Positions 1 to 64,000 of a stretch of DNA of 64,000 bases are shown piece by piece; positions within the stretch are counted from its first letter, which is position 1; each line of letters begins with the position of its first letter. Both the position numbers and the translations under genes were made by a program. The notes below the pieces were generated by a model. That model searched no databases. It was not told where the DNA came from and saw only the letters and a list, made by a program, of their open reading frames with translations. The stretch lies in contig NZ_ML675578.1 in assembly GCF_007826885.1 (NCBI RefSeq), positions 124,001-188,000 on the forward strand. Direction: 5' to 3'. The DNA is from Candidatus Nitrosocosmicus arcticus (GTDB taxonomy: Archaea > Thermoproteota > Nitrososphaeria > Nitrososphaerales > Nitrososphaeraceae).

Positions 1-1
1 T

Positions 2-370
2 TCAGAGCCACAATCAGGCACCATCACAGACCTTAACGAAGAAACAGGTAGTTTGGTCTATACATCTGATGCTGGATTTACAGGAAAAGACAGTTTCACC
101 TTCAATGCCAATGACGGAACAGTGGATAGCAATACAGCCACTGTAACAATAACTGTGAACGCAGTTGAGCCAGAACCCGAAGCTGACACAGACAATTCAG
201 GTGACGACAGCACACCTCCAGCTACAACTGACGACAGCACACCTCCAGCTACAACTGACGACAGCACACCTACACCTCCTCAATCAAACGCTACAAACAG
301 TAGCGGCGGCCTGTTCTCAGATAGTTTTCCAGGATTCACAGATAGCATGAAAAACCTATTTGGCAACTAA
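2..370 (+). CDS. C-terminal part of a large secreted/surface protein (cadherin-like or bacterial Ig-like domain)
   Basis: The reading frame is open from the left edge, so the gene is truncated by the window. The first part has the pattern GFTGKDSFTFNANDG followed by TVTITV, typical of the last strands of cadherin-like/Ig-like tandem domains in adhesive surface proteins. A low-complexity linker follows with DDSTPPATT repeated (27-bp DNA units at 203-229 and 230-256, and a third partial one). The protein ends with a short Gly/Phe-rich tail and no membrane anchor. An apparent TTG start at 53 is internal to the domain and is not the true start. Role in adhesion or the cell envelope is inferred from the domain type only. 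Confidence 0.75.
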   Translation, partial: SEPQSGTITDLNEETGSLVYTSDAGFTGKDSFTFNANDGTVDSNTATVTITVNAVEPEPEADTDNSGDDSTPPATTDDSTPPATTDDSTPTPPQSNATNSSGGLFSDSFPGFTDSMKNLFGN

Positions 371-766
371 ACTATCACATGCATCAATTTGAGCATTGAA
401 TTAAAGAAATTATATACAGGAAAAATTAAAATCCTTTATTTCTTTGTTTTTTATTGAGTATCTAACAGAATATACGAGCACTGACAAACTTTTAAAAAGG
501 GAAAACTTTACAATTGAGGGATCCCGCAAACACAGTTTTACAATCAGTTGTTATAGATTATCAGTGTACCGATCAAATCCCCGGATAGTAACCGCGAGAA
601 AAATAATACCCATACAATAACCTTAAGCCAAGTTCATGGACGGATGTATGAATTGATGCATAGATTTTATAAAAAAGGTGATAATAAATATGGTATGAAA
701 TTCTTTCATCAAATTAGGAAAACAACGTGAAGAAAACCTTAGATAGTAGTACAAAAAAAATTATGT
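371..766. other. Intergenic stretch with a start-less 57-codon open frame (557-730, +)
   Basis: No recognised gene lies here. Between a TAG at 554-556 and a TGA at 728-730 there is an open frame that reads like protein (it contains the run HTITLSQVHGRMYELMHRFY). It lacks an ATG, GTG or TTG in its first half; the first ATG is at 644. It may be a decayed gene or a small protein with an unusual start. The remainder is AT-rich and gives nothing further. Confidence 0.3.
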
Positions 767-1009
767 ATGTCAATACCTGATCCAGAACCTAAACCAATGA
801 AATTACCTTGTTCCAATTGTAAAACCGATGGAGGAGACTTTTGGACTATTACACCAGATTTGCCATATACCCTGCCGAGTAGAGAAAAGAAAGTTCCATC
901 TCATGGGATGCCGAAAACACTAATAACGACCTCTACCTGTCCCTTGTGCAATACAGTAAATGCAATATACTGGGATGTCCCTACAAACCCCCGTGAAAGG
1001 GTCATATGA
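767..1009 (+). CDS. Small zinc-ribbon-like protein (80 aa)
   Basis: The protein carries two CxxC pairs (CSNC near residue 15 and CPLC near residue 58) spaced as in a zinc ribbon, with no signal peptide. A Pro-rich N-terminus precedes the first pair. Another ATG lies 4 bases upstream in a different frame. Small cytosolic zinc-ribbon proteins of unknown function are common in Thaumarchaeota. Function cannot be assigned. Confidence 0.6.
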   Translation: MSIPDPEPKPMKLPCSNCKTDGGDFWTITPDLPYTLPSREKKVPSHGMPKTLITTSTCPLCNTVNAIYWDVPTNPRERVI

Positions 1010-1381
1010 TCTGAATAAATCCCAATAATGCTTCTCTTTCCGAAAAAAAATATTCGCTCTTACTTGCTATCAGCGCGGCTTATCAGAAAAACAACCCCTT
1101 TTAGCCCGTCAAACTCTTCATTTTACCGGCTACAAAATTGAATAAAATACATTTGAAATAGCATTGATTATTTCATTTTTACAACATCAATATAATTAAA
1201 AGGATCTAACTATGTGGACTGATCAGAGTTGATTCGAATATTACCATGATTCTGTAAGTGCCTTCGCAGATACTATCCTTAGTAACTTTACTGGGAATAA
1301 TTATTTCTTCTTCTTTAATAAGTATGAATTTCTGTGTTTTTAAATTGTATAAAAGGTTAATTTAATAAAAAAATAGGTCGT
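1010..1381. other. Intergenic stretch with possible minus-strand coding remnant
   Basis: On the minus strand, just downstream of the gene ending at 1382, an open frame of about 44 codons without a start codon ends near 1210. It includes the run IIIPSKVTKDSICEGTYRIM, which looks protein-like. I do not recognise it. The rest appears non-coding. Confidence 0.2.
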
Positions 1382-1696
1382 TTACTCTTGACCTAATGCG
1401 TTGTTGCCATCATTTAAGTTAAATGACAAGGCTACGTTGTTGCATGATGCAGTTGTATCGTTACCAGAACCACATACTGAATCTTGAGCAGTTCCAGAGA
1501 ATTGTTCTATATCTTGTAATGCTTCATTGCTGGTTCTCTTTTTTCCATCGTGATGTGATTTTTTATCTTTCTCTTTATCGTCATCGTGATCGTTTCCACC
1601 TGCGAATGCCATATTGTTACCAACTGCTGCTACTGAGCCAATTAAGGCTGCTGCAATGAATATTGACAAGATTGAGACTTGAATTTTCTTATTCAT
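1382..1696 (-). CDS. Small secreted Asp/Asn-rich protein ending in NNALGQE
   Basis: The 104-residue product has a clear signal peptide: basic MNKK, a hydrophobic segment, and AFA before a GGNDHDDD mature start. The mature part is rich in Asp, Lys and His, has two Cys, and ends with NDGNNALGQE. A decayed relative with the ending NNALGQQ lies at 31384-31682, so this is one of a small paralogous family. Its role outside the cell is unknown; the acidic His/Asp stretch might bind metal, which is speculation. Confidence 0.75.
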   Translation of the reverse strand: MNKKIQVSILSIFIAAALIGSVAAVGNNMAFAGGNDHDDDKEKDKKSHHDGKKRTSNEALQDIEQFSGTAQDSVCGSGNDTTASCNNVALSFNLNDGNNALGQE

Positions 1697-2214
1697 GTGT
1701 ATATGTCCCTAGCATAATATAACTAGATTGTTTAATCTGATTCTGAAATAATCTTACTAAATATGATTCTTGAATAAATTAATATCATAAAATTTTATAG
1801 TACCATTTGTAGATTCACAACTAGTCAAGAATTTTACTAATGTACTTTAATTTGCACTTGTCATGATGTAATAGTTGTAAGTAAGCTTAGTGGCATAGGC
1901 AGGATTTTAATAGCCAATACATTAGCACTGTACTTATAGTCTTGATTTTCAGCAACGGTTAACTAAAAGAAGGGGCAAAATTGACCTTAATATTGTACTG
2001 TTTGAAAAACCAAACTTATTAGATCTTGCTTGTGGTTAATAAGCTGAAAACCTTAAACCCTTTTTGAGTAATAACAATTACGATACACACATTAACAGCT
2101 TAGTTCAAAAGGAACTTATTAAATTAATAGTACTAATATAACAGCCCTGATTAGGAGCGCAGTTACATAAAAATGAGTTTTGATATCAGGTAACAGATAT
2201 GAAAAGTTATCTTT
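1697..2214. other. Intergenic stretch, nothing recognised
   Basis: AT-rich sequence between two minus-strand genes. The part adjoining 1696 should contain the promoter of the small secreted protein. No convincing ORF, RNA gene or repeat was seen. Confidence 0.5.
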
Positions 2215-2955
2215 CTAGTTATTCGCTCTCAGTGATCCTGTTCCATTTGGGTATATTTTTATACTAGTTGACGCGTCTGAAAATATAACACCACCAATTT
2301 CAATATTTTCTACCAAATTAGGGCTATTAATAATGGTTTTAGATCCATCGATGTTCTGAGTAGTATTTACCGGATTTGAAAACACCTTTACGTACACGGG
2401 TAGTGCACTATCGGTCGAATTATCTAATTTGACTGTAGCTCTCATAGAGACTAGAATATCAGTTACAGTGATCTCATCACTAGTATCATTTAAATATTCA
2501 TAAGTCAAAGGCACGTCGTTTACCAAGATCGTTGGCTTGCCTACAATTAGATAATCTGTTTCTAGCCCTACTGGTTTAGGTGAAAAATTGGCAACCAAAC
2601 TCACATTTTCTGTCCCTGATAACAGGGTATCGTTTACAAATGTACCATCTGTACCGTTTACATTTGTCAAGTTATCCATATTAGCAAATTCTTCACTCAG
2701 GGAAGTCATATTAATCAATCCCAAAGTAGAATTAGGCAAAGTAAGACTGAGGGTCGATGCATTTGTAAGAATTGAGGAAGGTAACAGAGAAGAATTTGTC
2801 GAGTTTGTTCCAGACAAAGTAATTGAGGCATTTTCGCTAGTAGATGCTACAGTTGAAGATACTGTATTAAACGATGTAAGTACTAATACCATAGTTATTA
2901 TCATGCATGAAATAATGCTATATTTTATTCCCAATGAAAGAGTTAAAAGGTGCAT
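2215..2955 (-). CDS. Secreted Ser/Thr/Asn-rich protein (246 aa)
   Basis: An N-terminal hydrophobic segment (residues about 8-35) acts as signal peptide or anchor. A Ser/Thr/Asn-rich linker with many N-x-S/T sites (for example NSTNSS, NATL, NGTDGT) suggests a glycosylated extracellular protein. The C-terminal half (from about residue 125) alternates hydrophobic and polar residues as in a beta-sandwich. I do not recognise a family. Confidence 0.6.
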   Translation of the reverse strand: MHLLTLSLGIKYSIISCMIITMVLVLTSFNTVSSTVASTSENASITLSGTNSTNSSLLPSSILTNASTLSLTLPNSTLGLINMTSLSEEFANMDNLTNVNGTDGTFVNDTLLSGTENVSLVANFSPKPVGLETDYLIVGKPTILVNDVPLTYEYLNDTSDEITVTDILVSMRATVKLDNSTDSALPVYVKVFSNPVNTTQNIDGSKTIINSPNLVENIEIGGVIFSDASTSIKIYPNGTGSLRANN

Positions 2956-3220
2956 TAAAAAAATACATAGATTATAACATAATTAAGTTTTTAGATAGCG
3001 AATGTACTATTAAATATCAAATTACCACTTGGTTCGAGTATATCTTCTTAAATTACTTAAATTTAGGTAAAATTTTGAATCACATAGTATTAGCTTGATT
3101 CGAATTTCTGTAAACAAAGAAAACGACTAAGCAATCTGTGATTTACGCAGGTTGGTTGCCAGTAAACACCAATCAAACTTTATAAAAAATTTTAGGTACG
3201 AGAAAATATTTTACTAAGTT

Positions 3221-3668
3221 CTTGAATTTTCCAAAATCTTAGTTGGAATTGACGAATCTGAATGTTCAATTAGGGCGGTTGAATTCGCCCAGGACGTCGC
3301 TTAAATATAAACTTCAAATTATAGCATTTACCGCATTTAACATTCCAAACTTGTACTGGATCTATGAAAAGAAGGAAGAAGAGTACAACACCATATCCAT
3401 TGAAAAAGAAATTCGAAAAGCATAAGTCATTAGCAGATTTTCTAGAAAGGCAAAAGAAGAAAGAATAAAATTGTAAACAAAGTTCTAGGATACAAAATTA
3501 CCCCCCGATCTCGCAATATCCGAATACTAGGAGAGCGACGGAGTAGATCGTATTGTAGTTGGCTCTAGAGGCCGATCAATTGAAAACCTCTTTATTGGTA
3601 ACATAGCTACATCGATTGTAAAGATATCAAAATGTTCGGTCACCGTGATAAAGTGGTACACAATTTGA
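3221..3668 (+). pseudogene. Decayed universal stress protein (UspA family)
   Basis: Three frames together reconstruct one UspA domain of normal length. At 3233-3303 the frame reads KILVGIDESECSIRAVEFAQ, the UspA N-terminus, then hits TAA. The frame of 3243-3425 continues with KYKLQIIAFTAFNIPNLYW. From about 3426 to 3668 a third frame gives a helix (RKAKEERIKL) and then GVDRIVVGSRG and NLFIGNIATSIVKISKCSVT, the nucleotide-binding loop and C-terminal strand. This last frame has stops at three codons before 3531. No start codon is preserved. The gene is inactivated by at least two frameshifts and several nonsense codons. Confidence 0.85.
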
Positions 3669-3972
3669 TTTTAAAATAGTTTTTAGAATAATGAAATTTT
3701 GTGCCTTTCAAATTTGGATCACAGAACTGGGCTAACATACTCAAATCAATGAGTGACAAGACCCGGTTTGCAAGTAGGTTAAATCCCCTCAACACCATTT
3801 AAATCATTTTTTTGTGATGAGGCTAATTTTGATTAATGCTCTAAAGTCCATACGATTTTACTTTAGATTTTTAAATAATCTTGTAGAGGGTGAAGTCCCA
3901 TGTTAATATGAAACATTGAAACCAAAGAAAATCGAAAAAACAATTTTAATAAGGTAAAATAGTCTAAGTTTC
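3669..3972. other. Intergenic stretch upstream of the isochorismatase gene
   Basis: AT-rich sequence with no ORF or RNA gene that I can support. It should hold the promoter of the gene starting at 3973. Confidence 0.4.
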
Positions 3973-4722
3973 ATGCTACAAATACAATATGGTAGTAACC
4001 TTATCAGTTTAGGGTTGGTAATAGTGGACATGCAGAACGGATTCGTTAGTAAAGACGGATCCTACGATAAACTTGGCATGAATATCGAAAATTACCAACA
4101 AGTTATTCCCAATATTAAAAGGTTAATTAGTTTTTGCAGAAATGAAAAAATTCCCATCTTTTATACCGAGGCCATTAGGGAACCAAGCGGGATTGATTTA
4201 CTACTTCACATTCATAATATTCTTCCTAGAGCAAGGGAAGAGAGGCTTCAAAATAAAAAGGTACCAATATGCATGAGAGATACGTGGGATGCACATATAA
4301 TTGATGAAATAAAACCTGCCTCAGAAGATCATGTTATTCTCAAGCGACGCGATTCAGCATTCCAAGATACAGAGTTAAGGGTCTGGCTCCAAAGTATACA
4401 TGTAAATACTTTGATTTTCTGTGGAATTGACACCTCAATTTGTGTTGAGACTTCCTTAAGAGACGCCTTTAATTTAGGATACGACGTAATACTAGTTTCT
4501 GATGCAACGGCATCGGGATCAAGAAAACATTATGAAACTACTATTGAAAGAGTAAGAGACTACTATGGAGTTGTCATTAACAGTGATGATTTAAAAAAAA
4601 TGATTCAAACACTTGAAGATCTGAATAAGGATGAGATGCAATCAAATGATGAGGAAAATGAAAGCATTAGCCAATTCCTTGAAAAGCATAATTTAATAAA
4701 TGTTAGAAAAGAAAAGAAATAG
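3973..4722 (+). CDS. Isochorismatase-family cysteine hydrolase
   Basis: The fold is recognised from VIVDMQNGFV near the N-terminus, a Lys in HVILKRRDSAF, and FCGIDTSICVE followed by a helix and DVILVSDATAS. The expected catalytic triad is D19, K124 and C157. The family includes nicotinamidases, isochorismatases and N-carbamoylsarcosine amidases; the sequence alone does not decide among them. At 249 residues it is slightly longer than usual because of a charged C-terminal tail. It sits alone between two pseudogenes, so neighbours give no help on substrate. Confidence 0.85.
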   Translation: MLQIQYGSNLISLGLVIVDMQNGFVSKDGSYDKLGMNIENYQQVIPNIKRLISFCRNEKIPIFYTEAIREPSGIDLLLHIHNILPRAREERLQNKKVPICMRDTWDAHIIDEIKPASEDHVILKRRDSAFQDTELRVWLQSIHVNTLIFCGIDTSICVETSLRDAFNLGYDVILVSDATASGSRKHYETTIERVRDYYGVVINSDDLKKMIQTLEDLNKDEMQSNDEENESISQFLEKHNLINVRKEKK

Positions 4723-4886
4723 TATATCAAAACTCAATATAGGATATTAATAAAATACACAAATCATGACATAAAAATTCTTTTTATGGTAACTACATGT
4801 CTATTTTAACATCCGCTAGAGGAGATAGCGCAATATATCAACATGAAAAACTATCTGTTTAAATCAAGTTCATAAAGCGACACGTC

Positions 4887-5337
4887 TTAGGCAAGTGGTG
4901 AATCCCCTTTATAGAATTTCTTAAGCCAGATTGGAGGGAAGATAGTAGTAAACACAACCATAAGTATAATTGACGTGTAAATGTCTGAGGATAGTACGCC
5001 GCCAGACACCCCCAACACCTGCAACTATAAGCCCAACTTCACCAAGAGAAATCATACCTACTCCAACGATCTTGGCTCTGGATTTATTTTTAAGAAACAA
5101 TGCTGAAATTCCACATCCAATAAGCTTTGTAGATATTGATACAGATATCAACATTATTGCAAGAACGATTACTTCCTGATTTATCCCCCCCAAATCTACT
5201 TGAGATCCTATAATTACAAAAAAAAGGCGCAAAGATATATTGCAATTTTTCCGCATAATCTCCCACCTGTTTAATGCGATACTAACAAAAAGATTTGATA
5301 TTTTCTGTCCCGGCAAAGCCAGCAAAATAACTTATTC
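4887..5337 (-). pseudogene. C-terminal remnant of a Kef-type (CPA2) Na+(K+)/H+ antiporter
   Basis: The longest frame (5325-4921) contains FFVIIGSQVDLGG, then STKLIGCGISAL and ISLGEVGLIVAGVG, which are the late transmembrane helices of CPA2 antiporters. Upstream, another frame supplies GDYAEKLQYIFAPF; downstream, a third supplies GVLSSDIYTSIILMVVFTTI and ends KKFYKGDSPLA before TAA at 4889-4887. The first roughly 250 residues of the transporter are missing. The gene is therefore 5'-truncated and carries at least two frameshifts. Confidence 0.85.
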
Positions 5338-5398
5338 AATAGTATTTCAGAATTTTATTCTAGCATAATCATTAAAAAAATTTAATAAATAATTTCAC

Positions 5399-5863
5399 TT
5401 GAATAAAGTAATGAAACTATGTTTTGATGGAGCAGCTTTAAAGCAATCTCTTTCAAATAGAAACACAAACAAGACAGTAAGGATTAATTCGTTCTATGCA
5501 TGCACTCTACTACTCTTAATTGGATCAATTGTCATTTTTTGGGGTTTAAAAGATGTAAATGCCCAAAGTAGTCAAAGCGGTCAATTTAAGGTAATAGTGC
5601 AAGTCCAAAATACTGGCAATTTAGACGAGCAGGGGGCACTCCATGTTGCTATAGATGGCTTGCGAGATCCTCAAACTAAAAGTGGATTAATATTCCCTGC
5701 ATTACAAACAGTGTCATATACTTTTGAATTCAGTTCTGCTCAAGTACCGGTAGGAAAAGGTTTTACTGCAGAAGTAATTTACGGTGATGATGAAATAAAA
5801 AGAGCATTGGGGGTTAACAGCGCAGCTAACACACCAGAAACCGTGACACTAACAATTCCATAA
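5399..5863 (+). CDS. Secreted/membrane-anchored conserved protein (154 aa)
   Basis: A TTG start at 5399 opens the frame; an ATG at 5411 is an equally good choice. One hydrophobic segment (residues about 33-54) ends in NAQ, as in an archaeal signal peptide with a long N-terminal region. The mature part has alternating strands (FKVIVQVQNTGN, TVSYTFEFSSAQVP, AEVIYGDDEIKRALGV) consistent with a small extracellular beta domain. I do not recognise the family. Confidence 0.65.
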   Translation: MNKVMKLCFDGAALKQSLSNRNTNKTVRINSFYACTLLLLIGSIVIFWGLKDVNAQSSQSGQFKVIVQVQNTGNLDEQGALHVAIDGLRDPQTKSGLIFPALQTVSYTFEFSSAQVPVGKGFTAEVIYGDDEIKRALGVNSAANTPETVTLTIP

Positions 5864-6144
5864 ACTAAACCAATTAATTTTATTAAACAATATTTTTTTT
5901 AAATAGGCTCGGTCAACTATTATAAATATCGCAGAATTTTCGCTATAGTATCTATCGATAATGAGCCTATAAGCAAATTTAGACCGTCTTTGAGACTCAA
6001 ATCGATTCAGAGATGCAGAGGCAATATACAAAATGGGGCGAAGATCATAGTATTGAATTTTTATTTAATATGGTTTATAACTTCGCTGCATAGTAAAGTT
6101 TAAAATGATTTGTCATCTGATCTTAACTAAATTCTGAAGAAATA

Positions 6145-8052
6145 ATGGAGACAGACCCTCTCAATCGTCCTGTATTAACTTATGCTCATCATAACTTCAT
6201 AGTACTAGATGAAGATACTGACGCAGCAAATGCTGTAAAGGTAATGCATGAAAAAAAAGCCGAAACAATAGTTGTAAAGAACAAGAGCGAAGAACATGTA
6301 GGGATTATCACCGATAGTGATATTTTAGACAAGATTGTCATGAGAGGTGAGGATTCAGACGAAGTCTCCATTAAAACAATAATGTCATCTCCCCTTATTA
6401 CTATCTCAGCAAAGGCAAATGTAAGACAAGCCTTAGAACTGATGAGACTCAATCTGATTAAAAGAATTCCGGTAACTGATAATGTGCATATTCTGGGAAT
6501 TGTAACCCAGGTGGGTTTGGCAAATGCCATTAGAACATCTGTCCTAGAAAGGCAATTTAGGAGCTATAGAGTTGTAATTAGGGAAAGATATAAACCAATT
6601 TGGGGAAATCTAGGATTCATCCTTCAATTTTCGGGCTTGCTTTTCATTGCCCCAGCCATTTTAGCTACCGCATTAGGTGAGGTCGTTTCTGCAACCGGAA
6701 TTTTCCTTGGGATTACAAGTATGTCCGTAACTGGATTCATCTTGAATGCCTATGGAGAAAAGACCCCTATGAACCTCAGACAGGCGTCAATTCTGATGGT
6801 CTTTAGTTTTGTCTTGCTAAGTTTTTTTGGAAGCATCCCATACATGTATGTAAATCCGTTCGGTGAAGGGGTAGATCCGCTAACTCTCGTAGTAAACAGT
6901 TTCTTTGAGAGTGCGTCAGGTTTTACAACAACTGGATTATCAATGTTGGCCCATCCCGAGGATCTCCCAAAGAGTTTTGATTTTTATCGATCATTTACCC
7001 AATGGATAGGTGGCTTAAGTTTCGTATACTTAGTAATCACATTCTTCTATCCTGAAAGAAAGTTGGCCCATATGAAAGGTATGCTAGGAGGGGGTAGCCT
7101 TAGGTTAAAGCAATTGATACTTACGATAGGAGTTATTTTTAGTGTATACACTATTGCCCTGTCAGTTTTATTGTATATTTCAGGAAACCACGAAATTATT
7201 TATAATATCTCCTTAATATTTAGCGCTGTAACGGGCGGCGGTTTTGTTCCTTCTTCTACATCCTTAGTATCCGAAAATTTTCTTGAATTATTTGTGATAA
7301 TGACAGGCATGATAATCTCCGCGCTTCCATTTGCTTTTCATTATGCCGTATTTAGTAAGGAAATGCATACTACAAAAATGCGTCCCGAAGTAATTGTATT
7401 TTTCGGAATTATGTTTACTGCTATTCCCATTTTTACTTATCTTCTTTTCTTATCTGATCCCTCTACAAACATAATGGTCGGGATGTTTCACACTGTTAGC
7501 GCTGCAACAACTACAGGGTTTCAATTCTTAGACATTACACTTTTATCTGATGATGGTAAGATCTTGTTAATAATTTTGATGCTAATTGGAGGAACTGCGT
7601 TCTCCACAGCAGGAGGAATTAAGGTTGGAAGAATATTACAAATAGTTCAAAAAATGACTAAAAAGAAATTTTCTGCAGACGTTACAACCAGATCTATTTC
7701 CTCAGCTTCTTCGAGGTATAATAACGCATATGAGCCCTGGAAAAAGAATTCTGAAATTCAGAAGGAAGAAAAGACGTTTAATGAATCTATCCTTGTTATT
7801 TTTCTGTTTATATTTATGTCTTTTTTTACGGGTGCGCTTTTATCAATCTTTACAGAAAAGAATTTTTTAGATTCGCTATTTGAATCAGTTTCAGCTTTAA
7901 CCACGACAGGATTAACGGCTGGAATTACAAACATTAACGCTGATCTGCTTTCAAAAGTATTACTCATTATTAACATGATTATAGGCAGGTTTGAAATCAT
8001 TGCAGTAATTTACCTATTTTTAGAAATTTCAAAAATAAAAAAGAAGCATTAA
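6145..8052 (+). CDS. CBS-domain/TrkH fusion: potassium uptake transporter membrane subunit
   Basis: Residues 1-130 form a CBS pair (GIITDSDIL in the first, LGIVTQVGLANA in the second), normally an adenine-nucleotide sensor. From about residue 150 to the end the protein is a TrkH/KtrB-type K+ channel subunit. It has the four pore loops: SGFTTTGL (261-265), TGGGF (363-367), ATTTGF (455-459) and LTTTGL (586-590). Each retains the selectivity-filter glycine. No trkA gene lies next to it, so the CBS pair may supply regulation in cis; that is inference. Start ATG at 6145. Confidence 0.9.
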   Translation: METDPLNRPVLTYAHHNFIVLDEDTDAANAVKVMHEKKAETIVVKNKSEEHVGIITDSDILDKIVMRGEDSDEVSIKTIMSSPLITISAKANVRQALELMRLNLIKRIPVTDNVHILGIVTQVGLANAIRTSVLERQFRSYRVVIRERYKPIWGNLGFILQFSGLLFIAPAILATALGEVVSATGIFLGITSMSVTGFILNAYGEKTPMNLRQASILMVFSFVLLSFFGSIPYMYVNPFGEGVDPLTLVVNSFFESASGFTTTGLSMLAHPEDLPKSFDFYRSFTQWIGGLSFVYLVITFFYPERKLAHMKGMLGGGSLRLKQLILTIGVIFSVYTIALSVLLYISGNHEIIYNISLIFSAVTGGGFVPSSTSLVSENFLELFVIMTGMIISALPFAFHYAVFSKEMHTTKMRPEVIVFFGIMFTAIPIFTYLLFLSDPSTNIMVGMFHTVSAATTTGFQFLDITLLSDDGKILLIILMLIGGTAFSTAGGIKVGRILQIVQKMTKKKFSADVTTRSISSASSRYNNAYEPWKKNSEIQKEEKTFNESILVIFLFIFMSFFTGALLSIFTEKNFLDSLFESVSALTTTGLTAGITNINADLLSKVLLIINMIIGRFEIIAVIYLFLEISKIKKKH

Positions 8053-8629
8053 TTTGTAAACTGTATAAAGGATCCCCTAGTTCAAACCTTCTTCATAGTT
8101 TGATCAATAGTTTAAATCCTATTATTAGCCGTCCTATGAAATATGAAGATATGATGGGTGGAATGACCATGCAGATGAAATCTTCCGTGCAGGAGTAATT
8201 AACCGTTGTTGGATTACGACTAGCGCCACGCCCGAGCATCAAAATTATCCCTAACCCATAGGTTATTTATGAAGCACAGGACCGAAATAGAGATAAATTT
8301 GTCATCAAGATGCTGCTGCTAGAAAGAATCATATAGTATCTAGTCAAGATTTGATGCAATATTTAGGAACTTTTCCTTTACCAAGTAAATCTTATAGGAT
8401 TACCGAGACCTCAACTCCTTTTCTCAAATTTCAAAAAGAAGGCTCTATTACCATTAAAAGAACTATTACAATTAAATCACCCGAGCAGCTTAGACCAAGA
8501 TCATCCCTTTGTGATTCCTAAAGTTATTTTTAGTATGGGAGTTTAATTTGATAATAAAGTGGTTTAAACAAGAATCAGAGTAGCACGTTCTATATGATGG
8601 AAAAATACAGTATAATTTTCTATTGAAAT
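8053..8629. other. Intergenic stretch with a possible gene remnant (to 8521, +)
   Basis: A frame open from about 8298 to the TAA at 8519-8521 reads like protein (QYLGTFPLPSKSYRITETST and later KRTITIKSPEQLRP), with an ATG at 8354 giving 55 residues. I do not recognise it and no close ribosome site is seen; it may be decayed. A second short frame from 8138 encodes a Met-rich 20-residue peptide. Nothing else is supported. Confidence 0.25.
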
Positions 8630-8656
8630 AATATAGTATATACTTTTATATTTTGA
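8630..8656 (+). promoter_or_regulatory. Putative TATA box for the Met-rich secreted protein
   Basis: An AT-only cluster (ATATAGTATATACTTTTATA) lies about 25-40 bases before the ATG at 8673. With usual archaeal spacing, transcription would start at or just before the ATG, giving a leaderless or nearly leaderless mRNA. Confidence 0.4.
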
Positions 8657-8672
8657 AATTCATAATAAAACA

Positions 8673-9317
8673 ATGAATATTAAAATTTCATTGAATTTTG
8701 TGATTTTAGCAGGATTGTTAACAGCGACGATTGGAATTTTACCATTGATGAATTCGAACAACGCCTTTGCCCAGACAAATTCAACTTCTGGTACAGACTC
8801 GACTAACATGACAGGTTCAGACAATATGATGATGATGAAAGATAACTATGCCAAACCAATGATGGGAATGGAACATAAAAAGTATGAAAAAATTAACGGA
8901 ACATTGAACATGATGGAAACCATGTATCAAGCAATTGGAGATAAATTTAATGTCACACTACCAGAGGCTATTTCCGCTGCCGAACAATCAGTAGGGAATA
9001 GTTCTTTTGCAATGTCTGCCATTGGTGCAGAGAAAGATGGTTTCCTAGTATTTGAGATTATGCTGGGCTCCCCTGATATGCAATTCACTAAAGTATTGGT
9101 TGATCCAGGTAATGGTTTAGTTTTACAAACAGAGCCTATTTCAATGATGGAATGGATGAGTATGATGCACTCTCAAGGTGGTCATGAGGACATGGGTAAG
9201 AAAGGAATGCACAGTGGTCAAGGATATGGCGAGTATGACATGGGTAAGAAAGGAATGCACAGTGGTCAAGGATATGGCGAGTATGACATGCGCGGTGGTC
9301 AAAATTCAGGTTGGTAG
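8673..9317 (+). CDS. Secreted Met/His-rich PepSY-like protein with C-terminal tandem repeats
   Basis: A signal peptide (residues 1-34, ending NNAFAQ) precedes a Met cluster (NMMMMKDN, PMMGMEHKK). The central part (about residues 75-155) resembles a PepSY fold: a helix with LPEAISAAEQS, then strands ending in VLVDPGNGLVLQTE. The C-terminus has two perfect copies of DMGKKGMHSGQGYGEY, encoded by adjacent 48-bp units at 9189-9236 and 9237-9284. Abundant Met and His outside the membrane suggest copper binding, which is inference. Confidence 0.8.
   Translation: MNIKISLNFVILAGLLTATIGILPLMNSNNAFAQTNSTSGTDSTNMTGSDNMMMMKDNYAKPMMGMEHKKYEKINGTLNMMETMYQAIGDKFNVTLPEAISAAEQSVGNSSFAMSAIGAEKDGFLVFEIMLGSPDMQFTKVLVDPGNGLVLQTEPISMMEWMSMMHSQGGHEDMGKKGMHSGQGYGEYDMGKKGMHSGQGYGEYDMRGGQNSGW
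9189..9284 (+). repeat. Two perfect 48-bp in-frame tandem repeats
   Basis: Units 9189-9236 and 9237-9284 are identical and add 16 residues each to the end of the Met/His-rich secreted protein. The next bases (GACATG) begin a third, diverged copy. Identity at DNA level suggests a recent duplication. Confidence 0.9.
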
Positions 9318-9534
9318 TAATTTAATTTAATTTCAGTATTCCCACAAACTTGATTAATTTTTTTAACATATTTTTTTTTGGATTGTTGTTTTTGAATAAT
9401 TTTGTAACAAATCAGCTCCTAGAGCTGTAGGGTATTATTTTTAAAAATCTTAGAATATAGTAAATAAAAGTTTAGTCGATCAAATCATAGACATTATATT
9501 ATTAGGAGGACATAGCCTTGGTAGAAAGATAAGA

Positions 9535-9837
9535 ATGTCTAATCCTGACAAGCATGAATCAGACACAAATACTATAACACTTTCCGAATTTGAAATTGAA
9601 AAGATTTCAAAATTATATCAAACTGCTCTAGATTTAACCTCTGAAAATGAGCAATCTCAATTAGCTGATACAATTCCAGAAACATCTACATCAGACCTCA
9701 TCATCAAAAAACGCCAGGCGTGGCATGATGTTCAAAACTACTTGGAAGAATTAGGAAAAAAATATAATTATGATCCAGAAAAATACGTAATAAATAAGAT
9801 CACCAGGAAACTAGAACTTTATAAGCCCAATTCATAA
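9535..9837 (+). CDS. Hypothetical small acidic protein (100 aa)
   Basis: A soluble, mostly helical protein with no signal peptide; the N-terminal part is acidic and the C-terminal part is YNYDPEKYVINKITRKLELY. A strong purine-rich site (AGGAGGA, 9504-9510) lies about 24 bases upstream, too far for this ATG. It is well placed for a TTG at 9518 that opens a four-codon frame ending just before 9535. I do not recognise the family. Confidence 0.6.
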   Translation: MSNPDKHESDTNTITLSEFEIEKISKLYQTALDLTSENEQSQLADTIPETSTSDLIIKKRQAWHDVQNYLEELGKKYNYDPEKYVINKITRKLELYKPNS

Positions 9838-9984
9838 GTTTTTATTGTTAATTCACTTTGGTGCAAAATTGCTCCTATAAAATAAACCATAATTTGTATT
9901 GCCTGAATAAAGCACTAACAAAACAGAAGGAGATGGTTCCACTTCTCGGATTTGTTTCATTAATAAAAGTAACAAGCTTGAGTG

Positions 9985-10482
9985 TCATTTGCTTGAAAAT
10001 ATCTTATAAATATGTTCTCCGGTCTCGCAATCATCATCTGGGTCATCGGCTATAATTTGAAGAGCATATGCTTTTGATACATTGGTAAATATTATTTCCT
10101 TAGGAATATACTCGGCTAATTTCCCACTGAAATTCGATTCTCCGGTTGCGGTCATGTGATTAACACATTCCCCTATTTGGAATTCCTTGATATCAAAACG
10201 ATCAACCCCATAGGATGGTTTTTCCCCGTCCTCATCCAAAGCAACGGTAGCTGCAAAAATACCTTTATCAGTTACAAATGTGTATGCGTAGTAATTCTCA
10301 TCTCCTCCACCTACTGAAAATGATCTACCAGGCTGACCTTGTAATTCCATGAATGGAACTCCGTTTTTTAGGCCAATGTTAGTTATGAGAAAGTCCTCTC
10401 TATGAAATACAGCATAGGCATTAGGAATAGATAATGCAGAAAATAATGTTATTCCTATAACGATTATAATCAAATATCGCAC
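9985..10482 (-). CDS. Secreted hypothetical protein (165 aa)
   Basis: A signal peptide (residues 1-24, ending NAYA) is followed by a beta-rich mature domain with YYAYTFVTDKGIFAATV and two Cys (in GECVN and DDDCETG) that could form a disulfide. Proteins of this build are frequent in soil ammonia-oxidising archaea, but I cannot name a family. Confidence 0.65.
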   Translation of the reverse strand: MRYLIIIVIGITLFSALSIPNAYAVFHREDFLITNIGLKNGVPFMELQGQPGRSFSVGGGDENYYAYTFVTDKGIFAATVALDEDGEKPSYGVDRFDIKEFQIGECVNHMTATGESNFSGKLAEYIPKEIIFTNVSKAYALQIIADDPDDDCETGEHIYKIFSSK

Positions 10483-10628
10483 AAAATTTCTATATATCTT
10501 TTGTATTTATCTTTTTATTGGATAATTTCTTTTGGATTGTGATTCATCACTAGTGTTAATTCTTGATTTTGTGAGGCTGAATAGAATTATAGTTGATTGC
10601 CGCTAGATCTGATTGATCTCTGCCTGTT

Positions 10629-12035
10629 TTAATACCGCGAAAAATTCTTAATGATTTCAATAAAGCACCTTGTGCCTTTTTTTAAGAGGTCAAGATTAGT
10701 GAATTCATTTGGTGAGTGCATTTTATTTGGCAAAATAGTACTCCCAACGCATATCGAATCTACGTTTAAGATATCTTTAAAAACATACATAGGCCCAGTA
10801 CCCGACGATGAGACATTCAAAACAACGCCGTTAAATATCTTTGATGCAGAATCTACAATTAATTTTACATACTCATTATTCAATGGTGTACGAAACGAGG
10901 GCTCACCGCTTAGGTAGTTTATAGTAACTTCGTTTTCCGAATAACCTTTTGATCTCAGGTACTTTACCAATTTGTTGAACTGTATTTTGGGATCCATATT
11001 TGGCACTAACCTAAAATCTATCTTGACGGTAGCAGTTGAGGGAAGTATTGTTTTTATTCCTTTACTGGTATATCCTGTAGTCAGCCCGGATATATTGCAG
11101 GAAGGTTCCGTCGCAAGGGCTTTCTTTATTTCGTAAGAGGATTGTCCATGTATGAAACTTGATATACCGTATTCTTTTTTAAATGCCTCCTCATTGAAAG
11201 GCTCATTTGCTATTAATTGTAATTCTTTTTCATTTAAAGGCATAACCTCGTCGTACCATCCTTTAATTAGAATTTTCCCATCATTAGCGTTATACAACAA
11301 TGACAATAAGTATACCAATCTCCAAGCAGGGCTCTCTATTGCTACTGCTAAACTTGAATGAACGTCCCTGCTGGGTCCATGTACCTTAATTTCTACATTG
11401 AGAATTCCTTTTTGACCCAACGAAATTATTGCTCTATCATCTTTGTCGATATAACCGCTTTCCCACATTACCAAATCAGATATGAATTTTTCCTTATACC
11501 TCTGAACATATTTTATCAAGTTTGGACTTCCAATCTCCTCCTCACCTTCCACTAGGAATTTTATGTTACAAGGAACATCCCCCGTCTCTCGCAAAAAATA
11601 TTCTACGGCCTTTATTCTAGTAATTAGTTCTCCTTTATCATCCGAAGACCCTCGGCCGTAAATAAGATTACCTATTACTTTCCCACTAAAAGGATCCTCG
11701 TTCCACTTTTCGATTGGATCTACAGGCTGAACATCATAATGATTGTAAAACAATATTGCCTTTCCGTTGGGATTGGATTTTGATTTAACCTCACCATAAA
11801 CAACAGGAGGAATTCGGCGAATAGTTCTATTTTCGACTTGTTCTTCTAAATCTAAGAATAAAACCTCCGTTCGTATTCCAGCATTTTTCATCACATTTGA
11901 TAAGAGAATTGCGCACTCTTCTAACCCTTGATTAGTGGCAGAAACGCTTGGCTGCCTTATTAAAATCTGCAAGTCAGATATCAAATCGTTCATTTGATCT
12001 TCTGTCAAGGAGCCTGGAAGTAACAAATTATCCAA
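10629..12035 (-). CDS. M20-family metallopeptidase (dipeptidase/ArgE-DapE-CNDP type)
   Basis: The di-zinc site is visible: H99 and D101 in YNHYDVQP, D132 in GRGSSDDKGE, and the EGEEEIGSPN motif with the general base near E165-E166. A dimerisation domain with GPSRDVHSS lies in the middle, and the C-terminal NKMHSPNEF supplies the last His ligand. At 468 residues it has the length of CNDP-like dipeptidases. It follows a glutamate-cysteine-ligase-like gene on the same strand with 179 bp between them, so cleavage of a gamma-glutamyl or Cys-containing peptide is possible but unproven. Confidence 0.9.
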   Translation of the reverse strand: MDNLLLPGSLTEDQMNDLISDLQILIRQPSVSATNQGLEECAILLSNVMKNAGIRTEVLFLDLEEQVENRTIRRIPPVVYGEVKSKSNPNGKAILFYNHYDVQPVDPIEKWNEDPFSGKVIGNLIYGRGSSDDKGELITRIKAVEYFLRETGDVPCNIKFLVEGEEEIGSPNLIKYVQRYKEKFISDLVMWESGYIDKDDRAIISLGQKGILNVEIKVHGPSRDVHSSLAVAIESPAWRLVYLLSLLYNANDGKILIKGWYDEVMPLNEKELQLIANEPFNEEAFKKEYGISSFIHGQSSYEIKKALATEPSCNISGLTTGYTSKGIKTILPSTATVKIDFRLVPNMDPKIQFNKLVKYLRSKGYSENEVTINYLSGEPSFRTPLNNEYVKLIVDSASKIFNGVVLNVSSSGTGPMYVFKDILNVDSICVGSTILPNKMHSPNEFTNLDLLKKGTRCFIEIIKNFSRY

Positions 12036-12214
12036 CTAATTCATCTGTCTCCCAATAAACCACAATAATTAAAAAACCTTCCTTGTTCCCATATCTAAGC
12101 TGACTCTTTTAACACACATTATTATCTATTAAAATTTTGTTAAATGAATTAGATGTAAATTTAACTGAACAAAAAGATAGAAAATTTGGATATAACAAAT
12201 CTTGTAAAAAAGTT

Positions 12215-13459
12215 CTAGAGCAGTGGTGAATTACTCTTGGTTTTATCCCAAACATGTTGAATTATTTCGGATACCGTTTGATAAACATTCCCATTGTATT
12301 TAGACTCCCATAATCTGGAAACGTATTCTCCAGGCGAAGTTTTGTTTTCAAGTCTATTTTCGAGGATTCCAATAAATTCAGGTCCAAGCCCCAAATCTTT
12401 CAATCCTTTTTTGGCCACATGTAACTGAGTCTTTGCAGTTTCTGAAATATTGAAATGAGTTTTAGAATTGTACCCTGTACGGATCACTGCTAGCCTTTCT
12501 TCTCGTATAGATGATAACGGTCGTAAAGGTTTTCCCTCCAAAATCGAACGATATAAGAATCCAATAAAAAACTCAATCATTGCCACAATTTCTTTTGGGG
12601 TGGGCTGCGTTGACATTATTCTAGTTTCAACTCTATAATAAGGGGAATTCAACCGTATTCTAAGATCGTCATGTCTGTCTTTTTCAAGACCAAAATAATC
12701 GTTAGTGCTGTCAGGACCTGGTCTTGAGGCAATATAGTCTATATAATCTTCGATTCTGTCGAGATATTTTGGTATGGCTGGAAATCCGGAATTTTGCTGT
12801 TCTGAATGATCATATAAATAAACACGTGGTTCATAAAGTGAAAAAAGTTTACCTGCGAATAATCTACTATTTGAGCCCAGCAATATTGCAGATGGTAATA
12901 AATTTAGAATATAATTGAACATTTGAGTAGTATAGATTGGATTTAGACCTTGAAGGTGAAGATGAAATCCCTGTATCGCTGTGGCAATGTTACGCGCCTT
13001 AAATTCTTGGCCATCAATTTCGATATTGGGAAGATTCTTTTGCCATTCATAAATGTTCAAATAACGCTCTTTTCTTGTTATCATTTTCTTTTTAAATATC
13101 TCTGGAGATGGATTTCCTCCAAGAAAAACTGGAATTACATTCTTATTTTTATAGACTTTCTTAACTGCGATAATAAGGTAATCTATGAATTCTTCAAAAA
13201 AAACATTAACACTTGACAAACCATGCATTGAAATGGGGGCGGTTTTGACTTCAAGTTGACATTTCCCATATTCAGCATCTATATCATACTTTGAATTTAG
13301 TTCCTTTATCAAAGGGTGTGCATTTACGGGCAGTGACTTGTCATCAAGTAAACAAATTTCAATTTCAACGCCAACTCTGTAGATTTCATCCAGACGCCGA
13401 AGGTCATCTTGAACTCTCCTTTTTAACCCGAGAGTTTGGTCTGCCAGAATATTATTCAA
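12215..13459 (-). CDS. GCS2-type glutamate-cysteine ligase / carboxylate-amine ligase homologue
   Basis: The N-terminal YRVGVEIEICLLDD and the later CQLEVKTAPI match the start of the GCS2 (YbdK/GshA-like) fold. The central GFHLHLQGLNP and the LRIRLNSPYYRVETRIMSTQPT stretch match its metal and nucleotide-binding core. The family joins glutamate to cysteine or another amine with ATP. The length (414 aa) is usual. No glutathione synthetase is nearby, so the end product might be gamma-glutamylcysteine or something else. Confidence 0.75.
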   Translation of the reverse strand: MNNILADQTLGLKRRVQDDLRRLDEIYRVGVEIEICLLDDKSLPVNAHPLIKELNSKYDIDAEYGKCQLEVKTAPISMHGLSSVNVFFEEFIDYLIIAVKKVYKNKNVIPVFLGGNPSPEIFKKKMITRKERYLNIYEWQKNLPNIEIDGQEFKARNIATAIQGFHLHLQGLNPIYTTQMFNYILNLLPSAILLGSNSRLFAGKLFSLYEPRVYLYDHSEQQNSGFPAIPKYLDRIEDYIDYIASRPGPDSTNDYFGLEKDRHDDLRIRLNSPYYRVETRIMSTQPTPKEIVAMIEFFIGFLYRSILEGKPLRPLSSIREERLAVIRTGYNSKTHFNISETAKTQLHVAKKGLKDLGLGPEFIGILENRLENKTSPGEYVSRLWESKYNGNVYQTVSEIIQHVWDKTKSNSPLL

Positions 13460-13724
13460 ATTTGTTAAACCTATTGATAATTATACTATTAATTTCTTTA
13501 TATATTTATTCATATAAAATCAAATACAACATTTAGATATACTTTAAAAGAATATAGTTTATATAGATCTCAATGATCAAGAAAGGTTAATTCATTATAC
13601 GCGCAATTCCGGTTTGGTAAAGGTAACCTGCTAGCAATATTTTAAACATCGTTCTTTCATCTAGTGACGTAAGGCGTTACCTCCGAATTAATATTCAAAG
13701 AAACCATTGTGCTATTATGTTCCA

Positions 13725-14366
13725 TCATCCGTCTCCATTGGTATCAATAAGTAATGACTTTGTTTTAAAGTTATTCACTGTTACCTCTTTATGACATTGA
13801 TAGCACAAAGTTCTCAAATTATTTTCGTTATGTAGAAATTCCAATACTGTCCTGACCTTATTTTCCAGTGTGTCAAAATTATATCCCAAAAAAGAGTAAT
13901 AAGATTTAGGGATGATATGATCACATTCAAGCCAATTCTCAATTTTTTTATTGTGCCTTTTCTTTTTATTTAGTTTTAACCCACACATCTGGCACGTGAA
14001 ATCGTCTCTTTTTAGGATGCTATTTCGAATATTACGCCAATAAAAATTCTTATTGTACCATTTTGTAAATTCCTTACTACATTTTCCTGAACAATATTTT
14101 CTAAAAGGTTTACATACCAAATTCTCACAATTGTTGTTTCTGCATTTTAATTTACCTTCCTCGTTTATTCTGTCAAACTCATTTATGTATACAATTAATT
14201 TTAGGAATTTTTTGGATTCCTCTTTTTTGATTACAGATAAGTGGATACTGTTCCCTTGTCCATCATCCAATTTACCATCTGTTTTAATAGCGTTCAAGGA
14301 GGTCCTAGTTCCGCCTCTGGATTTCTTTGACTGTTTAAGCTTTCTCTTTCTCTTTTTGACTATCAT
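13725..14366 (-). CDS. HNH endonuclease-domain protein
   Basis: The C-terminal half carries RDDFTCQMCG, then WLECDHIIPKS, then NNLRTLCYQCHKEVT, the standard HNH fold with two CxxC zinc pairs and the DH core. A second Cys-rich zinc module (CRNNNCENLVC and KYCSGKC) precedes it. The N-terminus is very basic (KKRKRKLKQSKKSRGG), fitting nucleic-acid binding. It stands alone, with no visible intron, intein or restriction partner. Role could be mobile-element or defence related. Confidence 0.8.
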   Translation of the reverse strand: MIVKKRKRKLKQSKKSRGGTRTSLNAIKTDGKLDDGQGNSIHLSVIKKEESKKFLKLIVYINEFDRINEEGKLKCRNNNCENLVCKPFRKYCSGKCSKEFTKWYNKNFYWRNIRNSILKRDDFTCQMCGLKLNKKKRHNKKIENWLECDHIIPKSYYSFLGYNFDTLENKVRTVLEFLHNENNLRTLCYQCHKEVTVNNFKTKSLLIDTNGDG

Positions 14367-14437
14367 CTAAATTAATCCTTTATTATTACCCAGAATCTAA
14401 TTGCCCTCAACTCAGATCTTAATAATTATTAATTGGT

Positions 14438-15145
14438 CTAGGGCCAAAACCAAATGGTTCTATGGGTGGTAGGAGCTGTGGGAACAGTGGGAACAGTAGT
14501 ATTAGTGTTAGAGTCAACGTCAATAGAAAATTCATATAATCCCACTTGATTTTTGAGAAAGGATAATTCACTATTATCGCTATCAGCAGGAGAGAAAAAT
14601 ATCATACCTGCGTAAAGGAAAGTTTCACCTGATTTGTATATAACCTGATCGAACGCGTCCCATTTAATAATACCTCCGTTCTCTGTCAGGAAAATACCAG
14701 AGCCTTTGGCATAATTCGAACTTGATTCGGTATTAAGACTACTGCTTAAAGGTCTGGATTCAGGAGCAGAGGAGTTCATATTAATATCTTCGACATAATA
14801 CCCCACATTATACGTTACTAGCGAAGCATTGATAAGGCCTTTTTCAACAAAAAATTGAATTTCACTATTTATTGTGCTTGATTTCTGTATGAGGATTTTG
14901 TCTAGGATCAAAGTATTATTTGATAAGTAGAACGGATCTGAATAAATTAAGGTGCTTGAATCGTTATTTCGCGATGTGCTTAACAAATCAATATTTTCAA
15001 GATTACTTTGAGATTTCTTGTTAACAGCCTTTTCAAACGCTTGGATGCTCATAAGTTCAACCGATTGAGACGCGGATAGCATAAAATGAATAATAAGAAA
15101 AGACAATGCGATATACCCAATGCAAGAAATGTCCACATGTTTCAT
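14438..15145 (-). CDS. Secreted/membrane-anchored hypothetical protein (235 aa)
   Basis: A hydrophobic N-terminal segment (residues about 8-28) is followed by a Ser/Asn-rich domain with several N-x-S/T sites and beta-strand patterns (STLIYSDPFYL, GIIKWDAFDQVIYKSGETFLYAG). The C-terminus is a Thr/Pro-rich tail (TNTTVPTVPTAPTTH). I do not recognise a family; the tail suggests a cell-surface spacer. Confidence 0.6.
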   Translation of the reverse strand: MKHVDISCIGYIALSFLIIHFMLSASQSVELMSIQAFEKAVNKKSQSNLENIDLLSTSRNNDSSTLIYSDPFYLSNNTLILDKILIQKSSTINSEIQFFVEKGLINASLVTYNVGYYVEDINMNSSAPESRPLSSSLNTESSSNYAKGSGIFLTENGGIIKWDAFDQVIYKSGETFLYAGMIFFSPADSDNSELSFLKNQVGLYEFSIDVDSNTNTTVPTVPTAPTTHRTIWFWP

Positions 15146-15251
15146 AAATTCGAGATCATTATTTTGATTTTAGAAACTCTTTAATAAATTTTAAATTATA
15201 AACCCCTCATAAACATTTAAAAATACGATAGAAAAATGATATTTATTTAAT

Positions 15252-15710
15252 TTGAAGTGCATACGTCATAATGGCTTTCCAAGCAAATCACTATTTGTAG
15301 TTACTTTTATGATTCTGGTTTTAACCTTTTCTATAATGATTCTAGGGGTTTATCTCTCATCAATTCATCAAGGATATTCTTGTAAGACCTGGCCTCTTTG
15401 TCCTAACGGCTTTAGTTTCCCGCCAGAGGAATATTTTTATGAACACTTTCATCGATTTTTGGGGCTAATTCTAGCCCTGTCACTGTTTTCATTTACTGCA
15501 TATTCATTCATCAAGGTTAGAAACAGGAATTTGAGTATAAAACTTTCTATAGCATCTACGCTGCTTGTTTCCCAAATAATTATCGGATGGGCAGTGATTG
15601 CAACGAAATTGCAGCCTATTGTTGTGGCAAGTCATTTATCCACTGGAATAGCCTTATTTGGAATCTTGATAGTTACTTTGATCTCCCTGCACCACAGCAT
15701 GAAATCATAA
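15252..15710 (+). CDS. ctaA: Half-size heme A synthase-like membrane protein (CtaA/COX15 family)
   Basis: Four predicted transmembrane helices match one half of bacterial CtaA, as in other archaea where the protein is a four-helix version. The extracellular loop holds C44 and C50 in CKTWPLCPNG. Helix 2 holds H65 and H67 in EHFHRFLG, and a later helix holds H128 in VASHLSTG, the expected heme ligands. CtaA oxidises heme O to heme A for the terminal oxidase. The start is a TTG at 15252; no ATG is available in frame upstream. Confidence 0.85.
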   Translation: MKCIRHNGFPSKSLFVVTFMILVLTFSIMILGVYLSSIHQGYSCKTWPLCPNGFSFPPEEYFYEHFHRFLGLILALSLFSFTAYSFIKVRNRNLSIKLSIASTLLVSQIIIGWAVIATKLQPIVVASHLSTGIALFGILIVTLISLHHSMKS

Positions 15711-15771
15711 GATCGGTATCAGAATTATGAAATGCCTAGTAGAGGGCAGTTAAAAATTATTGAAGGGATTC

Positions 15772-16803
15772 CTAAATTTTTGTAAGTTTAAACAAGTTTA
15801 GCATATTTATCTCCATTCCAAACCTATCCTCACTTTTTTTCATATACTTGTAAATTTTGAGTAATTCAACAAAGTCCCTTAAAATACTAAAATTCTGAGA
15901 GATTCGCTTTTTTATAAAGTTATATACATTTGTATAAATTTTGAATGTTGACAAAACTTCTGAAAAGTATCTCTCTTTATCGTATAAGTTGTCAACAAAC
16001 AATTGAGCACAAATGGTAGATGGGATGATACCTTCACCTAAAAGAGCATAGACTGTTCCTATTGATTCTCCGACTCCAATAGTTTTATTTCCATCACCAA
16101 ATGGAAGGCATTTAGAGGGTGGTGTTATTCTAACTGGCCTACCAACTTTTTTGATTACTTCACATGGATACTTTTTCATAAAAGAATCCATAAAAATATG
16201 AGTTTGTTTTCTTCTGAAATCTCCTGATCCTATGTGAGCATATCCATTGCCCAACGGAAAGTACCAAAAGTAACCCGATAACAAGGGAAAAGCCTTCAAA
16301 TAAAAATCGTCAAACGGGACTTGATCATACTTTACCTTGTATTGAATGCATGGTATCCATAATTCATCTCTTAACTTGGGTAAATAATGTCTGTGAAATC
16401 CCGTGGAATCAATAATCAAGTCAAAATCTTGCTCAAGATTTTTCTTATTTGGTACTTTTTCATATTCAATATTAGTACCACTTATCATATCTTGGATTAG
16501 TTTTAATTTATCATAGCTTATCATACCTTTTAATTTGATGTCGATTGTGTTGCCTGAATTTATGCCATCTCCAATATCAACCCTCATCTTTTTTCCATCA
16601 TGTAAAACATAATTGTCAAAGTTTAGACCACATAGTTTGGCATAATCCTTCATGACATTATCGCAGGTTGCCCAAGCACAGACGGCATCATGATCCTTTT
16701 CGGGCATTCTTTCAAAACCTTGCACATGTACATCGTGTAGATCACTAAGTTGATTCATCAAGTACGCACCAGCAACTCCTATCCCAACAACAGCAATCTT
16801 CAT
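15772..16803 (-). CDS. FAD-dependent oxidoreductase, geranylgeranyl-reductase-like
   Basis: The ATG at 16803 gives MKIAVVGIGVAGAYLM, a textbook dinucleotide-binding loop at the very N-terminus. A longer frame to 16968 would add a hydrophobic extension and run into the divergent gene, so it is rejected. CAWATCDN near residue 40, and GDGNKTIGVGESIGTVYALLGEGI near residue 240, match the FAD-binding GD motif of geranylgeranyl reductases. Such enzymes saturate isoprenoid chains of lipids or quinones. The substrate here is inferred from the family only. Confidence 0.75.
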   Translation of the reverse strand: MKIAVVGIGVAGAYLMNQLSDLHDVHVQGFERMPEKDHDAVCAWATCDNVMKDYAKLCGLNFDNYVLHDGKKMRVDIGDGINSGNTIDIKLKGMISYDKLKLIQDMISGTNIEYEKVPNKKNLEQDFDLIIDSTGFHRHYLPKLRDELWIPCIQYKVKYDQVPFDDFYLKAFPLLSGYFWYFPLGNGYAHIGSGDFRRKQTHIFMDSFMKKYPCEVIKKVGRPVRITPPSKCLPFGDGNKTIGVGESIGTVYALLGEGIIPSTICAQLFVDNLYDKERYFSEVLSTFKIYTNVYNFIKKRISQNFSILRDFVELLKIYKYMKKSEDRFGMEINMLNLFKLTKI

Positions 16804-16898
16804 AATATGATACCATATCAGCAATGACAAATAAATTGATTTCATTATTGGCAAATGGATATGATTAAAAAGAAGAATCAGTGAAAGTAATATAATAG

Positions 16899-17132
16899 AT
16901 GGTTGCAAATAGGAACCCCAAACATAAAAAAAGGAAAATGCCTGGTCCATTAAGGGTTGGGATTGCACTAATGATCCTTGGCGCAGTCCTTGTAGGATTT
17001 GGAAGTTTGTTTAACAGAGAATCAATTTCTATTTATGGTTTTGTGGTCGTCGTGGGTGGATTCTTCTTGTATTTTGTATCTTACTACTATCTTGATAGGA
17101 TACAGAAACGCCAGACCAGAAACCAACGTTAA
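16899..17132 (+). CDS. Small two-helix membrane protein (77 aa)
   Basis: A basic N-terminus (NPKHKKRKMPG) leads into two transmembrane helices (about residues 19-37 and 44-65) joined by a short loop, with a basic C-terminus (RIQKRQTRNQR). The topology is N-in, C-in. No function is known. It is divergent from the reductase gene with a 95-bp gap. Confidence 0.6.
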   Translation: MVANRNPKHKKRKMPGPLRVGIALMILGAVLVGFGSLFNRESISIYGFVVVVGGFFLYFVSYYYLDRIQKRQTRNQR

Positions 17133-17179
17133 AAGTCATGAAAATCTGTTTTGAAAATTAACAGTATATATTAAAAACC

Positions 17180-17680
17180 ATGAATACTAAATATTTGTCA
17201 TCTAGAAAAATAATGGATGACATTTTATTCAAAAGATTTTATAGTGAAAATTTGGGGATCTCATTTTTTTACAACTCCTCCCTTTTACCCCAGAATAATT
17301 CCTCAAGCGCAGATGCTGACTATAACCTTAATTTAAGAGATAAAGACTTGCAATTTAATATAATCAAATTGTCAACTGAGGCAAACGTTGGGTTAAGAAT
17401 TTTTGGTTTAGAAAAGGGATTGAAATCATCACTTGGCGATATTGAAATTTTAATCGAGGAAGTGAAAACCCAGCCGGTCGAGATAAATGGGAATAAGGCC
17501 GCTTACGCGACTACTATCTATCCATCGGAATCTGGGAATATAAAAATAAAACGCTACCTTGTTTCTCATGATGGTCAAGGATATCTTTTAGCATTTCAGA
17601 ATAAAGTCGAACAATTTGAATCAGAAGAAAGCCAAGAAACATTTGACACTATTCTCGATACTTTCAAATTCTTAAAGTGA
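17180..17680 (+). CDS. PsbP-like domain protein without signal peptide (166 aa)
   Basis: The pattern ENLGISFFYNSSL near residue 22, a central helix, and the C-terminal YLVSHDGQGYLLAFQNKVEQFESEES then FDTILDTFKFLK resemble the PsbP/MOG1-like fold often found in thaumarchaeal extracytoplasmic proteins. The usual signal peptide is missing, so either the protein is cytosolic or its 5' end has changed. The family match is by pattern only. Confidence 0.55.
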   Translation: MNTKYLSSRKIMDDILFKRFYSENLGISFFYNSSLLPQNNSSSADADYNLNLRDKDLQFNIIKLSTEANVGLRIFGLEKGLKSSLGDIEILIEEVKTQPVEINGNKAAYATTIYPSESGNIKIKRYLVSHDGQGYLLAFQNKVEQFESEESQETFDTILDTFKFLK

Positions 17681-17904
17681 TTATTCGGATTTGAAAATTA
17701 ATGTTGCAGTAGTAGTTTACCTAAAAAGATAAATTAATTTCATCCGAGGGTGTAGCTGCTCTTTAATGGAATCTAAGAGGTTTTTGGATATCGTAAAATA
17801 AGTATACAATAGAACAGGAGAAGATATGTATCTATTGTAATTAGAGAGATTAGGATGGAGGACCATTTGAAATGAACGTGCAATCCATATTTTTTTTCTT
17901 TTGA

Positions 17905-20900
17905 TCATTCAAGATAGATTGCTGGCTTAAATGGTCTTGCGAACTTTGCTTTATTTTTAGGATCATAAATTTTGGGGTCATCTTCGTAGTATATTTTGAC
18001 ATTAGTATCTTGAATGCCAAATTCTAAGGATAGTAATCCGGTTCCATCTATCAACGCGTTGTATTCATCAAACAAACCTATTTTTATCCTTCTATCCTGT
18101 TCTGCAGGAGACAACGAAAGAATATCTTCATTAATTTTCTTTATGAAATCTGTATTATTTTTCACCAAATTTGTATGTCCAATCGAAATTGAAGGATCCG
18201 ACAGCAACGATTTCATAACGAGTCCAAAATTTTTGGTTTTAGATTTTACTACCAGATTTAAGACTTTATCATACAGGAATTTTTTATCAGTTGATGACAA
18301 ATAAATATGGATATTTTTCAAGCTTGTATTTTTTGTTACCTTCAAAATTTTATTCAAATCATCAAGCATATTTGAAATCTCGTGTTCAATCTCATCGGTA
18401 ACTGGATTCACAAACTCGCTTTTTATTATGGGCCAATCATTCTGGAAAATGGATTTCTTTTTTGGTTCAAATAATTCCCACAACTCCTCGGCAAGAAATG
18501 GACAAAAGGGTGCTAACATTTTGATTCTTGCTATAAAATAATAAGAAATAACAAAAAGATCTGTATTATTTGCAAACAGGTGATCAGGTTTGGATTCCCT
18601 TCTTTTCTTGTACCATTCAAAATCTTTATCCATTAAATATAGCACTGTATTGAGAGCATCTCTTATTCGCATTTCGTCAAATGAATCAGTGATATCTTTG
18701 ATGGTTGAGTTAACACGATGGAGTAACCACTTACCTTCCCAACCTAGCTCATTTAATAGATGAGATAAGTCGTCGTCTAAAACCCTATGACTGGTAGTAG
18801 TATTTAGCTTTGTTACAAAGTCTGTACCGAATTCATAAATTTCATTTAGCCTCGAATGTATCCCCTTAAGAGTAGAAAAGGAAAAATCGACATCTTGTAA
18901 TAATTCTCCCAAAACTAACATAGCCACTCGGATGGAGTCGGCGTTATACTGCTTTATAGTACTTCTCAGAGGAATTATGTTGCCCATGGACTTGGACATT
19001 TTTTTTCCGTCCATCAGAACAGATCCATTGACCACTATTTGTTTGGGCCATAATGATTTTGGAAAAATTATTGAGTGATTAAAGATGAAAAATGAAAGGT
19101 GATTAGGTACCAAATCTCTCCCAGAATGTCTTGAATCTAAAGGATAATAGTAGTTAAATTCTTCGCGGATTATTTTAGAAAGAACTAAAAACTCTGGTAA
19201 GAGTGATTTATCCAAATAAGAATCGATCTCGATGCGTGACAAATTTCCTGACAGGTTATCATTATCCTCAAGGGCAAGGAAATAGCCAGACTTTATATTT
19301 AAAAGAATGTAATCAAAAAATGCATTATCAATAAAACTGGCATATTTATCCAAATTATGCAAGTTAATGTATTTCGAAATAACATAGTAAACCATGTAAA
19401 TAACAGAATCCGACAAACTTTCAACTATCCAGTCCTTATCCCATGGTAATGGTGTACCCAACCCAGTTTTTCTTGCACAAGCTCTAACTTTGAGCCAATC
19501 AAAGACGTTCTTGAATTCTTTAATTATTTCTGTAGGGATAATTTCCATCGTGTTTAAACATTCAAGCGCTAAGGATTTCCATTCAGCATTACCATAGTTA
19601 AGAAACCACTGGTTGTTCAATAATTTTACATAACATAAAGTCCCGCACCTACAGTAAACTGGTTTGTTTGTCATTTCAAAGAACGGAATGGAATCTCTTA
19701 AAGAATTTAAACGTTCCTTGACTAAGTCTTTAGCTTTTGAAACAGGAACTCCAGAATATTCTAGGGTTCTTTCGTTCATTTTCCCACTATAAAATTCCAA
19801 TGAATAAAGTTCAGATGTTGCCTTCTCCAAATTAGGATCATTTTGATCAGATATAGCGTATTTTTTTAAGAACACCATGGAAGGAATTAATTCATTATCT
19901 CCTTCTGTTTCTTTAATGGTATAGTGCTTGACATCAGTTTCAGTAACAGTATCTGTATTATTATCCTTATCAACTTTACCTGACAATTGGCTATGCTGCT
20001 CTTGAATTTTAGAATCTATTATTACTACAGGAGCAATGGTGTTTAAACTCAATTCAAGAGGGTAATCTGCTGATTGTTTTTTAATATCTAAGAGGGCTTG
20101 CATGTCAAAAGGAGCGTGAGCAGGAACTGACATTACAATTCCACTGCCCTCATCTAAAGTAACAAAGGTTGCCGGCAAAATTGGAATAGATCGCTTAGTT
20201 AGTGGAGTTAGTGGGGATTCAACAAGTGAACCTATCAATTCTTTGCCCAAAAGTGTCTTTATTATCTTTATTGAATAATTTAAAAACTCTAATTTCGTAA
20301 CAGCAGATCTGCTCAAAATCCAATTTTCGGTTTCATTGACAAGGACTCGAATGTACTCCTCGTTCGGATTTATCCAAAGATTGGTTACCCCAAAAATGGT
20401 TTCTGGTCTCAGTGTGGCTACAGGTATGATTACGTTCTCATTTTTAAGCTTGAACTTTATTAATGAATACTCTGTGAATGATGGCTCAATGTCACCTAAA
20501 GTGTCATGCTGGCTAACGGGGTTTGAGTCTTTAGGACACCAACCAACTGGATGAGACCCTTGCTCGATCACCCCAAGTTTTTTGAGGGTTTCAAACTGCC
20601 AAGATATTAGTTTCTTATATACAGGATCAATAGTTGTAAATTCTCGTCTCCAATCAATTGAATACCCCATCTCCTTCATTCCAGCCCTTATCTCGTTATG
20701 AAAATACCTGGCTATGTGAAGAGGATCTTTAAAAGTGAGTATATCTTGGTCACTAATTTTGTATATGTTTCTAAAATTTTCTATTATTTCTTTATCTCCG
20801 GCCTGTACCCTCCTGGCCATACCAAGGATGGGCGTACCAGTATAATGAAAAGCCATAGGAAATAGAACATTAAATCCTCTTAACCTCTTATATCGGGCAT

Positions 20901-21081
20901 GTACATCGGCTATGGTATAGGTTCTTCCGTGTCCAATGTGTTGTGGTGAATTTGGGTATGGATATGCAACAGTAATAAAAAATTTCTTTTGATCAGGAAT
21001 TGGATCTGATGAATTAACTGCATTTTTCTCCCAAATTTGTAACCATTTGCTTTCTATAGAATTCCATCGATTGGCCTCCAT
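17905..21081 (-). CDS. leuS: Leucyl-tRNA synthetase (archaeal/eukaryotic type)
   Basis: The class I signatures are present: HIGHGRTYTIADV (residues 48-51 for HIGH) and GKKMSKSMGN near residue 690. The editing domain carries the conserved threonine-rich stretch VATLRPETIFGVTNLW and, later, GSGIVMSVPAHAPFD. The catalytic part continues with YCRCGT zinc-binding Cys and ends in an archaeal-type C-terminal extension. The 1058-residue length is normal for archaea. Insertions around residues 360-400 are acidic and probably lineage specific. Confidence 0.97.
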   Translation of the reverse strand: MEANRWNSIESKWLQIWEKNAVNSSDPIPDQKKFFITVAYPYPNSPQHIGHGRTYTIADVHARYKRLRGFNVLFPMAFHYTGTPILGMARRVQAGDKEIIENFRNIYKISDQDILTFKDPLHIARYFHNEIRAGMKEMGYSIDWRREFTTIDPVYKKLISWQFETLKKLGVIEQGSHPVGWCPKDSNPVSQHDTLGDIEPSFTEYSLIKFKLKNENVIIPVATLRPETIFGVTNLWINPNEEYIRVLVNETENWILSRSAVTKLEFLNYSIKIIKTLLGKELIGSLVESPLTPLTKRSIPILPATFVTLDEGSGIVMSVPAHAPFDMQALLDIKKQSADYPLELSLNTIAPVVIIDSKIQEQHSQLSGKVDKDNNTDTVTETDVKHYTIKETEGDNELIPSMVFLKKYAISDQNDPNLEKATSELYSLEFYSGKMNERTLEYSGVPVSKAKDLVKERLNSLRDSIPFFEMTNKPVYCRCGTLCYVKLLNNQWFLNYGNAEWKSLALECLNTMEIIPTEIIKEFKNVFDWLKVRACARKTGLGTPLPWDKDWIVESLSDSVIYMVYYVISKYINLHNLDKYASFIDNAFFDYILLNIKSGYFLALEDNDNLSGNLSRIEIDSYLDKSLLPEFLVLSKIIREEFNYYYPLDSRHSGRDLVPNHLSFFIFNHSIIFPKSLWPKQIVVNGSVLMDGKKMSKSMGNIIPLRSTIKQYNADSIRVAMLVLGELLQDVDFSFSTLKGIHSRLNEIYEFGTDFVTKLNTTTSHRVLDDDLSHLLNELGWEGKWLLHRVNSTIKDITDSFDEMRIRDALNTVLYLMDKDFEWYKKRRESKPDHLFANNTDLFVISYYFIARIKMLAPFCPFLAEELWELFEPKKKSIFQNDWPIIKSEFVNPVTDEIEHEISNMLDDLNKILKVTKNTSLKNIHIYLSSTDKKFLYDKVLNLVVKSKTKNFGLVMKSLLSDPSISIGHTNLVKNNTDFIKKINEDILSLSPAEQDRRIKIGLFDEYNALIDGTGLLSLEFGIQDTNVKIYYEDDPKIYDPKNKAKFARPFKPAIYLE

Positions 21082-21511
21082 TTCCTCTTCACTATCCTCA
21101 TTTAAACAATTTGGCTACGACTATTTCAAAATTCGTAATCTGCTTCTTAAGAATATTTTTTTTTGACGGTAGGTGAAAAGATGTTTTACCTTTAACAGCA
21201 AAGCCTTGAATAATGCTACGATTTGACTGGAATAATAATGATAAATGATCAATGTCAATACAATTTAATTTCACAATTCTAAAAAAATTGTTCCCTGTTA
21301 TATTTAGGTTGTCAAATCAAAAGTAAAAACATTCAGAAAGAACCAGTCAAAAAATCAATTAGAATCGTATCTATATGATTAGATGGCTATAATTTTGGAC
21401 TCGAACCTGCCATTTTAGTTTGTGATCGAACACTCTGTATTCTTTTTTTGGTTAGAATGGATTGAAAGGTTTATTCTGAAACGCTTAATTTAAACTTGCA
21501 GCGAAAATAAT
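21082..21511. other. Divergent promoter region between leuS and a membrane protein gene
   Basis: 430 bases without a supported gene. It should contain the two divergent promoters. A short run at 21401-21415 looks like a tRNA T-loop on the minus strand, but no cloverleaf can be built around it. Confidence 0.45.
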
Positions 21512-22471
21512 ATGATATTGAATAAGTACCAGAATTATTCGAAATATAAAAGCGGACTAGCAGTTCCATTATTGATTGGTACGGTTTTATTCTTTATCCT
21601 TTATTTCTATTCTCGCCTTACTTCGCCAGGCGTCGAAATATTCTTATCTGATTCATTATACTCACTTGCTGCCACAGTGATGATAGCGTATTTGGCTTGC
21701 CTTTTCCTTTTTTATTTAAGCATTCACAAGTATTTTTTTTCAAAGTCAAAAATTGAAAACAATCCTGTACATTTGTTATACCATTTGCAATTTCCTTTCA
21801 GGGCAACAAAGTATAAACTCATTTTTGTAATTTCTAGTATGATTTATTTTATATTTTTTGGGTTTCTTTCAAATATCTTTATTTATTTCTTAGATGAAAA
21901 CACTGTTTTTTCAATTTACCCTGTTCCTCCGATTGACCATGGGGAAGACGAAACAAACGGATCTCATAAAACTAATCATCACCAAAATGCAAACGAGACA
22001 GAAAGTCTAAGTACTTTTCAAGATAGTAACATAGTATACCCTACTTACAAACTTATTATTTGCTGCAATTACATTGGCTATCTCCCAATGCTAATTCTTC
22101 AATTAAGTGAAAGTCTGTCTATTCTGATAATACCTCTGAATTTAATAATTGGGATAACACTTGCCTTTTTAGTTGGCCTAAATGTTACTTTAAATCTATT
22201 CATTTTATCAAAGAACAGAGCAATTAAAATGTCGAAAAGAAACCTATTTGGGGTTGTAGGAATTTCTACTGGCTTATTTGTAGGATGCCCAACCTGCACA
22301 GGTAGTTTGTTTTACTCTCTAGTGGGATTTAGTTCTATGGTGCTTTTATCATCACTAAACATCTACCAAATCTTATTTGTGGTTATTAGTATACCAATGC
22401 TCTTGGGATCATTAATTTTGATGATGAAAATACTTCGAACAACTTATCTTAATTCTTGTCAAATAAAATGA
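21512..22471 (+). CDS. Polytopic membrane protein with intramembrane CPTCTGS motif
   Basis: About six to seven transmembrane helices are predicted. A His/Asn-rich loop (HGEDETNGSHKTNHHQN) lies between helices 3 and 4. Near the C-terminus, GLFVGCPTCTGSLFYSLVG places a CxxC pair at a helix end, a motif that could be redox-active or bind metal. I do not recognise a characterised family. It is transcribed alone and faces the EF-2 gene tail to tail. Confidence 0.6.
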   Translation: MILNKYQNYSKYKSGLAVPLLIGTVLFFILYFYSRLTSPGVEIFLSDSLYSLAATVMIAYLACLFLFYLSIHKYFFSKSKIENNPVHLLYHLQFPFRATKYKLIFVISSMIYFIFFGFLSNIFIYFLDENTVFSIYPVPPIDHGEDETNGSHKTNHHQNANETESLSTFQDSNIVYPTYKLIICCNYIGYLPMLILQLSESLSILIIPLNLIIGITLAFLVGLNVTLNLFILSKNRAIKMSKRNLFGVVGISTGLFVGCPTCTGSLFYSLVGFSSMVLLSSLNIYQILFVVISIPMLLGSLILMMKILRTTYLNSCQIK

Positions 22472-22521
22472 TTGATTGATTCAAATTCCTATAGAAAAGT
22501 AGAGGGTGAATCCCTAGTTTC

Positions 22522-24738
22522 TTAATCTTTATCTATGAATTCATCGGCTGATGGAGGTTCTGGATTGATTCCCTTTCTTTTCCTTATATCAGTAATAATA
22601 CTTCTAAGGACTGATTGAGGAACTGCTTGCCATGTCTTAAAATAGGTACTCCACATTGCTTTTCCAGCTGTTCCCCCTCTCATCAATTCAGACAAATCAA
22701 AAGTTTCTGAGGCAGGTACTTCACCTAAGATAATAGCAATTATGCCCTTTTGATCTACATTTAGCAATTTACCCCGCTTACCGGATAATATTCCCGCTAC
22801 TGTACCTATCTGTTCCTGTGGACATTTTACTTCTATCCCTAGGATTGGTTCCAACAACACCGGATCGGCTATCAACATAGATCCCAGCATAGCTCTTCTA
22901 GTTGCAGGCATTAATTGAGCCAAACCCCTGTGAGCTGGATCCTCGTGAGGGACAAAGTGGTGTAATACAAAGCGTAAACCCCTGACAGATTCTTGAGCAA
23001 TTGGCCCTGAATGAATTACATCATCAAAACCTGATTTTATTGAATCCATGGATTCTTGAATAAATTGAACTCCTTTCGTCTCGTCAGAAAGCATATTCCC
23101 ACTTCGGTCAACAGTAACGACACTCCTAGCGTCATCTGTACTCCAACCCTTTTCCCTAAGGAGACGAGACATTTCCTTCTTGTCCATATCTTCGCGTAAT
23201 TGTCCTGTTCTAATCATATCAATAACTTCCTCACTCAACGGCTCTACCCTCAAAAATATCTTATTGTGTTTGTTTGGTGATTTGCTCATTATTGGTCCTG
23301 CTCTTCCCCTAATAGTTTCTCTATAGTTGATTAAAGGCTGCGTCGTTTTAATATCTAGGCCTAATTCTTGCAACAAAGAAGTTGCAATCTCAAGATGCAA
23401 GACTCCCATGCCCGCCATTAATGTTTCTCCACTTTCTTCATTAATCTTTACAATAAGGTTTGGATCCTCAACTGTTATCCTTCTCAATCCTTCAACAAGT
23501 TTTGGTAAATCTTTAGGATGTTTTGGTTCTACAGCGATGGTAACTACAGGTTCAGAAACGTATTTTATGGATTCAAATGCAGGAACGTTTTTAATAGAGG
23601 AAATAGTTTCACCTGCTACAGCATAATCTAACCCTAATAAAGCTGGAATATTACCACATGGAATTACACTTACGACCTCCCGTGTGTTACCCATATAAAT
23701 ATTTACAGACTGTACTTTTCCAGATCGCTTAGCATCTATAAGAAAAACTTCGTCTCCGTCTTTTATAGTACCAGAAAATAATCTACCAGTGGCGACCCTT
23801 CCCGCTTGGGGATCAACGTTAATTGTTGTTACCATCATTAAAACCGGTCCATTTTCATCACAATTTAAGAGGGCTTTTCCAATGTCAGAATCTAAATCAC
23901 CCGGCCAAATTTTGGGGATTCTATATTTTTGTGCCACATGAGGTGGAGGATGATGTTGAACCACCATGCCTAATACCGCGTCATGCAAAGGTGCTCTTTC
24001 AGCTAGCTTCTTAATAGAAGTAGGATCGGTAGATGTGTATGCATCATAAACGTCTTTGAAGCTGATCCCTTTTTTCTGAGCTACCTTGAAATTAAATCCC
24101 CATCTATCCTTAGCCGATCCAAATGCAACCGTATTCCCCTGGATGCTTACCTTCCATTTTTCCTTCAGTTCGGGTTCGGCATAAAGATCTACTAATCTGT
24201 TAAACTCTGCGATTATGTTAGAAAGCCACTTTTGCATGGCTGCAGGGTCCAAACGCAATTCTTTGACCAGCCTGTCTATTTTGTTAATATACAATACTGG
24301 TCTAACCCTTTCCTCTAGGGCTTGCCGTGTTACTGTTTCGGTCTGCGTCATTATACCCTCTACCGAATCTGAAACTACAACGACTCCATCAATTGCTCTC
24401 AGGGCTCTAGTTACTCTGCCAGTAAAATCAATGTGCCCAGGTGTATCTATCATATTTATGACATATTCCTTACCATCATCATTTTCATAGAATAGAGTTA
24501 CATTTGCTCCTCTAATTGTCATCTGTCTATTCTGTTCTAGTTTCATTGAATCCAAGGCCAATGCTTGTCCTGCAACACTTGGGGAAATAATTCCCGAAGC
24601 GGCCAAAAGACTATCGCTCATCGTAGTTTTTCCGTGATCTACATGAGCAATAACTCCGAAATTTCTAATTTGATCTTTATTTCCAATAATCCTGAGAATA
24701 TCTTGAGTCGATTTAAACTTGGGCATCCTATATTTCAA
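22522..24738 (-). CDS. fusA: Translation elongation factor EF-2
   Basis: The G domain shows AHVDHGKTT (P-loop), DTPGHIDF and NKIDR. All later EF-2 domains are present, with the C-terminal AHRGLAQLMPATRRAM holding the conserved His that is the diphthamide site in archaea and eukaryotes. The 738-residue length is normal. EF-2 moves tRNA and mRNA through the ribosome using GTP. The ATG at 24738 is chosen since the G domain begins about 20 residues later. Confidence 0.97.
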   Translation of the reverse strand: MKYRMPKFKSTQDILRIIGNKDQIRNFGVIAHVDHGKTTMSDSLLAASGIISPSVAGQALALDSMKLEQNRQMTIRGANVTLFYENDDGKEYVINMIDTPGHIDFTGRVTRALRAIDGVVVVSDSVEGIMTQTETVTRQALEERVRPVLYINKIDRLVKELRLDPAAMQKWLSNIIAEFNRLVDLYAEPELKEKWKVSIQGNTVAFGSAKDRWGFNFKVAQKKGISFKDVYDAYTSTDPTSIKKLAERAPLHDAVLGMVVQHHPPPHVAQKYRIPKIWPGDLDSDIGKALLNCDENGPVLMMVTTINVDPQAGRVATGRLFSGTIKDGDEVFLIDAKRSGKVQSVNIYMGNTREVVSVIPCGNIPALLGLDYAVAGETISSIKNVPAFESIKYVSEPVVTIAVEPKHPKDLPKLVEGLRRITVEDPNLIVKINEESGETLMAGMGVLHLEIATSLLQELGLDIKTTQPLINYRETIRGRAGPIMSKSPNKHNKIFLRVEPLSEEVIDMIRTGQLREDMDKKEMSRLLREKGWSTDDARSVVTVDRSGNMLSDETKGVQFIQESMDSIKSGFDDVIHSGPIAQESVRGLRFVLHHFVPHEDPAHRGLAQLMPATRRAMLGSMLIADPVLLEPILGIEVKCPQEQIGTVAGILSGKRGKLLNVDQKGIIAIILGEVPASETFDLSELMRGGTAGKAMWSTYFKTWQAVPQSVLRSIITDIRKRKGINPEPPSADEFIDKD

Positions 24739-24988
24739 AAAAGTTTTTTTAGGGTTATTAAACCTTCCTTGTGTAAAATAATGCCTAAAAAAAAGAGTAA
24801 ACTAGGGTTGAACTTTTTAATTTTCCAAAGTTTATTTCAAGATATAAAAAGTTTATTCATTCTATTCATTTAGCCTGATCTGGATGATATAAAAAAATTA
24901 AATTCCATTTAGGGAAATAATTTTAGTAGAAAATTGCTCAATCTGATAACTTATATGACAACAATTGATCTAAAAAAAATGTTAATTC

Positions 24989-25822
24989 ATGGTGCTAGAA
25001 ATTAGAGTAGGGCATACACCCGACGCTGATGATGCTTTCATGTTTTATGCCATAGAAAATGAGCTCATCCCAATGGGAGACTTTAAAATTATACACCAAG
25101 TAGATGATATAGAAAAACTAAACAAACAGGCAATTAATCATGAGATAGAAATTACCGCAATATCTGCGCATGCACTTGCATTTCTCAAAGATTATAAAAT
25201 ACTAAACAGTGGAGGCAGTTTTGGAATTAATTACGGCCCAATTCTTATTTCTTATAAAAAGTCTTTAGATGATATATCAAGTAACATTGTCGGAATCCCC
25301 GGATATATGACTTCTGCTTATCTTTTGATGTCAATAGCCCTGGGGAAGTTAAATTGCATTGAAATGCTATTTAGCGAGATACCTAAAGCGATTATTAAAG
25401 GAACTGTTGACTATGGACTGGTAATACATGAGTCCCAGGTAACATATCCTAAGCATGATTTTAATAAATTATTTGATTTGGGAGAATGGTGGAATGAAAA
25501 AACTAACGGCTTGCCCGTCCCACTAGGAATCAATGTGGCTAGTTCCAAATTGATGAATAATTCTAAGATTAAAGCCTTTGACAGTCTGCTACAAAATTCA
25601 ATAAGATACGGTCTAAATCACCTCGAAGATGCTATGGAATTTTCTACCAAGTATGGTAGGGGAACAGAAAAATCAACGCTGACCAAATTCGTGAAAATGT
25701 ATGTGAACGAGTACACTGTAGATATGGGAAAAGATGGAAAAGAGGCAATCTCTAGGATGTTTGAAATGGCACGAGAAAAAGGCATAATTAATAGCAACCC
25801 CCCCTTAAACTATTCTTATTGA
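24989..25822 (+). CDS. mqnD: MqnD: 1,4-dihydroxy-6-naphthoate synthase (futalosine pathway)
   Basis: The start VGHTPDADDAFMFYA and later SGGSFGINYGPILIS match MqnD, a periplasmic-binding-protein-like enzyme that cleaves cyclic dehypoxanthine futalosine to dihydroxynaphthoate. VIHESQVTY and LPVPLGIN are further family motifs. It has no signal peptide, as expected for a cytosolic enzyme. mqnE and mqnC follow within 1.5 kb, though on alternating strands, which supports the assignment strongly. Confidence 0.9.
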   Translation: MVLEIRVGHTPDADDAFMFYAIENELIPMGDFKIIHQVDDIEKLNKQAINHEIEITAISAHALAFLKDYKILNSGGSFGINYGPILISYKKSLDDISSNIVGIPGYMTSAYLLMSIALGKLNCIEMLFSEIPKAIIKGTVDYGLVIHESQVTYPKHDFNKLFDLGEWWNEKTNGLPVPLGINVASSKLMNNSKIKAFDSLLQNSIRYGLNHLEDAMEFSTKYGRGTEKSTLTKFVKMYVNEYTVDMGKDGKEAISRMFEMAREKGIINSNPPLNYSY

Positions 25823-26051
25823 AAGTGCAGACTTAATGCCAACCCATTCTGCACCTCCTGTTACTGCCCGGATATGACAAAGTTAGTAATAGTTTCGTGT
25901 AGGCCTGTTTTTTATTTTTATTTTTAAATTCCGTAAAACATAATTATGTCAGGACGGAGCGACCTACCTTAAGTTAAGCGAGTTTAGTGGATTTAGTGAA
26001 TCATGGATATCAAATGAAAACCAAGATTATGCTCTTAAAGCAAATACATTA
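25823..26051. other. Intergenic stretch with an open frame running into mqnE on the opposite strand
   Basis: From 25944 a plus-strand frame without a start codon reads like protein (LSEFSGFSESWISNENQDYA, then LKANTLLDWIKK) and continues opposite the mqnE end. It is probably a gene remnant. Nothing else is supported. Confidence 0.25.
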
Positions 26052-27143
26052 TTAGATTGGATTAAAAAAAGTATCTCTTTGTACGGGGTTTCGCTTTATT
26101 TCACAGATCAAAAATTTCAGCTCTTGTATAGATATTTGATTTGGTTTGCCTGCAGCCTTAAAAATCTCCTCTGAAAATGCTGTACCTACCAAGTCATTTC
26201 CTCCATAGCATAATGCAACTTGAGCCAATTTTTTTCCTAAAGCTATCCAATAGACCGAGACATTTTTGAGTGCCTTGCCGAGCAAAAGTCTTGATATCGC
26301 TATTATTCTCAGATCATAAGTTGATGGGCTTTCGGATGTAAGAGTGTGTTCTCGCTCGAGCTGCGTATTCTCCAAGCTAAATTTTAGTGGGATAAATGTG
26401 GTAAATCCACCGGTTTTCTTATTTAATTCCCTTAGCTTAATGATATGATCAACAATGTCTTCTGGCGTTTCAATATGGCCGAAAAGCATTGTGCAATTAC
26501 CTTTCAACCCTATTCTATGGGCTTCATATACCGTGTTTAACCACTCATCCCCTGAACATTTGCCCAACACAATCTTGTCACGGGTTTGCTTACTGAATAT
26601 CTCTGCACCACCCCCAGGCAATGCATCCAGGCCTGCATTCTTCAGCCTCTCTAATACTTCTTTGATTGAATTTTTGGTTACTTTTGATATAAAAAAAATC
26701 TCGGCTGGCGTAAGGGCCTTAATTATTACCTTAGGAAAACGAGTTTTAATCGATTTAAACATGTCCTCATAATATTCCATTCCCAATCTAGGGTTAAAAC
26801 CTCCAACTATATGCAATTCAGTGGCACCTAAGTCATTCAAGGCAAACTCGGCCCTTTTTATAATTTGCTCATTTGAAAGTGTGTATGCATCATCATCTTT
26901 CTCCTTTCTATAGAAAGCACAAAGCTGACAACTTGCAGCACAAACATTAGTGTAATTTAGGTAGTAGGATGAAACAAAACTAACGTTATCACCACGAATT
27001 TCTTTTCTCAATTGATTCGCAGCATTCCCTAGCAAAAAAAGATTTTCATTTTTGAGTAAATCGACTCCATCATTAAATGTTAACTCATCGCCTGACATGA
27101 CTTTCTCTAAGGCAGCAGTTGGTCTGACTACGGTATCGGACAA
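26052..27143 (-). CDS. mqnE: MqnE: aminodeoxyfutalosine synthase (radical SAM)
   Basis: C68, C72 and C75 in NVCAASCQLCAFYRK bind the 4Fe-4S cluster. HIVGGFNPRLGMEYYEDM, LKALTPAEI-type sequence, and GLDALPGGGAEIF match the MqnE/MqnC family. The GGFNP rather than GGHNP after the first strand, and the pattern TMLFGHIETPEDIVDHI, fit MqnE better than MqnC. It catalyses adduct formation in the first committed futalosine-pathway steps. The paralogue mqnC is divergently transcribed 102 bp away. Confidence 0.88.
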   Translation of the reverse strand: MSDTVVRPTAALEKVMSGDELTFNDGVDLLKNENLFLLGNAANQLRKEIRGDNVSFVSSYYLNYTNVCAASCQLCAFYRKEKDDDAYTLSNEQIIKRAEFALNDLGATELHIVGGFNPRLGMEYYEDMFKSIKTRFPKVIIKALTPAEIFFISKVTKNSIKEVLERLKNAGLDALPGGGAEIFSKQTRDKIVLGKCSGDEWLNTVYEAHRIGLKGNCTMLFGHIETPEDIVDHIIKLRELNKKTGGFTTFIPLKFSLENTQLEREHTLTSESPSTYDLRIIAISRLLLGKALKNVSVYWIALGKKLAQVALCYGGNDLVGTAFSEEIFKAAGKPNQISIQELKFLICEIKRNPVQRDTFFNPI

Positions 27144-27245
27144 TATAGACTATGATATGTAAAAAAATATAAGTGCTTTTAATGTCTAAAGGCATTTATC
27201 TAAAATCAAAGAATAAATTATACCAAGGTTAAGTTTAAACAATCA

Positions 27246-28373
27246 TTGCAAAATACTCAGGTTCATCATGATATTTTTAAAGACTCTGAAATTGAAGATA
27301 CAATAAATAGACTTTTAGAAAATCATGATATTAAGTTAAATGATATTATTTACCTATTAGAATCACAAGAGATCCAACGTCTCGGGCTAGTTGGTAACTC
27401 AATCAGGGAAAACATGTTTGGTAAAAATGTCACTTTTATTAATAATATTATATTAAATTATACGAATGTTTGTATTACTTATTGTAAGTTTTGCGCCTTT
27501 TATAGACCGCCTGGACACGAAGAATCCTACACCGTCTCAAAAGAAGAAATTTTAAATAGAGTCGTTTTCGCCAAGGCTAACTATGATATAAAACAAGTCC
27601 TCTTTCAAGGCGGGCATAATCCAAAGTTAAATACAGAATATTTTGAAGATATTTTTAGGACACTCAAAGCTAAATGTCCAGATGTCGCAATTCACGGATT
27701 GTCAGCTTCGGAGGTAGATATGATTTCACGGGTAGATAGAACATCGCCACTAGAGGTATTGGATCGGTTACAAAACGCAGGTCTTGAATCATTACCTGGG
27801 GCAGGCGCCGAAATTCTGGTTGATGAAGTTAAAGACGTTATAAGTCCACTCAAAATATCTAGCCAAACATGGTTAGACATCATGGAAAAGGCCCACAGCA
27901 TCGGAATAAAATCTTCGGCCACGATGATGTATGGAACTGTGGAGTCTGTAGAACAAAGGGCTCGTCATATTCTTAAAATTGCAGATTTGCAAAGAAAAAC
28001 CAAAGGGTTTATGGCATTCATACCCTGGAGTTTTGAACCCAATAAAACAGAAATTCAAGATAGTGGGTTGGTGCAACATCCTATGGGTGGATTCGAATTA
28101 TTGAAGATGATTTCAGTGTCAAGGATAGTCTTTAATGGTCTAATAGATCACCTCCAGTCATCGTGGCTTACAAATGGAATTGGAATGGCGCAATTAGCAA
28201 TTTATCATGGATCAGATGACTTTGGAGGAACACTCATTGGAGAAGAAGTTGTTAGTGCAACCGGTGCACGATCCACAGAATTATTGTCAAACAATATAAT
28301 CACTGCAATTAGAGCGATGGGATACAAACCAGCAGAAAGAAACAACTCATATGATATCGTAAAACAATACTAG
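27246..28373 (+). CDS. mqnC: MqnC: cyclic dehypoxanthine futalosine synthase (radical SAM)
   Basis: C76, C80 and C83 in NVCITYCKFCAFYRPPGHEE form the radical SAM cluster site. QVLFQGGHNPKLNTEYFED, GLESLPGAGAEILVDEV and the C-terminal GGTLIGEEVVSATGA are MqnC signatures. The enzyme closes the spiro ring of dehypoxanthine futalosine, the substrate of the mqnD product. A TTG start at 27246 fits the family N-terminus; no better ATG exists. Confidence 0.9.
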   Translation: MQNTQVHHDIFKDSEIEDTINRLLENHDIKLNDIIYLLESQEIQRLGLVGNSIRENMFGKNVTFINNIILNYTNVCITYCKFCAFYRPPGHEESYTVSKEEILNRVVFAKANYDIKQVLFQGGHNPKLNTEYFEDIFRTLKAKCPDVAIHGLSASEVDMISRVDRTSPLEVLDRLQNAGLESLPGAGAEILVDEVKDVISPLKISSQTWLDIMEKAHSIGIKSSATMMYGTVESVEQRARHILKIADLQRKTKGFMAFIPWSFEPNKTEIQDSGLVQHPMGGFELLKMISVSRIVFNGLIDHLQSSWLTNGIGMAQLAIYHGSDDFGGTLIGEEVVSATGARSTELLSNNIITAIRAMGYKPAERNNSYDIVKQY

Positions 28374-28439
28374 GAACAATAATTGGATCTTCCTACATCC
28401 AAAAATTGTAATTAAAATCTTGGGGGATCATCAAAGGCC

Positions 28440-28460
28440 TTTATAAATAGATTTATAAAT
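28440..28460 (+). promoter_or_regulatory. TATA-box-like element(s) before HMG-CoA synthase
   Basis: Two overlapping-type boxes, TTTATAAAT at 28440-28448 and again at 28452-28460, lie 24-44 bases ahead of the GTG start at 28484. This spacing predicts a leaderless transcript. Confidence 0.45.
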
Positions 28461-28483
28461 GTATTTTCATAAACTTTACAATT

Positions 28484-29881
28484 GTGCCAGTTGGAATAGA
28501 CGACATGGCTATCTACGTTCCGAAACTTTATATAGATTACAAAGACTTCGCTGAAGCAAGAGGAATAGATCCTCAAAAACTAGAATATGGAATAGGAATC
28601 AAAAAGATGGCCTTGGCCGACGCTAATCAAGATCCTGCAAGCATGGCTGCAAATGCATGCATGAGATTAATGAAGAATAATGATCTTAATCCTCAGGATA
28701 TAGGAAGAATTTATGTAGCTACTGAATCTGGATTGGACGAATCAAAAGCAATGAATTCTTTTGTAATTGGAATGTTAGAACAGGTTTATGGAGAAAGTAC
28801 TCTCGAGCATGCAGGCGGTATTGAATGCAAATTTGCATGTGTGAGCGGTTCGTATGCATTATATGATAATACAAACTGGATACGTGCCGGAGAGAATAAC
28901 GATAAGGCAGCTATAGTCATTGTTAGCGATATTGCAAAATATGACATTGGATCCGCAGGGGAATATACTCAAGGCGCTGGTGCTATTGCATTACTCATAA
29001 AGGAAAACCCTAGACTGTTATCGTTTGACGAGAAAGTTACTTCAACCATCATAAAAAACGAATATGATTTTTACAGACCATTTGGAAAGGAAACGCCACT
29101 AGTAAATGGTTTATACTCAAATTTGCTCTATCTTATCCAAGTAAGAAAGGCCCTTGAGACTTACAAGGAAAAGGCAATCAAATCGGGCATAATTAAACTT
29201 GGAAAGGATGAATCAATCATAGACCATATTGATTACATAAGTGTGCATTTACCTTACAGAAGAATGGGCGAAAAGGCTTTGGCCTATTTACTAAGACACG
29301 AATGGAGACACCTTTCGAGATGGGAGAGCATTATTTCTGAAATAGGAACGGATGAGCCTGTTCCCAAAGACCCCAGGGGTACGATTGAGTCAATCTTAGC
29401 AGACACTGACTTTATGAAAGCTGATGAAAAATTTAGAAGAGCTTTTATGAAAACTGATCGCTACAGAGAGATTTTTGACAGCAAGATGTCCTCTTCCTTA
29501 GAGGCATCTACTATGATAGGTAACCTATATACGGCTTCAATGTACATGGGCCTGCGAAGTTTATTAGAATTTGAATTCTCAAAGGGAGCAGATTTATTTA
29601 ATAAACGAATAGGTTTTGGTTCTTACGGTAGTGGTTGTAGTGCCATGGTATTTTCTGGAGTTATCCAAGAAAACTATAAAGAACTGGTTAAGCGAATGGA
29701 TTTAGAAAAGGACATAGGTCAAAGAACAAAGATATCAATTAAGGATTACGAAAAATTACACAAAAATACTCGTAAATATAACGAGGCGTTCTTAAATGCA
29801 GAGGATGAATTTATTCTAATAAACATAGGCGGCATTACAGCTGATAGAGCTGGATTTAGGGAATATTGTTATGCATCATGA
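28484..29881 (+). CDS. Hydroxymethylglutaryl-CoA synthase (mevalonate pathway)
   Basis: The N-terminus GIDDMAIYVPKLYIDY and the motif VATESGLDESKAMNSF (catalytic Glu near residue 81) are diagnostic. GGIECKFACVSGSYAL contains the nucleophile C119, and the SVHLPYRRMGEKAL stretch holds the catalytic His. It condenses acetyl-CoA with acetoacetyl-CoA for archaeal isoprenoid lipids. The GTG start at 28484 places the first strand correctly. Confidence 0.95.
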   Translation: MPVGIDDMAIYVPKLYIDYKDFAEARGIDPQKLEYGIGIKKMALADANQDPASMAANACMRLMKNNDLNPQDIGRIYVATESGLDESKAMNSFVIGMLEQVYGESTLEHAGGIECKFACVSGSYALYDNTNWIRAGENNDKAAIVIVSDIAKYDIGSAGEYTQGAGAIALLIKENPRLLSFDEKVTSTIIKNEYDFYRPFGKETPLVNGLYSNLLYLIQVRKALETYKEKAIKSGIIKLGKDESIIDHIDYISVHLPYRRMGEKALAYLLRHEWRHLSRWESIISEIGTDEPVPKDPRGTIESILADTDFMKADEKFRRAFMKTDRYREIFDSKMSSSLEASTMIGNLYTASMYMGLRSLLEFEFSKGADLFNKRIGFGSYGSGCSAMVFSGVIQENYKELVKRMDLEKDIGQRTKISIKDYEKLHKNTRKYNEAFLNAEDEFILINIGGITADRAGFREYCYAS

Positions 29882-29943
29882 TCTTTAATCTTAGACTTGT
29901 GAAAATTAATTTAACCATCTAGACTAGTTATTTTTTTATGTAG

Positions 29944-31176
29944 TTATTTAATGATTTTAAAGTTTATTTTTTGTTTGCTGAGAAGATCAACTAGCACGTT
30001 TGACTGTTCTTTATTCTCTAGTTCTAAGCTCAGATACACTCCAGCTGTTCCAGCAGGAATATTCGAACTAAGTCTGTCGTGAATTACCTCAACTATATTT
30101 ATATTTGCTTGTGCAATTTCATCAACGATATTTCTCAATGCTCCAGGTTTATCCTTGAGTTGAATAAACAATTTTAGTAGTCTACCTGTTTGCATCAATC
30201 CCTTTGCAACTACTTGTCCCAGTAGATACATGTCTACATTGCCACCTGATAATATCGACACAATGTTCTTATTTTTTGAAATAGCCTTCCTATTTGCAAT
30301 TAGGTAAGCTAGTGATGCGGCACCTGCAGGTTCCGTTACAATTTTTGAACGTTCCATCAGCAAGAACATAGTCTTTACTATGGCAAGGTCGTCTACTAGT
30401 ACAATATCATCAACCTTGTCTTTTATTATCTCATATGGTAATTTTCCGGGTGATTTTACAGAAATCCCATCGGCTATGGTATAGCCTTCCTGAACGATGC
30501 CAATTTTCCCCTTTTTGATAGCCTTTTTCATTGACGGAAAAGCTGTAGACTCTACCCCAATAATACTAACTTTAGGATTGATTGTCTTTATGGCTAATGA
30601 CACCCCCGCTATTAAGCCACCCCCGCCAATAGGAACATACACCTCATCAATATTCTTCAAATCCTCGAGAATCTCTAGCCCCACTGTTCCCTGTCCCGCA
30701 ATGACATCAGGATCATCAAAGGCCGGCACAATGGTTCTACCCTCCTTAGTTGCAATTTCATTAGCATAAACTGACGACTCATCATAGTTATTGCCTTCCA
30801 ATATTACAGTTGCACCATAAGATCTGGTAGCGGCGATTTTCGCTGGAGATGCATTTTTTGGCATGACTATAGTGCATGACATCTTATTGAGAGCTGATGC
30901 ATATGCCACCCCTTGAGCATGGTTTCCTGCAGACGCTGCTATAACGCCTCCTTTTTTTGTATCGCTAGCTAACCTATCAATCATGGTTACTGCACCTCTT
31001 ACCTTAAATGAACCAGTCTTTTGATAACACTCTAATTTTAAGAAAATATCATTACCACACATACTTGAAAAGGTATTGGAACGTATCAGATCAATTTTTC
31101 TAATTGACGACTTAGATAATACCTTTTGTGCCTCTTTTATGCTGTTTAAATCTATTTTGGAAATTTTTTTTCTCAA
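29944..31176 (-). CDS. ilvA: Threonine dehydratase (threonine ammonia-lyase) with C-terminal ACT domain
   Basis: The PLP lysine is K58 in KTGSFKVRGA. SAGNHAQGVAYA and PIGGGGLIAGVSLA bind the cofactor phosphate. From about residue 330, KLFIQLKDKPGALRNIVDEIAQANINIVEVIHDR is an ACT regulatory domain. The enzyme makes 2-oxobutanoate, the first step to isoleucine, or degrades threonine. ilvA and tdcB types are not separable from sequence here. Confidence 0.92.
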   Translation of the reverse strand: MRKKISKIDLNSIKEAQKVLSKSSIRKIDLIRSNTFSSMCGNDIFLKLECYQKTGSFKVRGAVTMIDRLASDTKKGGVIAASAGNHAQGVAYASALNKMSCTIVMPKNASPAKIAATRSYGATVILEGNNYDESSVYANEIATKEGRTIVPAFDDPDVIAGQGTVGLEILEDLKNIDEVYVPIGGGGLIAGVSLAIKTINPKVSIIGVESTAFPSMKKAIKKGKIGIVQEGYTIADGISVKSPGKLPYEIIKDKVDDIVLVDDLAIVKTMFLLMERSKIVTEPAGAASLAYLIANRKAISKNKNIVSILSGGNVDMYLLGQVVAKGLMQTGRLLKLFIQLKDKPGALRNIVDEIAQANINIVEVIHDRLSSNIPAGTAGVYLSLELENKEQSNVLVDLLSKQKINFKIIK

Positions 31177-31383
31177 AGAAAGGGTAATCCAAGGTTTATT
31201 TAAGTTTAGTTGAAAGTCTTATCTTTGAATATTATATTTCATATTTTAGAATAAAAATTACAGACAGGTGTAGTACCATTATAACTTTTGCTAAAGGACA
31301 AGATCCAAAGGATCAATAATCAACCTAATGGACAGACGATAAAAAAAACAATAGGAGATATATTTGATAAAGTGGTTAAAAAA

Positions 31384-31682
31384 TTATTGTTGTCCTAATG
31401 CATTATTTCCTGAATTTTCTTGGTTTTGGAAGTTAAAGTTATTTCCTGAATTTACTGTGTCGTCAAGAGATACTACCTAACTGTTCTGGAAAGAGCGTTG
31501 AATCTGTGAAATAATTGAGATGCAACGATATCATCATCATCGTTATCATCAGCGTGATTGTTTCCCCCAGCAAAGGCTAAATTATAGCTAAGCCGGTCAC
31601 CTAAAAATGACGTTACCATGCTGGCCAAAAAAGCAAATACAAAACTTAGAACAAAAGCATGGTTTCTTAACAGAGAAGTCAA
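31384..31682 (-). pseudogene. Decayed small secreted protein of the NNALGQ-ending family
   Basis: The signal peptide and acidic start are intact (LAFAGGNNHADDNDDDD in the frame from 31682). The coherent C-terminal part lies in another frame: QRSFQNS, a TAG stop, then VVSLDDTVNSGNNFNF, QNQENSGNNALGQQ and a stop at 31386-31384. One frameshift and one nonsense codon (probably CAG to TAG) separate the halves. Its intact relative is at 1382-1696. Confidence 0.75.
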
Positions 31683-31909
31683 TTTGTTAACAAGTTACAG
31701 TAGAATAGTGAATATTACTTTTATCTAAAACCTTTAATAAAAGTTAGATATGATCGTTGTAGAAAAATGAATAGATTTGTCATCTACTTTAAAAATACTC
31801 GAAGAAAGGATGTTCTAGTATCAGGTATGGTATCGACATGGACCATATTATTTGAATCATTATAACTCGACCTATTAGAGGGAAGAAATATATTTATTTA
31901 ATCATAGGT

Positions 31910-32797
31910 TCATGTTTTTAATTCATTTCTCATCAATTCATATAAGAATTCCAGTTCAGTCTTTATAGCATCCAGCGTTTCTTTTGGTATTTTTTCAAAA
32001 TTAATTACAGAAGTCTTTTCTTTTGTTTTCTTATTCTTTATCATTTCGAAATCTACATATATAACCATCCCATTTTCACCTTGCAACATTTTATTTTGAT
32101 CTAGTGACGCTAACTCGATATGATAAATTTCTATTATCATAGTCTCGAGTTCCTTTTTCAACTTCACAATTTGGTCATTGTTCTTTTCTATATGGGGGTA
32201 CTCTTCCTCAATGGATGATGCTTTTTCTATAAGGTTTTTTGTCAAATCATTCTGAGTAAATAATTCTTCAAATAATTGTGTATTATCCACACCCTTAAAT
32301 CCTAATTTCTCCAATTCTTGTTTTATTATTTGGTCACCTTTTATAGTAATCTCACTTTTTGCACTTTTGTTTAATTGTTCTAAATCACGCATTTGTTTTG
32401 ATATCTGGATAACTTGTTTATCAATTTGGTAGTATAGTAAGGAATGAAATTGGATTCCCATGTATATATAAAAATAAAATTTTTCAATTTCTAAGCTCAA
32501 CTGAAAGTATAGTCGACGTATATCATCAGATTTTGTTGATTGAACAGGTACAATTTGCCAATTCGTTGTTTTGGTGTTTACCATTTTCTCAAAATTTTGA
32601 AAGAGAGTTACTATTTTGTTTGGATCAAAGGAAGCGGTTTCTATTACTGAAAAATCTCCTAACATTACTTTGGTATCTATAGTGACAATGTTATTCTTTA
32701 TTGAGTTTTCAAATACATCTTTAATATTATCATAAAATCGGTTTAAAAGTATGATTGTATCGGGATTTTTTCCCTTTTCTTTCAGCGGTAATCGCAT
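31910..32797 (-). CDS. Hypothetical helical/coiled-coil protein (295 aa)
   Basis: No signal peptide or transmembrane segment. Most of the sequence is helical; residues about 125-225 have heptad-like charge patterns (QISKQMRDLEQLNKSAKS, DQIVKLKKELETMIIEIYHI). A short beta region near residue 240 (GMVIYVDFEMI) precedes the last helix. I do not recognise it. Confidence 0.55.
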   Translation of the reverse strand: MRLPLKEKGKNPDTIILLNRFYDNIKDVFENSIKNNIVTIDTKVMLGDFSVIETASFDPNKIVTLFQNFEKMVNTKTTNWQIVPVQSTKSDDIRRLYFQLSLEIEKFYFYIYMGIQFHSLLYYQIDKQVIQISKQMRDLEQLNKSAKSEITIKGDQIIKQELEKLGFKGVDNTQLFEELFTQNDLTKNLIEKASSIEEEYPHIEKNNDQIVKLKKELETMIIEIYHIELASLDQNKMLQGENGMVIYVDFEMIKNKKTKEKTSVINFEKIPKETLDAIKTELEFLYELMRNELKT

Positions 32798-32887
32798 CTG
32801 TTTCTATCTTCATGATGACTATTTAATATTTGAATTTATGTATGAGACATCAATAGATTAAAATATCATCCCATTGACATAATGGTT

Positions 32888-33136
32888 ATGCCTACAGCCT
32901 ATATCTTGATCAATTGTATTTTAGGAAAGGAAGAAGAAATAATTAAACAAATATCTCAGATTCCACAAGTAAAGGAAGTTCGTGGAACTTATGGTGTTCA
33001 TGACATGTTTGTGAAAATTCAAACAGATACAGTAGATGAAATGAACAATACAATTACCAACAGTATAAGAAAAATTAACGGAATAACCTCGACTGTTACA
33101 TTGGTATCCATACCGGAACAAGGCGGTAGGGGCTAA
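32888..33136 (+). CDS. Stand-alone Lrp/AsnC ligand-binding (RAM) domain protein
   Basis: MPTAYILINCILGKEEEIIKQ starts directly with the first strand of a RAM domain; there is no helix-turn-helix. VKEVRGTYGVHDMFVKIQ and the closing strand STVTLVSIPE complete the fold. An ATG at 32882 is possible, but the paralogue at 61461-61703 also begins MPTAY, favouring 32888. Such proteins form oligomers that bind amino acids and may modify full-length Lrp regulators. Confidence 0.8.
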   Translation: MPTAYILINCILGKEEEIIKQISQIPQVKEVRGTYGVHDMFVKIQTDTVDEMNNTITNSIRKINGITSTVTLVSIPEQGGRG

Positions 33137-33140
33137 AATT

Positions 33141-33320
33141 TTATGCTTTCTTGATGTGTAGAATAATTAGAAAAGAACTAAGCCCTACACATATCCAACC
33201 CACAGCTCCAACTATCGCGAAAATATAATAAATTGGGATTAACAAAGCAACTGCTGATAAAGCTGCTCCCAGACACCACATAAAAAGCAAAATTTGGATA
33301 TCTATTTCGGAAACCTTCAA
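33141..33320 (-). CDS. Small membrane protein (59 aa)
   Basis: From a TTG at 33320-33318 the frame encodes MKVSEIDIQ and two hydrophobic helices (LLFMWCLGAALSAVALLIPI and IFAIVGAVGWICVGLSSFLI) ending HIKKA. It begins one base after the stop of the gene at 33322-33477, which argues for translation in an operon. Too short to be assigned to a family. Confidence 0.55.
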   Translation of the reverse strand: MKVSEIDIQILLFMWCLGAALSAVALLIPIYYIFAIVGAVGWICVGLSSFLIILHIKKA

Positions 33321-33321
33321 C

Positions 33322-33477
33322 TTAACCCCTTATATCCTCGTCGTATCCTCTGAGGGTGTTAACAATTTTTCCACATTTTCTGCAGACATTAAATTCAATA
33401 AACTCAAAATCATCATACTTCCTGTAAGAAAATCTATCATTATGAGTACAAAAAATCTTTTTTATATTCTTTATCAT
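33322..33477 (-). CDS. Small CxxC protein (51 aa)
   Basis: The ATG at 33477 gives MIKNIKKIFC, then FEFIEFNVCRKCGKIVNTLRG, ending in an acidic tail. VCRKCG is a zinc-knuckle-like pair; with C10 and H12 it could complete a four-ligand site. The stop overlaps the start region of the downstream small membrane protein, suggesting co-translation. Confidence 0.55.
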   Translation of the reverse strand: MIKNIKKIFCTHNDRFSYRKYDDFEFIEFNVCRKCGKIVNTLRGYDEDIRG

Positions 33478-33506
33478 TCATCTCGCATCTCAGATCGATA
33501 TTATAG

Positions 33507-33604
33507 TGCCGCCGGTGAGATTTGAGCTCACGACAGCCCGGTCTTCAGCTTCACCCTGTTTTTGTTAAACAGTCGAGTGCTCTTCCAGGCTGAGCTACGA
33601 CGGC
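33507..33604 (-). tRNA. tRNA-Phe (GAA) with a 24-nt non-canonical intron
   Basis: The acceptor stem is GCCGUCG paired with CGGCGGC (one G-U), the discriminator is A, and the T-arm is GUGAG/CUCAC. Removing 24 nt (33573-33550) between nucleotides 30 and 31 gives a perfect anticodon stem CUCGG/CCGGG around loop CUGAAGA, anticodon GAA at 33546-33544. A bulge-helix-bulge supports this cut: helix CACU/GGUG, bulges CGA and AAG, and inner stem CUGUUU/AAACAG. No CCA is encoded. A TATA-like box lies at 33626-33638. Confidence 0.92.
33550..33573 (-). other. tRNA-Phe intron with bulge-helix-bulge splice motif
   Basis: The two 3-nt bulges CG|A and AA|G flank a 4-bp helix (CACU with GGUG, one G-U pair). 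Cutting after the second base of each bulge releases exactly this 24-nt segment. The intron itself folds as a 6-bp stem with an AACAA loop. Confidence 0.85.
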
Positions 33605-33625
33605 ACATTTTAAAATCATTAGTTT

Positions 33626-33640
33626 ATAGTATATATATTA
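33626..33640 (-). promoter_or_regulatory. TATA box of tRNA-Phe
   Basis: An alternating AT run reading TAATATATATACTAT on the minus strand lies 22-36 bases before the tRNA 5' end at 33604, the normal archaeal distance. Confidence 0.55.
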
Positions 33641-33754
33641 TTGCTTTAAATCAATCAAGAATAAAATTTTATGGTTAAAAAGATATATTTAATTATTAAG
33701 TAAAATTCCACCCCAATGCTAATAAATAAATGTATATAAAGTAAAGGATTAGCT

Positions 33755-33940
33755 ATGACAGATAAAAATGAATTGGATAGTTCAGCTAATGAATCGTCAT
33801 CAGTATTAGAAAGTCCCGAAGAAAAGAAGAAAAGATTCCTAATGGAGTTTGAGAATCCGTTTAAATGTGATAAATGCAATGAACGATTTAAAAAGAAAAA
33901 ATACTTGAGAGAGCATAAAGCCGACGTGCATGCATATTAA
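33755..33940 (+). CDS. Small single C2H2 zinc-finger protein (61 aa)
   Basis: After an acidic, probably disordered N-terminus, residues 36-60 form one classical finger: C38 and C41 in FKCDKCNERF, then H54 and H59 in YLREHKADVH. Single-finger proteins occur widely in Thaumarchaeota and are usually considered DNA- or protein-binding. No target can be named. Confidence 0.8.
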   Translation: MTDKNELDSSANESSSVLESPEEKKKRFLMEFENPFKCDKCNERFKKKKYLREHKADVHAY

Positions 33941-34015
33941 AATATCATATTTAATGATTGTAAATTTACAGCAGCCAACTCAACAGATCCATCGTAAATA
34001 GTAATAGAGAAAAAG

Positions 34016-34567
34016 ATGAAAATATACACAAAAACGGGAGATAAAGGCGAAACAAGTTTATTCGATGGTACTAGAGTGAAGAAGTCAAGTAACAGGATAG
34101 AATCTTACGGATCAGTTGATGAAATTAACAGTCATATCGGAATGTTGCTATCTTTGATGAGTTCGAAATCAAATCTATCAGATGTGGTAGAAGATTTATT
34201 CATAATACAAAATCAGTTGTTTACTCTGGGCAGCGATTTAGCGAATCCGCGTCAAAATTTGGATAATTATCCTCGAATTACCGAGAGAGAAGTTACATTT
34301 TTAGAAAATTGCATGGACAAATTTGACAAGGAACTTAAACCCCTTAAGGCTTTCATTCTGCCTGGTGGTACAGTTGAGGCTTCGCAGTGTCACGTGATTC
34401 GTACTGTTACCCGTCGGAGCGAGATCAAAGCAGTTGATATATACCTAAATAATGAAATCAGCAAGGAATGCTTTGTTTATATTAATAGACTTTCGGATCT
34501 TTTTTTTATCTTGGCGAGAGTTTGCAATCGAAGACAGGGTCAAGAAGATATTATGTGGAAAAAGTAG
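34016..34567 (+). CDS. ATP:cob(I)alamin adenosyltransferase, PduO type
   Basis: MKIYTKTGDKGETSLFDGTRV is the ATP-binding N-terminus of the PduO family. YGSVDEINSHIG and the C-terminal FILPGGTVEASQCHVIRTVTRRSE and RLSDLFFILARVCN complete the signature of this helical-bundle enzyme. It makes adenosylcobalamin. Thaumarchaeota synthesise cobalamin, which fits. The length, 183 residues, is usual. Confidence 0.92.
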   Translation: MKIYTKTGDKGETSLFDGTRVKKSSNRIESYGSVDEINSHIGMLLSLMSSKSNLSDVVEDLFIIQNQLFTLGSDLANPRQNLDNYPRITEREVTFLENCMDKFDKELKPLKAFILPGGTVEASQCHVIRTVTRRSEIKAVDIYLNNEISKECFVYINRLSDLFFILARVCNRRQGQEDIMWKK

Positions 34568-35428
34568 GCGGGTGGGAGAGTCCTACTTTATAGTTTAATT
34601 TTGTTAAATATATTGAAAATTAGGATTTGTATCATTTAGATTATGATCACACTTCTTTGCTTTTTACTTTATTCAGAGTGGTGATACTTAACAGACATCA
34701 AACGGTAAAATTTAAGGATACCTTTGCGATTGTTCATCAATTCTATCAATTTAGTATTGAAATTAACCGTGAGAATGCGATTAGATTAGATTCCAACTGT
34801 TTTTGTTTATCTGTAGTTTAAATCACCTCGGCTGGAGAGTGATCATACTCGCATAGCATTGTAACGGCTGTAAGTCTAATAATTGCAAATCATGATTCTC
34901 AACAATCTTACTAGCGAATTTATTAGATTAGCAATCAATCTTTGTCAGATAATCACCAAATATCCTATTACAACATTGGAAAGGACCTTAATCAGACGGT
35001 TACTTACTTCATTTAATATAGCACGCCTTGGCTTTTCTCAGGCTCAAAAGGCATAATAAATCACAAGAGCATAAATTGAATTAAAAGACTGTAAATTGAA
35101 AGTAAAATCCGATACTAACCTATCAGATTCTATAATTTCAAACCTACTAAATTCTTAAATATATTATTTGAGGTGAAAAATAAATTTGGTTACCGAAATT
35201 ATGGAATGTACTTTAATTACTTTCATTAACAATAGTAGTAATATTTTTCGTATAATTGTACTATACTTATTTCAAGTTAGTATTCGCATTAAATTAAAAC
35301 AAGTCAAAGACTTCTATAACAATTTGAATATATTTACTGAAAAGTGGGACACTCGTTTTAAAATTGATATGCAATTTTTTGTAACAACTCATAGAAATCG
35401 ATTATCGCGAGGCTTGGAGTAAATATAA
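34568..35428. other. Long AT-rich intergenic region before the giant surface protein
   Basis: No gene can be supported in 860 bases. Open frames at 34627-34821 and 35186-35422 lack family features. A 54-codon ATG frame at 34892-35056 looks helical, with a run ending IARLGFSQAQKA, but has no ribosome site or homologue I know. The large promoter region of the surface-protein gene must lie here. Confidence 0.4.
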
Positions 35429-38400
35429 TTGAACTTTAATCTTCAAAATGGAAATCGCATCTCAATTTACGCCTCCTTTTGTTTTGTTCTATTGGTGGTA
35501 AATAGTGTTATCCCTATTAGCCTGATTACTACTTCATTTGGACAACAGTTCGAGCCATCCTTGATACAAATGCCATTGGGTTTAACTTCAGAATTGGACT
35601 TTAGTGAAAAAGGGGAAAATAGCCCTCTCCGCGATAAGGTATTTGAAGGAGCGTTAGACTTGATGGATGATAACGGCGGAGAAGGAAAAATGAAGAATGA
35701 AAATATTGCATATGAAAGCCAAGAGATTGAATCTCAATCCGGAAGTATTAATAATTTAGCTCAAGCTGATTCGGAAAAGAATAATGCAAAAGAATTGACC
35801 TATGATAATGATGAAAAGCAGAATAGTCATGATAATGATGAAAAGCAGAATAGTCAGAATAGTCAGAATAGTCAGAATAGTCAGAATAGTCAGAATAGTC
35901 AGAATAGTCAAAAAAATATCAAAGGTCCTGTCAAACTAACATTTGTTGATTCTTATTGGACAAATAATATCGCTCCAGAAACTGTTGTAGCTAGCATTTC
36001 ATCTGGTCAGGTTACTGCGCAACAAATGCCACCTGTTGCTAGACAAGAGGTGGATCCTGCAGAAGGCAATTCAGTTTTAGCCGTAACCATCATCAACCAG
36101 GGATTTTCAGATATATCAGGGGTTAAAGGATATTTTGACTTCCCAGCCGGATTTAAAGCCTTAGTCACTCCTGACAATGTTGATTCTGACACTGCTATAT
36201 CCACTTATAATGGTGTAGTGAAAGCAGGACAGTCATTTGTTCTTTATTTCCCAGTAAGCATTTTGCAAAATAGTCAAGTAGGAAAAGAGTACCAAGGACA
36301 ATTGAAAATTAAATATTTCAAATTGACTGAGCAATCTAAAAAGGATTTCAGAACAGCCAATATTGAAATTCCATTTAGGCTCTCAGGTAAGGTAATACTT
36401 GAGGTTAAGGGGAGCAACCAAAATTCAATCGCTCCAAATTCCAACGGCCAGAGCCCTGTATACCCATTTGCCAGGTCTGATATAATCAACGCAGTCGCGG
36501 GTACACCAAATACTCTAAAAATCGAGCTTTCTAATTTAGGAAGCGCAAGTGCTACTGGAGTGGTCGTGAATGTTTTGAATAATAACCAGCAAATTACTAA
36601 CGGTAATCAAGTCGTGGAGGTATCTAATTCAACTAATTCAAATGACATAACCACAACCCAGGTCCCATACATAAATTTAGGTGAAACAGTATTTAATATA
36701 GGAACCTTATCACCCAAACAGAAATTCGACATAGACCCTGTCATATTTCCACCAGCATCATCTGGAAACGTCATTCAAAATCTCGATATCAGAATTTCAT
36801 ATAATGACGCTTACGGAAACAAGAAAAGTATAAACCATCTGGTAGGTATACAGGTAGTCCCAACCTCCCCGCAGAACGATATTTTTGTTTCCCCAGCCTC
36901 ATTTGAAAAAGACACTCAAATTCAAAACCAGCCTCAATTTATTTCAGACCAGAGTGATTACAACAGAAACTTTTTTAGTTTTAATTATAAGGGAATAAAT
37001 GATATATTTCCTTTTAGAGCTCATCCAATTACCACTCTGTTGTCGCCAGAGACACCAGGTGTGATTGAAAAACCGAAAATACAGGATGCAGAAAAGCAAA
37101 TAGAAATTGTTGCAGGCAAAATAGAAAACATTAGCTTCAGTTTAAACAGCTTTGGAAAATCTGAGCAAACAGGAGATGGCACATTATCAAACATTGCAGT
37201 TACATTAACACCACAATCTCCCTCAGTTAAAATTCTCGGAAAATCTGTTTGGAACATGCCTAATGTAGGTAATGTGCCAAACGTCCTTACGACTAAGGTA
37301 TTTGCATCTCCTTCTCTTATTGGGAATCCTGTTTTCTTTACGGTCACTGTTCAGTATTTAAAGAACTACCAAGAACTAAAAACGGCAAATTTTAATCTAG
37401 GTGCTATTGTGACCGGAAATATAAAGTTGGATGTTAATGATGTAGCCCTAAGACCCATAGGCAATTCATATAATATAGTAGGTAATATTCTAAATCAAGG
37501 TAACGCACTGGCACAGTTTTCCAGGATTTCTATAATGGAACAGCAAATGCCAGATTCTAAAAAAGACAGTAAGAGCTCAGTTGTTAGTCCTCTTGTCTCA
37601 AAAGGAAATGAGATATCAGAGTACATAGGAGACTTACCGGTTAACGAACCTATCCCCTTTAACATTCCTGTGTCAAACTCCCAAATGCAGTATATTTTAA
37701 ATAGTGAGGAGAATCCCGCCCTTCAGCCAATTGATCCTTTGAACAATTCTATAATTTTACCGGTAAAATTGACATATACAGACAGCATCCAAAAGATTCA
37801 TGAAATTGTTATGTACAAGCCTCTACAGATTAATCCAAATTCATTATACAGCAATCAAGGATTAACTCCTAATAATAACGGGTTTATCAACTCGTATTGG
37901 GCCTCTGACGCCCCTCTGCAAAGCAATTCAGCATCTACATCCAATACATTTACTAAATTATCCATCCAAAGAGCAGTGGGACCTGGTGAAGGCAGCTCCA
38001 TTCTAGCCGTAGAACTTTCTAATACAGGTTTTTCAGACATCAGTGGAGTTACAGGTTACCTGAAATTACCGCCAGGATTCGTGGCTGATAATTCTGGTAC
38101 TGGTATTATAAAGAATGATCAATTGGAGTCTAATAGTTTCATCTCTGTAGCAAGCACCAGTGATGTGATAAAATCAGGGCAAACTTATACCCTATATTTC
38201 AAAGTAAAAGTTTTAAGTACCGCAAGCCTTGGAAATCATCTTGGATCATTATCCCTTTACTACTTTAAGGTCCCTGATGCTAAGATCGGGACTTACCGGA
38301 TCCAAGATATTGATATACCATTTTACGTTCCAGGGAAAGCGATCTTAGATTCGACTTCTAATGCTACTGATCTTCAACCTGGAGTAAATAACCCAGTAAA

Positions 38401-40018
38401 ATTAATAATTAGTAACAAGGGAACAGCAGAGGCAACGGGAGTCATATTACAAATTTCCGAATCTGATGAAACTGTGATATCGGATAGCTCATCTGATAAA
38501 GTAAACTCAAATGACACGTCAATCAGCACTCTCGATCAAGATTCAGCTTCACTACCTATAATCAGTACGGGACAAAGTACATTTAATATTAAAACTATAC
38601 CCGTTAATGGATCGGCCGAGGTCCAAATTAATATAATGCCATCCATCAACTCCGGCGAGAGTCTTCAAAAAATAAATCTACACATAAGCTACATAAATTC
38701 AGTCGGAGTGCCTAACTCTGTCGACAAGAATATAGGCTTTAGAGTTCTACCGAACCCACCTGATGGTGGATTGAGTATATCTACTGCTGCGACTACATCA
38801 AATAGTCCTAGTAGTCCTAGTATCGGTCGCGATCAAGCGGAAGAGGGGTTGAGTGTCTCTCCTAGCGTGACACAAGGCCTTAAAATGGAGAACGGGTCAC
38901 GTGAAACGTCATACATAAATGCCTATCAACCAGGCTTAGGTTACCTTGTTGGAGAACTCAAAAAAACAACAGGTATTCCTGACTATTTAGATTTTATTTC
39001 CACAGAAAATTCAGCTCCTCCGGAACATTTATCCCCAACAGATCCCAATTTGGACACCCTTCCTTCAGCCGATATGGACACTGTATTCTTGACAGCTGGG
39101 AAAATTGATGACTTCAAATTTAATATTACCAACAATAATAATAATCCAGTTCGAAACGCAGTAATAACACTCACTGCGAATTCAGGGGCTTTGGAAATCC
39201 TCGGAGATTCGAAATGGAATCTAGATGCGATGAATCCTAATACTACTTATCAGTTTCCAACTAAAATATTTGCTTCGGCAACTCTGATAAATAGCCCAAT
39301 ATCCTTTATGGTAAATGTAGAGTATGTTAGTAATGGTCAGCTCAAATCAGATTCTTTTAACATAGGTGCGAATGTGGTGGGAGAGATAGAAATAAGCGTA
39401 AACGATCTTTCAGTAGATAATATTGGTGGAACTTTAAATGTAGTAGGAAATCTCCTGAATAAAGGTAATACGGGCGGCTTGTTTACGACGGTCGAGCTTG
39501 TTACAGATGCGGGAATAATTGAAAGGGAGATCCAAAAATTATCAACAGCAGGACAGAATAGTAGTAACCTAAAGATAGTAACTTCATCTTCCGCAACCCC
39601 AGAGTATCTGGGTGATCTAGAAGAAGATTCGCCTCTACCCTTTAATATCCCACTATCTACTAGTAACAAGTCGTCTTCTGGAAACTACTTGGTACCGATA
39701 AAAGTTGAATACTATGATAATTTAAGAAACCTCTATGTCATGTATGCAAGTGATATCGTAAAGATCGATTTACCCCAACAGACTGTTAATGAAAATCAGG
39801 GTATCTGGGCCTTATTTTCTCTATCTAATCCATTAGGCTTGGTATTCCTGATAATTCTCATAATAGTAATAATAATAATTTTGCGATTTTTACGAATAAA
39901 ATCTAAGAAGAAGAAAATAGCTAAATCAAGTCAAAATAAGAGCAATTCAAATTTTATAGATATGCTAGATGGTGTAAAAAAAGATGATGACTTGCAGAAG
40001 AAAAAAGACAAAATATAA
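35429..40018 (+). CDS. Giant cell-surface protein with internal duplication and C-terminal membrane anchor (1529 aa)
   Basis: A TTG start leads to a signal peptide (residues 1-38) and an acidic region with seven NSQ units (35846-35908). Two homologous units follow, starting at SYWTNNIAPETV (about residue 175) and SYWASDAPLQS (about 821). Each contains GFSDISGVxGYxxxPxGF, CARDB-like strands, and an AGKI(E/D) segment (about 562 and 1222). The protein ends with a transmembrane helix (LVFLIILIIVIIIILRFL) and a Lys-rich cytosolic tail. It resembles S-layer-associated (COG1361-like) proteins; a structural or transport-linked role is inferred. Confidence 0.8.
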   Translation: MNFNLQNGNRISIYASFCFVLLVVNSVIPISLITTSFGQQFEPSLIQMPLGLTSELDFSEKGENSPLRDKVFEGALDLMDDNGGEGKMKNENIAYESQEIESQSGSINNLAQADSEKNNAKELTYDNDEKQNSHDNDEKQNSQNSQNSQNSQNSQNSQNSQKNIKGPVKLTFVDSYWTNNIAPETVVASISSGQVTAQQMPPVARQEVDPAEGNSVLAVTIINQGFSDISGVKGYFDFPAGFKALVTPDNVDSDTAISTYNGVVKAGQSFVLYFPVSILQNSQVGKEYQGQLKIKYFKLTEQSKKDFRTANIEIPFRLSGKVILEVKGSNQNSIAPNSNGQSPVYPFARSDIINAVAGTPNTLKIELSNLGSASATGVVVNVLNNNQQITNGNQVVEVSNSTNSNDITTTQVPYINLGETVFNIGTLSPKQKFDIDPVIFPPASSGNVIQNLDIRISYNDAYGNKKSINHLVGIQVVPTSPQNDIFVSPASFEKDTQIQNQPQFISDQSDYNRNFFSFNYKGINDIFPFRAHPITTLLSPETPGVIEKPKIQDAEKQIEIVAGKIENISFSLNSFGKSEQTGDGTLSNIAVTLTPQSPSVKILGKSVWNMPNVGNVPNVLTTKVFASPSLIGNPVFFTVTVQYLKNYQELKTANFNLGAIVTGNIKLDVNDVALRPIGNSYNIVGNILNQGNALAQFSRISIMEQQMPDSKKDSKSSVVSPLVSKGNEISEYIGDLPVNEPIPFNIPVSNSQMQYILNSEENPALQPIDPLNNSIILPVKLTYTDSIQKIHEIVMYKPLQINPNSLYSNQGLTPNNNGFINSYWASDAPLQSNSASTSNTFTKLSIQRAVGPGEGSSILAVELSNTGFSDISGVTGYLKLPPGFVADNSGTGIIKNDQLESNSFISVASTSDVIKSGQTYTLYFKVKVLSTASLGNHLGSLSLYYFKVPDAKIGTYRIQDIDIPFYVPGKAILDSTSNATDLQPGVNNPVKLIISNKGTAEATGVILQISESDETVISDSSSDKVNSNDTSISTLDQDSASLPIISTGQSTFNIKTIPVNGSAEVQINIMPSINSGESLQKINLHISYINSVGVPNSVDKNIGFRVLPNPPDGGLSISTAATTSNSPSSPSIGRDQAEEGLSVSPSVTQGLKMENGSRETSYINAYQPGLGYLVGELKKTTGIPDYLDFISTENSAPPEHLSPTDPNLDTLPSADMDTVFLTAGKIDDFKFNITNNNNNPVRNAVITLTANSGALEILGDSKWNLDAMNPNTTYQFPTKIFASATLINSPISFMVNVEYVSNGQLKSDSFNIGANVVGEIEISVNDLSVDNIGGTLNVVGNLLNKGNTGGLFTTVELVTDAGIIEREIQKLSTAGQNSSNLKIVTSSSATPEYLGDLEEDSPLPFNIPLSTSNKSSSGNYLVPIKVEYYDNLRNLYVMYASDIVKIDLPQQTVNENQGIWALFSLSNPLGLVFLIILIIVIIIILRFLRIKSKKKKIAKSSQNKSNSNFIDMLDGVKKDDDLQKKKDKI
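35846..35908 (+). repeat. Seven perfect 9-bp tandem units (CAGAATAGT) encoding NSQ
   Basis: The units are contiguous and in frame within the surface-protein gene, directly after an imperfect 27-bp duplication that also contains the unit. The array could change length by slippage without breaking the frame. Confidence 0.9.
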
Positions 40019-40218
40019 GAAAATCAATTTTTTAGTCTTATTATAGTAATGTCACATCTTCTGTTGCCCAGGAATATTACAAGAACCAGCCGTTTAACTC
40101 ATCCTCTTAGTTTAACCCAAAATAGTGCATGATTGACTAGACCTTTTTACTGTTTTTTTATGTTATAACTATACCCTAATTCTAGAGGTCAACAGAAAAA
40201 ATCACTGAAAGCAAATTT

Positions 40219-40923
40219 TTATTTCAGAATTGCAGAAGCGAATAGTAAAATAAAAGTCAGAGTTATGGTAACAATACTCAATGATTTGAGGATTATCTCA
40301 TATTGGTAAGTTTTCCTAGAATTGCTATTACTTCTTTTATTATACTTATAGAGCCTAGAAATTTTAATCTCTATGTAGCTGAGGATAAATGGTATTAATG
40401 AGAGGAATAGAGAAACTGAGGTAATTGTGTTTGTCTGAATTACGAATCCAGCAAGAAAAGGCAGCATGCCCCATGAAAATGCAAACCAATAGTTCTTGTG
40501 AAACATCCCCCGAAAAAGCTCAAAGTTGTACGCAAAAAGAAAAAAGCCCTCGATGATTCCAATAAAAATTAAGAGCGGAGCATATGAAAGAGCATAGTAT
40601 AATCCCAATCCATAAGAGAATCCCAAACAAGCTAGGATAATAATCCATGACTGCCTCTTATTGAAAAAATCTCCCCATGGCTTTATTTTTCTAGAACCGA
40701 TATTATCAGCCACATGGGCCCCTATCCCTAGGGAGACAAAATAAATTAAGACTAATATGACTAGTCTCTCGAAATCCATTGGATCTGCTACCAGGTTACC
40801 CCACACTACAAAAGAGATACACATGCCTGTATATGGTAGAAAAAGCATTCCACAAAATAATCGAAATTTATGAGGACCGAATTTAGGTACGAACCACTCA
40901 TTCAGTCTAGAGTCATCCTTCAT
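40219..40923 (-). CDS. UbiA-like integral membrane protein (candidate prenyltransferase)
   Basis: Seven to eight transmembrane helices are predicted. After helix 2, GIGAHVADNIGSRKI occupies the place of the first Asp-rich motif of UbiA enzymes, in a form like UbiA relatives with AHxxD. A second loop reads AYNFELFRGMFHKN where the second motif would be. The Asp content is lower than in classic MenA, so activity is uncertain. Its start overlaps the methyltransferase stop by 11 bp, so the two are co-translated. Confidence 0.6.
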   Translation of the reverse strand: MKDDSRLNEWFVPKFGPHKFRLFCGMLFLPYTGMCISFVVWGNLVADPMDFERLVILVLIYFVSLGIGAHVADNIGSRKIKPWGDFFNKRQSWIIILACLGFSYGLGLYYALSYAPLLIFIGIIEGFFLFAYNFELFRGMFHKNYWFAFSWGMLPFLAGFVIQTNTITSVSLFLSLIPFILSYIEIKISRLYKYNKRSNSNSRKTYQYEIILKSLSIVTITLTFILLFASAILK

Positions 40924-41593
40924 CTTTCAACGCTGATATTATTGCAGAGGTTTCAAACGTTTGAAATTCCTTTCGAATCTGGACAAACCCATGCGACGTG
41001 AGAATTGGATTTAATTTCAAATCCCAGTGGTTTTCAACAATGAGTTTGTCAAGTCCATCGAATACATTTGTCCATTTCCTATCATGCTTCCAAAGAGCCT
41101 GAATGATTTTAAAATAAATCTTCCAAACAAATTGATAGGCTAGTTTCCTTGGATATGTAAAATCGTGTAGTATTAGAAGGCCATTTTGTTTCAAAACTCG
41201 TTGGCATTCGCGGACTAATGTATTTAAGTTAACATATTTAGGCAAATAAGACGCTACAATACAATCAAAATACCTACTTTGAAATGGTAAAAATTCAGCT
41301 GTACCATTGATGGAATCTATCTCAATCATTTTCTCACCGAGTACACAAAGATACTCAAATGTCAAATCAATCCCATACACTGTATTGTTATTCTTTTTTA
41401 ATAAGGAAGTAAGAATTCCAGTACCGCAAGCCAACTCTAAAACCAGTGATCCGGTGGGCACGCTCTGAACTATTTTCTTTTTCCAATTTATATCCTGTCC
41501 CAAAGTTGCAAGTTTTACCAATCCATCATAGCTACCCGAGTTATTCGTGTTGAAAAAGCTCTGAGCCAATTTAACTCCCCTGTCCACATCCAT
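40913..41593 (-). CDS. SAM-dependent methyltransferase (UbiE/MenG-like)
   Basis: Motif I is VLELACGTGILTSLL (G57-G59). VYGIDLTFEYL is the acidic strand-2 loop, AEFLPFQSRYFDCIVAS is motif II, and ECQRVLKQNGLLILHDF is motif III. These are the features of UbiE/MenG-type quinone C-methyltransferases, although small-molecule methyltransferases in general share them. Coupling to a UbiA-like membrane protein favours a quinone or lipid substrate. Confidence 0.7.
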   Translation of the reverse strand: MDVDRGVKLAQSFFNTNNSGSYDGLVKLATLGQDINWKKKIVQSVPTGSLVLELACGTGILTSLLKKNNNTVYGIDLTFEYLCVLGEKMIEIDSINGTAEFLPFQSRYFDCIVASYLPKYVNLNTLVRECQRVLKQNGLLILHDFTYPRKLAYQFVWKIYFKIIQALWKHDRKWTNVFDGLDKLIVENHWDLKLNPILTSHGFVQIRKEFQTFETSAIISALKDEG

Positions 41594-41693
41594 TAGTCAT
41601 AATCATCATCTAAAACTAATATTATTGGTGGTTAATTTTCATTGGATTGCAATAAATTAAAGGATTAAATTATTTTGACTCATTTATTCTGAC

Positions 41694-41852
41694 ATGACTC
41701 AAATTACAAATGTGATGTATATCGTCATAATTACTATTGCATTGTCAATAGTTGCCACTCTACTAACCGTCATGCTAGATCATTCTTTTGATATCCCGGG
41801 GTTAATGAAAGAGATTCCTCACCTCATAATTATTCAAATTCTTCAAATGTAA
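41694..41852 (+). CDS. Small single-helix membrane protein (52 aa)
   Basis: The ATG at 41694 opens MTQITNVMYI followed by a transmembrane helix (VIITIALSIVATLLTVML), then an amphipathic tail with DIPGLMKEIPHLIIIQILQM. It ends 18 bp before the HD-domain gene on the same strand. I do not recognise it, and it may not be a gene. Confidence 0.4.
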   Translation: MTQITNVMYIVIITIALSIVATLLTVMLDHSFDIPGLMKEIPHLIIIQILQM

Positions 41853-41870
41853 TGACCAATCAGAAATCTC

Positions 41871-42506
41871 ATGGTGAGGACGACCAAATCAAAGAAAGAA
41901 AGCATCTCAGATTTTACAGAACACTTCTACAAGTTAAAGGAATTATGCAGAACTGGATGGAAAGAGAAGATGGAAATTGAAAATGCAGAATCTGTTGCAT
42001 CCCATACACTTTTGATGATAGTTTTGGTCTTTTTTCTCTCAGAGAAATATAGATATTCTTATAAGAAAAAGGTTCGACTAATCGAAATGGCTTTGATTCA
42101 TGATCTGGCCGAATCAATTATTGGCGACATTACACCGGAAACTATGAATGAAAATAAGAAAAGAAAATTAGAAAACGACGCATTCTGTAAGATAACCGAA
42201 AAAATGTCCCCGAAAATTTTGAAAAAAAAGTATTTAGAATTATGGCATGAATATCAAACGAATAAGTCTTTCGAATCAAAGTTTATTCATCTTATTGACA
42301 AGCTAGAAATGGTTGTACAAGCGAAGTACTATTTAGATAATAGAAAAGAGGTCAAAGATGAAATGGTGAGACCTTTTTTCCATTCAGGGATGTCATATAT
42401 ATCTCACCGACCAAACCTTCAATTACTCAAAACTTCCAAAAAAAATATCCAACACAATAAGCAATTAAAAGATATAAAAGAGATATTAGAGTGCTTTTGT
42501 AATTAA
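41871..42506 (+). CDS. HD-domain hydrolase (YfbR/HDDC2-like 5'-deoxynucleotidase)
   Basis: The metal site is visible: a His in ESVASHTLLM, the HD pair in MALIHDLAESIIGDITP, and a later Asp in HLIDKLEMVVQA. This arrangement, with LKELCRTGW near the start, matches the YfbR/HDDC2 group that dephosphorylates deoxynucleoside monophosphates. The length (211 aa) is normal. A gene starts 3 bp downstream, so they are probably co-transcribed. Confidence 0.85.
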   Translation: MVRTTKSKKESISDFTEHFYKLKELCRTGWKEKMEIENAESVASHTLLMIVLVFFLSEKYRYSYKKKVRLIEMALIHDLAESIIGDITPETMNENKKRKLENDAFCKITEKMSPKILKKKYLELWHEYQTNKSFESKFIHLIDKLEMVVQAKYYLDNRKEVKDEMVRPFFHSGMSYISHRPNLQLLKTSKKNIQHNKQLKDIKEILECFCN

Positions 42507-42509
42507 ATT

Positions 42510-42842
42510 ATGCAATATTTCGTGGCCTTGAAAATAGGTGAAAAGAGAGTAAAAAATGCACAGGAATTATTGTCAAATTTCCTATCCGATGGCACCCCTG
42601 CATTACCAGCGCTTGCGTTAAAGGATAACAAGAGTAACAATTGGGAACCCGTAGGAGAGGAGAACTATTTTGCTATTGTTCAGGAGGAACAAGGATATTT
42701 GATCGCGATTTGTGATAAGAATGGGATAGCTAAGGCGATAGCTAATTGGTTTTCACTTCAATCAAAGGATGCTATAAAAAGTAAAATAGTAGAAGCAGGA
42801 AACATGGAGGAATATTTTGGCAAACTATCGTTACCAGTGTAA
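42510..42842 (+). CDS. Conserved hypothetical protein (110 aa)
   Basis: A small soluble alpha/beta protein without Cys clusters or signal peptide. Its start is 3 bp after the HD-domain stop. Strands such as NYFAIVQEEQGYLIAICDKNG suggest a compact domain. I do not recognise the family. Confidence 0.6.
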   Translation: MQYFVALKIGEKRVKNAQELLSNFLSDGTPALPALALKDNKSNNWEPVGEENYFAIVQEEQGYLIAICDKNGIAKAIANWFSLQSKDAIKSKIVEAGNMEEYFGKLSLPV

Positions 42843-42895
42843 TATATATCCTTTTTGAGGAAAGGAATTTTAAAAAGTAAAAATAATTAATACAG

Positions 42896-44134
42896 ATGGG
42901 TAAATTCGAAAAGGAAATAGAAGTAAAGGGTCATTTGGTTGACTCATCAATACTTACCCGTATTTTTGATAAGATTATGGATTTAAAAGGCGATTTCACT
43001 GTATTAGAATTTGACATTGGAAAGAGAAAACAAGATCATAGCTATGCACGACTAGTGATTAGAGGCGATAGCGACAGCCATTTGACAAGCATATTAGAAT
43101 ACCTGTTTCGTGAGGGTGCTACCAGTGTTTCAGTTGACGAGGTGAACTGTCTTCCTTCGCCCCGAGACATGGTCTTACCAGATGATTTTTATAGCACCAC
43201 GAACAATCCAACTCAACTATATTACCATAAAGAATGGATAAATGTTCAAAACATGATGATGGATAAATGCATCGTCTTTAATCCCGACACTAAAAAAGCA
43301 GAATGTAAAACCAACCGGGATGTCATAAAAGGTGATTTAGTAGTTACGGGTGAAAGAGGGGTTAGAATTATACCCCAAGAGAGACCTAGAGAGGGAGTCG
43401 ATATATTTCAATTTATGAGTAGCTCAAGTTCCAGTGAACGACCTACTCAACAAATCGCAAAAAAAGTAGCTCTTGACATGTATCGTACAAAGAAAGAATA
43501 CGGAAAGATAATCGTCGTTGCAGGACCTGTCGTAGTTCATTCAGGAGCGTCAGACCTGTTGGCAAGGCTCATAAAATTAGGTTTTATAGATGGAATTTTA
43601 GCGGGTAACGCCTTAGCAGTACATGATATTGAAAATTCATTACTAGGAACATCACTAGGAATGCATGTAGATGACGGAACACTCGCAGTACGCGGACATC
43701 GCAATCACATGACCATTGTAAATGAAGTATTTAAAGCAGGATCTATAAAATCAATGGTAGACAAAAATATCCTGAAAAGCGGAATTATGTACGAATGTAT
43801 TAGTAACAGCACCCCATTTGTTTTGTGCGGATCAATAAGAGACGATGGCCCTATTCCAGATGTCATTACGGATATAGTTGAAGCTCAGAAAAAGTACAAG
43901 TTATTATTGAGAGGCGCGGATTTGGTAATAATGCTTTCGACTATGCTCCATTCAATTGCAGTTGGGAATATGTTGCCTGCATCTGTAAAAGTAATAGCAG
44001 TTGATATTAACCAATCTGTAGTAACAAAATTATTGGATAGAGGAACAACTCAAGCGATTGGGGTAGTTACAGATATAGGATCTTTTTTACCGATTGTAAT
44101 GAGAAATATAGAAGAGCTAGGAAGCATAAAATAG
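42896..44134 (+). CDS. TIGR00300-family protein (archaeal ornithine-cyclodeaminase-like, LOR/SDH domain)
   Basis: The N-terminal domain starts KEIEVKGHLVDSSILTRIFD and continues with the LxxDDFYSTTNNPT motif, typical of TIGR00300 proteins. The C-terminal half (from about residue 200) is a Rossmann-type domain with IIVVAGPVVVHSGASDLLARLI, GNALAVHDIENSLLGTSLG and RGHRNHMTIVNEVF. Relatives in methanogens have been reported as ornithine cyclodeaminases (ornithine to proline and ammonia). That activity here is by family analogy. Confidence 0.8.
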   Translation: MGKFEKEIEVKGHLVDSSILTRIFDKIMDLKGDFTVLEFDIGKRKQDHSYARLVIRGDSDSHLTSILEYLFREGATSVSVDEVNCLPSPRDMVLPDDFYSTTNNPTQLYYHKEWINVQNMMMDKCIVFNPDTKKAECKTNRDVIKGDLVVTGERGVRIIPQERPREGVDIFQFMSSSSSSERPTQQIAKKVALDMYRTKKEYGKIIVVAGPVVVHSGASDLLARLIKLGFIDGILAGNALAVHDIENSLLGTSLGMHVDDGTLAVRGHRNHMTIVNEVFKAGSIKSMVDKNILKSGIMYECISNSTPFVLCGSIRDDGPIPDVITDIVEAQKKYKLLLRGADLVIMLSTMLHSIAVGNMLPASVKVIAVDINQSVVTKLLDRGTTQAIGVVTDIGSFLPIVMRNIEELGSIK

Positions 44135-44460
44135 AACGTATCATAGGAAGAAAATATTACAATTCCTTTTAAATAGGGTTTAATTATGGCAGATACAGTT
44201 AAGCATGCATAGTTGAATTTATATTTGATTTCCTACCAATTGAGGATGATTCATTTCCAGGATTTACTAGGAAATTTAGTAAGGAGTGATCTCATTTTCG
44301 TTCCCTGTTAAAAGATATAGGTGATTTATATTCATACAAGTTTCAAATCGGTATTGTGATTCCACATGTCTGAGGCATGAATCCTATCAATAGACGCGGA
44401 CGGGCATTCAAATCATTTTGCTCAATTTACAATATAGTCATATTTCCTCGTCCAACTTTA
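44135..44460. other. Intergenic stretch, nothing recognised
   Basis: Tail-to-tail region between a plus-strand and a minus-strand gene. Only very short frames exist, for example a 9-codon one at 44186. No repeats or RNA genes were seen. Confidence 0.5.
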
Positions 44461-44694
44461 CTAGTATTCGTCATTTTTCATGACTTCGTTGTCTATGAAT
44501 TTGATTAATTTCTTATCTAATATCTTTGTGGTCTGGTTACAAATAACGCATCTAAAATACACTTGGGATCTTCTTACTCGCGGTCTCGTCCTGGATTCCA
44601 TGTGTTTTACTATCCAATCCTTGGGGGACCTAGTTTTGCAACCAGGACAAACAATAAATGTAGATACTTCATCTAAATCGTTTGAAATGGACAT
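44461..44694 (-). CDS. Small zinc-ribbon protein (77 aa)
   Basis: Two CxxC pairs, CPGC near residue 16 and CVIC near residue 49, separated by a basic segment (MESRTRPRVRRSQVYFR), form a zinc ribbon of the type seen in archaeal transcription or translation proteins. No full match to a named factor is evident. The start codon is ATG at 44694. Confidence 0.65.
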   Translation of the reverse strand: MSISNDLDEVSTFIVCPGCKTRSPKDWIVKHMESRTRPRVRRSQVYFRCVICNQTTKILDKKLIKFIDNEVMKNDEY

Positions 44695-45019
44695 GTGCTA
44701 GCTAACCTAATATTCTTCGAGGTATTTATTTATGGTTAATTCTGCAAAGGAAGAACCCTGAAGTCAGCTTAGTGACATGCTCATACCTGAACCCATGAAG
44801 TCGATATCGTAGTCAAATAGATCACACCTTGACTAAAACATCCTATGAACAAGTATTTGAGTATTTGACATCTCTTCTGAGACATGAAGATCCAAATCCA
44901 TAACACTTCCAATCTGTAGAGAGCATCAATGAAAGAGCACCATCAATATAGCCTATTCATAATAATTCATCATTTATTACTTTCAAGTTCAGTAAAATAT
45001 TGAACTTAAATCAATTTCC
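44695..45019. other. Intergenic stretch, nothing recognised
   Basis: About 325 bases between two minus-strand genes, downstream of gatB. It should include the promoter of the zinc-ribbon gene. No ORF longer than a few codons with supporting features. Confidence 0.5.
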
Positions 45020-46543
45020 TTATAGTCTTTCCTTTATCAATTTAATAGCGATTTGTGGATTGACTCTCCCTCTTGTTTCTTTCATTATTAGCCCTAATAC
45101 ATAATTGATGACATTTGGATTGTTTTTTGACTGCCCTATTAGTTGGGGCTGAGAATTTAGTACGTCCTGAATTATCTTTACAATAGACGCCTCATCAGAA
45201 ATTTTCCCAATTTCCAAATTCTCGATTATCTTGAATGGACTTGTACCTGACTCGATACTCTTATCAAATATCTCTCTTGCTATATTTCTGTTTAAGGATT
45301 TTTTCTCTACGAGTTTTGCGATCTCGGCCACCTGACTTGGCATAACGGACAGAAAGTCTAGACCCCTTACATTGCGATCACTTATACTTTGTCTATCCTT
45401 CTCATTTATTTTTGTAAGCAACTCATTAACTATCCAATTTGATATTTCAATTGGAGACTTGTAGTATCTTAGTGATTCTTCAAAAAAATCACTTATTCTT
45501 TTATCATTAATTAAAATCTTGGCTGTGTGATCGGATATTTTGTAAACATCAGTATATCGCTTTAACCTTTCAATTGGTAATTCAGGCATAGTGGCTCTTA
45601 CTCTGGAAACGAATTTACTCCCCAAAATAATTCTTGGTATATCAGGCTCTGGAAAATATCGGTATTCCTCCTCCTCCTCTTTCGATCTTGCAGCGACGGT
45701 CACCTTTCTTTTCTCATCCCAATGTCTTGTTTCTGATTTGACATCAATATCATGCATAATCAAAGTTTTTTGTCTAGTGATTTCATAATAGATTGATTTT
45801 TCAACCTCTTTAAACGAACTAATATTCTTGATTTCAACTTTCTTTCCCCCTCCTAAAGAAACATTAACATCACATCTAACCGAACCTTCCAAGCCAGGAT
45901 CGGTAACCCCGAGATATTCAAAGAGGTTAACAATTTCATTTAAAAAGGTCCTAACATCTAATGGACTCGAAAAGTCAGGTTCTGTTACAATTTCAACTAG
46001 CGATACACCAGCCCGATTGTAATCAATAAGCGAGTAATTATTCACAGCGGATTTATCCTCTTCATAAGTTATTTTTCCTGGATCTTCCTCCAATTGAACT
46101 CGGGTAATTCTTACTTTACTCCTCTCTTGATCATCTTCAGATGGATCAGTTTTGGATTTTGATTCTCCGACAAATTCAATAGTTCCTTCATAACCAATAC
46201 TGCTTAATTCATAAGAATTATACTGCGTTATCTGATAATTTTTGGGCAAGTCGGGGTAGAAATAATTTTTTCTATAAAAAGAAATCTTTTCAGGAATATT
46301 ACAATTAAAAGCCATACAAATCATTGATGCAAATTCGACTGCCTTTTTATTGAGTATTGGTAATGTACCTGGCAACCCTAAGCAAATTGGGCAAGTATTT
46401 TCATTGGGAAATGAGTTTCGGTAATTTGAGAGACAATCGCAAAAAAGCTTCGTCTGAAGATTAGTTAGCTGGCAGTGTATTTCTAACCCAATTTTCAATT
46501 CGGGGCCTGTTTTCATTTTACTGATCATATCTCTGGAATCCAT
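45020..46543 (-). CDS. gatB: Aspartyl/glutamyl-tRNA amidotransferase subunit B
   Basis: IGLEIHCQLTNLQTKLFCDC and NTCPICLGLPGTLP give the GatB N-terminus with its zinc Cys residues. FFPDLPKNYQITQYN-type sequence and GVSLVEIVTEPDF follow, and SVRCDVNVSLGG is diagnostic. The C-terminal tail domain (YqeY-like, with KETRGRVNPQIAIKLI) binds the tRNA. GatB activates the tRNA-bound Asp or Glu for amidation. It overlaps gatA by 19 bp. Confidence 0.95.
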   Translation of the reverse strand: MDSRDMISKMKTGPELKIGLEIHCQLTNLQTKLFCDCLSNYRNSFPNENTCPICLGLPGTLPILNKKAVEFASMICMAFNCNIPEKISFYRKNYFYPDLPKNYQITQYNSYELSSIGYEGTIEFVGESKSKTDPSEDDQERSKVRITRVQLEEDPGKITYEEDKSAVNNYSLIDYNRAGVSLVEIVTEPDFSSPLDVRTFLNEIVNLFEYLGVTDPGLEGSVRCDVNVSLGGGKKVEIKNISSFKEVEKSIYYEITRQKTLIMHDIDVKSETRHWDEKRKVTVAARSKEEEEEYRYFPEPDIPRIILGSKFVSRVRATMPELPIERLKRYTDVYKISDHTAKILINDKRISDFFEESLRYYKSPIEISNWIVNELLTKINEKDRQSISDRNVRGLDFLSVMPSQVAEIAKLVEKKSLNRNIAREIFDKSIESGTSPFKIIENLEIGKISDEASIVKIIQDVLNSQPQLIGQSKNNPNVINYVLGLIMKETRGRVNPQIAIKLIKERL

Positions 46544-47988
46544 GTCTCAAAACCTTCAGCTTTTTCAAGCAAGACAGCTGCATCGATCAATTTCTGCTCG
46601 TCAAAAGCATTTGCTATCAGTTGTACTCCGATTGGAAAGCCTTTTTCAGATAAACCAGCCGGTATTGATATCGCTGTTAGTCCGGCAAGATTAGCTAATA
46701 TTGTATAAATGTCTAAATTATACTGTTCTATTGGTTGCGAGGTCTTTTCACCTAACTTAAACGGCAAAACAGGCATAGTTGGCAAGAGTAGAATATCATG
46801 TTTATTAAACAAAATATCAAACTCTCTTTTTATCATAGACCTTATCTTTTGCGCTTTGGCGTAATATTTGCCAAAATAGCCAGCTGACAACACATAGGAG
46901 CCTAGAAGAATTCGGAGCTTTACCTCATTCCCAAACTTCGATCTGGATTCGGAAAAATAACTATTCCACTCATAACCTTCCGGGCTACCTTCATAACCGT
47001 ATCTGAGATTGTCATATCTAGATAAATTACTGCTAGCTTCAGCCGTAGCTATTACATAATACGAAGCCAAAGCATATTCAGATAAAGGTATCCTTGTATC
47101 TTCTATATCACAACCATAATCTTCTAGTTGTTTTATTTTTTTTTGGCTGGCTCTCGCCACTTCGATCTCTGAACCGTCTATAAATTCATTGAGTACACCA
47201 ATTTTATACTTTTTTGTCAGGATATTGTCAATAGTATTTAGTTGATAATTGTATTTTTTGTGGACTGTGGTATTGTCTTTTGGATCTTCTCCAGAAATAA
47301 CGTTCAGGATCGGAACTAGATCGTAAATAGTTCTAGCAATCGGACCAATTTGTTCCAACGAATTAGAATAAGAAATTAAACCACTTCTACTTACACTTCC
47401 ATATGTAGGTTTAATTCCAATCACTGAACAAAAACTGGAAGGGCATCTAATGGATCCACCTGTATCTGAACCCAGAGATAAGGGTATCTGCAATGATGCA
47501 ACTGAGGCAGCGCTCCCTCCTGAAGACCCACCCGCCACGTATTCAAGATTCCACGGGTTTCTAACGGGGCCAAAAGTTGAATACTCAGTTGTAGTCCCCA
47601 TGCCAAACTCATCCATATTTAATTTGCCGATAATTATACCGCCATTTTCTTCAATTTTGCTTACCACTGTAGCATCATAAGGAGAAATGTACTCAGATAA
47701 CATGCGAGAGGCGCATGTATTTTTCAAACCTTGCACGCTAATATTGTCCTTGATCCCTACTGGAATTCCAGTCAATAAACCAGTATTGATACCTTCTTTA
47801 ATTTTCTTATCAATCGCTCTTGACATCGTTAGAGCACCTTCGAAATTATGGCTCGTAAAGGAGTTTACTTTAGAATCAACTTCTCTTATCCTTTCAATAA
47901 TTATCGAAATATACTCTTCAGCGCTAATCTCTTGATCCTGAATCTTTCGTGAAACTATGAAAGCTGGTAGTTCATAAAGATTTTTCAA
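46525..47988 (-). CDS. gatA: Aspartyl/glutamyl-tRNA amidotransferase subunit A
   Basis: An amidase-signature protein with the full Ser-cisSer-Lys triad: K80 in PVGIKDN, S155 in AGGSSGGSA, and S179 in GSDTGGSIRCPSSF. It releases ammonia from an amide donor for use by GatB. Its start lies 2 bp after the gatC stop. The length (487 aa) is usual. Confidence 0.95.
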   Translation of the reverse strand: MKNLYELPAFIVSRKIQDQEISAEEYISIIIERIREVDSKVNSFTSHNFEGALTMSRAIDKKIKEGINTGLLTGIPVGIKDNISVQGLKNTCASRMLSEYISPYDATVVSKIEENGGIIIGKLNMDEFGMGTTTEYSTFGPVRNPWNLEYVAGGSSGGSAASVASLQIPLSLGSDTGGSIRCPSSFCSVIGIKPTYGSVSRSGLISYSNSLEQIGPIARTIYDLVPILNVISGEDPKDNTTVHKKYNYQLNTIDNILTKKYKIGVLNEFIDGSEIEVARASQKKIKQLEDYGCDIEDTRIPLSEYALASYYVIATAEASSNLSRYDNLRYGYEGSPEGYEWNSYFSESRSKFGNEVKLRILLGSYVLSAGYFGKYYAKAQKIRSMIKREFDILFNKHDILLLPTMPVLPFKLGEKTSQPIEQYNLDIYTILANLAGLTAISIPAGLSEKGFPIGVQLIANAFDEQKLIDAAVLLEKAEGFETWIPEI

Positions 47989-47990
47989 AA

Positions 47991-48290
47991 TCAGATCCTT
48001 GGTCCGAGAACAAAACCATCTTTAATATTTTTTAATTTTATTTTAGGTTGAGTTTTCCCTGAAAATTCTAGATTTGGTCTAGGTATATCATCGCGTAAGT
48101 TTTCAAAGGCCCTTTCGAATTTTAGATCTTCGGTGCTTATAATTTCAACACCCTCCGTTATGAATTCATCTAACTGATCAAACATTAATAATACTTCCTT
48201 CACCTTTGCCGAGATTTCAGGAATGTTTTGTTCAGGTATCTCCAATTTAGCCAAATCGCATAATTTTTTAATATCAATACCCACCGCCAT
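47991..48290 (-). CDS. gatC: Aspartyl/glutamyl-tRNA amidotransferase subunit C
   Basis: The start GIDIKKLCDLAKLEIPE and the later FDQLDEFITEGVEII match GatC, the small chaperone-like subunit that wraps around GatA. The tail ends with FVLGPRI, close to the usual VPRV-type end. It lies 38 bp after aspS and directly before gatA, completing the operon. Confidence 0.9.
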   Translation of the reverse strand: MAVGIDIKKLCDLAKLEIPEQNIPEISAKVKEVLLMFDQLDEFITEGVEIISTEDLKFERAFENLRDDIPRPNLEFSGKTQPKIKLKNIKDGFVLGPRI

Positions 48291-48328
48291 GGTTAGCTAT
48301 GGGGATCTAACTGAACTTTATATTTATC

Positions 48329-49690
48329 TTATGGAGTTAACCTATCTATATCTCTAGGATAAAAGGTTGCATCCCTAATGTTATCCAGTTTTAATATGGC
48401 CATCAACAGCCTTTCTAAACCGAGTCCAAAACCAGCATGTGGAGGAACTCCGTAATCAAAAACCCTGAGATGGTAATCAAATGCTTTATGACTTAAACCC
48501 TTTTTTTTCATATTGTCCATTAAATTAACTTTATTGTTGATACGCGTGCTTCCGGACGATAACTCAAGGCTTCCATACATTAAATCAAAGGATTCACTTA
48601 AAACATGGGAATCATCCCCTGTATTTGAATCAGTCAGTAGATCCATTTTCTTAGATTTGACATAGAAAGGCTTTGTAGAAGCGGGCCAATCCGTAATAAA
48701 ATAAAATTCATCTCCAAACACATCCTTGAGCAGTTTTGGTGAAATATCATCTCCCCATCGAATATACTTGTGACTATTTTGTAAATTTTCTATTAACTGG
48801 GAATATGTAATTCGGCTGAATGGTCTACTCATATCAGGTAGATCAATTCCCAAACTCTTAAGTTCCATCTGATTCTTCTCATTTATAGATTGAATAACAA
48901 ATCGGATTAAATTATCAAGATAATCCATCATGTCATTATAGTCTACATACGCTTTTTCCACATCAATAGACATCGCTTCAGATAGATGTCTGTTTGTCCT
49001 AGATGGTTCGGCCCTAAATATGGGAGCTATCTCAAATACATTTTCAAAAGCCATGGTCAATTGCTCCTTATATAACTGTGGGCTTTGTGCCAAAAAAGCT
49101 TCCCTATCATAATAAAAGATTGGGAATAATGCTGCACCCCCTTCTGTAGCAGTAGCTATCATTTTGGGGGTATTAACTTCAACAAAATAGTTGTCACTTA
49201 AATATCCCCTAATAGAATTTAAAATCGTATTTCTTATTTTGAAAACATTTTGTAAATGATTTCTTCTTAAATCAATAGCCCTCAAGTCCAATCTGGTGTC
49301 AATACCGATTGAAGATATAGCCTGGGTAAGAAAAGGAGCGGATTTATTGGAAACAGATAGTATTTTAACCTCCTCAGGCATTATTTCAAATTCATTGCTC
49401 GAATTCTTTTGTTCAACAACTCTTCCCCGGATGGCGATTGATGAGTGCTCTTTCAAACTTTTTAATGATTCAAATATAGTTTCACTCAATTCCTTCTTTT
49501 TCACAAGAATTTGAGTATCCCCGAATCTATCTCTTAATTGGACGAAAAGTACGTTTCCATGGTCTCGTCTTGAGGATATCCATCCAATTACTGTAACTAC
49601 TTGATTAATTACGGAATTTGAAATTTGAAAAGAATAATGACTCCTTCTCCAATCCCCCAATTCATTTTCAGCAATGATTTTGTCTTCCAA
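48329..49690 (-). CDS. aspS: Aspartyl-tRNA synthetase (archaeal type, probably non-discriminating)
   Basis: The N-terminal OB fold reads VTVIGWISSRRDHGNVLFVQLRD. Class II motifs follow: FLAQSPQLYKEQL, FEIAPIFRAEPSRTNRHLSE, and GFGLGLERLLMAIL. As I recall, discriminating archaeal AspRS has W at the position after GW-x and K in the 85 loop. Here both align with Ser, which fits charging both tRNA-Asp and tRNA-Asn. Linkage to gatCAB supports that reading. Confidence 0.92.
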   Translation of the reverse strand: MEDKIIAENELGDWRRSHYSFQISNSVINQVVTVIGWISSRRDHGNVLFVQLRDRFGDTQILVKKKELSETIFESLKSLKEHSSIAIRGRVVEQKNSSNEFEIMPEEVKILSVSNKSAPFLTQAISSIGIDTRLDLRAIDLRRNHLQNVFKIRNTILNSIRGYLSDNYFVEVNTPKMIATATEGGAALFPIFYYDREAFLAQSPQLYKEQLTMAFENVFEIAPIFRAEPSRTNRHLSEAMSIDVEKAYVDYNDMMDYLDNLIRFVIQSINEKNQMELKSLGIDLPDMSRPFSRITYSQLIENLQNSHKYIRWGDDISPKLLKDVFGDEFYFITDWPASTKPFYVKSKKMDLLTDSNTGDDSHVLSESFDLMYGSLELSSGSTRINNKVNLMDNMKKKGLSHKAFDYHLRVFDYGVPPHAGFGLGLERLLMAILKLDNIRDATFYPRDIDRLTP

Positions 49691-50282
49691 TACTATACAA
49701 TAATTTCAAATTTTTATAAGAATATATCTTTTTCACCTTGAAGAAAGTTTATACATTAAATTCGAGGTATATCCGATTGATGCTATGTATGTGAAGAGGA
49801 TCGAATTGATGCCATTTTGAGAAAGTATTATGCTTTGCAAGCTAAATGAGTTCTAAGGTGGATTCTTATCTGTGGAAACTAAAAAGACGTCCCCTTGCGT
49901 TTCCTCTGATGACACAGGGTTTTGGTATAAGATCCACTTCTTAAAACTATAATCTAATCAGTTCTCACCTGAAATAGGGTTCTAATAAAAATATCTCGAG
50001 ATGGATTAGGATTCTATTTAAAATTAAGCTCCAACATGGAGATTAAGCAAAGCCTTTCATACGGCGCTCTAGATAATATAAGCTAATTCTTTTAAAACCA
50101 ATTGTTTTTTCAGTACCTTTGCTCATATCAAACATAGAATGTCAGTTAATACCCAATAATGTTCCAAATTGGCAACCATTAATATTCCAATATTAGGTTT
50201 TCACATCTCCTAATACCATTATCAACTATCAAGATCCCCATATTTTTTCGAACAAATATTCAAATACGGTTAGAGCTTATTA
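49691..50282. other. Divergent intergenic region between aspS and thioredoxin
   Basis: 592 bases with no supported gene. The right end must hold the thioredoxin promoter and the left end the aspS operon promoter. Only a 19-codon fragment (ending RKYYALQAK near 49851) looks protein-like, and it has no start. Confidence 0.45.
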
Positions 50283-50288
50283 GTGGTT

Positions 50289-50624
50289 ATGGGAAACGAC
50301 AATGTCATTCATGTAACAACTGGAAATTGGGATTCAGAGGTCTTAAAATCTGACAGGCCAGTTTTCGTAGATTTTTGGGCCGAATGGTGTGGTCCATGCC
50401 GTATGGTTGGCCCAGTAGTCGAACAAATAGCCCAATCATATTCAGACAAGATAAAAGTGGTAAAACTCAACGTAGATGAAAACCAGGAAATTGCAATGAA
50501 ATATGGTATCCAGTCTATTCCTTCATTGCTGATTTTCAAAAATGGGAAGGAGATAAAAAGAACCATTGGTGCAGCCCCCAAAGATACATACATTAAATTC
50601 ATTAACGAGGTAATTTCTTCATAA
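50289..50624 (+). CDS. trxA: Thioredoxin
   Basis: [22 protein letters not shown] carries the active-site disulfide WCGPC, and the cis-proline motif is [11 protein letters not shown]. Length is typical for thioredoxin. An upstream GTG (50283) is possible; the ATG at 50289 gives the usual N-terminus. Confidence 0.95.
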
Positions 50625-50696
50625 GGAAATTGTCTTATTTAACTGACCTGATGATTTAAAAGCATTAATATTCTTAATACTTAAATTATTTTTAAT

Positions 50697-53504
50697 TTGA
50701 ATAAATCCGAGCTTCTTTCACTTTTCTCATCCGATTATGAAAAATATTATAAAGTTTCGCTTTTTGAAAAATTAGGCTTTAAACGACAGAGTTGCTCGGT
50801 TTGTAGCAGATTCTTTTGGGCAATTCCCCAAAGATCGATTTGTCCTGATCATGAAAACTATACATTTATTGGAAATCCACCCACTTCAAGAAGATTTAGT
50901 TATACCCAGTCCTGGGAGAAGATTAGGGATTACTTCGAAAAAAATGGTCATAGTATACTTAACAGATATCCTGTGGTATGCAGATGGAGAGATGACCTTT
51001 ACTATACTATAGCCTCAATTGTAGATTTTCAAAGGGTAGCCGATGGTAAAGTAATGTTCGAATTGCCCCATAATCCCTTAGTAGTCCCTCAAATGTGCTT
51101 AAGGTTTAATGACATTGAGAATGTCGGTATAACTGGAAGGCACTACACTTCGTTTTGTATGGTAGGGCAAACGTGTGATGCAGATTCTGATGGGGGATAC
51201 TGGAAGGATAAATGCATAGATCTGGATTTTGGGCTGTTAGTAGATATTTTTGGAATATCTCCAACGGAAATTACATTCGTAGAGGATGTATGGATAGGTG
51301 CTGGGGCATTTGGTAGCTCTCTTGAATATTTTGTCAGAGGGTTGGAATTAGGAAATGCTGTCTTCACAGAATTCGAGGGTACCGAAAAAAATCACAGGGT
51401 TCTTAAAAATAAGATTATTGATATGGGCGCAGGTTTAGAGAGACTATCCTGGATAACAAACGGAACTCCAACCAGTTACGACTGTACTTTTGAACCGGTA
51501 CTAAAGAGGATATATGAGATGTCCGGAATGGATAATTTATTCTCCCCAAAAGGAAACAACAGTTATCAATCCAGAATACTTTCAGATTACTTTAGCAGAA
51601 TTTCAGCAAAGTTGGAATCGACCTCAGATGTTTTGCTGGTAAAGAAACAGATAGCACAAGAATTAAGTATAGATTTTGAAAAATTGCAAAAGATTGTAGT
51701 TCCATATGAATCATTATACACTATTATAGATCACACAAGAACCTTAGTTTTCGCTATAAGCGATGGATCATTACCATCAAATGTTGGTGGGGGATATAAT
51801 CTAAGGGTCATTCTTAGAAGAACGCTTTCCCTATTAAAACAACTCGGCCTAGGACTCAAAGTTACAGACATTGTTGATTTGCATTTGGACCAACTTCGAC
51901 CCCTTTACCCAGAATTAATGGACTATAGAAACGATATTCACGAAATTTTGGATATTGAGGGCAAAAGATTTATTGAAACCCAAGACAGGATTGTTACAAT
52001 CTCAAATAAAATTAAAAAAGGGAAAGCCAAATTAAGTTTAGATGATTTAATCCGGCTATATGAATCCGATGGTGTGACTCCTGATTATCTGGTTGAAAAC
52101 GGACTTCTTGATGCGGTTCCAGCAAATTTTTACACGAGACTGTCAGAATTACATTCAACCAATCGTTCTGAAAAAAGAGATAAAAAAGAGTTTGATATGG
52201 ATGATAATATTGACCTCGATAGTATCAAGGGAACAGCCTTATTGTATTATGACGACCCACTCAGATATTCCTTTAACTCAAAGATATTAAAAATAGTTAA
52301 CAAGAATCTAGTGATACTAGAAGAGACTTGCTTTTATCCAAGGGGTGGAGGGCAGGAACCAGATTTCGGTTATATCGGTGTATACAAAGTTGATAACGTT
52401 GTGAAAATTAAAGACAAGGTGTTTCACCAAGTAGTTGGGACTTTTGAACAGAATGAGGGAGACGTCATTGATTGTGTGGTTGAGAAAGAGAGGAGACTAG
52501 CTATCACGAAAAACCATACTGCCACTCACATAATTAATCATGCATCAAGGAGTGTTTTAGGGTCATGGGTTTGGCAAAACTCTGCATACAAGGACGAAAC
52601 TTATGCTAGGTTAGATATTACACATCATTCCGCTTTATCCCGGGATGAAATGCAGGAAATAGAAAGAAAAGCAAATGATGTTGTCAGAAGGAATTTACCG
52701 GTTATGATTAATTGGCACAGCAGAGGAATAGCCGAGCAAAATTATGGCTTTAGAATTTATCAAGGAGGTGTTGTTCCAACAAACGATGTAAGGATCATTA
52801 ACATTGGGGGTCTAGATATTGAAGCATGCGGAGGGACTCATGTTTTCAACACAGGCGAACTCGGTTTAATAAAAATACTGAAAACAGAAAGAATTCAGGA
52901 CGGAGTTGTTAGAATAGAGTTTGTTGCAGGTGAAAATGCATTAAATCGTGTTCAGAACCAAGACAACCAGATCCAATATATTGTTAACAAACTTGGAACA
53001 AACCGTGAAAAAATATTAGAAACATTTTCGAAAAATATCGATGAATTAGATAAATCTAAGAAGAAAATTAAAAACCTTTTAAGAAGAATTTCAATTGCAT
53101 CTGTGGATCAAATAGATAATGACTCCGTCGTTCTCAAATCAGAATCAAATGAAGACAGGTTTCTGAAGTATTATTTTAAAATAGACGAAGAGTTTGATGA
53201 CGAACTCCATCTTTTGGTTGGTCAAACTTCAACGGAAAGAAATCCCGACCTGGCTTATATTTCAGTCATAATCATTGAAAATAAATCTGCAAGAGTCATT
53301 GTCTTTTGCGGAAAAAATGCAACAAAAATTGTAAAGGCAAATACGATAGCAAGCCAACTGTCAAAGATGCTAGGTGGTTCAGGAGGCGGAACACCAAATT
53401 TTGGACAAGGTGGGGGAAACATGATAGAAAGCCTGCCAGGTATGAGTAAAACCGTAATGAAAATTCTAATAGAAAAACTAAACGAAACAACAGAGAAGGA
53501 TTGA
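50697..53504 (+). CDS. alaS: Alanyl-tRNA synthetase (archaeal type)
   Basis: A short zinc-binding N-terminus (SCSVCSRFFWAIPQRSICPDH) is archaeal specific. The class II catalytic core has FTMVGQTCD-like and WITNGTPTSYDCTFEPVL sequence. The editing domain has NHTATHIINHASR and IEACGGTHVFNTGE, its metal-binding His and Cys. The tail GGSGGGTPNFGQGGG is the C-Ala domain. TTG start at 50697. Length is normal. Confidence 0.95.
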   Translation: MNKSELLSLFSSDYEKYYKVSLFEKLGFKRQSCSVCSRFFWAIPQRSICPDHENYTFIGNPPTSRRFSYTQSWEKIRDYFEKNGHSILNRYPVVCRWRDDLYYTIASIVDFQRVADGKVMFELPHNPLVVPQMCLRFNDIENVGITGRHYTSFCMVGQTCDADSDGGYWKDKCIDLDFGLLVDIFGISPTEITFVEDVWIGAGAFGSSLEYFVRGLELGNAVFTEFEGTEKNHRVLKNKIIDMGAGLERLSWITNGTPTSYDCTFEPVLKRIYEMSGMDNLFSPKGNNSYQSRILSDYFSRISAKLESTSDVLLVKKQIAQELSIDFEKLQKIVVPYESLYTIIDHTRTLVFAISDGSLPSNVGGGYNLRVILRRTLSLLKQLGLGLKVTDIVDLHLDQLRPLYPELMDYRNDIHEILDIEGKRFIETQDRIVTISNKIKKGKAKLSLDDLIRLYESDGVTPDYLVENGLLDAVPANFYTRLSELHSTNRSEKRDKKEFDMDDNIDLDSIKGTALLYYDDPLRYSFNSKILKIVNKNLVILEETCFYPRGGGQEPDFGYIGVYKVDNVVKIKDKVFHQVVGTFEQNEGDVIDCVVEKERRLAITKNHTATHIINHASRSVLGSWVWQNSAYKDETYARLDITHHSALSRDEMQEIERKANDVVRRNLPVMINWHSRGIAEQNYGFRIYQGGVVPTNDVRIINIGGLDIEACGGTHVFNTGELGLIKILKTERIQDGVVRIEFVAGENALNRVQNQDNQIQYIVNKLGTNREKILETFSKNIDELDKSKKKIKNLLRRISIASVDQIDNDSVVLKSESNEDRFLKYYFKIDEEFDDELHLLVGQTSTERNPDLAYISVIIIENKSARVIVFCGKNATKIVKANTIASQLSKMLGGSGGGTPNFGQGGGNMIESLPGMSKTVMKILIEKLNETTEKD

Positions 53505-53688
53505 TCGCTTTTACAGATGGAAAACGTTTATTCGACCCAGTTTATCCAAATTGATGCTTTTTCTAGACGCAGGCAAGGCGAGATATTCTGAATCTGTGGA
53601 TAAAGGCTGCTTTATTTCAAGGTTACTATGCCATGCCACCCATCATGATTTAACTCTATTAGAAAAAGAGGGTTGTTACCACATAACA

Positions 53689-54783
53689 TTAGGTGACTAA
53701 TTTCTTTAGATGGTTCGGGTTCTCAAGTCCTCGTCTGATTTCCATGGCTATTCTCCTACCAACACCGAATGTTTCTCCATATTTATATTTAGTATAGGGG
53801 GTTGTGGTGGCAAGAATGGGGTTACCGGGGACTCTAAGGGATACATCGTAAACTATCATGTCCAAGTCCACAGTAACGACACTTTGTAGTGAAAAGGGGC
53901 CAACAATACCCGGTGGATACTCTTTTATCGTACACTGTACAAATTTTTCCCCCATTTTGAATACTTTATCCAAAAGAGATTCTCTAATACTCGCTGGCGT
54001 ATGTCCAACTTCTATATTCTGCAGGTCAATTGACATTTCCAGTTGATTTGCAGCCGGTATCGAGGTAGTAAAGTCATGAATGTTGGTTTGTAGCCGTCGT
54101 TCTATCCCCAGAAATTCAACTTCTCCATCTAGTGGTGAATAAAAATAATTAAAATTGAAATAAGTACCTATAAGGTATTGTTCTATTATGGAGTTATTCT
54201 TTAAGTCTGATTCATTTATTAATCCTGCTTCAATTCGTTTTGCAGATTTTATTTTATAGTCTTCGTAAGATGTTACGATAAAAAATGCCCTCTCAAGTTT
54301 TCTTTTGGCTTCCTGAATCTTGACAAGAGAAGGGCCTTCAATTTCCTCTGGAGTTGAATATATTTTCGGCATAGGAATATCAGCTTTTCTTAGCAAGTCA
54401 TATTGATTATTTGATAAGTGTCTTTCCTCAGCCTTAAGAATATACCTGTTTCCAAAGACAGGAATTTTTAATAATTTTTCAATATTATCAGTCCCTAAAT
54501 ATACCACAAATGATCTGTGTGGGATTAAAATCGTGTTCAAGTCAAGTAATTTTTTTTGATTTTCCGCAAACATTAAATCGGAAAAATTATCCAAAATTAT
54601 TATTTCATCAGCTAGTCGTCTAAACTTTTGATAGGGTAATTCTCTGCCTTTTTGGCATATGCATATGGTTCTAAACCCCTCATCTTTGGCACCATCCATT
54701 ATCTCTAAAGCAGAGTGGCTTCCAATTACCCCGATAGTAATATTATTTAAATCATATTTATCTATCAGATTACCTACATCCAT
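53689..54783 (-). CDS. purP: PurP: formate-dependent FAICAR synthetase
   Basis: The start VIGSHSALEIMDGAKDEGF, then LIPHRSFVVYLGTDNIEKL and GNRYILKAEERH match PurP, the ATP-grasp enzyme of archaeal purine synthesis. It formylates AICAR with formate and ATP. VDLDMIVYDVSLRVPGNPIL and GRRIAMEIRRG belong to the C-terminal grasp domain. Its presence is strong evidence for an archaeal genome. Confidence 0.92.
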   Translation of the reverse strand: MDVGNLIDKYDLNNITIGVIGSHSALEIMDGAKDEGFRTICICQKGRELPYQKFRRLADEIIILDNFSDLMFAENQKKLLDLNTILIPHRSFVVYLGTDNIEKLLKIPVFGNRYILKAEERHLSNNQYDLLRKADIPMPKIYSTPEEIEGPSLVKIQEAKRKLERAFFIVTSYEDYKIKSAKRIEAGLINESDLKNNSIIEQYLIGTYFNFNYFYSPLDGEVEFLGIERRLQTNIHDFTTSIPAANQLEMSIDLQNIEVGHTPASIRESLLDKVFKMGEKFVQCTIKEYPPGIVGPFSLQSVVTVDLDMIVYDVSLRVPGNPILATTTPYTKYKYGETFGVGRRIAMEIRRGLENPNHLKKLVT

Positions 54784-54851
54784 TTTCTAAGTTATCATTC
54801 CAGGATGTAATAATTGAATTTTTATCATCTCTTAGCCCTACATTTATTAAT

Positions 54852-55169
54852 TTATTTTGGTGTATCTTGTTTCTTTAATTCTTCATCAATGGCGTTTTTC
54901 AAGTCTTTATCATCCTTATTGGAGTAATCGACACCCAATGTCTCTGCTATCGATTCCAGTTTTTCCCTGTCAATAGATTGTTGTGATTTATCTTGACCGG
55001 ATGATGAATCATTTGCAAGAGACCTCTTTGCTTCTACCCTAGCTTTCTGAAACTCGCTGGTTGCTCTACCCATTGACCTAGCTAATTCAGGAATTTTCTT
55101 GGCACCAAAAAATATGACAACGATAACTAAAATTATTATTATCCATTCCATCCCGTTTATGAATGCCAT
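54852..55169 (-). CDS. tatA: Sec-independent (Tat) translocase TatA
   Basis: MAFINGMEWIIIILVIVVIFFGAKKIPELARSMGRATSEF shows the membrane helix, the FGAKKIPE hinge, and the amphipathic helix of TatA. The start MAFINGMEW at 55169 (or the inner Met at 55151) is preferred over 55202, since TatA begins directly with the membrane segment. The acidic tail (SQQSIDREK) is variable. TatA forms the pore with TatC. Confidence 0.9.
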   Translation of the reverse strand: MAFINGMEWIIIILVIVVIFFGAKKIPELARSMGRATSEFQKARVEAKRSLANDSSSGQDKSQQSIDREKLESIAETLGVDYSNKDDKDLKNAIDEELKKQDTPK

Positions 55170-55224
55170 AAAAATTAATTTGTAATCCCCATTAATAAAC
55201 ACATATTCGAAATATCAACAAGAT

Positions 55225-55623
55225 TTGTTGGCTTTACGACTGCAGTACTTTGCTACTGCGCAAAATGTAAATATGCTTCGATACAAATACAGTGAATTAT
55301 CTATGAGGTACAACGAAGCCGCATTTATTGGACAGCAACGTTCAAGAGCTGCCCAAATGAAATTGTTTGATTACGCAGGATTTGCGATGTTAACCTATAC
55401 AATAAAAAAAAGCCCCAAGGATGAAGGCTTCATGCCTGTAGGAGAAGAATTGTTTGTAAGTAAGGCGATATATGACAACAACATAATCATATATCTCACA
55501 GACGAAGAAGGGTTTGCAAAGGCGCAAACCAAGCCTATGAGCATCCCTGAAGGCGAGAAGATATTGGAAAAGATTTCATCAGACGGTTTAAAACGATTTG
55601 AAGGTGAATTAAAGACTATATAA
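55225..55623 (+). CDS. Conserved hypothetical protein (132 aa, or 116 from the ATG at 55273)
   Basis: Residues about 50-130 form a small alpha/beta domain with MLTYTIKKSPKDEGFMPVGEELF and IIIYLTDEEGFAKAQTKP. The TTG at 55225 would add a less conserved N-terminus; the ATG at 55273 is a good alternative. The 3' end overlaps the UMP kinase stop by 8 bp on the opposite strand. I do not recognise the family. Confidence 0.6.
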   Translation: MLALRLQYFATAQNVNMLRYKYSELSMRYNEAAFIGQQRSRAAQMKLFDYAGFAMLTYTIKKSPKDEGFMPVGEELFVSKAIYDNNIIIYLTDEEGFAKAQTKPMSIPEGEKILEKISSDGLKRFEGELKTI

Positions 55624-56299
55624 TAATTTCTGTTCCCATTTTGTCCTTTTCAAGTACCACTTTTTCAATGTTGTCTAGAGTTGATTTGAATACTATAGTT
55701 GGTAATTTGGATCTCTCTATCACTTTTAAGCTTATCAAGTCCATTAAATCGTAAGTACCAGCCATCGACTTTTCTGATTTTAGAATGTTTACACAGTCTT
55801 GAACATTTATTGTGTCATATTTTTTGGCGTCTGGATTTGTCCTAGGGTCAGAATCATATATTCCATCAACATCTGTCGCATTGTAAAACTTTGTGGCCCC
55901 TACTCGTTCGGCAATTAAAGCAGAAGTCGCATTTGTGCTCTGACCAGGATAGATTCCACCTGTTACTAGAACTAAGCCTGACAACAGGGCTACCGATATT
56001 TCCTCTAAATTTCTAGGTGGCAGAGGATAACAATATTCCGCCAGACCTGAGATCAAAAGCCTTGCATTCAATTGTGAGACCTGTATTCCAATCAGATCTA
56101 GTCCAGATTCATCCATTCCCAAGCTTCGCGATAAATTGATATAAAATCTTGCGATCTTCCCCCCACCAGTAACTATAATGGGTTGATAGACGTTGCTTAT
56201 TTTTTTAATCAGCTGTATATAGTCGTTCAATTGCTCAGAGTTTGTTTCAAAATTAAATAAACTCCCACTTAGTTTTATCACTATTCGTGGTTTAATCAT
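55616..56299 (-). CDS. pyrH: Uridylate kinase (archaeal PyrH)
   Basis: RIVIKLSGSLFNF and IVTGGGKIARFYINLSRSLG give the amino-acid-kinase nucleotide site. DLIGIQVSQLNARLL and NATDVDGIYDSDPRTNPDAKKYD are the UMP-binding and lid regions. It phosphorylates UMP to UDP. It is the last gene of a nucleotide operon with tmk and an HD phosphohydrolase, at 33-bp spacing. Confidence 0.93.
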   Translation of the reverse strand: MIKPRIVIKLSGSLFNFETNSEQLNDYIQLIKKISNVYQPIIVTGGGKIARFYINLSRSLGMDESGLDLIGIQVSQLNARLLISGLAEYCYPLPPRNLEEISVALLSGLVLVTGGIYPGQSTNATSALIAERVGATKFYNATDVDGIYDSDPRTNPDAKKYDTINVQDCVNILKSEKSMAGTYDLMDLISLKVIERSKLPTIVFKSTLDNIEKVVLEKDKMGTEIII

Positions 56300-56332
56300 A
56301 GAAATTCATTTGGCAAGTGATTATAAAAATCG

Positions 56333-57634
56333 TTAGAAATTTTGATTTTCAAAATCTTTTAGTAAGGATTTAAAAAAATTCCTTTTTTCTTTGGTGGTAT
56401 ATACTCTTATCATATCCAGATACCCGGTGATGACATTAATCAATGGTAACTGATCAAATGATTTCTCGTATTCTGCTTCCTTGTTAATTATCATGATTGA
56501 AGTAACTTCTTCCTTCTTTGGGGCCAACGGTATTGAAGGCGCACGCGAAATGTCCAAAAATACGGGTTCCCCAGCATCTTGATGACTTCCTATAATACTT
56601 TGGATTAAATGTATTTGTTTTTCAAAATCAATAGCCCTATCAGGAAGGCGTCGGGATTGTTTACTGTCGCGCTCTTTTTCAAATCTCTGATTGGATAATG
56701 AAAAGTATTCATAGATGCATTTAAGCAAATTTCGGCTTTTGTAGTCTCTTGCAAGTTTTACAGCAAAAGTATCCATAGGCCTGGACTTTGATGCTGGAAA
56801 ATTGCACAATAATTCAAGGACCATCTCGTCATGTAAAGCAAAGAAATCCTCTAGTGAATCAAAATCAGTCAAATGCAGTGACCGATTGAGATGTTTCATA
56901 GAATGTAGTATCATGACTTCGCCGGATCTAACTGTCTTATGAAAATATACTGACTTGAACATTTGGTATCTTGAGATTAGCATTGACTCGTATGAATACA
57001 AAGCAGATTTGTTAATTCCCAAAACTTTTGAAGACGCAACCTCAAGAGAATTAATAATTCTAAAATAATCTACTTTTCCATATTCAGTACCTGAAAAATA
57101 ACTGTCACGCGGCAGGTAATCCATCAAATCGACCGATAATCCACCAGAGATAACTTCATTTAAGTATCCTGAATTATGTTTTCCAAAACTTAGGGAAGAT
57201 ACAGTATCAGGACTGTACCCATTTCGTTTTATAATATCTGATATTTTAGTTTCCAAGATAATCCTCTCCCCGAAGTTCTCGTGAGAATAGTTTTTAGAAT
57301 CTTTCAGAATCTCCTCAAATAAATGAGAAAATGGACCATGTCCAACATCATGTAATAGGGCTGCCAACCTTAGGTGTTGAATCAAATCGATATCTGTAAA
57401 GTATCCCTTATCAAATAATGTTTGACCGGCCATCCCAGCCAAGAACATAGAGCCAAGTGAATGTTCAAATCTCGAATGAAGTGCCCCCGGATAAACAAGA
57501 TAGGCACCAGCTAACTGACGAATTCTCCTGAGCCTTTGGAAAATACTGGTATCTATTATTTCTTTTTCAACAGTTGTAAATTTTATGTTCTTATGTATTG
57601 GATCAGTAATTTCTCCTACATATTTTAGCGCCAT
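56333..57634 (-). CDS. HD-superfamily phosphohydrolase (SAMHD1/COG1078-like)
   Basis: RFEHSLGSMFLAG holds the first His, LLHDVGHGPFSHLFE the HD pair and its following His residues, and VDLMDYLPRDSYFSGT the final Asp. This is the core of COG1078/SAMHD1-type dNTP triphosphohydrolases. It is flanked by tmk and pyrH, supporting a role in nucleotide pool control. Length (433 aa) is usual. Confidence 0.9.
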   Translation of the reverse strand: MALKYVGEITDPIHKNIKFTTVEKEIIDTSIFQRLRRIRQLAGAYLVYPGALHSRFEHSLGSMFLAGMAGQTLFDKGYFTDIDLIQHLRLAALLHDVGHGPFSHLFEEILKDSKNYSHENFGERIILETKISDIIKRNGYSPDTVSSLSFGKHNSGYLNEVISGGLSVDLMDYLPRDSYFSGTEYGKVDYFRIINSLEVASSKVLGINKSALYSYESMLISRYQMFKSVYFHKTVRSGEVMILHSMKHLNRSLHLTDFDSLEDFFALHDEMVLELLCNFPASKSRPMDTFAVKLARDYKSRNLLKCIYEYFSLSNQRFEKERDSKQSRRLPDRAIDFEKQIHLIQSIIGSHQDAGEPVFLDISRAPSIPLAPKKEEVTSIMIINKEAEYEKSFDQLPLINVITGYLDMIRVYTTKEKRNFFKSLLKDFENQNF

Positions 57635-57671
57635 TATTCTCCTTTACTCTCCTGGTCCATATTCTGAAACG

Positions 57672-58262
57672 TTATTGTTCACCTATTATGTCAAGGATTG
57701 ATTTAAAAATAATATCCGAAGAATTTTCCGAATGTAGGACATTCCAATTGCATACTTTGGCAAGTTCGAGATAATTAAACCTTACTTTTTCTAAGAACTC
57801 TCTACTTTTTTCAAATTCGTCTAAAATAAAATTATTCGCAATACTTCGTAAATATGAAACGCGAGGACTTACATCTAGGATGATAGTTATGTCTTCCTTG
57901 GGCATGCCCCTATCTAGGGTAGACAACCATTCAAAGTCTAATCCATTGGCCAGGCCATATACTAGATTTGATTGATAGTATCTGTTCAAGATTATTGTTT
58001 TTCCTGATTTTAAGGACTCTAAAATATTTTCTTTTTTCTCCCACCTGTTTGCTGAGAGAAGCATATGCTTAGTTTGAGGATTGTATTGGACTTTGCCATC
58101 TAAGAAAGATCGTATTTCTTCTCCAATTTTGGTAGAATAATCTGGGAAGCTAAACAGGTCTATTTGACCAGGATATTTATCATTGAGATAATCAAATAAT
58201 AATCGAGCTTGTGTGGTTTTGCCTGATTTGTCAAGGCCTTCTAGCACAATGATTTTTCCCAT
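57672..58262 (-). CDS. tmk: Thymidylate kinase
   Basis: The P-loop is LEGLDKSGKTTQARLL (residues 7-22). SFPDYSTKIGEEIR binds the nucleotide, and ILNRYYQSNLVYGLANGLDFEWL holds the catalytic Arg region. LDVSPRVSYLR is the family strand. dTMP is the substrate. It is the first gene of the operon with the HD protein and pyrH. Confidence 0.93.
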   Translation of the reverse strand: MGKIIVLEGLDKSGKTTQARLLFDYLNDKYPGQIDLFSFPDYSTKIGEEIRSFLDGKVQYNPQTKHMLLSANRWEKKENILESLKSGKTIILNRYYQSNLVYGLANGLDFEWLSTLDRGMPKEDITIILDVSPRVSYLRSIANNFILDEFEKSREFLEKVRFNYLELAKVCNWNVLHSENSSDIIFKSILDIIGEQ

Positions 58263-58346
58263 GGTTACGCTTTTTCCCTTACTGACTTCTTCATATAGTA
58301 AGGGAAAAAGTTTTAATTTATAAATCCTTTAGATTTAACTACAGTA

Positions 58347-58676
58347 TTGAAATTTAAATTAGTTAAACCTGTGCTCATATTGTCGAGTATTTATATCTTG
58401 ATATACTTTGCATTTGCTTCCGGAATAATTAATGCTATTATAGAAGGCCAAAATTACAATCAGGCTAATTTTCTACCCTCTAGAGCCGTACAGAATAACT
58501 ATGAGACAATGATAGGCATTACTTTACTGGTATTTGGCTTTGCTGGCGCCCTGGTAGCGGTAAAGGCATTAAACGTAGAAAAACTATACGAAAAATATGC
58601 CTTGTTGGGCTCAGGCTTCTTGATACTGATGGTATCCTTAATTTTCATGTACAAGATAATGGAATTAAAGGCATAA
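58347..58676 (+). CDS. Membrane protein with three helices (109 aa)
   Basis: Three hydrophobic helices (about residues 8-28, 55-73 and 87-105) with a polar loop NYNQANFLPSRAVQNNYE after the first. TTG start at 58347. It sits between two minus-strand genes and shows no recognised family. Confidence 0.55.
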   Translation: MKFKLVKPVLILSSIYILIYFAFASGIINAIIEGQNYNQANFLPSRAVQNNYETMIGITLLVFGFAGALVAVKALNVEKLYEKYALLGSGFLILMVSLIFMYKIMELKA

Positions 58677-58697
58677 AGAATTCCCATGTGAATCCTC

Positions 58698-59387
58698 TCA
58701 AGGTTTCTTAATTATTTTCCGAGTATGTGGAAAATTAGGGAAACCAGACAAGGCCTTGTTATACGGACCAGCGGTTTTCTTAAAAATGGTTATAAACAAA
58801 TCATCCTTATCTTGAAAATATTCCAGCAAAGATACTACATTTGATATCCTTCTGAAATGATTATTTTCTTGGTACGGAAATGCTTCATCTGAAATCGTTT
58901 CAAACATCAATCGGTCGATACTACTTTGTGACTGATATGAGGTGACTACTACCGGTATTTCCTTGTTGGCGTGACACTGAAATAATATTTTTAATAAGTT
59001 TAGGCTCTTGTATCCAGCGTGTTTTCCAGTGGTACGATTCAATTTGGCGTCACGTTTGGAGTTCTCCACATTTTTGTCATTATCGGAAACATCATTTTTC
59101 CCATAAAAGTTAAAATAATCTAACAATCCATTCAATGAATCTATTACAATGAGTGAATTGCATTTGTCATATTCAATAAACTTGTCGAGCATCGCACTAT
59201 GGGTAATCCGATATGGCAGAAAAATCTCAAGATTAGTATGAGGATCACGATTTGAACATAAAATCTGATTATTCATGAGGGAGGACAATTGGGTATCAAA
59301 ATCCATCATCAAAATGTTCCAACCTCTAAATTCAGTGATTAATTTCTCAATTAAGGTTATTTTAGCATTAATATCGTAGTAGTACAT
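58698..59387 (-). CDS. RecA/RadA-like protein with degenerate Walker A
   Basis: SLIVIDSLNGLLDYF is a clear Walker B, and VVVTSYQSQSS matches the sensor strand of RecA-type ATPases. At the N-terminus DINAKITLIEKLI stands where a P-loop (GxxGxGKTT) is expected, followed by WNILMMDFDTQLSSL. The Gly-Lys core is therefore altered (AKIT), so ATP binding may be lost. The middle has an acidic insertion. No binding partner is nearby. Confidence 0.55.
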   Translation of the reverse strand: MYYYDINAKITLIEKLITEFRGWNILMMDFDTQLSSLMNNQILCSNRDPHTNLEIFLPYRITHSAMLDKFIEYDKCNSLIVIDSLNGLLDYFNFYGKNDVSDNDKNVENSKRDAKLNRTTGKHAGYKSLNLLKILFQCHANKEIPVVVTSYQSQSSIDRLMFETISDEAFPYQENNHFRRISNVVSLLEYFQDKDDLFITIFKKTAGPYNKALSGFPNFPHTRKIIKKP

Positions 59388-59475
59388 TAAATTTATCCCA
59401 CCTGAGATTATAGGATATAGAAATGATGGTAATATTTCAGCTCACCTTAAATAACAATGCCTAATCTGATATATA

Positions 59476-60750
59476 TTGAGTAACCAAGGAAATATGACTA
59501 CTTTGGATAAAGAAATGTTAGACAGTATCAGCTCAGATTTTTATATAACCAAAAAGAGAATCTATTTGAATAATGGTTCGATTAGCCCTCTTCCCATTTC
59601 ATCCATCAAATCGATGACGGATTTTAATATACGATATTCTGAAGTAGGACCAGATTCTAAAGAGTTTACGGATTATTTGGACAAGCTTAAACTGGAGACT
59701 CGAAAACGGGTTGCGGATCTCATAAATGGGCACGAGGACGAGATTATTTTCACCCAAAGTACCACAGAAGGAATCAACATGGTTGCTAATGGACTTTCAT
59801 GGAAGGTTGATGATAGGTTGTTAATTAGGAATCCCTTAAACGAACATTTTTCAAATTATTTGCCCTGGATAAGACTCTCTACAGACAAGAACCTACAGGT
59901 CAGAAATTTTCCTGAAGAAAAGATCGAGAGTTATGGAAATTCACTGATAGAAAATTTTACTAGTATTTATGAGAAAAGTACTTTCAAATTGGTCTCTACA
60001 AGTCATGTCATCTATAATGACGGTTCAATCACCCCGGTCGAAGAAATAGGAAACATTATAAAAAAAAGGAACAAAGATACAATTTTTTCAATTGATGGAG
60101 CTCAAAGTGTGGGTGCCATGATAACCGACGTAAAGAAAATGAAATGCGACTTTTTAACTTTTCCTAGTTTTAAGTGGCTGTGTGGGCCTTTAGGGGTTGG
60201 AATACTCTATGTCAAAAAGCAAGTAATGGAAGATTTGAATCCTATGTTTATTGGATCAGGAACTGCAGAACTCGTATCTGTGAAAAATATAAACTCAAAG
60301 GGTGATAAAAGCAAGAAATCCAAGGAATCTACTAAATACCATAAATATCCAGAAAAGTATCACGCGACCTTTAGGAACTTCCCCGGGTTGGCAGGACTCG
60401 AAGCATCACTGCGATATCTGCTAAGGGTAGGAATACAAAATATTTTTCAACATAACAAATATCTCGCTTCAATATTGAGGCAGGAATTGATGAAAATAAA
60501 CGATTTAACATTGCATGAAGCAACCACTGAAGAATTTAGGTCATCGCTCGTTTCCTTTTCTTTTAGAAAACAAAATAACAGCAGAATTCAAAAATTAAAT
60601 GCCAGATTACAACAAGAAGGTGTGATTTTAGCGGAAAGAGAAATAGGCGCAAAAAAAATCTTGAGAGCATCCCCACATTTTTACAATTCCGAGGATGAAA
60701 TGGTAAGGACAGCTAACTCAATAAAATCATTAATACAAGTCTTAGATTAG
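59476..60750 (+). CDS. Class V aminotransferase (cysteine-desulfurase-like PLP enzyme)
   Basis: IYLNNGSISPLP begins the PLP fold; FTQSTTEGINMVANGL binds the cofactor phosphate and FSIDGAQSVGAM has the Asp that contacts PLP. The Schiff-base Lys is in FPSFKWLCGPLGVGIL. A Cys is next to the Lys site, but the SufS-type catalytic Cys loop is not obvious, so the reaction is open: sulfur transfer, selenocysteine-lyase-type or other. The start is TTG at 59476 or ATG at 59494. Confidence 0.8.
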   Translation: MSNQGNMTTLDKEMLDSISSDFYITKKRIYLNNGSISPLPISSIKSMTDFNIRYSEVGPDSKEFTDYLDKLKLETRKRVADLINGHEDEIIFTQSTTEGINMVANGLSWKVDDRLLIRNPLNEHFSNYLPWIRLSTDKNLQVRNFPEEKIESYGNSLIENFTSIYEKSTFKLVSTSHVIYNDGSITPVEEIGNIIKKRNKDTIFSIDGAQSVGAMITDVKKMKCDFLTFPSFKWLCGPLGVGILYVKKQVMEDLNPMFIGSGTAELVSVKNINSKGDKSKKSKESTKYHKYPEKYHATFRNFPGLAGLEASLRYLLRVGIQNIFQHNKYLASILRQELMKINDLTLHEATTEEFRSSLVSFSFRKQNNSRIQKLNARLQQEGVILAEREIGAKKILRASPHFYNSEDEMVRTANSIKSLIQVLD

Positions 60751-60872
60751 GATGAGAAGACGTCGATGACGACTAGTGCTACTACTATCGTTGGTTGAGA
60801 TCATTTCCCCTTTTTTCTGTAATCTAATTTAAATAATTGTTTGGAATGCACTATTAAAGGTATAGAAATCAT

Positions 60873-61130
60873 TTGAACAAAAGAAAGTCATCAGCCAATT
60901 CAGCAAGAGATGATGGCGAGAAAGACGCAGACTATTATCTAAAAGGCCATTATGATAATATACTATTGGTTCGTGACAATGTTTTGAAAAGAGATATTGA
61001 AGTTACTATAAGAGGTGGCGCATTATTCTGTGATTATCACGAGACCCAAGATCGTCAATGCCAACACATTGAATTTGCTTACTCATTGGATGAAATAATC
61101 AAGTTAAAGAAGGGTGGTAAAGTGAGATAG
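60873..61130 (+). CDS. Small Cys/His protein, SWIM-like (85 aa)
   Basis: After a disordered basic N-terminus, residues 46-70 read RGGALFCDYHETQDRQCQHIEFAYS. The spacing CxxH ... CxH is like that of compact zinc sites such as SWIM motifs, which bind nucleic acid or protein. Start is TTG at 60873. The function is unknown. Confidence 0.55.
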   Translation: MNKRKSSANSARDDGEKDADYYLKGHYDNILLVRDNVLKRDIEVTIRGGALFCDYHETQDRQCQHIEFAYSLDEIIKLKKGGKVR

Positions 61131-61460
61131 AGTCCTAAATTTTCTCTAGAAAGTTCAATGGTATTTTTGTTTTCTAAATTCGTAACAATAGTACTATAAA
61201 ATTAAATTCTTTGTAAATTCCTGTTTTCATCATGGTTCCGTTCGATTCCAAATCCAAATAACGTACTTTTTTATCTTTGTAAGGTTGATAAACTAATTTT
61301 TCTGAAATAGTCAAGTACAGAGAGATCAATAGAGATTTGAAAAAGTAGATAACTGTTACCCTTGGATAGTCTTTCAATTCGAAGGATCGGTTATATGCAA
61401 GTACCTTTATTGAATCAGCTTGCTATCCCTGATAAAGATATATAGAAAGCAGTATTCAAG
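61131..61460. other. Intergenic stretch with a weak minus-strand frame (61174-61377)
   Basis: A 67-codon TTG-initiated frame on the minus strand reads partly like protein (KDKKVRYLDLESNGTMMKTG) and may be a remnant or a small gene. No other feature seen. Confidence 0.3.
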
Positions 61461-61703
61461 TCAACGTGACTGGCCTTCAATTACTATCATTGTCAAAGTA
61501 GAGCGAACCTTATCTATCTTTCTAATTTTCCATGTGATAATTTCCCTCAGTTTATCCATATTATCTGAGGAAATTCTTACTATAATATCGTAAACTCCAA
61601 AAACTCCGTTGACCTCAATAACTTCTGGAACTTCCTTAATCTTTTTAATAATCTCGCTTTCAGAACCTAGATCACAATTTAGTAATACATAAGCAGTTGG
61701 CAT
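61461..61703 (-). CDS. Stand-alone Lrp/AsnC ligand-binding (RAM) domain protein, second copy
   Basis: MPTAYVLLNCDLGSESEIIKK and the later VFGVYDIIVRIS and STLTMIVIEGQ align along the whole length with the protein at 32888-33136. There is no DNA-binding domain. Starting at the second Met (61703) makes both proteins begin MPTAY. It precedes tRNA-Ser on the other strand. Confidence 0.8.
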   Translation of the reverse strand: MPTAYVLLNCDLGSESEIIKKIKEVPEVIEVNGVFGVYDIIVRISSDNMDKLREIITWKIRKIDKVRSTLTMIVIEGQSR

Positions 61704-61825
61704 ACATATCAAAACATGAATAAAGTATTAAATCTTTATCAACAAATCATTATGAAAACTAGGAAGACAGCTATTTTGATGACATATTGTTTATTTCCTG
61801 TTCAAAGACAATTCTGATTGCAAAT

Positions 61826-61838
61826 AATTAATATACCC
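61826..61838 (+). promoter_or_regulatory. TATA box of tRNA-Ser
   Basis: AATTAATATAC lies about 25-35 bases before the tRNA 5' end at 61861, the expected archaeal promoter distance. Confidence 0.45.
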
Positions 61839-61860
61839 ATGCCAAAAAAGAACTGTAAAG

Positions 61861-61943
61861 CGGGGGTCGCCTAGCCTGGTAGGGCGTGGGATTGCTAATC
61901 CCATGTTCGCAAGAACTCGTGGGTTCGAATCCCACTCCCCGCG
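61861..61943 (+). tRNA. tRNA-Ser (GCU)
   Basis: Acceptor stem GCGGGGG with UCCCCGC (one G-U) and discriminator G. The anticodon stem UGGGA/UCCCA surrounds loop UUGCUAA, anticodon GCU. A long variable arm (GUUC-GCAA-GAAC) and T-arm GUGGG/CCCAC with UUCGAAU confirm serine identity. No intron and no encoded CCA. It directly precedes an integrase gene. Confidence 0.96.
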
Positions 61944-62008
61944 CTTAAAACAGGGAATCTAACGTTATCGTTATATATTTTGACGAATACCATACCTTTA
62001 TTCAATAA

Positions 62009-63364
62009 ATGTCTGATGTCATCGACCAAATAACTCAAGGATTATCCAAGCCTTACTTTCAGAAAATATTAAGAAATCTAAAAAATAATCATAAGGAAAA
62101 TGCAGATACGATATGTAAGTATATTCTGGTCGAACAAGCAGAGATTAATATTAAAAATAGTACCAAGGAAGGAAAAATAAAGGTCCTAATTTGGCTTTCT
62201 AACTATTTTAACAATAAGAAAAGATTTCAAAACATGACCAAAGAAGATATCTTAGCATATCTTGACAGCATAAGAAAACCCCAGGGTCAAGGTAATGGTT
62301 GGATAAATTCTTACAATGGTCGACAGATGATTTTTCTAAAATTTTTTAAATGGTTATACAACCCGCATGAACCAGATTCTACAAAAAGGATAACTCCTTC
62401 CTGCATGAGCGGTATTAAAAGACTGTCTAAAAGAGAAAAAACTTCTTATCGTCCTTCAGATATTTGGGACGAAAGAGATATGTCAGTTTTCTTAAAATAT
62501 TGTCCCAATAAAAGAGACAGGTGTTACTACGCTATGGCGTTTGATATGTCGGCCAGGCCCCATGAAATCCTTTCTTTACGTATTCGGGACATAAAGGTTT
62601 GTCTTACTGATAATAATAAGCAATATGTGGAAGTAAGAATTCCTGATGGGAAAACGGGTTCTCGTATAGCTGTGCTGATAGATTCCATCCCATATCTAAA
62701 AGAATGGCTTTTAGAACACCCTCATTCTTCCAATTCAGACGCATATATTTTCATATTAAAAAATGGGGCCAGACTGACATACGAGGGGTTAGCAAGCAGA
62801 CGGACGTATTATGAAAAAATCTATTATCCATCTCTTCTAAGTATTAAATCGAGAGTTCAGGTGGAAGAACCAGATAAGGCAATAATTAGAAATCTTATTA
62901 CTAAAAAATGGAACTTATATGTACTAAGACACTCGGCCTTAACTAAAAAGAGTCAGTTTCTTACAGAAGCCAATCTGAGATCACATGCTGGCTGGACGGC
63001 TTCAAGTAAAATGCCGCAGATATATATACACTTAAGTGGGGAATCGAACAATGCCATTCTTGAAAAACATGGTTTAATTTCTAAAGAAGTTAGAGAAAAA
63101 GAAAACATCTTAAACGGAAAAGAATGTCCGAATTGTCAAGAAATTAACAAGCATTTTAGCAAATTTTGTATGAAATGCAGAATGGTTCTTACTTACGATT
63201 CCTACAGGGAAACAAGAGACGATGAAAAGAATAAAATTAAGAAATTGGAGGATGATGCGAAGCAAAAAGATGAGATATTAAGTACACTTCTAGAAAAAGT
63301 TTCGCTTTTGGAAAAGGAAATTAGAGAAGAAAGACAGATAAGATTGTCGTTTGTCCCATTCTGA
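62009..63364 (+). CDS. Tyrosine recombinase/integrase with C-terminal zinc ribbon and coiled coil
   Basis: The catalytic residues can be placed: R183 in SARPHEILSLR, a hairpin Lys in DGKTGSR, R307 in YVLRHS, H326 in SHAGW, and nucleophile Y339 in PQIYIHLSG. The residue three before R307 is Tyr rather than the usual His. The N-terminal 140 residues are the core-binding domain. After the catalytic domain come CPNCQ and CMKC (373-390, a zinc ribbon) and a coiled coil to the end. Probable role: integration and excision at the adjacent tRNA. Confidence 0.88.
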   Translation: MSDVIDQITQGLSKPYFQKILRNLKNNHKENADTICKYILVEQAEINIKNSTKEGKIKVLIWLSNYFNNKKRFQNMTKEDILAYLDSIRKPQGQGNGWINSYNGRQMIFLKFFKWLYNPHEPDSTKRITPSCMSGIKRLSKREKTSYRPSDIWDERDMSVFLKYCPNKRDRCYYAMAFDMSARPHEILSLRIRDIKVCLTDNNKQYVEVRIPDGKTGSRIAVLIDSIPYLKEWLLEHPHSSNSDAYIFILKNGARLTYEGLASRRTYYEKIYYPSLLSIKSRVQVEEPDKAIIRNLITKKWNLYVLRHSALTKKSQFLTEANLRSHAGWTASSKMPQIYIHLSGESNNAILEKHGLISKEVREKENILNGKECPNCQEINKHFSKFCMKCRMVLTYDSYRETRDDEKNKIKKLEDDAKQKDEILSTLLEKVSLLEKEIREERQIRLSFVPF

Positions 63365-63766
63365 TTGTCTATACTATAGGATCCGAATGGAGTATTTAGT
63401 ATGGTATGGAATCAAGGCCAGATTTGATACATTGTAATTATGATAGCCTTTGCTATTATTACCACCGGGTTAAAATTATTGCAATTTAATATTCAATGGT
63501 TAAGCATAGACATTCTCATTATTCATAGAATTGGATAGTGAGATTGGTCGGTTGCTACCTTTAATTCAAAAATAATTTTGGACCTTCCTAACACTAGGAA
63601 TAAGAAATAGAAAATAATGAAAGATGCGACTGAAAGGAACTCATGGCTTAACGAAAACTTAGATCATGAATAGATTTACTGGTAGTTTATCTATTTCATT
63701 ATCTCATGTTTGTATAACTATGCAAAAATTGATACATTCTTCTTGATATAGGAATATCTTATGAGC
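63365..63766. other. Non-coding stretch within the element
   Basis: Only very short frames occur here, such as an 18-codon one starting ATGAAAGATGCG near 63617. No gene or RNA is supported. Confidence 0.4.
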
Positions 63767-63800
63767 CATTCCTTTAAAGGGATATCCCTTTAAAGGAATG
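63767..63800. repeat. Perfect 34-bp palindrome (putative operator)
   Basis: The first half is CATTCCTTTAAAGGGAT and the second half is its exact reverse complement, with no spacer. Each arm itself holds the smaller palindrome CCTTTAAAGG. It ends 62 bp before the start of a ribbon-helix-helix gene. It may be an operator bound by that protein, a recombination site, or an intrinsic hairpin. Confidence 0.75.
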
Positions 63801-63862
63801 TTATTTCTGAAAAAACGCTACCGAAATTAATATAAACGATCTTTAGATATATATAGTTAATA

Positions 63863-64000
63863 TTGTCAAATTTGCAAAAAGCTACTAATACCAAAACATT
63901 TGGTTTATCAGTTCCAAAAGAAGTCTTCAAACTAATTGAAGAAAATAGAGGCGACATAAGCAGAAGTAAGTATATTGTGAGAGCAATTGAAAGGAGTTTA
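63863..64000 (+). CDS. Ribbon-helix-helix DNA-binding protein (partial, cut by window end)
   Basis: From the TTG at 63863 the frame reads NTKTFGLSVPKEVFKLIEEN and then SRSKYIVRAIERSL, the beta strand, helix and second helix of a CopG/Arc-type ribbon-helix-helix domain. Only the first 46 codons are in the window. It could be an autorepressor of a mobile element or an antitoxin; the palindrome upstream suits the former. Confidence 0.75.
   Translation, partial: MSNLQKATNTKTFGLSVPKEVFKLIEENRGDISRSKYIVRAIERSL

Follow-up and report, generated by a model that had tools for sequence, protein, structure and literature searches.

On the minus strand of the window, i.e., the whole 64,000-nt stretch of DNA that was analyzed, a 98-nt tRNA gene extends from position 33604 to 33507. 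Its 5' part reads GCCGTCG-TA-GCTC-AGCCTGGAA-GAGC-A-CTCG and is followed by an insert of 24 nt, after which the 3' part reads GCTGAAGACCGGG-CTGTC-GTGAG-CTCAAAT-CTCAC-CGGCGGC-A. The 5' exon (33574..33604, minus strand; 31 nt) comprises the mature positions 1-30; its acceptor and D stems pair, and it is near-invariant among relatives. The insert, an intron of the bulge-helix-bulge (BHB) type at position 30/31, occupies 33550..33573. The 3' exon (33507..33549, minus strand; 43 nt) comprises the mature positions 31-73, the CCA end not being encoded. It carries the anticodon GAA at positions 34-36 (33544..33546, minus strand), which was the same in 22 of 22 distinct aligned homologues. Splicing of 33574 to 33549 is predicted to yield the junction …CACUCG-GCUGAAGA….

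The Rfam tRNA model (RF00005) matched the locus with exactly the same ends and, with the intron retained (98 nt), scored 42.1 bits against a gathering score of 29. ARAGORN did not call the gene, neither in the window nor in the locus itself with introns allowed. The expectation of the preliminary description that simple scanners would misread the gene thus holds for ARAGORN, in that the gene is overlooked. At 26-33 nt before the tRNA 5' end, the sequence TATATATA (33630..33637, minus strand) may be a TATA box; since the surrounding region is A+T-rich, this candidate is weak evidence.

Predicted splicing at position 30/31

Removal of 33573..33550 resulted in a 74-nt cloverleaf in which 7/7 acceptor, 4/4 D, 5/5 anticodon and 5/5 T stem pairs are formed (G-U pairs counted). 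The spliced anticodon arm reads CUCGG-CUGAAGA-CCGGG, with one U-G among its five stem pairs, the anticodon GAA within the loop CUGAAGA, and A73 as the discriminator base. In the precursor, CACU on the exon side (33576..33579, minus strand) faces GGUG on the intron side (33552..33555, minus strand). This centre of four pairs, one of them U-G, lies between two 3-nt bulges, CGA (33573..33575, minus strand) and AAG (33549..33551, minus strand). Based on the known BHB rule and on the junction in intron-less homologues, the cuts are predicted as CG^A and AA^G. The inner stem CUGUUU/AAACAG of the intron stem-loop (33556..33572, minus strand) has six pairs, which are preserved by double changes in relatives, and the outer helix has two pairs only. 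With a 4-bp centre, two 3-nt bulges, and inner and outer helices, the structure contains all elements of an hBHBh' motif. The BHB motif and the fully paired anticodon stem given in the preliminary description were recomputed with the same outcome.

The motif was compared with chance by shuffling the intron letters 200,000 times while the cut was held constant. None of the shuffles combined a 4-bp centre with at least six inner pairs, and 23 combined it with at least three. When all excisions of 12-40 nt within the gene were considered, the full centre with at least three inner pairs was present in just three; the excision at 30/31 had the longest inner stem of these, and none of the three was located at 37/38. 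An ad hoc intron scanner ranked the 30/31 cut at the top of the excisions tried, with a score of 27.9. The minimum-energy fold of the precursor is not the cloverleaf: a competing long helix reached -38.6 kcal/mol, as compared to -21.3 to -25.5 kcal/mol for the cloverleaf/BHB models. Because the mature tRNA gives the same competing helix, this fold says little, and RNA folding of the precursor was left out as evidence.

Homologues with and without the insert

The gene was used as a query against forty relatives and the genome to which the window belongs. Alignment to related tRNA-Phe genes, a comparison named in the preliminary description, bore out the insertion site: the tRNA-Phe homologue carried an insert at the same place in 13 of 14 genomes of the same genus and in all 10 genomes from other genera of the family. 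In G006, the remaining genome of the genus (720 contigs), no tRNA-Phe was found; its match was weak and partial, and its pattern match was not a tRNA. Other families of the order were represented by 16 genomes; the 30/31 insert was present in three of these (G026, G036 and G040), and tRNA-Phe was contiguous at 30/31 in eight. Of the latter, G025, G029 and G030 showed no visible insert, while G027, G028, G033, G035 and G037 carried one in the D arm. The pattern search yielded zero matches in G031, G032, G034 and G038, and the match in G039 was not a tRNA. A search of phage records gave no match.

For the alignment, identical rows, G006 and the more distant families except G026 were dropped, leaving 22 distinct sequences. 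The exons were almost unchanged, and the intron core was variable with compensatory changes. Little or no variation was seen in GAA, in the letters at the junction and in the BHB centre, and the inner stem varied by paired substitutions. Across the 22 sequences, 97.2% of the BHB cells were paired, as compared to 29-45% when the partner was slid. In 27 BHB cells, both sides had changed, and 0 of 500 shuffles equalled this count or the pairing of 97.2%; this covariation signal comes from the inner stem alone, because the outer and centre helices hardly vary.

A tRNA-Phe pattern scan of named genomes returned at least 120 loci. The fixed exon letters of the pattern bias this sample, and its loci overlap with those of the forty relatives, so the following counts are not to be read as frequencies. 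Of the 120 loci among the matches listed, 86 lacked the intron, i.e., the insert was exactly absent as in G025, G029 and G030, and read CAYYCG-GCTGAAGACCG exactly, joined at the predicted junction. Many of the intron-less loci among the matches listed belonged to records titled Nitrosopumilus, Nitrosarchaeum or marine group I, others to records titled Thermoprotei, Bathyarchaeota or Methanomethylicota. The other 34 of the 120 loci listed had 16-26 nt between the exons; the full 4-bp centre was present in 34/34 of these, and the first three inner pairs were also present in 26/34. The discriminator was A in 114/114 resolvable loci among the matches listed (117/120 with enough flank, three unresolved), in agreement with the statement of the preliminary description that A fits Phe. 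Thus, the gene boundaries, the 24-nt intron and the splice site at 30/31 that had been described initially were confirmed by the sequence, by the Rfam ends and by the intron-less homologues joined exactly there. The strongest evidence for intron position and Phe identity is this comparison with relatives and intron-less loci.

In the named genomes, three homologues with the 30/31 intron (L128, L136 and L152) showed no pairing between the 3' acceptor strand and the bases just upstream of the D arm, and may thus contain a second intron near positions 7-9.

Genomic context and interpretation

The Rfam search of the genome yielded 40 tRNA-like places. Not among them was L070 (G000:C5:31500-31900), a tRNA-Tyr(GTA) interrupted twice, by an intron of 57 nt at about 37/38 and by another of 31 nt in the T arm. 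A second tRNA-Phe was not found in the genome by Rfam, homologue search or pattern search (22-contig assembly, 98.28% complete); since the assembly is in 22 contigs and at least one tRNA with two introns (L070) escaped Rfam, this result leaves some room for a hidden copy. The locus L026 (G000:C10:98229-98331) was found to encode tRNA-Asn(GTT) with discriminator G once a 29-nt non-canonical intron is removed; therefore, the Asn role is already filled. The preliminary description had named a second tRNA-Phe combined with the lack of tRNA-Asn as evidence against its Phe assignment; the genome presented neither the one, as far as found, nor the other.

The ad hoc scanner returned models with an intron outside 37/38 as best or near-best for Pro(GGG), Arg(CCT), Gln(TTG), Glu(TTC) and Leu(TAG), and likewise for Tyr(GTA) with the intron in the T arm and Lys(CTT) with the intron in the variable loop. 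Non-canonical tRNA introns thus appear to be common in this genome. Because the scanner failed or gave implausible results for several multi-intron genes, e.g., L028, L029, L035, L037 and L038, the whole-genome tRNA inventory is incomplete. One of these, L037 (G000:C3:110612-110784), is a weak tRNA-like place (33 bits) which ARAGORN called His(GTG) and in which the ad hoc scanner found no cloverleaf; it may be a relic or a tRNA carried by a mobile element.

Two EndA paralogues scoring over the Pfam cut-off and one RtcB ligase are encoded in the genome. The paralogue on contig C10 carries Tyr, His and Lys at positions that we take to be catalytic; the paralogue on C3 is more diverged and lacks His at what we presume to be the motif position. 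The C10 paralogue had matches among archaeal endonuclease subunits of known structure, the best being 2cv8 (E 5.8e-46).

With a probability of roughly 97%, the gene is the apparently sole tRNA-Phe(GAA) of a Nitrosocosmicus-type ammonia oxidizer, with a 24-nt intron at 30/31 that would be cut out by EndA, the exons then being joined by RtcB. The analysis itself showed the sequence and the motif, homologues that have or lack the intron, the covariation and both enzyme genes. The processing and charging of the tRNA in the cell, as well as the subunit arrangement of the endonuclease, are envisaged as follows. The transcript would fold such that the four exon bases CACU of the D/anticodon arm pair with GGUG of the intron, with 3-nt bulges on either side. 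A heterotetrameric (alpha-beta)2 splicing endonuclease would cut both bulges and thereby release the 24-nt intron from the 30/31 site; RtcB would ligate the exons to a standard tRNA-Phe, which would be charged in the cell.

It is hardly credible that the locus encodes tRNA-Asn(GUU) and is interrupted at the canonical site 37/38, although the unspliced loop CUGUUUA offers U33 and GUU. As the preliminary description had noted, this reading leaves an A-C mismatch in the anticodon stem, which is formed by A31 opposite C39, and a BHB motif is absent at 37/38. The triplet GUU lies in the variable stem of the intron and differs among relatives (e.g., GTT, GCT, GCA, ATT, GTG and GTA), and the discriminator is A here as compared to G in the real tRNA-Asn of the genome. 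Moreover, no other tRNA-Phe was found in the genome. The mismatch and the missing BHB motif at 37/38 contradict the Asn reading, and the apparent anticodon is a coincidence inside the intron. The Phe identity proposed initially is backed by the invariant GAA and the separate tRNA-Asn(GUU).

That the gene is a pseudogene or a non-functional relic is likewise extremely improbable. The blank ARAGORN result and the 24-nt insert in the precursor would fit a relic, but across the family the exons are near-invariant and the changes in the drifting intron are compensatory. Moreover, no cell can dispense with a tRNA for Phe codons, and this gene was the sole tRNA-Phe found. This reading was dropped on the grounds of the conserved exons, the compensated intron changes and the lack of another tRNA-Phe among those found. 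A shift of the intron boundary by 1-2 nt in the same tRNA-Phe, i.e., a 22-nt excision after precursor base 32, has very little probability as well. An alternative BHB motif with five inner pairs exists for it, but its product of 76 nt has broken D and anticodon stems, its score, the second best, was 19.3 as compared to 27.9, and the intron-less homologues join at 30/31.

The position of the tRNA-Phe(GAA) intron is among the known non-canonical positions of archaeal tRNA introns listed in a review from 2014, which assigns alpha2-beta2 endonucleases to Thaumarchaeota (PMC4090602). Like the introns described there, it combines a 4-bp centre and two 3-nt bulges with a small size and position 30/31; unlike in the present case, the text of the review on 30/31 names neither tRNA-Phe nor Nitrososphaerales. 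In the work on tRNAscan-SE 2.0 (2021), 107 non-canonical introns were reported from Thaumarchaeota, together with a dedicated covariance model for BHB motifs that was trained on this phylum (PMC8450103). The intron described here shares the phylum with these, and because of this model a current archaeal annotator should resolve the gene. The halves of the split tRNA-Lys(CUU) of Nanoarchaeum and Staphylothermus are also joined at 30/31 (PMC3218864). Junction position and hBHBh' motif are the same; however, the split tRNA is derived from separate genes joined in trans, whereas tRNA-Phe is encoded here by one continuous gene. The tRNA-Phe of Nitrosopumilus and other archaea has the same exon sequence, is contiguous at 30/31 and lacks the intron. 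No report specific to this intron was found in the literature searched, with subscription journals and tRNA databases outside its scope.

The gene is ordinary for soil ammonia-oxidizing archaea, and the intron position is unusual, but already known. The intron is conserved across the family, and its presence causes little surprise. The result is mainly a point of annotation: annotation tools that lack an archaeal BHB model overlook the gene or give it a wrong name, and could list a genome as having no tRNA-Phe. With its fixed position, variable core and outgroups lacking the intron, the family-wide set lends itself well to comparing how archaeal tRNA introns are gained, lost and altered by drift, but by itself it raises no new question. 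It is conceivable, if rather unlikely, that the 30/31 intron is old and persistent in Nitrososphaerales and is kept, e.g., as a processing checkpoint, not merely tolerated, or that tRNA-Phe is a repeated target. The latter notion stems from the related lineages without the 30/31 insert that carry the D-arm insert in the same tRNA.

Repeated tRNA-Gly(CCC) ends outside the window

Outside the window, the segment G000:C2:65500-85400 (L237) contains two tRNA-Gly(CCC) loci, L017 (G000:C2:65977-66051) and L031 (G000:C2:84359-84421). On the same strand, 18 kb downstream of the intact gene, there is a partial copy that lacks the anticodon arm; the final 25 nt of the two are identical. Just inside the intact tRNA-Gly(CCC) end, an ORF matches the Pfam family Archaeal phage integrase (PF16795). 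The segment looks like an integrated mobile element with the tRNA-Gly(CCC) 3' end as the putative attachment site.

In genomes of the same genus, the final 25 nt of tRNA-Gly(CCC) are repeated several times, often about 0.6-1.5 kb apart, as in L236 (G013:C1:3369000-3388500) and also on G009:C72, G007:C1, G011:C361 and G012:C52. In L236, each of three intervals between the repeats contains a single ORF of 345-367 aa with similar N-termini, an arrangement resembling small elements inserted in tandem at a tRNA attachment site.

Follow-up and report, generated by a model that had tools for sequence, protein, structure and literature searches.

A perfect 34-bp palindrome ahead of a ribbon-helix-helix gene, a candidate autoregulatory operator in a tRNA-Ser-integrated element of Candidatus Nitrosocosmicus arcticus

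The window analysed here (the whole 64,000-nt stretch of Candidatus Nitrosocosmicus arcticus DNA) was found to contain a perfect 34-bp palindrome, CATTCCTTTAAAGGGATATCCCTTTAAAGGAATG, at 63767-63800. It is proposed, with a probability of about 0.6, that this palindrome serves as the autoregulatory operator of a ribbon-helix-helix (RHH) repressor heading the replication operon of an element integrated at tRNA-Ser. The observations behind this proposal are the palindrome, its nesting, its position, the gene order, the family of the RHH protein and the enrichment of palindromes at related RHH promoters; what we infer is that the RHH protein binds and represses, that the operon is co-transcribed and that the neighbouring ATPase acts in replication. 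Counted against it are the distance of ~80 bp, a sequence which is not conserved and a relative (L038) with only an imperfect 12-bp palindrome. The features concerned are as follows.

61860..61944, plus strand: tRNA-Ser(GCT), the 3' end of which (from 61924) is the likely attachment site
62009..63364, plus strand: tyrosine integrase of the element (phrog_1 integrase, E 2e-17; Phage_integrase, 5e-5, under the curated cutoff)
63767..63800, no strand: perfect 34-bp palindrome, proposed operator; two abutting 16-bp boxes, each centred on CTTTAAAG
63771..63780, no strand: left half-site, nested 10-bp palindrome CCTTTAAAGG
63779..63788, no strand: central 10-bp palindrome GGGATATCCC
63787..63796, no strand: right half-site, nested 10-bp palindrome CCTTTAAAGG
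63821..63837, plus strand: putative BRE/TATA region CCGAAATTAATATAAAC, ~31 bp upstream of the RHH start, predicted from sequence only
63863..64009, plus strand: RHH regulator gene, 48 aa, TTG start; its last 9 bases lie past the window end (64000)

The two arms of 17 bases are 100% complementary with a spacer of 0, which bears out the initial annotation of an exact palindrome ahead of an RHH gene, the start of that gene (63863) being 62-96 bp downstream. The accompanying statement that such a sequence is very unlikely by chance also held, with perfect 34-bp palindromes expected at the given composition 3.5e-5 times per 121 kb and ~8e-4 times per 2.64-Mb genome. No longer perfect palindrome was found in the 121 kb around the site, where the runner-up measures 18 bp, and it outranked all others in 1.27 Mb of related archaeal DNA (longest other perfect palindrome, 24 bp). 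The nested palindromes first noted in each arm are present as described, and the chance of a 10-bp palindrome inside a random 17-bp arm is ~0.012. The two CCTTTAAAGG dyads are 16 bp apart with the GGGATATCCC dyad midway between them, giving dyads at 0, 8 and 16 bp. Alternatively, the palindrome can be read as the abutting 16-bp boxes ATTCCTTTAAAGGGAT and ATCCCTTTAAAGGAAT, which are identical at 14/16 positions.

No second copy of the palindrome was found in its own genome at up to 3 mismatches, and no exact or near copy in 70 family genomes, 400 class genomes or viral contigs. Half-sites of the CCTTTAAAGG type with 16-bp spacing were absent, allowing 1 mismatch, from the 400 genomes searched. 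The search for further half-sites in the element, suggested with the initial annotation, returned none even at 1 mismatch, and the idea of a master operator for the element is unsupported, as the element contains no further copy of the palindrome or of its half-site.

The surroundings are those of a tRNA-integrated mobile element: an integrase gene begins 65 bp past tRNA-Ser(GCT), and the 3' end of this tRNA (61924-61946) recurs at the far end as an exact 23-bp repeat at extended coordinate 85105. A second repeat of it, 18 bp long, lies at 100966, and the palindrome is placed inside the integrated element on account of these repeats, which possibly reflect two elements integrated in tandem. 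It is located 1.8 kb from the tRNA attachment site and 400 bp past the integrase stop codon, in the gene order tRNA-Ser, integrase, palindrome, RHH gene, 86-aa ORF, 713-aa ATPase. The interval between the integrase and RHH genes holds ORFs of 21-32 aa only and no sizeable divergent gene, and the RHH operon is therefore the only plausible target of the palindrome on either strand. Related integrases were identified at the same tRNA in the genus (L188, L191, L192 and, more weakly, L189); at these loci no long palindrome was found and the replication modules differ. In several relatives the same tRNA-Ser is occupied by different elements. The element also encodes, beyond the window, a 177-aa HTH protein (L002:6283-6816; L002 coordinates are window coordinates minus 61000) with a weak resemblance to Cbp1, a CRISPR repeat-binding protein (NF040595, 1.8e-5, far under the cutoff), and homologs of this protein recur beside ATPase relatives (L042, L043, L048, L061).

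Assignment of the 48-aa protein to the RHH (MetJ/Arc/CopG) type is based on its homologs and predicted secondary structure. Approximately 70 homologs were found in 25/70 family genomes, sharing the motif GxSLPxxxxxKIDxxRGDVPRSRYIxRxLE, and some of these match RHH_3 (2.6e-4), RHH_1 (0.02) or phrog_4738, a "transcriptional repressor" (4e-7), while the 48-aa protein itself has weak matches to two unnamed phrogs only. An AF2 monomer of the 46 residues within the window (mean pLDDT 74) has helices at 19-27 and 32-45 and a non-helical N-terminus without a strand. A Foldseek search of this model against the PDB gave no match, and a search of the RHH profile against PDB sequences gave nothing credible. 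Among the fetched loci, RHH genes of the family commonly precede small, often Zn-ribbon-like ORFs, and several precede large proteins including PrimPol/D5 replication proteins; at L150 and L154 it is RHH or Zn-ribbon genes that head PrimPol/D5 replication genes.

The RHH gene heads the operon and is co-directional with the ATPase gene, which would be the gene order of CopG-Rep systems if the ATPase is a replication protein. It comes first, followed beyond the window by the 86-aa ORF (L002:3278-3538) and the 713-aa P-loop ATPase (L002:3531-5672), and RHH-(small ORFs)-ATPase synteny was seen again in L038. Homologs of the ATPase were detected in 22/70 family genomes and, at a stricter cutoff, in 22/400 class genomes; none was found in viral contigs, plasmids or phages, and Pfam, NCBIfam and the PDB yielded nothing credible. 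An AF2 model of an ATPase relative (three sequences) reached a pLDDT of 40, and therefore no fold is claimed. A replication role for the ATPase is likely in view of a PolB-fused homolog and PrimPol neighbours: the 1629-aa protein of L043 (G023:C445, 24-4913) combines an N-terminal ATPase homolog with a C-terminal DNA polymerase B (PF00136, 1.3e-23), and in L084 another homolog follows a PrimPol gene (PF09250, 1.7e-14) within an operon. As relatives of the ATPase are found in operons headed by RHH, AbrB or PrimPol genes and in this PolB fusion, the operon described here is probably the replication operon of the element. In L040/L199 (Ca. Nitrosopolaris wilkensis) the ATPase gene consists of two overlapping frames (251 and 248 aa) behind an AbrB-like gene and is likely a decayed copy.

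The upstream regions of related RHH genes were found to be enriched in palindromes of other sequences. A palindrome centred at -60 to -40 occurs in 11/55 non-redundant RHH genes compared with 2.7 +/- 1.5 in dinucleotide shuffles, of which 0/100 reached 11. Compared with control genes (111 upstream regions of ordinary genes), the proportions are 11/58 and 7/111 (Fisher p = 0.013, a single-bin value with seven bins tested). Examples are TGTAGTAGTACTACTACA (L124), AAACTGAACTAGTTCAGTTT (L136) and TTGGAACTAGTTCCAA (L169). Around 80% of the RHH relatives have no palindrome in the enriched bin. Several of the relatives' palindromes are of a TAGT/ACTA type, which the 34-bp palindrome does not resemble in sequence, and its centre, ~80 bp upstream of the RHH start, is ~35 bp further out than the family position. 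That sequences differ among relatives is as expected if every regulator has its own operator. The closest syntenic RHH-(small ORFs)-ATPase relative, L038 (= L198), has an imperfect 12-bp palindrome only, AGTAGTGCTACT, at about -49 to -38. The outcome for conserved symmetry is mixed: palindromes recur at RHH promoters, the exact sequence is unique, and L038/L198 has only its imperfect 12-bp palindrome. The RHH operator first proposed is favoured indirectly by position, nested symmetry and the enrichment upstream of 58 related RHH genes, and is weakened by the unconserved sequence and the ~35-bp departure from the family position. Two other perfect palindromes were noted: one of 22 bp, ATTATTTATTATAATAAATAAT, which overlaps the start of a further RHH gene from this family (L166, 707-728), and one of 24 bp, CTGCAGTTACTGCAGTAACTGCAG, which again contains nested palindromes and lies near a weak RHH match (L109, 490-513).

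The palindrome ends ~25 bp upstream of the putative BRE/TATA, whose spacing from the RHH start would be as expected for a leaderless archaeal message; another TATA-like run lies at 63843-63855. In the operator model, RHH dimers would occupy the dyads, either one per CCTTTAAAGG box or up to three at 8-bp spacing, and would then spread or loop to the BRE/TATA. Bound RHH protein would block TBP/TFB, so that both the RHH protein and the ATPase would be limited, as with copy-control repressors of the CopG type. The 8-bp dyad spacing is shared with the met-box operators of MetJ, a bacterial RHH protein, in which palindromic 8-bp boxes have dyads 8 bp apart and are bound by one dimer per box. MetJ differs in being bacterial, chromosomal and metabolite-responsive.

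By analogy, the nearest functional precedent is the orf56/orf904 replication operon of pRN1 from Sulfolobus islandicus, the first gene of which encodes a CopG-type RHH protein for which binding to its own promoter and control of copy number have been proposed (PMC3869888, PMC4234260). In both cases an archaeal mobile element carries a tiny RHH gene followed, in the same direction, by the gene for a large replication protein, a probable one in the present element. However, the large protein of pRN1 is a PrimPol-helicase and that found here an unclassified P-loop ATPase, an 86-aa ORF lies in between, the element is tRNA-integrated, and a perfect 34-bp palindrome forms the putative site, at some distance upstream of the TATA box. 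A circuit of palindrome, RHH protein and ATPase of the CopG-Rep or orf56-orf904 type is considered the most likely arrangement. CopG-Rep systems have an inverted repeat in the RHH promoter to which the RHH protein binds, and an inverted repeat is present here as a candidate site of this kind. In CopG-Rep systems the operator is near or overlaps the BRE/TATA, which the -40 to -60 palindromes of the relatives would fit; since the present palindrome lies ~25 bp upstream of the TATA region, it is classed as working like CopG-Rep and not as a strict member.

A more distal site has been reported for archaeal viruses. SvtR of SIRV1 has its high-affinity site ~80 nt upstream of the TATA/BRE, and for both SvtR and AvtR it is proposed that binding begins at a strong distal site and extends along the DNA in the direction of the BRE/TATA (PMC5569661). 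Like the protein described here, SvtR, AvtR and F55 are small RHH proteins; they bind repeated or inverted sites and repress their own promoters (PMC5569661), which is the behaviour proposed here, but the sites of SvtR and AvtR are imperfect inverted repeats and those of F55 tandem repeats, whereas a perfect nested palindrome is present here. Closer in taxonomy are the integrated elements of thaumarchaea, among the commonest shared genes of which the excerpted text of PMC6563490 places arCOG08805 (CopG/RHH) and arCOG08677 (Zn-ribbon). These resemble the present element in tRNA integration, archaeal group and small RHH genes, but in that excerpt no operators or palindromes are described for the RHH genes.

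A possible but clearly less probable alternative is that the palindrome is an operator of the same operon bound by another protein, namely the 177-aa HTH protein, the ATPase or a host regulator. The departure from the RHH-family position would be accommodated in this way and an HTH protein is indeed encoded by the element. In addition, the related ATPase operons of L084 and L199 go with AbrB-like and not RHH regulators, and the regulator is therefore exchangeable. In favour of the RHH protein, however, its own gene opens the operon and palindromes are found upstream of related RHH genes. A host regulator in particular is disfavoured because the half-site is found nowhere else in the element, nor in the 400 genomes (1 mismatch, 16-bp spacing).

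In L084 (G226:C4), from another family of the same order, a doubled palindrome, TTAGATATCTAA-N11-TTAGATATCTAA, is situated at 7776-7810 between the AbrB-like gene and the divergent PrimPol-ATPase operon, and is unique within 31 genomes of its genus. It is a suggestive parallel to the 34-bp palindrome with a different type of regulator. Doubled nested palindromes were rare (four in the 1.2 Mb scanned, one in a coding region), and two of the four stand ahead of replication operons of the 713-aa ATPase family, an association which is suggestive only, since the sample was chosen around such operons. The doubled palindrome of L043 falls inside a coding region and for that reason is not counted as a parallel. 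It is a speculative and rather improbable extension that nested doubled palindromes are recurring control sites of thaumarchaeal integrative-element replication operons, which unrelated small regulators, an RHH protein here and an AbrB-like one in L084, would use interchangeably, with the same site also marking the start of replication for an undescribed family of replication ATPases.

Improbable too is a role in the replication origin, in which the palindrome would be bound or would form a cruciform and the 713-aa ATPase would recognise it once the mobile element is excised. In favour are the AT-rich surroundings of the palindrome and its place just ahead of the probable replication operon, the folding of its strand into a hairpin of 15 bp (-16.7 kcal/mol in the DNA model, z -4.9) and the essential stem-loop of pRN1, though that one lies downstream of the rep gene (PMC4234260). 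Against this, an iteron-type origin is not indicated, with no iterons or tandem repeats near the palindrome and repeat families that are all two-copy only, and most related ATPases have no comparable palindrome nearby. Moreover, a simple hairpin needs no nested 10-bp palindromes, so that their presence in the arms (chance ~0.012) is unexplained by a hairpin alone. The replication or recombination site considered in the initial annotation is an unsupported and less likely reading, nothing pointing to it given the lack of repeats and an attachment site 1.8 kb off.

The same hairpin was rated terminator-like in a terminator scan (15 pairs, 4-nt loop, tail TTATTTCT), yet a terminator or RNA hairpin for the integrase transcript is highly unlikely. 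The palindrome lies 400 bp past the integrase stop codon, nested palindromes are superfluous for a hairpin, an Rfam scan matched the tRNA alone and nothing for the palindrome, and archaeal termination depends chiefly on T-runs. Least probable is a part in excision as an accessory site of the Xis or integrase type. The integrase in the same element and the likely attachment site 1.8 kb away might point to it, but such sites are normally close to the attachment site, and the related integrases at the same tRNA (L188, L189, L191, L192) lack this palindrome.

The palindrome is a well-formed regulatory site of an ordinary kind, unusually symmetric, in a poorly studied group of elements. If the RHH operator reading is correct, it would supply ammonia-oxidising archaea, for which genetic tools are scarce, with a defined operator-repressor pair from one of their mobile elements, and the 34-bp site and 48-aa protein would be easily testable and could seed regulated vectors. 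It would also link the widespread small RHH genes of Nitrososphaeraceae to replication operons and indicate an uncatalogued family of replication-associated ATPases.
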